A stretch of 25,018 nucleotides of DNA. Source: a virus. The stretch lies in the IMG/VR virus record IMGVR_UViG_3300042445_000200, positions 1 through 25,018 of that record. One strand, 5' to 3'. A program made the translations under genes and the position numbers. The notes under the pieces were generated by a model. It ran no database searches and was not told where the DNA came from. It saw nothing but the letters and a program-made list of their open reading frames with translations. Of the stretch, positions 1-25,018 are shown piece after piece; position 1 is the first letter of the stretch, and the number at the start of each line of letters is the position of its first letter.

Positions 1-2
1 GT

Positions 3-839
3 AGTTCAGGAGCATCCGGAAGTAGTGGTGCAAGTGGAGCATCAGGCGCAAGTGGTGCAAGTGGAGCATCAGGCGCAAGTGGTGCAAGTGGAGCATCAGG
101 CGCAAGTGGTGCAAGTGGAGCATCAGGTGCTTCTGGTAGTAGTGGTGCAAGTGGAGCATCAGGCGCAAGTGGAGCATCAGGTGCATCAGCCGCTACAGGA
201 GCAAGTGCGGCTACAGGTGCTACAGCGGCAACGGGTGCTACAGGAACTACTGGGGCTACTGCCGCAACAGGTGCAACAAGATTTATCCCACCAACAACAC
301 CGACTAACTTAGGTTACTTGAATCCAGGCTTTATCAATCCAAGTGCATTCTACAATACGAATGATCCAGCACAGAGTAAGTTTAATTGGGGAATGAAAGC
401 ATTCCAAACAGGGCCTACATTCAACGATACATTGTATAACACTAATCCAAATGCGCCTGATACACCATATGGATTACAACAAATGGCACGCCCATTGACT
501 ATGGCTGAAATCAATGATATGATATTGGGCAAAACAAGCACGACACCTAAAGTAGCACCAGCGACAAGACGAGTTCCTATCACTGACGCTAATCGTAATG
601 TTATGAATACTGATTACAGCAGAGTTGGACAACTACCAGTTATAGCACCAGTAGCACCAAGTCAAGTAACACCAACGCAAACATCAACATCACCTATCAA
701 CGCTGAACTAACAAGACAACTTGGTGCTAATTGGTTCAACAGACAACAAGCAGCCGCGGCAGCAGGTGATTGGGAAACATACTACGCAATACAACGACAA
801 GTGGATGCTATTATGAATCCATATGTTGATAACCCGTAA
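3..839 (+). CDS. Collagen-like Gly-X-Y repeat virion protein (5' end outside window)
   Basis: The reading frame is open from base 3 to the TAA at 839 (278 residues seen) and the N-terminus lies beyond the left edge. After two Ser codons come 20 unbroken Gly-X-Y triplets (bases 9-188), almost all Gly-Ala-Ser with two Gly-Ser-Ser. Ten further triplets follow (189-278), alternating Ala-Ala-Thr with Gly-Ala-Thr, Gly-Thr-Thr or Gly-Ala-Ser. The remaining 187 or so residues are non-repetitive, rich in Asn, Pro, Gln and Thr, and end in a Gln/Ala-rich helix-like stretch. Gly-X-Y runs are known from phage fibres and other virion surface proteins, where they form trimeric rods. Here a trimeric stalk with a C-terminal attachment or head domain is inferred. 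The next genes look like ejection proteins, which fits a virion role. The TTG at 318 is an internal Leu codon, not the start. Exact function unknown. Confidence 0.75.
   Translation, partial: SSGASGSSGASGASGASGASGASGASGASGASGASGASGASGASGSSGASGASGASGASGASAATGASAATGATAATGATGTTGATAATGATRFIPPTTPTNLGYLNPGFINPSAFYNTNDPAQSKFNWGMKAFQTGPTFNDTLYNTNPNAPDTPYGLQQMARPLTMAEINDMILGKTSTTPKVAPATRRVPITDANRNVMNTDYSRVGQLPVIAPVAPSQVTPTQTSTSPINAELTRQLGANWFNRQQAAAAAGDWETYYAIQRQVDAIMNPYVDNP
27..170 (+). repeat. 27-bp tandem repeat encoding Gly-Ala-Ser triplets
   Basis: A 27-base unit coding for three Gly-Ala-Ser triplets repeats head to tail from 27, 54 and 81, with a diverging fourth copy at 108 and another copy at 144-170. 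The units are nearly identical at DNA level, including third codon positions. This points to recent slippage or unequal exchange rather than only protein-level selection. Copy number is likely to vary between relatives, and assemblies may collapse it. Confidence 0.85.
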
Positions 840-861
840 GTTAGTCAATAGTAATGAAACA

Positions 862-880
862 CTAAATACATATTATAAGG
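862..880 (+). promoter_or_regulatory. TAAATA late-type promoter for the 891 gene
   Basis: CTAAATACATATTATAAGG lies in the 51-base gap after the collagen-like gene. TAAATA (863-868) ends 22 bases before the ATG at 891, and an AAGGAA ribosome site sits between. The same AACACTAAATACATA string recurs before the 19978 gene. The core matches the T4 late promoter consensus TATAAATA; function is inferred from recurrence. Confidence 0.5.
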
Positions 881-890
881 AAACATACAA

Positions 891-1601
891 ATGAGTTTCG
901 GAAAATCAAGTTCAACAACAACTCCAACACTGACTGATGAGCAGAAAGCGCAGATTAAAGCGCAAACTGACTTCTTTACAGGCACAATCGCACCTACATA
1001 CACAGGCGCAGTTAAAGGTGCTACAGATGTTTATAATCAAAATGTAGGCGGTGTAGTAAATGCCGCACAAAACTTAGCTGGCACAGCAGGTCAAGCACAA
1101 CAAAGTTTAGGTGAGACAGGTGAGAGTGCATTACGCACTGGCATCAGTGGCTTACAAAGTTTGTTCAGTCCAGACTATGAACGTAATCAAATAAGTGCCG
1201 CAATGGCCCCAGCACAAGCACAGTATATGCAAAACTTAGCGGCACAACAAGCGCAGTTTGGTGGCAGTGGCAACTTAGGTAGTGCTCGTCAAGCATTAGC
1301 AGGACAACAACTTGCAGGACAAAATCAAGCACTACAAGCAAAGACAGCCGCAGACCTTCAGTCACAAATCGCATCACAACGTATGGGCGTAGGAGCACAG
1401 TTAGCAGGCTTAGGTCAAGGTGGTTTAGGTCAAGCACTTGGTGCAGCCGGACAACAAGTTACAGCCGCAATGACTCCACAACAACTATACAATCAGTATG
1501 CTTCAGTTATATTTGGAACACCTGCATCAAGTTACACTTCTAACTTTGCCGGCACACAAGGTTCAAGTAAAACTGGCCTTGACTTTGGCGCAAAGATTTA
1601 A
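891..1601 (+). CDS. Putative ejection (internal virion) protein, Ala/Gln-rich
   Basis: The protein has 236 residues. The start is set by AAGGAAACATACAAATG. After a Ser/Thr-rich N-terminus, residues 20-95 form an Ala/Gly/Gln-rich region. Next comes SPDYERNQISAAMAPAQAQY (about 93-112), then a long Ala/Gln/Gly helix-prone stretch with repeated LAG and QQLAGQ motifs, and a C-terminus with NQYASVIFGTP. This layout of an Ala/Gln-rich amphipathic body with a YASVI(F/Y)GTP tail is familiar from short-tailed phage proteins thought to be packaged in the head and ejected with the DNA. No signal peptide or clear membrane segment is seen. The gene sits 10 bases before the large 1612 gene, probably its partner in the same complex. 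Family assignment is from memory of similar proteins, so the precise role is inferred. Confidence 0.6.
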   Translation: MSFGKSSSTTTPTLTDEQKAQIKAQTDFFTGTIAPTYTGAVKGATDVYNQNVGGVVNAAQNLAGTAGQAQQSLGETGESALRTGISGLQSLFSPDYERNQISAAMAPAQAQYMQNLAAQQAQFGGSGNLGSARQALAGQQLAGQNQALQAKTAADLQSQIASQRMGVGAQLAGLGQGGLGQALGAAGQQVTAAMTPQQLYNQYASVIFGTPASSYTSNFAGTQGSSKTGLDFGAKI

Positions 1602-1611
1602 GGAATAAACA

Positions 1612-4092
1612 ATGGCTCAATACGATACAATGAATTACGGAGTTGATTACGATCTCCAAGAAGAAGAACGCAAACGCAGAGAAGCCGCGTTATTAGCACA
1701 ACAGCAAGCACAAGCACAAGATATGGAAAACGGTGCGAACGCTGGTGGTATGCGTAGCCCAATGGACTTCGGTGACATTGTAGGTTCAGCGTTTAATCAA
1801 CGTCTTGGTGCTGCCCAAAATAGATTGAATGAAGCAACATCAGTATTCACAGATCCAGAAGAAGCATTACGAAAAAGATTAGGTGTTCAACAAGAAGAAT
1901 CTACTCCAGTAAAACAAACGATTACAACTAATCCACAAACTGGTGAGCAGACAGTAAAGATTGAGGGTAGCGCAAAAGATTTAAGTGCCGCTAATCCATT
2001 GACACCAACTGTAACAGGTCCTATTGCTCCTACAGAAGAACAACTACGCCCACAACAAGAACAGTTCGCACAACAGTTTCAACAATATCGTCAGCCAATG
2101 CCTGGTCAACCACCGGTCGCTAATCAGCAACCACCGGTCGCTATGCAACGACAAATGCCACCAAGTGCGCCTATTAGTCCTGAGATGGCTAATAGACCAC
2201 CTAACATTGGACAACCACCAACACCAGGACCTGGCGTTCAAATGGCAAGTGCGGCACCTGGCTTACCAAGAACACAACAACAACCTCCTCCAAGACCAGC
2301 TGTGCCAGGATTGGCAGCATTGCCTACATTAGCACAAATGGGTATGGCAGCGGATCAGGCACCAACTCCACCAGTACCTGCAGGTCCCCCAGCGTGGGTG
2401 CAGGCAGCAAATGATGCGGGTAATGATTTTAATAAACTATTAGATGTTGCGGCAAAACATCCTGAAAGCCGTGATGTTATAAACGATAAATTACAAAAAT
2501 CATTTGCTAACAAAACAAAAGAAGATGAAGCAAATCAGTTGTTCAAAGATGCAGCCAGTGGTGACTTAAAAGCACAGAACAAAATCTTTCAATCAATCAA
2601 GCCAGATACAGGCAAACAAAAAGAAGAAGTCACAGTCAATGATTATGTCAAAGCCTATATGTATAAGCGTTTAGGATTAGATGATTTAGCACGTGATGTT
2701 CAACTTAAAATATTGGGCAAAGAAACATTGTTTAGTCAAATGACTGTTGGTAATAGTAACTGGCAAGTTGAAACAGACAAGCAAGGTAATATTATTAGAG
2801 CCAAAGATGATGAAGGCAACTTTGCTACTGAAGCAACATTAAACAAACTAAGAGCAACTGGTCAGAAGTTTGGTAGTCAAGCATACAGCACAACTGGTGG
2901 CAGTATTACTATACCTGCAGGACATCCAGACGCTGGTGAAGAATACAGAACAGTGTTTAATTCAACAACTGGTAAGTTTGAGAATAAGATTATCACTGGT
3001 AAAAACGCTGGTAACACTTACACAGGCCCTGCAGGATTAGAGAAACGAGTTGCAACAAGTGCGGCTACAGCATTAAATGATGCATTCATCAAGTTCCAGA
3101 CAGAACCAACAACAGCAGCCGCTACTGAAGCATTAAAGACAGCAAGATTATTAGGCCCAGAAGAATACAATAAAGCATTACAGTTTATTCAACGCACACA
3201 GCCAGCGATTTACAATGATGTAAGTAAAACATTACCAGGTGGTTTGGCACCAAGCTCGTATGTTAATCCACCAAGTGGAACACCAAGTGGAACACCAAGC
3301 GCTCCAGTAGATCCTGGAGCATTGCGTAGGGCACAAGGTGATGTTCAATCACTAACTAATGAAATAGCATCATCGCAAAAGAAACCATTTGGTAATGCAC
3401 AACAACAAGCGGATCGTATGCGCTATTTGAATGATGAAATGGCTAAAGCACAACAACGATTACAACAAGCGCAAGGTGCACCAGCTGGTCAAGGCGGTGG
3501 AGCCCCAGCTGGTCAAGGTGAGGCTGGCTTATTAGAAAAAACTAAACAAGTAGAATCTAAGGTTGCTATTAATCAAAACTTAGAAGAACAGAAAAACAAG
3601 GTTCGTATGACGTTGCCTGCTACTGAGTTAAATGCTTCTACAATGTTAAACACATTGAATGATATTATGACGCATCCTGGCTTAGATAAAACTATTGGTA
3701 ATCCATTGATATTGAATACTCCATTAGCATTGATACCACAAAGTGATCGCCGTGAGTTTAAGCAGAAGTATCAACAACTTGCTGGTCAAGAGTTCTTGGC
3801 AGCGTTTGCTCAACTTAAAGGTGGTGGCTCTATTACTGAAGTTGAAGGTCTTAAAGCAGAACAAGCAATCAGTGCTCTTAAAGATACTGGTATTAGTCCA
3901 GCTGAGTTTAAGAAGAATGCTTGGATCTTGCAAGATGTTGTTAAACGAGGTATTGATAGTCAAAGAATATTAGTTGGTCAACCTCCAAAATATGCAGAAG
4001 CGCCGGATAGAGAAGCCGCAAAAGAATGGTTAAGAAATAATCCTAATCATCCTAAGGCTGCAGGCGTTCGTAATAAATTAGTAGGATTTTAA
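1612..4092 (+). CDS. Large putative ejection/internal virion protein
   Basis: The protein has 826 residues. The AAGGAA ribosome site overlaps the stop codon of the previous gene, which suggests translational coupling. Residues 1-60 are charged and Gln-rich. Residues 140-265 are a Pro/Gln low-complexity linker with short tandem repeats, including a duplicated 15-base unit near 2108-2142. Residues 265-500 look globular. Residues 550-640 combine Pro/Ser repeats (SGTP) with a coiled-coil-like Gln/Ala segment. The C-terminal block has EFLAAFAQLKGGGSITEVEG (727-746), which resembles a conserved element of putative DNA-transfer or internal virion proteins in short-tailed phages. No lytic transglycosylase or peptidase catalytic motif is visible. 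A role in DNA ejection or as an inner-core protein is inferred from size, composition and position. Confidence 0.55.
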   Translation: MAQYDTMNYGVDYDLQEEERKRREAALLAQQQAQAQDMENGANAGGMRSPMDFGDIVGSAFNQRLGAAQNRLNEATSVFTDPEEALRKRLGVQQEESTPVKQTITTNPQTGEQTVKIEGSAKDLSAANPLTPTVTGPIAPTEEQLRPQQEQFAQQFQQYRQPMPGQPPVANQQPPVAMQRQMPPSAPISPEMANRPPNIGQPPTPGPGVQMASAAPGLPRTQQQPPPRPAVPGLAALPTLAQMGMAADQAPTPPVPAGPPAWVQAANDAGNDFNKLLDVAAKHPESRDVINDKLQKSFANKTKEDEANQLFKDAASGDLKAQNKIFQSIKPDTGKQKEEVTVNDYVKAYMYKRLGLDDLARDVQLKILGKETLFSQMTVGNSNWQVETDKQGNIIRAKDDEGNFATEATLNKLRATGQKFGSQAYSTTGGSITIPAGHPDAGEEYRTVFNSTTGKFENKIITGKNAGNTYTGPAGLEKRVATSAATALNDAFIKFQTEPTTAAATEALKTARLLGPEEYNKALQFIQRTQPAIYNDVSKTLPGGLAPSSYVNPPSGTPSGTPSAPVDPGALRRAQGDVQSLTNEIASSQKKPFGNAQQQADRMRYLNDEMAKAQQRLQQAQGAPAGQGGGAPAGQGEAGLLEKTKQVESKVAINQNLEEQKNKVRMTLPATELNASTMLNTLNDIMTHPGLDKTIGNPLILNTPLALIPQSDRREFKQKYQQLAGQEFLAAFAQLKGGGSITEVEGLKAEQAISALKDTGISPAEFKKNAWILQDVVKRGIDSQRILVGQPPKYAEAPDREAAKEWLRNNPNHPKAAGVRNKLVGF

Positions 4093-4093
4093 T

Positions 4094-4906
4094 ATGGCAT
4101 TTGATCCAGACTCATTCATAGCCGGAACTCAATCACAAGCGGCACCAGAACTCGCTGAACCAACTGATAAAAAAAATAAGTTTAATCCAAGTGAATTTAT
4201 TAGAAAAGGTTCGGACTATGTTCCTATGCAAGAACCTACAATGGTTGCTGAAACAGAAGCACAAGCACAATCAATTAATCCTGATATGAATCTAATGCCA
4301 CAGGCTGTTAGTGTAGGAGCAAGATTAGCCGAACCAGCATATGATATTGCAAAAGGTGTAGGTGGAGTAATAGCCGGTAATGCAAAAGACGCATACAAAA
4401 TGGGTAATATTTTATACAAAAATGTGACACCTGGTGTTATTGGCACAGTTATTAGTAGTCCAATTACGTATGCTAAAGATTTTGCATCAGCCTATGTGCA
4501 AGGACATCCTTTAATGAGTAAGTTAGGTCAAACTACTCCACAACAAGCAGTTCAAGCAGGTGCAGGATATGCTAAAAATATCGGTGGTCGTATTTTAGCT
4601 GGTGCTGTCGCTCCCGAAAGTATTGCGTTGATGCCCTATCAAATGGCAGCGTATGAACAAGAAAAGATTAGGGCTAATCCTAATGCTCCTGGATTACAAT
4701 ATAATCCTTATGCTCAAACAGTAAGAGGTGAAGCAACAACTCAAAATCAAGCAGGCGCTGCCAATCAAATGAGAACCGTAGCAAATATGCCATATGGTAA
4801 TGTTAATCCGCAAGAACGAAATATACTTGAACAAGATAGAATGATGCGTGAAAACATTCGTAAGAAAGCATATCAAAGAGTTATGGGCCCCGTTGCCCCT
4901 CAATAA
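4094..4906 (+). CDS. Putative virion protein, unknown function
   Basis: The protein has 270 residues and begins one base after the preceding stop (TAATATG), so it is likely co-translated with the large 1612 gene. The N-terminus carries two copies of a short motif, FDPDSFIA (3-10) and FNPSEFIR (30-37), separated by a Pro/Lys/Thr linker. Such F(D/N)P-x-x-F-I motifs look like docking peptides. The middle (about 75-180) is Ala/Gly/Val-rich with moderately hydrophobic helical stretches, and the C-terminus (about 200-270) is Asn/Gln/Arg-rich. It could be a third ejection protein that inserts in the membrane, but no family is recognised. Confidence 0.5.
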   Translation: MAFDPDSFIAGTQSQAAPELAEPTDKKNKFNPSEFIRKGSDYVPMQEPTMVAETEAQAQSINPDMNLMPQAVSVGARLAEPAYDIAKGVGGVIAGNAKDAYKMGNILYKNVTPGVIGTVISSPITYAKDFASAYVQGHPLMSKLGQTTPQQAVQAGAGYAKNIGGRILAGAVAPESIALMPYQMAAYEQEKIRANPNAPGLQYNPYAQTVRGEATTQNQAGAANQMRTVANMPYGNVNPQERNILEQDRMMRENIRKKAYQRVMGPVAPQ

Positions 4907-4916
4907 ATAATACACT
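4904..4916 (+). promoter_or_regulatory. TAAATA motif 7 bases before the Dps start
   Basis: ATAAATAATACACTATG joins the stop codon of the upstream gene (the TAA at 4904-4906 is part of TAAATA) to the ATG at 4917. No Shine-Dalgarno site is present. If transcription starts at T4-late spacing, the mRNA would have only about two leader bases. Confidence 0.4.
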
Positions 4917-5348
4917 ATGACTACACAAGAACAACTAACACAAACCTTCAACAATAACTTTGTTGCTTACTATCGCTCACACGTAGCGCACATAAACATT
5001 ATGGGTAGAAACTTTCGCAGTGACCATAAACTATTGCAAGGTATCTATGAAAGACGACAAGCACAAATAGATATTCTTGGAGAACTATTACGCACATTAG
5101 ATGATTATATGCCTTGTGAAATACAAGATGTATTAAATCAAAGTGAAATAGGCACAGGCATTTTTGAAGAAGATGCAGATGGATTTTTAGAAGGAGTTAA
5201 AGATGATTTGGAACTACTTAAAGGAACATACGAAGAACTTATGGTTATTGCTGAAGACGAAGGTCACAAGGAAATAGCCAACTACGCACAAGACCAAATA
5301 TTAGATTTGGCAAAGAGTATTTGGATGCTAAACTCTACACTTAGTTAA
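4917..5348 (+). CDS. dps: Dps-like miniferritin (phage-encoded)
   Basis: The protein has 143 residues, slightly shorter than most bacterial Dps proteins (150-170). The sequence follows the Dps four-helix pattern. Helix A ends in HVAHINIMGRNF, matching the family's HWN(V/I)xGxxF. Helix B carries DHKLLQGIYERRQAQIDILGE. Helix D ends in ILDLAKSIWMLNSTLS, matching the Dps ending (W)MLRSTL. The ferroxidase ligands known for Dps fall at the right spacing: H25, H37 (+12), D52 (+27) and E56 (+31). The extra Asp often found four residues after the second His is Gln41 here. There is no Lys-rich N-terminal tail, so direct DNA binding is uncertain. Family members form 12-subunit shells that oxidise and store iron and limit Fenton damage. 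The gene sits among virion genes behind a TAAATA motif, so late expression is inferred. Function on host DNA, phage DNA or in the virion is unknown. Confidence 0.8.
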   Translation: MTTQEQLTQTFNNNFVAYYRSHVAHINIMGRNFRSDHKLLQGIYERRQAQIDILGELLRTLDDYMPCEIQDVLNQSEIGTGIFEEDADGFLEGVKDDLELLKGTYEELMVIAEDEGHKEIANYAQDQILDLAKSIWMLNSTLS

Positions 5349-5356
5349 GGGAACAT

Positions 5357-6316
5357 ATGAGTTTTTCTACAATAAGAAGAAATAATCAAAGTGCGGCAAG
5401 GTCAAATCGTAGAGTAGTGCCTCCTCCACCAATGAGAAGACCTATTCCTAAGCCACAAATGAGTAGGCCTATACAACCAGTAAGACCACCTACTGGTATG
5501 CCTCAACAAATAAGTGCTCCTACTGGTTTGCCAAATCAAATGCTACCTCCATTAGGTATGCCAAATCAAATTCAACAACCTACTGGCTTACCAAATATTA
5601 TGCAACCTCCATTGGGTTTGCCAAATATAAATCAACAACCTACTGGATTGCCTCCTACACAAACGCAATTGCCAACTCCACCGGTAACTATGCCAGTAGA
5701 ACAAAGTCCATCATTGTTTGCTCCACCAGTTCAACAACCAATTCAGCAACAACCAGCGATTGCTCCAGTATTTCAACAAACACAACAACCTGTTGCTCCA
5801 CAACAAACACAACAACCTGTTGCTCCACAACAAACACAACCAATGCAACAACCGAATCCATTCGCTAATGAACCAGGTCGTGATAGTAATGGTATGTTGA
5901 TTCCAGGATATGGAGAACCTCCACCAGGCACATTCTTATCACAACCAGTAGATAAGCCTATGATGCAACAACCGGCGCAACAAAATCAGCGTGATCCACA
6001 ATATATTGGTATGCCTGATGAAATGTATGCCAGTATGATTAAAGATAAGCAAATGAATAATGGACAAGGACCAATGGATATGATGGTTCGTCCTTGGATG
6101 CAATGGAATAGCCAGCAACAAGTAGCAGGTCCTATAGCACCTGATTATCAATATAACAGTGATAACACTATGCGTTCAATAAGTGGAATGGGCACTGGTC
6201 TTGCTGAAGGTGTGCGATATAAACAAAGCCAACAGTTTGATCCAATAACAGGACAATGGGGTATGCCTGATGGAACAGGTGGAAAGTTTATGCCAGGAGT
6301 AAGTATAGGTTATTAA
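5357..6316 (+). CDS. Pro/Gln/Met-rich repeat protein, probable virion component
   Basis: The protein has 319 residues. The start is set by AAGGGAACATATG, where the AAGG overlaps the stop codon of the Dps gene 8 bases upstream. An Arg/Pro-rich N-terminus (1-44) is followed by six tandem decapeptides of the type P(T/L)G(L/M)PNxxxx (45-104), then a Gln/Pro region with QQTQQPVAP repeats (about 140-161). The C-terminal half (about 165-319) is less repetitive, with PGYGEPPPGTF and a Met/Gly/Gln-rich segment. No domain is recognised. Extended Pro/Gln proteins of this type occur among structural and ejection proteins of short-tailed phages. A disordered virion protein is inferred, but this is weak. 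Confidence 0.5.
   Translation: MSFSTIRRNNQSAARSNRRVVPPPPMRRPIPKPQMSRPIQPVRPPTGMPQQISAPTGLPNQMLPPLGMPNQIQQPTGLPNIMQPPLGLPNINQQPTGLPPTQTQLPTPPVTMPVEQSPSLFAPPVQQPIQQQPAIAPVFQQTQQPVAPQQTQQPVAPQQTQPMQQPNPFANEPGRDSNGMLIPGYGEPPPGTFLSQPVDKPMMQQPAQQNQRDPQYIGMPDEMYASMIKDKQMNNGQGPMDMMVRPWMQWNSQQQVAGPIAPDYQYNSDNTMRSISGMGTGLAEGVRYKQSQQFDPITGQWGMPDGTGGKFMPGVSIGY
5489..5668 (+). repeat. Six tandem 30-bp units coding for decapeptide PxGxPNxxxx
   Basis: Six consecutive 10-residue units (residues 45-104 of the 5357 gene) share Pro1, Gly3 and Pro5, usually with Asn6. Units alternate between PTG and PLG from the second to the fifth copy, suggesting a 20-residue higher-order repeat. Third codon positions differ between units, so the array is older than the 27-bp repeat at 27-170. 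Confidence 0.8.
5774..5839 (+). repeat. 27-bp tandem repeat coding for QQTQQPVAP
   Basis: Two identical 27-base copies (5774-5800 and 5801-5827) and a 12-base partial third copy lie inside the Pro/Gln-rich gene. Identity at third positions points to recent duplication. Confidence 0.8.
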
Positions 6317-6400
6317 GTTAAGACACCGCAAACGCTATTAAGAACCAAGTGATTTTGTGTCTTTCTAACTTGGGCATCAACGAATTGGCAGGCGAGTTTA

Positions 6401-6889
6401 TTAAGCGTTTAACTTTTTATAAGCAAAACTACCACGAAGAATATAACCATTGCGTTCGTGTAGTTTTAGAAACGCAGATTGGTCTCTACGCATTGTAGAA
6501 CTACATACTATATTAACTTCACACAATCGTGCCCAATCTTCCCACATTGTTAGCATATCTTTTACTAACTCTATTCGTAGTCGGCTTGATAAACTCATAT
6601 CTAAATGAGCAATACGAACAGTTACCATTTCATCATCACTCCATACAGCAAATTCTCCCCTTGTAGCCCAAGTGTAGGCTAATAGTTTGTTATCTTCATC
6701 TACGGCAATACTAACAAGTTGTGTGAGAGGTCCGTAAAACTGATTGATAACAGCGAGTGTAAGATTACGCTGATAGATTACGGGTTCTGGAGTAAAGATG
6801 CCATCAGTTTCAATAAGAAAATGCTCAATAGCCATATCAACTATTGGTTTTACATCTAATCCATTTGCGGGGCGCCAAGTATATTTCAT
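6401..6889 (-). CDS. GNAT-like acetyltransferase-fold protein
   Basis: The protein has 162 residues and is the only gene on the minus strand. The start is placed at 6889 because AAGGAATAGAAATG stands directly before it, the same ribosome site as the genes at 12420 and 16651. A start seven codons further out (6910) would bury that site. The N-terminus YTWRPANGLDVKPIVDMA resembles the first strand and helix of GNAT proteins, and the end (FLKLHERNGYILRGSFAYKKL) resembles the GNAT C-terminal element. The central acetyl-CoA loop (R/QxxGxG/A) is not evident, so it may not be catalytic. Phage T7 gp13, a virion-assembly protein, has a similar diverged fold, and the virion-gene setting here fits such a role. 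Acetylation of a host target is the alternative. Confidence 0.5.
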   Translation of the reverse strand: MKYTWRPANGLDVKPIVDMAIEHFLIETDGIFTPEPVIYQRNLTLAVINQFYGPLTQLVSIAVDEDNKLLAYTWATRGEFAVWSDDEMVTVRIAHLDMSLSSRLRIELVKDMLTMWEDWARLCEVNIVCSSTMRRDQSAFLKLHERNGYILRGSFAYKKLNA

Positions 6890-6910
6890 TTCTATTCCTT
6901 TGTAATACAA

Positions 6911-6916
6911 TATTTA
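6911..6916 (-). promoter_or_regulatory. TAAATA motif for the minus-strand GNAT-like gene
   Basis: Read on the minus strand, GTTAAATATTGTATTACAAAGG stands 21 bases before the start at 6889. With the motif at 6925-6930 it forms a back-to-back pair, each TAAATA the same distance from its own start codon. Confidence 0.5.
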
Positions 6917-6924
6917 ACGAAACA

Positions 6925-6930
6925 TAAATA
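6925..6930 (+). promoter_or_regulatory. TAAATA motif for the glycosyltransferase gene
   Basis: CATAAATATATGTTTAGG precedes the ATG at 6952, with 21 bases between the motif and the start and an AAGAATAG-type ribosome site in between. It is partner of the divergent motif at 6911-6916. Confidence 0.5.
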
Positions 6931-6951
6931 TATGTTTAGGAAAAGAATAGA

Positions 6952-8073
6952 ATGAGATTTCATATATTAGGTTTGCCCCACACCGTTACAAGTAAAGAAT
7001 ATGTCGCTTGCGCTTACACACAAAAAGTGTGGAAGTTTGGTAAGATGATGAAAAAGTTAGGGCACGAAATAATACATTATGGTCACGAAGATAGCGATGT
7101 GATTTGTGATGAACACGTTACAGTTATTGATAACAGTGATTTACAAAAAGCATATGGATCATACGACTGGCGTAAGAACTTCTTTAAGTTTGACAACAAC
7201 GACCACGCTTACACTACATTTTTCTCTAATGCTATTAGAGAAGTAGGTAAAAGAAAACAAAAAAACGATTTTATACTACCATTCTGGGGCAGTGGAGTAA
7301 AACCTATATGTGACGCACATACAGATATGATATGTGTAGAGCCGGGCATTGGATATGCTGGTGGTCATTTCGCAAAATGGAAGATATTTGAGAGTTATGC
7401 TATCTATCACGCCTATTGTGGATTACAAAACGTAGGATCTTGCAATCAAGGATGGTATGATGTTGTTATACCAAACTACTTTGACCCAGATGACTTTACA
7501 TACAAAGATGTAAAGCAAGATTACTATTTGTTTTTGGGTAGAGTATATGAGGGCAAGGGTATTCATATCGTTAATCAAATAGCAGAGAAACTACCACATA
7601 TCAATATTATCGTTGCAGGACAGAATCCAGACAATATCAAGTTCCCTGACAATGTATTGTTTGCTGGTTATGCTGATACAGAAACACGCAGAGAACTAAT
7701 GGCTAATGCTAAGGGTGCGTTCGTTCCCAGTCAGTATGTAGAACCATTCGGTGGTGTTCAAGTAGAACTATTGATGAGTGGCACACCTACAATCACAACA
7801 GATTGGGGAAGTTTTGTAGAGAACAACATTCACGGAGTCACAGGATATCGTTGTAGAACGTTTGAGCAGTTTATATGGGCAACAGAGAACATAGATAAGA
7901 TTAAGCCAATAGATTGTAGAACTTGGGCAGAGAACTATACATTAGACAAAGTAGGTCCAATGTATGAGGAATACTTTCGTAGCATACTAAACATACAAAC
8001 AGGCAATGGATGGTATGAGCCTAATCCAAATAGAACCAACTTAGATTGGCTAAAGAAAGATTATCCTAAATAA
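6952..8073 (+). CDS. GT4-type glycosyltransferase (GT-B fold)
   Basis: The protein has 373 residues, a normal length for GT4. The N-terminal half starts MRFHILGLPHT, an acceptor-domain-like beginning. The C-terminal Rossmann half carries YLFLGRVYEGKGIHIVNQIA (GRxxxxKG donor-binding element), VLFAGYADTETRREL, and E264PFGGVQVE272, the family's EX7E motif in which the first Glu contacts the donor sugar nucleotide. It should therefore transfer a sugar with a retaining mechanism. There is no signal peptide, so it acts in the cytoplasm. Substrate is unknown: modified phage DNA, a virion protein or host surface glycan precursors are all possible. It has its own TAAATA motif and is divergent from the GNAT-like gene, suggesting an accessory insertion in the virion cluster. 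Confidence 0.85.
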   Translation: MRFHILGLPHTVTSKEYVACAYTQKVWKFGKMMKKLGHEIIHYGHEDSDVICDEHVTVIDNSDLQKAYGSYDWRKNFFKFDNNDHAYTTFFSNAIREVGKRKQKNDFILPFWGSGVKPICDAHTDMICVEPGIGYAGGHFAKWKIFESYAIYHAYCGLQNVGSCNQGWYDVVIPNYFDPDDFTYKDVKQDYYLFLGRVYEGKGIHIVNQIAEKLPHINIIVAGQNPDNIKFPDNVLFAGYADTETRRELMANAKGAFVPSQYVEPFGGVQVELLMSGTPTITTDWGSFVENNIHGVTGYRCRTFEQFIWATENIDKIKPIDCRTWAENYTLDKVGPMYEEYFRSILNIQTGNGWYEPNPNRTNLDWLKKDYPK

Positions 8074-8077
8074 AGCA

Positions 8078-8083
8078 TAAATA
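8078..8083 (+). promoter_or_regulatory. TAAATA motif 4 bases before the 8088 start
   Basis: GCATAAATACACTATGG: the motif is followed by CACT and then the ATG. There is no Shine-Dalgarno site in the 14-base gap. T4-late spacing would place the first RNA base at or within the start codon. Confidence 0.4.
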
Positions 8084-8087
8084 CACT

Positions 8088-8438
8088 ATGGAAACGACAG
8101 AAATCAAAGTAAAGAAACCAAGAGGCAAGGGCGGTGCTCGTCCAGGTGCGGGAAGACCTAAGGGTGGCACAAATCAAGTGTCAGTAAATGGACTATTAGC
8201 CGCATTAGAAAGAAAAACTAAAGGTGTTGGTTATGAAACACTATTGATGGAAGACTTCATCAATGCACGAAATAACAATGACCAGCAACTTGTTATCAAG
8301 TATCACAATCTAATATTGAATAAGTTGATGACACACATCAGCAAGATTGAGATTACCGATAGTCAGGACAGTATTGATATGAAGCAAAAAGCCTTTACAG
8401 ATGCATTGGCTAAACTCGCTGGAATAAAAAAAGAATAA
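8088..8438 (+). CDS. Candidate small terminase / DNA-binding protein
   Basis: The protein has 116 residues. The basic N-terminus contains GGARPGAGRPKG (15-26), an AT-hook-like Gly-Arg-Pro motif common at the N-terminus of phage small terminase subunits and some other DNA-binding proteins. The rest is helical, with a central segment (about 55-85) and a C-terminal acidic then basic helix ending in AKLAGIKKE. A small terminase recognises the packaging site and loads the large subunit. The gene is separated from terL by about 2.4 kb, which is unusual but not excluding. The 100-residue gene just before terL is the competing candidate. The start has no ribosome site and lies right after a TAAATA motif. 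Confidence 0.45.
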   Translation: METTEIKVKKPRGKGGARPGAGRPKGGTNQVSVNGLLAALERKTKGVGYETLLMEDFINARNNNDQQLVIKYHNLILNKLMTHISKIEITDSQDSIDMKQKAFTDALAKLAGIKKE

Positions 8439-8441
8439 ATA
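8436..8441 (+). promoter_or_regulatory. TAAATA motif 5 bases before the 8447 start
   Basis: AATAAATAATAATATG overlaps the stop codon of the upstream gene and lies five bases from the ATG, exactly the spacing that would give a leaderless mRNA in a T4-like system. Because TAA is also the stop codon, chance is a real possibility here. Confidence 0.3.
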
Positions 8442-8446
8442 ATAAT

Positions 8447-8608
8447 ATGAAAAACGGATTATACGCAAATATTCACGCCAAGAGAGAACGCATTAAAGCT
8501 GGCTCTAATGAGAAGATGCGAAAGCCGGGCGCTAAAGGTGCGCCGACAGCGAGTGCGTTTAAGCAAAGTGCAAAAACAGCAAAGAAAACAAAAGGAAACT
8601 CTAAATGA
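8447..8608 (+). CDS. Small basic protein, unknown function
   Basis: The protein has 53 residues and about a third of them are Lys or Arg. The sequence begins MKNGLYANIHAKRERI and continues with a MRKPGAKGAPTASAFKQSAK segment, a combination I associate with small conserved proteins in the structural regions of short-tailed phages; no function is known to me. Its TGA overlaps the next ATG (ATGA at 8605-8608), indicating coupled translation. The basic, Gly/Pro-punctuated sequence suggests a disordered nucleic-acid or capsid-binding peptide. Confidence 0.65.
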   Translation: MKNGLYANIHAKRERIKAGSNEKMRKPGAKGAPTASAFKQSAKTAKKTKGNSK

Positions 8609-8994
8609 AACATAATGGTAAAACACAATCCGATACAAACTTAAACTTTGACGGTATGGAGCGTATGTCTCCTAGTCGTGTAAGCAAAGATTACTGTAGC
8701 AACCAATACTCTGGTGTGCAGAATCCTAACAAGTTAATCAACAAAGGTCGTGGACCAACAGTAGGTAATAAGAGCGATGATGACCGCACATACCCAGATG
8801 CTGCCGTAGTTCCTAAACTACCAGCACAAGGTTCAGTGCGTGATAACATCAATCGTGGTCCTCAAGTTCGTTACAGTGGTGGCGGTCGTTTCCCTGAAAC
8901 ACGCACTTGGAATCCAAGCGCAGGTCAGAACTACAAAGGTGATCCAGACAAGATTAATGTAGGTCGTGGTCCAACGAAAGGTAATCAAATATGA
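8605..8994 (+). CDS. Small protein with repeated INxxRGPTxGN motif
   Basis: The protein has 129 residues. It has no hydrophobic core pattern, is rich in Gly, Asn, Arg and Pro, and is probably mostly disordered. It contains INKGRGPTVGN (45-55) and INVGRGPTKGN (117-127), plus a weaker NINRGPQVR (81-89). A third full copy of the motif is in the protein encoded at 9335. ATGA overlaps link it to both neighbours (8605 and 8991), so the four genes 8447-9643 form one tightly coupled set. A virion-associated linker or docking role is possible. No family recognised. Confidence 0.65.
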   Translation: MKHNGKTQSDTNLNFDGMERMSPSRVSKDYCSNQYSGVQNPNKLINKGRGPTVGNKSDDDRTYPDAAVVPKLPAQGSVRDNINRGPQVRYSGGGRFPETRTWNPSAGQNYKGDPDKINVGRGPTKGNQI

Positions 8995-9338
8995 TACTCA
9001 ATGGTGGCTTCTTCAATCAAAATGGTAATACTTACAATGTAGCATACTCAAATGTTTCAGCAACAATTACTATTCCAGTATCACACGAAGTGTTTGATAA
9101 CTTGCGTATTACTAACACAAGTGGTAACACCGTGTTTATGAATGTATCAGCAACTAATCCAGGTAATATTGCGGCTCCAACAGCAGGCGCAAATGGATCA
9201 AGTAATGTGTTTAGTGTGCCAACAGGTCAATCAACATTTATAAACTCAGGCATCAACCAACCAGGTAATGTCTTTATCAGCACAATCAGTATTGCTGGTT
9301 CAGGCAGTGTATTTTTAGAAACAGGATCATTTATATGA
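8991..9338 (+). CDS. Beta-rich small protein, probable virion decoration or fibre subunit
   Basis: The protein has 115 residues. Alternating hydrophobic and polar residues with many Asn, Gly, Ser and Thr indicate a beta-sandwich: NVSATITIPVSHEVFDNLRI, VFMNVSATNPG, FSVPTGQSTFINSG, VFISTISIAGSGSVFLETG. It has no cysteines, signal peptide or membrane segment. It lies between two proteins sharing the INxxRGPTxGN motif and is joined to both by 4-base overlaps. A small beta-sandwich beside capsid genes suggests a head-decoration or tail-tip protein, by analogy only. Confidence 0.6.
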   Translation: MILNGGFFNQNGNTYNVAYSNVSATITIPVSHEVFDNLRITNTSGNTVFMNVSATNPGNIAAPTAGANGSSNVFSVPTGQSTFINSGINQPGNVFISTISIAGSGSVFLETGSFI

Positions 9339-9643
9339 TGAACACAAAAAACCCCCAAGCAAAAGCAATCAATCAAAAGCGTGGACCTACAATGGGCAAT
9401 GAAGGCACAAGTAGCAAGCGTAATGATTTTATGAAAGCAAAATCTACAAGTAGTGGTGAGAAATCACAACTTGCAGATATGGTAATGTCAGCACTTGAAA
9501 CACGCGGTCGTGGAATGAAACCATTCATTGACCCTACAGTTGAAGGCTTACACGCTAATACTAATGTTGGACCTAAAAAGAATTCAACAGCAGATGGTGC
9601 AAAATTACCAAGCAAATACAAAAAGCCTACAACTAAGGGCTGA
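9335..9643 (+). CDS. Small basic protein with INxxRGPTxGN motif
   Basis: The protein has 102 residues if it starts at 9335. A second ATG at 9338 overlaps the previous stop and would remove one residue. It contains INQKRGPTMGN (12-22), the same motif as the protein at 8605. It then has a short helical segment (QLADMVMSALETRGRG, about 45-60) and a Lys-rich C-terminus. Likely disordered apart from that helix. It closes the 8447-9643 set and is followed by a strong hairpin. Function unknown. Confidence 0.6.
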   Translation: MMNTKNPQAKAINQKRGPTMGNEGTSSKRNDFMKAKSTSSGEKSQLADMVMSALETRGRGMKPFIDPTVEGLHANTNVGPKKNSTADGAKLPSKYKKPTTKG

Positions 9644-9649
9644 TTGTAG

Positions 9650-9655
9650 TAAATA
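9650..9655 (+). promoter_or_regulatory. TAAATA motif upstream of the 9710-12410 genes
   Basis: AGTAAATACACTTGAG lies 54 bases before the ATG at 9710. The core is followed by CACT as at 8078. With T4-late spacing the transcript would begin at about 9661, inside the 5' arm of the hairpin at 9658-9682. Confidence 0.45.
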
Positions 9656-9657
9656 CA

Positions 9658-9682
9658 CTTGAGTAGCATAGGGCTACTCAAG
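9658..9682 (+). terminator. 10-bp hairpin: weak terminator or 5' mRNA stem-loop
   Basis: CTTGAGTAGC and GCTACTCAAG pair perfectly over 10 bases with a 5-base loop (ATAGG). The following bases are TTTCGT, too few T for a confident intrinsic terminator. The hairpin may end the 8447-9643 operon, or, since it sits right after a TAAATA motif, form a protective structure at the 5' end of the next mRNA. Confidence 0.6.
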
Positions 9683-9709
9683 TTTCGTATAGTTAATTAA
9701 GGAAAAGAA

Positions 9710-10501
9710 ATGACGACAGAAAACAATCCTTGGGATGATGGAACAACTTCATCAGCAGAACCCACAACAACCCCCACAAAAAAGAAAACAGTAACTAAAA
9801 CTGTAGAAGTAAAGCCAGTAGAACCTACTGGCACAGAGTTTGACTTAGAAGGTCTAATGACTGACTTCCCTACAGCCAAAGAACTTGAGCGTTTTGTGTT
9901 TGACCAAACCGGTGTTGTATTAAACTTAAAAGGTCGTGCTAACAAACTCAAATATCAAACAGCAATGGATGTATTGAATGGTATTCAAGTTGATCCAGCA
10001 TACTTAGGTAGTGATAATCCATATGTAGATAAAATTGATATGGTTCCTGTAGAAGATTTGAAAACACCCCCAGTGCGTGATATCAATCTACCCGACAGAG
10101 AACAATTACAAAACTTATTCTTTAGTCCATTAGTTCCACATCCAAATGAAGATTCACGTGCTCGTGGTAAGAAATGCCATTGTATGTTTAGAAAATACAA
10201 GACTGGTGCTATCAGTTATGAAATCTTAGGACCATTAGAACAATATGCTGTAGGTGAAAAGATTGATAAGTTTGGTCGCACTCGCCCAGAAATATACAAA
10301 TGGATTGATCCACGCACAGGAGAACAAATGGTTCAGCGTGAAGATGGAACACTTACACCAATCGGTCGTAGATTGCGTAGTATGATGAAAGCAATGCGTG
10401 TTAATAAATCAAGTCAATGGGATGTATGGATTGACCGTGAGTTTGGAACACTAAACCAAGATGCTATTAGCAATCCGTGGGATCTTTCTAAGGCTATATG
10501 A
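9710..10501 (+). CDS. Unknown protein upstream of terL
   Basis: The protein has 263 residues. The start is set by AAGGAAAAGAAATG. Residues 1-40 are a low-complexity Thr/Lys/Pro tail. The rest looks globular: an acidic helix (about 45-85), a Pro-rich region, KKCHCMFRKYKTGAISYEI with two Cys (about 155-173), and a C-terminal basic helix (IGRRLRSMMKAMRVN) followed by WDVWIDREFG. No enzyme motif is seen. Its last codon overlaps the next start (ATGATG at 10498), and it belongs to the terL transcription unit. A packaging or head-assembly role is only contextual. Confidence 0.55.
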   Translation: MTTENNPWDDGTTSSAEPTTTPTKKKTVTKTVEVKPVEPTGTEFDLEGLMTDFPTAKELERFVFDQTGVVLNLKGRANKLKYQTAMDVLNGIQVDPAYLGSDNPYVDKIDMVPVEDLKTPPVRDINLPDREQLQNLFFSPLVPHPNEDSRARGKKCHCMFRKYKTGAISYEILGPLEQYAVGEKIDKFGRTRPEIYKWIDPRTGEQMVQREDGTLTPIGRRLRSMMKAMRVNKSSQWDVWIDREFGTLNQDAISNPWDLSKAI

Positions 10502-10800
10502 TGGAAAACGCAAGAGACACAGAGATTCGTAAAGCACAAGAAGAAACAAAGGTAAGAGAAACTCTTATCTTACAAAAGATTAACGCAAGTCATCGTCTTG
10601 CTTTTGCTGAAAAGTTTCCTGGTCAACTTGAACATATCTTACGCTTACTAACTGAAAGATTACATCTTGGGTTAGATAAGCGTGATGGTGTAGTCGTTAC
10701 AGATTCATCTACTTGGAAACTAAGTGCTGGTGAAATCTGTGACTTAGCAGACGCATTACAAAAGATACATCAAGTCCGTGAAAACTTAAGGCCCGACTAA
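10498..10800 (+). CDS. Small helical protein immediately upstream of terL
   Basis: The protein has 100 residues. A charged N-terminal helix (1-30) is followed by a His/Leu-rich helical region (LEHILRLLTERLHLGL, about 44-59) and a C-terminal helix. A second ATG at 10501 would shorten it by one residue. Its TAA overlaps the terL ATG by one base (TAATG), so the two are translationally coupled. Position makes it an alternative small terminase candidate, but it lacks an obvious DNA-binding motif. Confidence 0.55.
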   Translation: MMENARDTEIRKAQEETKVRETLILQKINASHRLAFAEKFPGQLEHILRLLTERLHLGLDKRDGVVVTDSSTWKLSAGEICDLADALQKIHQVRENLRPD

Positions 10801-12410
10801 TGTTAGGTGAAGATGTTCTAATGGCGAGAGCATTGCGTTATAGTGTGGATAAACATAATCTCACTATAGACAGCCTCAAAACTATACCAGGACCACTCAA
10901 AAGTAGTTTAATGGATCTCAGCATTAGTATTGCTGACGATATGAAATACAACCAACTAAAGTATTTTAGACCATTCAAGCATCAACTTGAGTTCTTCAAA
11001 ACTGGCATACACGAACGTAGAGGTATTCTTGCAGCCAATCGTATTGGTAAAACAGTATCTACTTGTTTTGAGACAGCAATGCATCTCACTGGATTATATC
11101 CTGAATGGTGGGAAGGTCATCGCTATGAAGGACCTATCACAGCAATGGTTGCTGGTGAGGGTTGGAGCCAAGTTGCTCTTGTATTACAAAATGAATTGTT
11201 AGGAACACAGGATGTCAAAATCACTGAAAATCTTGGATCTGGTGCTATACCACGTGAGTGTATTATTACTACTACAATGCGTAATGACGGCGCCAATAAT
11301 ATTGGGTGTGAAATTAAGCATAAGTCTGGTGGTAATAGTTATTTGCTATTTGCCAATTATACGCAAGAGGTTAGACAACTACAGGGTTTCAAACTTAACT
11401 TAGCCGTATTTGACGAACAGCCCCCAGATGATTTCTTTAGTGAGATTGTAACACGAACCGCAACTACACAAGGTAAGGTCCTTTGTTCCTTTACACCCTT
11501 AAAAGGATTGAATGGATTGGTTAGCAAGTTCTGGAACAAAGAAGAAGGTTATAACTACATTCGTGTCGCTTGGGATGATTGTCCAGAATACGATCCTTGG
11601 GGTCATCCATTTCTATTAAAAGAAACTCGCAGACAACTTGAACGAGATTACTTACCACACGAACGTGAAGCACGTATGGCAGGTAAGCCTGTTATGGGTA
11701 AAGGTGCTGTATTCCAAATCAGTAACTGGCCTACATATAAGACGGGTGAAATTGATTTTACACGATTGCCTAACATACATAGAGTTATTGCACTTGACTT
11801 AGGCTTAGTCAATGATAAAACAGTTATATCACTAATGTATTGGGAACCATATGAGCGAACCGCTTATTTACATAAACAGATTATTGTGCAGGGTATTGAA
11901 GAAGCAGTCCCCACTCAGTATATCAATCATCTCCTTCGTCCTGAAGTGTTTGGCACTCCTATTGTTTTACCTGCTGACGCAAATACTTCTGGCAGATACA
12001 CTATGAGCGCAAGTTCTATAAGAGAACTATTTGAGAGTTATGAACTTAATGTTTATGAGAAAGCCATTATGAATCCACCTGATAGTGAAGGTCGCACAAC
12101 TAATCACAAGAGTTATGGTATCAATCAAATGCGTCAAATGTTAGAAGTGGGAAGTTTAATGGTCAATGAAAATTGCACTAACTTTTTAAGTGAAGCACAA
12201 AACTATTATGTAGATACACAGGGTCGTTTCAGTGACCCAGATGACTGTATTGATAGTGCGAGATATGCTATACTTGCTTGTCTCAATGGTATCGCTGAGC
12301 CGTGGGACAATCGTAGCCCACAACAAAGAATGATGGCACAACGAGACAGATATGTCAAGTATGACGATAGCAATAAACCTGCTTGGAAGAAAGCATATTC
12401 AGCAACATAA
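10800..12410 (+). CDS. terL: Terminase large subunit (ATPase-nuclease packaging motor)
   Basis: The protein has 536 residues, the usual size. The ATPase half shows an adenine-region FKHQLEFF (59-66), Walker A AANRIGKT (78-85), and Walker B LAVFDEQ with D205 and catalytic E206. The nuclease half begins VIALDLG with D333 as the first metal ligand and ends with DDCIDSARYAIL, where D485 fits the last acidic ligand. LTGLYPEWWEG after Walker A is typical of large terminases of T7-like and related short-tailed phages. It pumps DNA into the procapsid through the portal and cuts it. The start overlaps the previous stop by one base. No frameshift or intein is seen. Confidence 0.95.
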   Translation: MLGEDVLMARALRYSVDKHNLTIDSLKTIPGPLKSSLMDLSISIADDMKYNQLKYFRPFKHQLEFFKTGIHERRGILAANRIGKTVSTCFETAMHLTGLYPEWWEGHRYEGPITAMVAGEGWSQVALVLQNELLGTQDVKITENLGSGAIPRECIITTTMRNDGANNIGCEIKHKSGGNSYLLFANYTQEVRQLQGFKLNLAVFDEQPPDDFFSEIVTRTATTQGKVLCSFTPLKGLNGLVSKFWNKEEGYNYIRVAWDDCPEYDPWGHPFLLKETRRQLERDYLPHEREARMAGKPVMGKGAVFQISNWPTYKTGEIDFTRLPNIHRVIALDLGLVNDKTVISLMYWEPYERTAYLHKQIIVQGIEEAVPTQYINHLLRPEVFGTPIVLPADANTSGRYTMSASSIRELFESYELNVYEKAIMNPPDSEGRTTNHKSYGINQMRQMLEVGSLMVNENCTNFLSEAQNYYVDTQGRFSDPDDCIDSARYAILACLNGIAEPWDNRSPQQRMMAQRDRYVKYDDSNKPAWKKAYSAT

Positions 12411-12419
12411 GGAATAGAA

Positions 12420-13949
12420 ATGACTTGGAATATAATAAATGGAAATAACACAGAGGTATTAAAACAATACCCAGACAATAGTTTTGATGCGGTCGTCACA
12501 GACCCACCATATGGTATCTCATTCTTAGGTAAAGACTGGGATAGTAAAAAAGCAACAGAAACTACATCAAAACTAACAGCACTACATAACTTACCATCAG
12601 GTATGAAACATACAAGTTTAGCAAATGACTTAGAGTTTCAAAAATGGATGAGTGAAGTATTCAGTGAATGTATTAGGGTATTAAAGCCAGGTGGTCATCT
12701 ACTTGCGTTCAGCGCGGCAAGAACATATCACCATATGGCAATGGCAGCACAGTTTGCAGGCTTTGAGATTAGAGACCAGATTATGTGGATCTATGGTAGT
12801 GGCTTTCCTAAATCACAAGATGTTGGGAGACAGATACATAAAAAGGCTAATGGTAAGCCAGACAAACAACGATTTGATCCTGCTATTATGATTAAAGAAG
12901 ATGGTAAGTATCGTCATCCAGAAACAAATAAACTATACAATATATTACCTGATATCAATGGTGATAATCTAAAAGTAAGCCACGAAGGCACAAAGTATAG
13001 CGTCATCTTTGAGGAAGTTATAGAAGTAGATAGTGATTGGAGTGGTTGGGGCACACAACTAAAACCAGCACACGAACCAATCGTTATGGCACGAAAGCCT
13101 GTTATTGGTAGTATTAGAGAGAATGTATTAGAACACGGCACTGGCGCAATCAATATTGATGCTACAAGAGTTGGTGACGACATAATGCCTATAGGTGCAC
13201 ACGAACAAACAAAAAATCTATTTGACCCTAATAAAAAAAGCGCATATTCCGAAAAGACAAACATAGGTCGCTTCCCAGCAAATGTTATACACGATGGTAG
13301 TGATGAAGTGGTTAGTTTATTCCCACATTCTACAAGTGGTGCAAGAAAATCAACACATAAAATAAAAGGATTAGATACTGGCGAACAACGAGCAGTATTT
13401 GGTGATGATGCTATTAGTGGCAAATACAATGTTCAGCCATTTACAGACGCACAAGCAGATGAAGGTTCAGCAGCCAGATTTTTCTATTGTCCTAAGGTCA
13501 GTCGCAAAGAACGACATATTGGATTTGATCCTAATAGTCAAGGTGTTATTATAGATAGTGAAGTATTTGGTAAAACACCTGTATGTTTAGATTGCGGTAA
13601 AACTCGCAATGGATCTACAAAACACGATGGATGCGATCCAGAAAATATTGGATTCCAAGAGCGCAGAACAGAGCGTAGTAGTGATGTAGGAAACAATCAT
13701 CCAACAGTAAAGCCAATAGAACTAATGAAATATCTTATCAAGTTAGTCACACCACCTAATGGTCATATATTAGATCCGTTTAATGGCAGTGGCTCAACAG
13801 GATGTGCGGCAGTAGAACTTGGCTTTGACTATACTGGCATAGAACTTGACCCAAACTATGTTGAGATAGCAACTAAACGCATTAGTCATTGGGAGCAAGA
13901 GTGTAAGCCCAAGACTACATACAATAATCTATTTGAGGAAATAATATGA
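12420..13949 (+). CDS. Orphan DNA methyltransferase (beta-class, N6A/N4C type)
   Basis: The protein has 509 residues. The start follows AAGGAATAGAAATG. Motif IV DPPYG (28-32) comes first and motif I DPFNGSGSTG (452-461) near the C-terminus, the order of beta-class amino-methyltransferases. Supporting pieces are RVLKPGGHLLAF, HMAMAAQFAGFEIRDQI, GRFPANVIHDGS, NHPTVKPIELM and GIELDPNYV. The long middle insertion with ARFFYCPKVSRKER is common in phage versions. Within it, C389-x2-C392-x9-H402-x2-C405 looks like a zinc-binding knuckle. It should methylate adenine N6 or cytosine N4 at an unknown site. There is no restriction gene nearby, so protection from host restriction or a packaging/regulatory mark is likely. 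It lies between terL and portal and overlaps the next gene by ATGA. Confidence 0.92.
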   Translation: MTWNIINGNNTEVLKQYPDNSFDAVVTDPPYGISFLGKDWDSKKATETTSKLTALHNLPSGMKHTSLANDLEFQKWMSEVFSECIRVLKPGGHLLAFSAARTYHHMAMAAQFAGFEIRDQIMWIYGSGFPKSQDVGRQIHKKANGKPDKQRFDPAIMIKEDGKYRHPETNKLYNILPDINGDNLKVSHEGTKYSVIFEEVIEVDSDWSGWGTQLKPAHEPIVMARKPVIGSIRENVLEHGTGAINIDATRVGDDIMPIGAHEQTKNLFDPNKKSAYSEKTNIGRFPANVIHDGSDEVVSLFPHSTSGARKSTHKIKGLDTGEQRAVFGDDAISGKYNVQPFTDAQADEGSAARFFYCPKVSRKERHIGFDPNSQGVIIDSEVFGKTPVCLDCGKTRNGSTKHDGCDPENIGFQERRTERSSDVGNNHPTVKPIELMKYLIKLVTPPNGHILDPFNGSGSTGCAAVELGFDYTGIELDPNYVEIATKRISHWEQECKPKTTYNNLFEEII

Positions 13950-14173
13950 ATAGTAAGTTTTTAGCAACAGTGGGAGATAATCTCCCTACAATAATGTGTG
14001 AAACACACGCAAAGATGTTTGAGAAAATAATGATGATAGCAGAAGTGCCACATACAATCTATGAAATGGAAGATGAGGACTCACTTGATTTAGAATGTCA
14101 GGCCTGTAATCTTAAAGATACAGTAGATGAACTAACTCGTCCTAAGATTATCTTGCCAGGAGACTACCATTGA
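13946..14173 (+). CDS. Small Cys/His protein, possible zinc-binding
   Basis: The protein has 75 residues. It carries C18-x2-H21 (CETH) and C51-x2-C54 (CQAC), separated by 29 residues with a helix (KMFEKIMMIAE) and an acidic strand. The pattern fits a small zinc ribbon or treble clef. The remainder is acidic. It is coupled to the methyltransferase by an ATGA overlap, and its own stop overlaps the TTG start of the next gene. A helper for the methyltransferase is conceivable but unsupported. Confidence 0.6.
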   Translation: MNSKFLATVGDNLPTIMCETHAKMFEKIMMIAEVPHTIYEMEDEDSLDLECQACNLKDTVDELTRPKIILPGDYH

Positions 14174-14304
14174 GCAAGGGCAGTAATCGCAGACAAGAGG
14201 ATGTTAAAAAGGTTAGAGATAACTGGGATATTATCTTTGGCAAAAAAGAAGAACCTGTGAAAGAAACCGCTAAGGACACAGAGGAAAAGCCTAAGACTAA
14301 ATAG
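14170..14304 (+). CDS. 44-residue basic protein with TTG start
   Basis: The frame TTG AGC AAG GGC begins in a TTGA overlap with the preceding stop and gives SKGSNRRQEDVKKVRDNWDIIFG followed by a Lys/Glu-rich tail. The SKGSxRR...NWDxIFGKK pattern is one I associate with small conserved phage proteins encoded near head genes, which is why this short non-ATG frame is accepted. Half of the residues are charged. Function unknown; a disordered capsid or packaging accessory is possible. Confidence 0.6.
   Translation: MSKGSNRRQEDVKKVRDNWDIIFGKKEEPVKETAKDTEEKPKTK
14298..14303 (+). promoter_or_regulatory. TAAATA motif upstream of the portal gene
   Basis: ACTAAATAGTAGATACTAAAGG: the motif spans the last Lys codon and most of the TAG stop of the 44-residue gene, 27 bases before the portal ATG. 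The AAAGG at 14314-14318 can serve as ribosome site. Confidence 0.35.
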
Positions 14305-14330
14305 TAGATACTAAAGGTAAAAGCCCCATT

Positions 14331-16613
14331 ATGTTAGATATCAAAAATATCCCAATTGAAAACATCAATCAAAACAGAAAGATTAACGCTAATTTTGTCC
14401 GTATGAAGAATCTTATGGATGTTAAGATGGCAAGTTACTTGCGTTATCTTGGCACAAAGAATGCTGTAAATCGTGCAAGTGACTATCACTATCTCTGTCT
14501 TGCTGTAACCGACTCAACAGCGCCTGTAAATGGCATTGACTATATTCACCCAAGTGTAAAGCCAGTTGTAGATTACGCAACAGCAGTAGTTGCTAAAGGT
14601 CTAATGCCCAATGGTGAAATCAACTTTGAGTTTGTAGCAGATACAGAAGAAGATGAAATAGCAGCCAGACAAGCAACTGATATGGTCAGTAAGGTTGTCA
14701 ATCAAATGAATGATCCACACTTTATATTAGAACGTTGGATTATGGATGCTATGATGCACAAAAATGGTATGATGATGATTAAGCCCATACGTGAGCCTAT
14801 CGTTCGTTATATTGATACACAAGGCACAAATGACCAACTAAAAGCATTTGAGCAACAAGCAGGTGAAAGTGGATTAACAGCATTGCGTCAAAGTAAGCGT
14901 AAGATTAGTGTTGAAATGGAAAAAGTTATTGCTGAAGTTCAACAACTACTTGGCGAACAACAAGGTGAGTTAGCAAAAACTATGGTAGAAAGTCGTATGA
15001 ATAGTATGATGGAAATGCCAGAAGATATGGATCCAGAAATGATGGCAATGGAACAAGCAGAGATACAAGCTGGATCTGCCGAAAGCCAAGAAGAAATACT
15101 TAACAGTGCTATCAATCGCAATACAATCTATAGTGCAAAATATAAACTAACTGGTTATAATATCAATGTTAGATTTCACCCTATTGCCCAACACTATTGG
15201 ATATGTGATCCTACAGTTCCTGAGATGAGAAATCAACCATTTTGTGGTTACTACGATCCAATGAGTATCCAAGAAGCATTAGATTTATATCCAAGCATCA
15301 ACTTAGAAGAATTTAGAACTCACGCAGAATACAATATGAATGGTGCATACCAAGCAGGTAGTGTATTAAACAATCTTGCTATTCACGCACGTGATAGTGT
15401 CCCAGTTATGGGTATTCCTGTAAGTAGTGCAAGTAGTGCAGACCCAGATAGTCGTCAAGTAACAGTTGTTACTGTATGGAACAAATATGATATTGATGGT
15501 GATGGTGAGTTAGAACTTGTAGAAATTATCTATAGTGGTTCATACATTATCAGCGCAAAAGAAGTAGAATTTATTCCTGTTGCTAATATGTGTCCTAAGC
15601 CATTACCAGGCAACTTCTATGGTATGAGTGTCGCTGAATCAGTGATACCTATGCAAGAATACAATACATCAGCCGCACGTGCAGAAATACAACTTGGGCT
15701 ATTAACAGCAACTCCTCGTATTGGTGTTAAGCCAGACAGATTAGATTTTGAGATGTTACAAGATGGTGAAAGTGCTATCTTTATATTAGACAGCAAGTTT
15801 GATCCAACAAAAGATATCTACCAATTGCCTCCCCCAAGCGGAAACTTACAATTCTTGGAAGTTGCGATGAATCGTATTCAGCAAGACACAATGGCTATGG
15901 TTGGTATGACTACACCAAGTGATGTGTTCAATCCAGAAGTAATGGCTCCGGGCAACAGTGGTATCAAACTACAGTTAGCATTGACGCCTAATCAAATCAT
16001 ACAAGACAACACAGTTCGTAATAGTGCTGAGGGTCTAAAAGAAGCGATTTGGTTGATATGGAGAACATTAATTCAATATGGTGATGATTATGGTGTTAAG
16101 AAACTTGCTCAAAATTTCCACCCTGACAAACAACCTATATACTTAGATTATGTGTCTTGGGACGATATGAACTTCTGTGACAGAAAACAGATTCGTATGG
16201 AACTAAGTTTGGGTATGATGAGCGAAGAAAATGCATTGGGCAGATTACAAATCATACAGAAGTGCCAACAAGATTTATACACTACAACTACAAGTATGGT
16301 TCAATCAGGCACATTGACTAAAGAAATATATCAAAAGGTCAAGAAGCCATTCGCTGATACATTGTATGTTTTAGGCGTAAAAGATTGTGATAGTTATCTA
16401 CCAAGTGACGAAGAAGTAGAACAGATGATTAAGCAAGGTGCTGAAGCAATGAAGAACCGTGAGCCTTCTCCAGAAGATAAGAAGCGTTTAAGTAGTGCTA
16501 ACCTTGACGATGTAAAAGCAAGACAAATACAAATGGAAGTTGCTGGAGAAGATGCTGAAACTCAACTTGATTTTATGAGTATGGCAGCAGGAGATCCAAA
16601 AGTTTATTCGTAA
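14331..16613 (+). CDS. Portal protein (P22/SU10-like)
   Basis: The protein has 760 residues, in the size class of P22-type portals. The start is supported by AAAGG about 12 bases upstream. Recognisable parts are the N-terminal helical region with YHYLCLAVTDSTAPVNGIDY and HPSVKPVVDYATA, a Met/Glu-rich helical insertion (about 215-260), and a wing or stem region with VTVVTVWNKYDIDGDGELEL. PKPLPGNFYGMSVAESVIPM resembles the portal core, and the C-terminal region is helical and charged. The dodecameric portal sits at one capsid vertex, is the channel for DNA and binds terminase and adaptor. D387-I-D-G-D-G-E-L-E-L-V-E398 matches a 12-residue EF-hand loop. Gene order terL-portal-scaffold-coat agrees with the call. 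Confidence 0.9.
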   Translation: MLDIKNIPIENINQNRKINANFVRMKNLMDVKMASYLRYLGTKNAVNRASDYHYLCLAVTDSTAPVNGIDYIHPSVKPVVDYATAVVAKGLMPNGEINFEFVADTEEDEIAARQATDMVSKVVNQMNDPHFILERWIMDAMMHKNGMMMIKPIREPIVRYIDTQGTNDQLKAFEQQAGESGLTALRQSKRKISVEMEKVIAEVQQLLGEQQGELAKTMVESRMNSMMEMPEDMDPEMMAMEQAEIQAGSAESQEEILNSAINRNTIYSAKYKLTGYNINVRFHPIAQHYWICDPTVPEMRNQPFCGYYDPMSIQEALDLYPSINLEEFRTHAEYNMNGAYQAGSVLNNLAIHARDSVPVMGIPVSSASSADPDSRQVTVVTVWNKYDIDGDGELELVEIIYSGSYIISAKEVEFIPVANMCPKPLPGNFYGMSVAESVIPMQEYNTSAARAEIQLGLLTATPRIGVKPDRLDFEMLQDGESAIFILDSKFDPTKDIYQLPPPSGNLQFLEVAMNRIQQDTMAMVGMTTPSDVFNPEVMAPGNSGIKLQLALTPNQIIQDNTVRNSAEGLKEAIWLIWRTLIQYGDDYGVKKLAQNFHPDKQPIYLDYVSWDDMNFCDRKQIRMELSLGMMSEENALGRLQIIQKCQQDLYTTTTSMVQSGTLTKEIYQKVKKPFADTLYVLGVKDCDSYLPSDEEVEQMIKQGAEAMKNREPSPEDKKRLSSANLDDVKARQIQMEVAGEDAETQLDFMSMAAGDPKVYS

Positions 16614-16621
16614 TATAAATG

Positions 16622-16629
16622 TATAAATA
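16622..16629 (+). promoter_or_regulatory. TATAAATA late-type promoter before the 16651 gene
   Basis: This is a perfect T4 late consensus octamer in the 37-base gap after the portal gene, 21 bases from the ATG at 16651 with GGAATAGAA between. It would serve the small gene, scaffold and possibly the coat gene. Confidence 0.6.
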
Positions 16630-16650
16630 GAATATAACATTGGAATAGAA

Positions 16651-16995
16651 ATGATAGACGACAAAGCAATAGAATTTTACAACAACAGATTAACAGTTGA
16701 TTTAAGTAATATAAACAAACTAACTCCAGCACAACAGGACAGAGTTAGACATTACGGAAGTCAAGCAGAAGCATTATTAAAGAATAAAGATTTAGCAATG
16801 TTTGTGCATCATTTTAAGTTTGAGTGTGCTGACACATTATCAAGTATAAGAGGTCATACACCCGAAGATAATATGCAACGAGTATCGTTATGTAACGAAC
16901 TCGCTGGAATAGACAGTTTCATTACTTCTTTGAAAAAAGCAGTATATTTGAAAAATAAGCTCGGTAACACGTTAGTGCCCGAAGATAAAACATAA
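16651..16995 (+). CDS. Unknown small helical protein between portal and scaffold
   Basis: The protein has 114 residues. The start follows TGGAATAGAAATG. The sequence is predicted helical by eye: LSNINKLTPAQQDRVRHYGSQAEAL, then FVHHFKFECADTLSSIRG, then LCNELAGIDSFITSLKKAVYLKN. It contains two Cys, with no metal pattern. The stop precedes the scaffold start by 10 bases, so they are co-expressed. It might assist scaffold or portal assembly. No family recognised. Confidence 0.6.
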   Translation: MIDDKAIEFYNNRLTVDLSNINKLTPAQQDRVRHYGSQAEALLKNKDLAMFVHHFKFECADTLSSIRGHTPEDNMQRVSLCNELAGIDSFITSLKKAVYLKNKLGNTLVPEDKT

Positions 16996-17005
16996 GGAAA
17001 CATAA

Positions 17006-18157
17006 ATGGAAACAACGACAAGTCCTAACACCGATAGTGGTGCGGTCACAGGTCAAAGTGCAGTAAGTGATGGATCAATAGCCCAGAAGATGGCCGCAAT
17101 GTTAGATTTGCGTAACCAAACAAGGACTACAACACAACCTGCAACAGGTCAAGATGAATCGGCAGATACTTCAAGCCCTGTGGCACCCAGCGAAAATGCT
17201 GAAGCCGAAGTTGGTGATACCAATGATGATAGTAATGTTAGCGACAACCAAGAAACAGATAGCCCTCAAGAGGTAACTACTGGTAGTAATGAGAGTTCAG
17301 CAGATGATTTGATTGACTTTATTGAATTCGCAGATACAAACCCGAACGCTAAGTTCAAGTTTATGCGAAATGGTAAAGAAGTCGTAATAGATGCTAAAAA
17401 AGCCGCGGCAATATTAGGTCAGGGATCAGCAATACACGAAGAAGCAAGAGAATTGAAAATCCAGAAGGCTGAGTTTGATGAATATCTCAATCATCAAAGA
17501 GCACAGCAAGAGGGTTTGACTTTAGCGATGGAATTTACCGTTCAACCGCAGTTGCAAAAAGCGTATGATGAGATTGTGAAAACACAAAACTATCAAACAA
17601 CATTTCAACAGCAGATACAGCGCACTAATGATCCTGCAACGCAAGCAAGGATTCAGGCAGCAATGCAACAGAACGAACAGTATATCAGGCAACAACAATC
17701 CGTAATAGGACAGATGAAGCCACAGATAGACCAGTTCAGGCAAGTTCGTGCTCAACAAGTGACAGAACGATTGGATCAGGCACGTAAAGGATTTACAGAC
17801 AAAGAGTTGAAAAACGAATATGTTTATAATGAATTGCGTGATAAGGTTACGAAGTTATGGCCTCAAGCCAGACAAGAAATCATACCTGGTGTTCCTAACA
17901 TTGACCTCATCAGTAGTGATGAGAACTTACTAAGTTTAGTAAGAGATGGATTACGCTATAGAGACAAACCTTCTACTAAGTCAGCTGGATCAAGTATGGC
18001 AGTGCTAACGCAACGCCGTGGATCATCAACACAAAAAAGTGGTGGTGATGACTTAAGCAAACTTCGGGAACAAGCCAAGGGCGGTGATAAAAAAGCCGCA
18101 GACAATCTCTTAACACAACGATTAACACAAATTCGTGGTGCAAGAGGTGGTAGATAA
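17006..18157 (+). CDS. Scaffolding protein
   Basis: The protein has 383 residues. The start follows AAGGAAACATAAATG. Residues 1-105 are acidic, Ser/Thr-rich and disordered. NAKFKFMRNGKEVVIDAKKAAAIL (about 113-136) forms a small folded element often seen in phage scaffold proteins. Residues 140-270 are strongly Gln/Glu/Arg helical, fitting a coiled coil. The C-terminus is basic (SKLREQAKGGDKKAADNLL, then RLTQIRGARGGR), as expected for the coat-binding tail of a scaffold. It lies directly upstream of the coat gene, where scaffolds usually are. It would guide procapsid assembly and be removed before or during DNA packaging. Confidence 0.82.
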   Translation: METTTSPNTDSGAVTGQSAVSDGSIAQKMAAMLDLRNQTRTTTQPATGQDESADTSSPVAPSENAEAEVGDTNDDSNVSDNQETDSPQEVTTGSNESSADDLIDFIEFADTNPNAKFKFMRNGKEVVIDAKKAAAILGQGSAIHEEARELKIQKAEFDEYLNHQRAQQEGLTLAMEFTVQPQLQKAYDEIVKTQNYQTTFQQQIQRTNDPATQARIQAAMQQNEQYIRQQQSVIGQMKPQIDQFRQVRAQQVTERLDQARKGFTDKELKNEYVYNELRDKVTKLWPQARQEIIPGVPNIDLISSDENLLSLVRDGLRYRDKPSTKSAGSSMAVLTQRRGSSTQKSGGDDLSKLREQAKGGDKKAADNLLTQRLTQIRGARGGR

Positions 18158-18173
18158 AATATAGCCTATATTT
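18157..18173 (+). promoter_or_regulatory. Inverted repeat upstream of the coat gene
   Basis: AAATATAG-C-CTATATTT is a perfect 8+1+8 inverted repeat that starts at the last base of the scaffold stop codon and lies 18 bases from the coat ATG. It may be a binding site or part of a coat-gene promoter (ATATTTACATTC follows). It is weak as RNA structure because the stem is AT-rich and the loop one base. Confidence 0.3.
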
Positions 18174-18191
18174 ACATTCAAGGAGAATAAA

Positions 18192-19361
18192 ATGGCAGAA
18201 ATTACAACCAGTCAAATTGGTAACGGAACAACAGCATACGGCTCAGATATCGTTGTCAAGGACTTAGATTTAGATGTATCCAATCGTGTAAAAGACGATA
18301 CCCCAGTGCTTAATATGTGTATGGCCAAGAAGCGCAAAGTTAATTCAACATTGCCTTTATGGACAGACGACATTTATCGTGCGCCTGAAGTTCAAGCGCA
18401 AGTTGAAGGTGCTACAGTTGCTACGTCACAAGCGGAAAGCAATCAGCGTTACAACTTAGGTAACTACACACAGATTTTCAGCACAGTTATTGCCGCTTCA
18501 GGCACAGCACGTGCAGTTATGCAATCTGGTGGTGACCCACAAGCATACCAAGAAGTCAAGCAATTGATTCAAATGATGTTTGACGTTGAGTTACAACTTG
18601 TTCGTAACGACCAAATCGGCACTAAGTATGCTGGTCAAACAGGAACAGCAAGTGGCTTGCCAGCTGGTCAAACAGGTCGTCGTATGGGTTCATTAGCCTC
18701 TTTTGCAGGTTCAATGAGTTTCAATACAACATCTGGTTCAATCAGTGGCTTAGATACATTCTTCAATAACGAAGATACAGATAGTTCTACACAAATCAGT
18801 AATGCATTACGCATTTATGCTAATGGTAGTTACTACTATTCTGGCACTTTCACTAACCAAGTGTTCAGTCCAGTATTGTATAAGCAGTTAGTAACTGTTG
18901 CTGAACAGCGTTACAATGCAAAAATTCGCACAATGGTTGCTCCAACAAGTTTGAGAACAATCATCAGTGATAACATTGTAAGTTCAAATACATCTGTTAA
19001 CCGTCGTAACGTTGAGCGTGGTGACACGATTCAAACTTATGAAGGCGACTTCAACTATACATACGAAGTGTATGATTCTTGGATTATGGATAGCGCAGGC
19101 GTATCTAACTCAATCTACTTCCTAAACGAAGAAGTATTGCAGTTTGGTTCATTGCGTGACCTAGGTCCTAACAACGAAGTATTCAGTAATGCTGACGCTT
19201 CATTGGATCAATTTATTATGGAAGGCACGCTCATCGTGCGTAACCCAGCAGGCGTTGGTATGTTAAACAACATCACTAACACTGGTTCATTGGTTACAGC
19301 ATTGCGTCCAGCCGCAACTGTTCAAAGAACAAACTTCGGTCCAGGCGACGTTACACCTTAA
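18192..19361 (+). CDS. Major capsid protein (HK97 fold, SU10-like)
   Basis: The protein has 389 residues. The start follows AAGGAGAATAAAATG, the strongest Shine-Dalgarno site in the window, as expected for the most abundant virion protein. The N-terminal third has DTPVLNMCMAKKRKVNSTLPLWTDD, VEGATVATSQAES and LGNYTQIFSTVIAASGTARAV (89-109), the pattern of the SU10-type coat family (formerly DUF5309). There RLGNYTQI follows an exposed extended loop. The middle has MFDVELQLVRND, and the C-terminal part carries MVAPTSLRTIISDNIV and the P-domain-like strands before LIVRNPAGVG. It builds the icosahedral head. The cassette end is marked by a terminator 25 bases downstream. Confidence 0.92.
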   Translation: MAEITTSQIGNGTTAYGSDIVVKDLDLDVSNRVKDDTPVLNMCMAKKRKVNSTLPLWTDDIYRAPEVQAQVEGATVATSQAESNQRYNLGNYTQIFSTVIAASGTARAVMQSGGDPQAYQEVKQLIQMMFDVELQLVRNDQIGTKYAGQTGTASGLPAGQTGRRMGSLASFAGSMSFNTTSGSISGLDTFFNNEDTDSSTQISNALRIYANGSYYYSGTFTNQVFSPVLYKQLVTVAEQRYNAKIRTMVAPTSLRTIISDNIVSSNTSVNRRNVERGDTIQTYEGDFNYTYEVYDSWIMDSAGVSNSIYFLNEEVLQFGSLRDLGPNNEVFSNADASLDQFIMEGTLIVRNPAGVGMLNNITNTGSLVTALRPAATVQRTNFGPGDVTP

Positions 19362-19385
19362 TTCTTACAAGAATTTTGATACAAC

Positions 19386-19412
19386 AAAAAGGGAGACTTG
19401 GTCTCCTTTTTT
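19386..19412 (+). terminator. Intrinsic terminator after the coat gene
   Basis: GGGAGAC-TTG-GTCTCC pairs as a 6-bp GC-rich stem (19392-19397 with 19401-19406), preceded by AAAAA and followed by six T. This is a typical Rho-independent terminator ending the head transcription unit. Confidence 0.88.
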
Positions 19413-19423
19413 GCCCTTTAAGA

Positions 19424-19452
19424 TTGTGTAGATATTTCACTGGTGTTATAAT
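19424..19452 (+). promoter_or_regulatory. Sigma70-like promoter P1 of the intergenic cassette
   Basis: TTGTGT (19424-19429), a 17-base spacer and a perfect TATAAT (19447-19452) stand just after the coat terminator. An ATG at 19457 opens a 17-codon frame (MRRAWKFFIHIILRLTK) ending at 19510, immediately before the second promoter. It has no ribosome site and would be practically leaderless, so it is not called as a gene. Confidence 0.55.
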
Positions 19453-19511
19453 AAAAATGAGGCGTGCCTGGAAGTTTTTTATCCATATTATATTGAGGTT
19501 AACCAAATAAC

Positions 19512-19540
19512 TTTACATTTACCTACGGCTTGTGTATAAT
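19512..19540 (+). promoter_or_regulatory. Sigma70-like promoter P2 of the intergenic cassette
   Basis: TTTACA (19512-19517), a 17-base spacer and TATAAT (19535-19540) match the housekeeping consensus at 11 of 12 positions. It drives the 58-residue gene, whose ATG is 30 bases downstream behind AAAAGGAGAAAAAATG. The palindrome GGTTAACC (19497-19504) just upstream could be an operator. Host-polymerase expression independent of the phage late system is inferred. Confidence 0.8.
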
Positions 19541-19570
19541 AGATACATCATTTAGACAAAAGGAGAAAAA

Positions 19571-19747
19571 ATGACTAACGAACAAAACGAACAAATCTGT
19601 GAAGTGTTAGGCGAAATCGCTGAAACATTAGATAAGAAGTTATATAAAAAGAATGATTTTGGTGAGTATCAAGGAGACATTCTACACAATATGGAATGGC
19701 ATCTAAGTAGAATAGCAGATGCGTTAGAAAAGATAGCAAGTAAATAA
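19571..19747 (+). CDS. 58-residue helical protein of the moron-like cassette
   Basis: The start follows AAAAGGAGAAAAAATG, a strong ribosome site. The sequence starts MTNEQNEQICEVLGEIAETL and ends WHLSRIADALEKIASK. Heptad-like hydrophobic spacing in both halves suggests a helical hairpin or small coiled coil, with net charge near neutral or slightly acidic. No family recognised. It has its own sigma70-type promoter and sits between two terminators, so it can be expressed apart from the late genes, in early infection or in a lysogen. Small host-takeover, superinfection or anti-defence proteins often have such a layout, but nothing in the sequence proves one of these. Confidence 0.75.
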   Translation: MTNEQNEQICEVLGEIAETLDKKLYKKNDFGEYQGDILHNMEWHLSRIADALEKIASK

Positions 19748-19755
19748 GAAAGGAA

Positions 19756-19773
19756 AGGGGAGAAAACTCCCCT
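19756..19773 (+). terminator. Strong hairpin without T tail between the two cassette ORFs
   Basis: AGGGGAG-AAAA-CTCCCCT forms a perfect 7-bp stem with a 4-base loop. It is followed by ACTTAG, so it is not a classic terminator. It may stabilise the 3' end of the 58-residue gene's mRNA or reduce read-through, and it would mask any ribosome site for the following ORF. Confidence 0.5.
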
Positions 19774-19781
19774 ACTTAGAA

Positions 19782-19901
19782 ATGAAACATCCAAATGAAC
19801 AAGCATTAGACATACAGATTAAATCTATCCTTCAACAAGTGCGACAATATACTTGGTTAGAACGAATAACAATATATATTAAAAAAGTTTTTAATATTTA
19901 G
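19782..19901 (+). CDS. Possible 39-residue peptide
   Basis: An open frame gives MKHPNEQALDIQIKSILQQV, then RQYTWLERITIYIKKVFNI. It is a plausible amphipathic helix with a hydrophobic, basic C-terminus, which could associate with membrane. No Shine-Dalgarno site is visible and a hairpin lies 8 bases before the ATG, so translation is uncertain. It shares the cassette with the 58-residue gene and ends just before the second terminator. Confidence 0.35.
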   Translation: MKHPNEQALDIQIKSILQQVRQYTWLERITIYIKKVFNI

Positions 19902-19913
19902 AAAACAAATAAC

Positions 19914-19936
19914 AAAGGCCCCGAAAGGGGCTTTTT
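19914..19936 (+). terminator. Intrinsic terminator closing the cassette
   Basis: GGCCCC-GAAA-GGGGCT followed by a run of T: a 6-bp stem (19917-19922 with 19927-19932, one G-U pair), a stable GAAA tetraloop, and T through 19936. It isolates the cassette from the downstream tail genes. Confidence 0.92.
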
Positions 19937-19965
19937 CGTTAGTGAGAGCAATAATCAACAAACAC

Positions 19966-19971
19966 TAAATA
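19966..19971 (+). promoter_or_regulatory. TAAATA motif 6 bases before the 19978 start
   Basis: AACACTAAATACATACTATG repeats almost exactly the string at 859-876 and restarts transcription after the cassette terminator. It leaves six bases to the ATG and no Shine-Dalgarno site. Confidence 0.5.
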
Positions 19972-19977
19972 CATACT

Positions 19978-20562
19978 ATGAGCAATATAAATAATCCCGA
20001 ATACTTAGACAACACAGATCCTGAAAAGAACTTAAACTTTTACAGACAGGATAACGGTGGAATGATTACCAATCATAATGGCGTGGCAGACAAACTACTA
20101 CAAAATGATAAACTTTATAATAATATGAAGGGTGATTGGACACGAACAGATTGGAATAAAGCAAATAACATCAAAGTGACTACAGGTCGCCAAGATGGTA
20201 AGTTCTTTATTACAAGAGAACAACAGAACATTGAAGAAATAAAAGCACGTGTAAAGAACTACAAACACGCCGCTGAAATGGGAGTGCCTGATCCATTAGC
20301 ACCAATCGGTGAAGATGGCAAACTAACATACAAATGGATGGAACTACCAACAGTTATTAGTATTCGTATTAGTGACCAATATTTTGGTGGCATACCTTGG
20401 CAAGCAATCAAAAACGACAGAACATTAAAGGCTCAGTTCTATCGTGTAGTAGAGACAGAATACCCACAATATGTATGTTACCCCGGTGGCAAACTACCTA
20501 TTCCAGTAGAAGTATCATACCCTACAAAAGTAGGACAACAAAAATTCTTTAGAGGACATTAA
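19978..20562 (+). CDS. Unknown protein, first gene of the connector/tail unit
   Basis: The protein has 194 residues. The N-terminus is Asn/Asp-rich and hydrophilic. Residues 60-100 include TTGRQDGKFFITREQQNIEEI and a helix (KARVKNYKHAAEMGV). The C-terminal half looks globular: ELPTVISIRISDQYFGGIPWQAIKNDRTLKAQFYRVVETEYPQ in outline, then GGKLPIPVEVSYP. No motif or family recognised. Two bases separate it from the adaptor-like gene. Position between coat and adaptor suggests a neck or head-completion protein. Confidence 0.6.
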   Translation: MSNINNPEYLDNTDPEKNLNFYRQDNGGMITNHNGVADKLLQNDKLYNNMKGDWTRTDWNKANNIKVTTGRQDGKFFITREQQNIEEIKARVKNYKHAAEMGVPDPLAPIGEDGKLTYKWMELPTVISIRISDQYFGGIPWQAIKNDRTLKAQFYRVVETEYPQYVCYPGGKLPIPVEVSYPTKVGQQKFFRGH

Positions 20563-20564
20563 AA

Positions 20565-21773
20565 ATGTTTCAAATCCCAACAGGCAATGACTTAGTAACA
20601 TTCATCAAAGATTTCACAGGCTCAACTAATGACGATGAAATAAAGAAATGTATCTTTATGGCTGAGTTATCAATGCGTAACATTGAATTACCCGCATTAC
20701 GAAGTGATCCATATGCGCCAGAAAACATTGGCATAGCAGACGCAATGGGACATATTCCTATTCCGGGCGATATGAACAAGCCTATATTGTTCTTCAAACA
20801 AGGACAACAATATAACACAAGTGCAACCGCAACTGGTATAAGTGGGCAAACTACGATTATTTTAACAAGTGTCCCAAATCAACAAATTCAAGTTGGTATG
20901 ATTGTAACCGGAACAGGCATTGGTGTAGGCGCAAGTGTATATGCGGCACCAAGTTCAACTATTGGATCAGTCATTACATTGACAGTAGCCAATGGTGGCA
21001 CGGTAAGTGGAACTATTGATTTTACAACAGTAGGATCACAAAGTAGTCAAACAGGTCCTTGGATTGTATATGATAGAATCGGTGATAGAGATATCATTAC
21101 ACAAGGTATGGTAGCACAACTATATCTACAACCAGTCAATGTTCCAGCAGTTATTCGTGGTAAGTTCAGTGAAGTTTATGACAAATATCAGTTCTTACCA
21201 TATGTTGCGGCAGGCGATCTTATCAATATGTATTATTACAAAGCGTGGCCTTTATTGTTTGCACCATTAGATGATACATTAGTTAGTGATACAGGTAGCG
21301 TAAATCCTATCAGTGGTAGTGGTCCTTGGTTAATTGCTATTAGTGGAATGACTGAAACATCAGCATTAACAGTTGGCGATCATATCAGTGCAACAGCAGG
21401 AACAGGTAGTCTAGGAACTAACTTTACAACAGCAATCGTTACATCTATTGTAGATAGCACAACTATTCAAGTAAGTGTTACAGGTGGATCGTCACCGGCT
21501 GGTGGAACAATCACAGACATTATTATCATAGACCAAACAGTTCAAAGTAATCCTGTATTACAAACTTGGGCAGAGGGTTATGTATATTCTACATTGCGTG
21601 AATATTACATTAAGCGTCACAACGCAGAAGATGCCGCAGTGTATGCAAGCAAATACGATAATGCGTGGAACATTGTAAATGACCAAAACAATCTTGGCAA
21701 ATGGAGTGGTGGTCACACACGACTAACTTCAGTATGGCAACCTAGACAGTATCGTCAATATAACATAAAGTAA
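20565..21773 (+). CDS. Putative head-tail connector/adaptor with two inserted beta domains
   Basis: The protein has 402 residues. Three blocks look like one helical and beta core. Residues 1-81 begin with a helix-rich start, including DEIKKCIFMAELSMRNIELP. Residues 163-237 include YDRIGDRDIITQGMVAQLYL and DLINMYYYKAWPLL. Residues 328-402 are a helical end with LQTWAEGYVYSTLREYYIKR and EDAAVYASKYDNAW. This resembles adaptor proteins that dock under the portal in short-tailed phages (YYxxxPxL followed by a helical pair). Residues 82-157 and 238-324 are Thr/Gly/Ser/Val-rich beta modules that interrupt the core. Ribosome site GAGGA overlaps the end of the previous gene. The adaptor call is moderate; the domain architecture is seen directly. 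Confidence 0.55.
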   Translation: MFQIPTGNDLVTFIKDFTGSTNDDEIKKCIFMAELSMRNIELPALRSDPYAPENIGIADAMGHIPIPGDMNKPILFFKQGQQYNTSATATGISGQTTIILTSVPNQQIQVGMIVTGTGIGVGASVYAAPSSTIGSVITLTVANGGTVSGTIDFTTVGSQSSQTGPWIVYDRIGDRDIITQGMVAQLYLQPVNVPAVIRGKFSEVYDKYQFLPYVAAGDLINMYYYKAWPLLFAPLDDTLVSDTGSVNPISGSGPWLIAISGMTETSALTVGDHISATAGTGSLGTNFTTAIVTSIVDSTTIQVSVTGGSSPAGGTITDIIIIDQTVQSNPVLQTWAEGYVYSTLREYYIKRHNAEDAAVYASKYDNAWNIVNDQNNLGKWSGGHTRLTSVWQPRQYRQYNIK

Positions 21774-21777
21774 AACT

Positions 21778-24516
21778 ATGGCTAACATTTCATCAAACAA
21801 CTTAACATCACTATATGGTGGTAATCAGGACACTGTTATTACAACTACAGTTGTTCCAAATGTTGCCGGAACAATACCAAGTAAAAACTTAACTACATTA
21901 TACAGTGGTTCGGGTGCTCCTGTAACAGCAACAACACCTTATGGTAATGCTAATGTAGAACGATTTCTAAGCATAGGCACGGATGGAGGTAACACAGTTA
22001 CTAACATCAATATGGCTGGTGATTTGACTGTTGGTGGACTAAGCAATTTAGGTAACGTGGGTAATGTTACTATTACTGGTGGAACATTAAACTATGTGTT
22101 GCAAACAGATGGTGCTGGTAGTCTAAGTTGGGTTCAACAGATTGGTGCTAACACAGTAAATGGCAGTGAGTTTATACATTTTGATGTAGTATCTACGGGT
22201 AACAATCAAACATTTAGTAACGCAAACATTGCACTATATTCAAGCAATGTCAATATGAACGTTATGAAGAATGGTATCAATATTGAACCTTCATTGTTTG
22301 TAAAAACAGGCAATACAACGATTCAAGTCAATATACTATTAAACGCTGGTGATACGATTGATATATTAGCGGCAGCAGGTGGCGGAGGTGGCTCTGGAAC
22401 TCCTGGTGGCAATATTACACAAGTTCAGTATAATGGTGGCGGCGTATTCTCAGCAAATGCAAGTTTTACATTTGACCAACCCAATAGTTTAATGACTGTG
22501 GGCAACATCAATACTGGTAATATAATATCAAGTGGTGGAACTAATACAACAAGTGTTATTCATCAGTTTATTCCTAATGGTGTTAGTTTTGCAACTAATG
22601 CTACTAATATTGCTACTTATGAATTAGCGACAATATATCATCCAAACGCAAGCACAGCATATCCTGGTGATAGAGTTGTTAGAAGTCGTGGCAATGCTAC
22701 TACACCAACAACAGCAGTTAGTGGTGATAGGATCTATCAAAAATCTGGATTTGTTTATAATGGCAATACTAATGTTTTTGCTGTTGCTGAAACATACACA
22801 TCAACAGGTGGAATAAATGCTAATGCTAATGCTGTTTGGACAGGTGGTCAATTTAATGTTACTACAGGTAATCCTGGTGGCGATACAGGTAATCAAAGTG
22901 CTCTAAGTTCTCAAAATACTTTAGCATTTAATAATAGTGGTGGATTGACTATTACTCCAGGCACAGCACCTAACAGCGCAAGTTTAGGACAAACTGAAAG
23001 TGCTATATTCATACAAAGTTGGGGACTAAACACAACTGCCCTTGATGGTGTAGGTGGTATAAACTCACAAAGGGCGCGGGGTAACAGAGATGGTGCATTG
23101 AGTGTTCAACCTGGTGATGATTTAGGACGATGGAATATTTGGGGTTATAATGGCAATAACTATCAAACTGGTAATGCCGCAGCCTTGGTTGCAGAAGTAT
23201 CAAGTGATTATGTTGCAAACGCAAGTATTATTCCTATTGATATGCGTATTAGGGCTGTAAGTAATACAGGAGCCGGACAGCAAACATATTTTTATGGTAA
23301 TGGCACAGCAAATTTTCCCGGCAGTATTGTTACTACAGGCACTGCCAATGTAGGCAACTTAAATGTTACTGGTGTAAGTAATCTTGGTGCTAATGGTAAT
23401 GTTATTATTACAGGTGGTAGTGCTGGACAAGCACTTGTTACAAATGGTAGTGGTAATCTAAGTTGGGGTAATGTCGCTAACTCAGCAAATGCAAACTACG
23501 CAAACTTTGCAGGAACAGCGTTCAGCGTTGCTGGCGCTAATGTAACAGGATTTGTTTCAAATGCTTCATATGCTAACTATGCTACAATAGCGTTTAGTGT
23601 ATCTGGTAGTAATGTAAATGGTGCAGTTGGATTAGCAACATATGCTACAACAGCAAATAGTGTAGCAGTTGCTAATGTTAGTGGTATAGGCAACATTGCA
23701 GTTATAAATCTAAATGGCAACACAAATCAAGTATTATCAGGTTTAGGAACTTGGGTTCCTCAAGTTGGTGGTAGTGGTAATGGCGTGCCAGCCGGAACAA
23801 CAAATCAAGTTCAAACAAACGCTGGTAATGGATTCTTTGGCAGTATGTCTGGATTTGAAATAGATTCTACTATAGGTTTAGTCAAAGTTCCTAATATTAG
23901 TGCTACTGGAAATATATTTTCTAACTCTTACCTATCTACTCCAATAGCATACACAGCAAACTTGATTGTTTATACAGCAGGCAATGCAAACATATTGATG
24001 ACGGCAGTAGGATCTAATGTTGGTGTTACAGGTAATCTAAATGTTACTGGTAACATTTTTCATCAAACTGGCACAGCAAACTTGAATATTTTGAATGTTG
24101 CTAATGCATCAACATTCAGTGGCAATGTATCATTTAACGCTCCTATCATAGGATTGCCATCACTTAGTATTGACTCATTTGATGATGGTGGTGTATTTAC
24201 AAGGACTTTAGACGTATTGTCACAACAAATTGCGTATGATACAACACCATTTAATGTCAATCACCCATTAAATGTTGGTGCGGCAAATATGCAGGTAGGC
24301 AGTAGTGCTAACTTACAATACATATTCTTAAATGGTGCGGCAAATACATACTATATGACTCCTATAAATTATCCAGGAGTAACATCAAATGTTCATTGGG
24401 CAAGTGGTAGTGCTCCATCAACTGGGGTAGCAAATAAATGGAATGTATATTCATTCAATGTGTTATGCACCGCGGCAAATACAGTAGAGATTTTTGCTTC
24501 AACAAGCACATACTAA
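21778..24516 (+). CDS. Tail-fibre/spike-like modular beta-repeat protein
   Basis: The protein has 912 residues, extremely rich in Asn, Gly, Thr, Ser and Ala, with hydrophobic residues alternating as in beta-helical or trimeric fibres. The N-terminus holds an internal duplication, NLTSLYGG (8-15) and NLTTLYSG (38-45). Repeated modules are: SNLGxxGNVxITGG...GxGxLSW at about 90-120 and 532-564; TQVQYNGGGVFSA at about 214-226 and TNQVQTNAGNGFFG near 675; and an Ala/Asn-Tyr stretch (ANYANFAGTAFSV) at about 573-640. A VSGIGNIAVINLNGN unit at about 636-650 recurs twice in the next gene. A Gly5 linker lies near 201. No catalytic motif for a depolymerase is visible. Start ATG 21778 has no clear ribosome site. 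Host-recognition fibre is the likely role. Confidence 0.7.
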   Translation: MANISSNNLTSLYGGNQDTVITTTVVPNVAGTIPSKNLTTLYSGSGAPVTATTPYGNANVERFLSIGTDGGNTVTNINMAGDLTVGGLSNLGNVGNVTITGGTLNYVLQTDGAGSLSWVQQIGANTVNGSEFIHFDVVSTGNNQTFSNANIALYSSNVNMNVMKNGINIEPSLFVKTGNTTIQVNILLNAGDTIDILAAAGGGGGSGTPGGNITQVQYNGGGVFSANASFTFDQPNSLMTVGNINTGNIISSGGTNTTSVIHQFIPNGVSFATNATNIATYELATIYHPNASTAYPGDRVVRSRGNATTPTTAVSGDRIYQKSGFVYNGNTNVFAVAETYTSTGGINANANAVWTGGQFNVTTGNPGGDTGNQSALSSQNTLAFNNSGGLTITPGTAPNSASLGQTESAIFIQSWGLNTTALDGVGGINSQRARGNRDGALSVQPGDDLGRWNIWGYNGNNYQTGNAAALVAEVSSDYVANASIIPIDMRIRAVSNTGAGQQTYFYGNGTANFPGSIVTTGTANVGNLNVTGVSNLGANGNVIITGGSAGQALVTNGSGNLSWGNVANSANANYANFAGTAFSVAGANVTGFVSNASYANYATIAFSVSGSNVNGAVGLATYATTANSVAVANVSGIGNIAVINLNGNTNQVLSGLGTWVPQVGGSGNGVPAGTTNQVQTNAGNGFFGSMSGFEIDSTIGLVKVPNISATGNIFSNSYLSTPIAYTANLIVYTAGNANILMTAVGSNVGVTGNLNVTGNIFHQTGTANLNILNVANASTFSGNVSFNAPIIGLPSLSIDSFDDGGVFTRTLDVLSQQIAYDTTPFNVNHPLNVGAANMQVGSSANLQYIFLNGAANTYYMTPINYPGVTSNVHWASGSAPSTGVANKWNVYSFNVLCTAANTVEIFASTSTY

Positions 24517-24528
24517 TAAGGAAACAAG

Positions 24529-25018
24529 ATGACGACACGCGGTGAAATAAACAGTAACTTCTATCAAATAGTAAATGTTGATGGTAATGGAGCACCGACT
24601 TCAGTAAAGACGCAATATATTACAAGTGGTAATGTAGATAACGCAATACACGCTAACGTTGCTGATGTAGCAAATAGCGTAAGTGTAAGCAATGTAGCCG
24701 GTATAGGTAACATTGCTGTATTAAACTTAGACGGCAACAGTGGTAACATTCTTTATGGTAATGGTGTGTTCAGCACTGTTCCTAATGTAAGTAATGTAGC
24801 AAACGCTAACTTTGCAAACTTTGCTGGAACAGCATTCAATGTAAGTGGATCTAATGTAAGTGGAACAGTAGCAAACGCTAACTATAGCGCATATGCGGGT
24901 AATGCTAACGTAGCAGCCGTCGCTAACAGTGTAGCAGTAGCAAACGTATCTGGCATAGGTAACATAGCAACTATCAACTTAGATGGTAATGTAAGCAATG
25001 TATTACACGGTGATGGGT
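24529..25018 (+). CDS. Second fibre-like repeat protein (3' end outside window)
   Basis: The start follows AAGGAAACAAGATG, 12 bases after the previous stop. The frame stays open for 163 codons to the right edge. After MTTRGEINSNFYQIVNVDGNG and a short linker come repeats shared with the upstream fibre-like protein: VAGIGNIAVLNLDGN, ANFANFAGTAFNVSGSNV, then VSGIGNIATINLDGN. The composition (Asn, Ala, Val, Gly, Ser) is the same. It is a paralogue, probably arising by duplication of the repeat modules, and may be another part of the same fibre. The 5' region differs from its neighbour, as if a different N-terminal attachment segment was joined to shared repeats. Confidence 0.75.
   Translation, partial: MTTRGEINSNFYQIVNVDGNGAPTSVKTQYITSGNVDNAIHANVADVANSVSVSNVAGIGNIAVLNLDGNSGNILYGNGVFSTVPNVSNVANANFANFAGTAFNVSGSNVSGTVANANYSAYAGNANVAAVANSVAVANVSGIGNIATINLDGNVSNVLHGDG

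Follow-up and report, generated by a model that had tools for sequence, protein, structure and literature searches.

A Dps miniferritin is a fixed, syntenic core gene of an uncultured short-tailed phage lineage

Dps cages take both Fenton reactants out of circulation: they oxidize Fe(II), with H2O2 as the preferred oxidant, and retain the iron as a ferric product. Dps genes are already known from Lactobacillus phages, gut phages, SU10-like phages, Synechococcus phage S-EIVl and uncultured freshwater phages. For the gut phages ('Gratiaviridae', 36 other genomes) and the Lactobacillus phages, a role in oxidative-stress tolerance during infection has been proposed (PMC8008677, PMC6669764); these are other phages with other hosts, and the Lactobacillus genes lie near DNA-metabolism genes. 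Ferritin-type genes of uncultured freshwater phages have been interpreted as ROS defence (Kavagutti et al. 2019, PMC6802176); the ferritin passages of that report list the gene among many ROS genes and do not deal with core status, synteny or ligand conservation.

Two described phage systems come closest to the locus studied here, which lies in a viral stretch of 25,018 nucleotides (IMG/VR record IMGVR_UViG_3300042445_000200; 'the window'). A Dps-domain gene is present in all five C3 phages compared in an earlier study (PMC4281155). The Dps-domain proteins of SU10-like phages include SU10 gp67 and Cronobacter GAP52 gp062, the latter with the same four iron ligands as the window protein; the Pfam portal and capsid families that the window matches likewise come from this phage group. 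Their Dps gene differs in being a middle gene, beside thioredoxin and nucleotide-metabolism genes, and in encoding a protein only about 25% identical to ours. The best match among 50,697 phage records is the Dps of Synechococcus phage S-EIVl (KJ410740; 29-33% identity), which differs in carrying a 40-residue N-terminal tail with basic residues; its gene adjoins a sulfate adenylyltransferase gene, outside any virion cluster. We found no earlier description of a lineage with Dps as a fixed, syntenic virion-cluster gene.

Family, fold and iron ligands of the phage protein

The open reading frame at 4917..5348 (+ strand, ATG start, TAA stop) encodes 143 aa and, as judged from sequence similarity and the predicted fold, is a member of the Dps miniferritin family. 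This identity had been claimed in a preliminary description of the DNA, and the similarity is far above chance: the protein scores 45.1 bits against Pfam PF00210 (Ferritin; cut-off 24.5) and matches PHROG 3636 (E 4e-24), and its best solved relatives in a phmmer search of the PDB are HP-NAP (1ji4, H. pylori NapA; E 1.2e-11) and H. cinaedi CAIP. A profile search of PDB sequences likewise returned Dps-type chains, HP-NAP and CAIP, at 1e-18 to 1e-19. Scores against the NCBIfam equivalog models for E. coli Dps and halophile DpsA were far below cut-off, which places the phage protein outside these two subfamilies. The closest match in BFVD is an uncultured-phage Dps (A0A6J7WGJ1, 46% identity) that is possibly from the same or a near lineage.

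Whether the chain folds as a four-helix ferritin bundle had been raised as a check on the assignment. The AlphaFold2 single-chain model, built with 17 relatives (mean pLDDT 94, pTM 0.89), predicts the full Dps fold: helices at residues 3-27, 33-60, 69-75, 87-114 and 118-142 make up the four-helix bundle and the BC helix, the short, Dps-typical helix 69-75 sitting between the second and third long helices. Aligned to solved Dps chains with VIA-align, the model gives Z 20-22 and rmsd 1.3-1.7 Å over 142-143 residues; these matches span the whole chain and include the Dps proteins of Streptococcus suis, Listeria innocua, Thermosynechococcus, H. pylori and others. The closest folds are L. innocua Dps and S. 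suis Dpr (Z 22, rmsd 1.3 Å, 143 residues aligned), which have an inter-subunit ferroxidase site, as predicted for the phage Dps. They differ in being cellular proteins with about 20% identity to it, and Dpr is longer.

By sequence, the best matches among solved structures are HP-NAP and CAIP (28-30% identity over the whole chain). They share with the phage protein its length, the lack of a DNA-binding tail and the ligand numbering: the iron ligands of HP-NAP are the residues numbered 25, 37, 52 and 56 (PMC4192664). In the window the corresponding codons, all on the + strand, are those of His25 (4989..4991) and His37 (5025..5027) and of Asp52 (5070..5072) and Glu56 (5082..5084), the last two predicted to act from the partner subunit. 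The preliminary description had placed intact ferroxidase ligands at these residues and had asked whether close relatives keep them; the residues lie in HP-NAP register, and all four are unvarying across 71 distinct related phage coding sequences. His22, which in apo HP-NAP forms a salt bridge with Asp52 (PMC4192664), is likewise invariant in the 71 sequences. The four ligands are also common to three unrelated phage Dps proteins, from S-EIVl, GAP52 and Lactobacillus phage 3-521. Since all primary ligands are kept, the predicted protein most likely oxidizes and stores Fe(II).

The predicted ferroxidase site, with its primary ligands intact, is nevertheless not fully canonical. Trp26, which is conserved in Dps and HP-NAP, and which in HP-NAP lies next to His25 and swings away on iron binding (PMC4192664), is replaced by Val, Ile or Leu in every member of the lineage. 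We do not hold this change against Dps membership because the Trp, though common, is not a primary ligand and is missing from S-EIVl as well; GAP52 Dps, unlike the lineage proteins, keeps it. Position 41, a Glu in HP-NAP and CAIP, varies among Q, E, G, K and N, and most members have a non-carboxylate residue there. At pore I, HP-NAP Asp127 corresponds to D126 of the phage protein, which is D or E in all members, whereas the pore residue Asp126 of HP-NAP and CAIP is an invariant Gln125 in the phage lineage. The loss of Trp26 and the variable position 41 may mean weaker binding of the second iron or weaker radical quenching; together with Gln125, they might affect how iron enters, how the second iron site works or how radicals are quenched.

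The same three changes are what might be expected of a moonlighting scaffold, a cage with a structural or regulatory part to play that is no longer an efficient ferroxidase. We consider this very unlikely, since none of the 71 sequences departs from the four primary ligands or from His22 despite identity as low as 54%, a pattern that would be unexpected were metal binding dispensable.

Position and retention of the gene

Short gaps separate the Dps gene from both of its neighbours. Upstream lies a gene for a putative ejection protein of 826 aa (1612..4092, + strand), which matches PHROG 2534 ('released from the phage upon host infection') at E 1.7e-11. It is followed directly by a 270-aa open reading frame (4094..4906, +) that has no family match and whose stop lies 10 bases ahead of the Dps start; judged from its position, it is probably a virion or ejection gene. 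Directly 3' of Dps is a Pro/Gln-rich open reading frame of 319 aa (5357..6316, +), also without a family match. The gene thus sits between an open reading frame adjoining the putative ejection protein and the Pro/Gln-rich one, in agreement with its reported position in the virion cluster. The conserved 3' neighbour is a convergent GNAT-fold acetyltransferase-like gene (6401..6910, - strand), whose AlphaFold2 model (pLDDT 92) matches GNAT structures with Z 17. Elsewhere in the window, Pfam matches include an SU10-type portal, an SU10-type capsid and a Terminase_6 large subunit.

Several features of these surroundings are worth recording in their own right. The 319-aa protein has repeated 'PTGLPN/PPLGLPN' units, and an open reading frame recognizable as its relative lies between Dps and the GNAT gene in few relatives only. 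The GNAT-fold protein has no Pfam match, and 12 invariant residues are common to 13 relatives. Directly 3' of terL is an N6/N4 DNA methyltransferase gene (12420-13949, + strand) that in many relatives is missing from this place or far diverged. Window positions 1-839 (+) cover the last part of a gene whose 1051-aa product has long Gly-Ala/Ser (collagen-like) repeats; the protein is complete in a related locus (L089, 639-3794), whose copy appears to be a few repeats longer than that of the window.

At least 161 stretches in the viral collection encode a relative of the phage Dps, and among full-length members identity to the window protein drops to 54%. Sequence comparison indicates that the gene is under purifying selection, with a median pairwise dN/dS of 0.21 and values of 0.07-0.16 against the nearest relatives. 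Across 101 distinct loci, the position of Dps at the end of the virion cluster is conserved: the gene always points in the direction of the virion genes, adjoins a convergent gene or is one gene away from it, and with few exceptions either closes the virion operon or stands one gene before its end. The convergent GNAT-fold gene lies beyond Dps in 93 of the 101 loci, downstream within 4 kb in 91 and overlapping by about 1 base in two.

To avoid a choice of contigs biased toward Dps, we also fetched contigs via the terminase (n = 80). Dps is present on all 25 of these that have at least 6 kb upstream of terL, and on 38 of the 80 overall; none of the other 42 extends more than 0.8 kb beyond the GNAT gene without Dps, and some of them have no GNAT gene within the few kb present. 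Dps and TerL distances are correlated (Mantel r 0.48; none of 2000 permutations as high), which fits mostly shared descent. In the nearest other group, the sister lineage around MW202484, whose terminase is 50% and whose capsid is 60% identical to those of the window, a ferritin-type gene was found in 0 of 25 records. These results place Dps in the core genome of a single uncultured lineage of short-tailed phages, in which its position is fixed and syntenic; the simplest history is a single gain before the lineage diversified, followed by strict retention.

This distribution also bears on the idea that binning error or recent uptake from a host brought in a gene that does nothing for the phage. 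Bacteria, our control genomes among them, commonly carry Dps, yet about 100 distinct loci sampled across many metagenomes have the gene in one and the same position, and it shares a vertical signal with TerL and is under purifying selection; the terminase-selected contigs and the syntenic loci refute a functionless host gene, to which we assign a negligible probability. Phage-specific patterns run against 84,980 species genomes, a scan that a distant source could escape, met no close cellular relative. Matches on plasmids are only 21-24% identical, and S-EIVl Dps used as bait in genomes gave a single match, at 29%.

The host itself is only faintly indicated. The window has no nucleotide match among the 50,697 phage records, no tRNA was found, and none of 19 relatives has a psbA/psbD-type gene. 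A glycosyltransferase encoded at 6952-8073 (+ strand), present in few relatives, is about 70% identical to those of the T4-like Synechococcus phages S-CAM7 and ACG-2014f and is likely the product of phage-to-phage transfer; this gene alone hints at a possible cyanobacterial host. A freshwater habitat is suggested in part by the nearest named relatives, which occur in freshwater phages, rather than by sample records.

The fixed place inside the virion and ejection cluster raises the possibility that the Dps cage or its subunits travel in the virion, either inside the head or alongside the ejection proteins, and would guard the packaged genome or enter the cell with the DNA. Such packaging would explain both the place of the gene and its strict retention, and would provide a ready-made sink for iron and peroxide at the very start of infection. 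Three proteins of uncultured phages named 'prohead protease' in BFVD (A0A6J7WPK9, A0A6J7XDU5 and A0A6J7WIS1; ranks 7, 10 and 12, as read from the match table only) match the Dps model over its full length, which would link a Dps domain with the heads of these other phages; head-targeted Dps proteins may exist there. In SU10, the Dps-domain protein gp67 was detected by mass spectrometry in concentrated phage, but this sample was PEG-precipitated rather than CsCl-purified and also contained DNA polymerase and other non-virion proteins (PMC4281155). A later structural study of SU10 names only gp20-24 as ejection proteins and makes no mention of gp67 or Dps (PMC9509320), and our literature search found no ferritin-like protein in virion proteomes. 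In the lineage studied here no packaging signal or fusion is apparent, nearly all members ending at residue 142-146. On balance we think a virion-borne Dps unlikely.

Expression and proposed role in the infected cell

The preliminary description had reported a late-type promoter motif ahead of Dps, a claim that did not survive comparison with shuffled sequence. This sequence, AATAAATA at 4902-4909, shares bases with the stop codon of the preceding gene. Near-matches to TATAAATA number 51 across the window, this one included, compared with 54.9 in shuffles. The 60 bases 5' of Dps show no conservation among relatives: the gene that ends there is not the same from one relative to the next, even though Dps starts close behind it. 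With the motif at chance level and its surroundings not conserved, we reject a T4-type late promoter for Dps. Sigma-70-like sites are absent near the Dps start and at background level in the window. The lack of an evident promoter, together with the short gap to the upstream gene, makes run-through transcription with the virion genes the likely mode of expression, and from the position of the gene the timing is most likely late.

The account we favour, and think probably correct, is that a Dps cage made with the virion proteins oxidizes and stores Fe(II) in the infected cell. Twelve subunits would assemble into the cage, and at each two-fold interface His25 and His37 of one subunit and Asp52 and Glu56 of the other would bind Fe(II). 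The bound Fe(II) would be oxidized, preferentially with H2O2, and the ferric mineral kept inside. Produced late, along with the virion proteins, by run-through of the virion operon, the cage would remain in the infected cell as a sink for iron and peroxide, so that phage DNA and virion proteins would suffer less Fenton damage as host metabolism fails. Protection of this kind is the likely benefit, and the ferritin passages of earlier reports propose the like for other phage ferritins (PMC6802176, PMC8008677).

Coating of DNA is an unlikely function for this protein. The E. coli-type DNA-binding subtype is marked by a basic N- or C-terminal tail, which the phage sequence lacks: the phage N terminus reads MTTQEQLTQ, the phage C terminus stops at the last helix, and there is no basic tail at either end. 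The net charge is about -15 (-12 to -20 per subunit across members), and in this strong acidity, as in being phage-encoded, the lineage Dps differs from HP-NAP and CAIP. The missing basic tail had been cited earlier as an argument against DNA coating, and the non-basic termini and the net charge uphold it.

The stored iron might instead serve the phage in another way. In the spirit of the Ferrojan-horse idea, the cage could supply iron to tail proteins, or it could withdraw or hoard host iron and so starve iron-dependent host functions. The intact ferroxidase ligands and the expected expression of Dps with tail and virion genes, judged from its position, are compatible with such piracy, but sequence alone cannot separate storage for protection from storage for supply; we regard piracy as quite unlikely and retain a protective iron and peroxide sink as the preferred reading.

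Phage Dps is usually listed as a scattered auxiliary gene; here it is a core gene of a widespread uncultured lineage. Because all close relatives keep the gene with unchanged iron ligands, it probably matters for infection. Its core status, the purifying selection, the retained ligands and the existence of a sister lineage without it suggest that control of iron and peroxide may be a constant need of the infection cycle in this lineage, and the two lineages, one with and one without Dps, offer a clean comparison.
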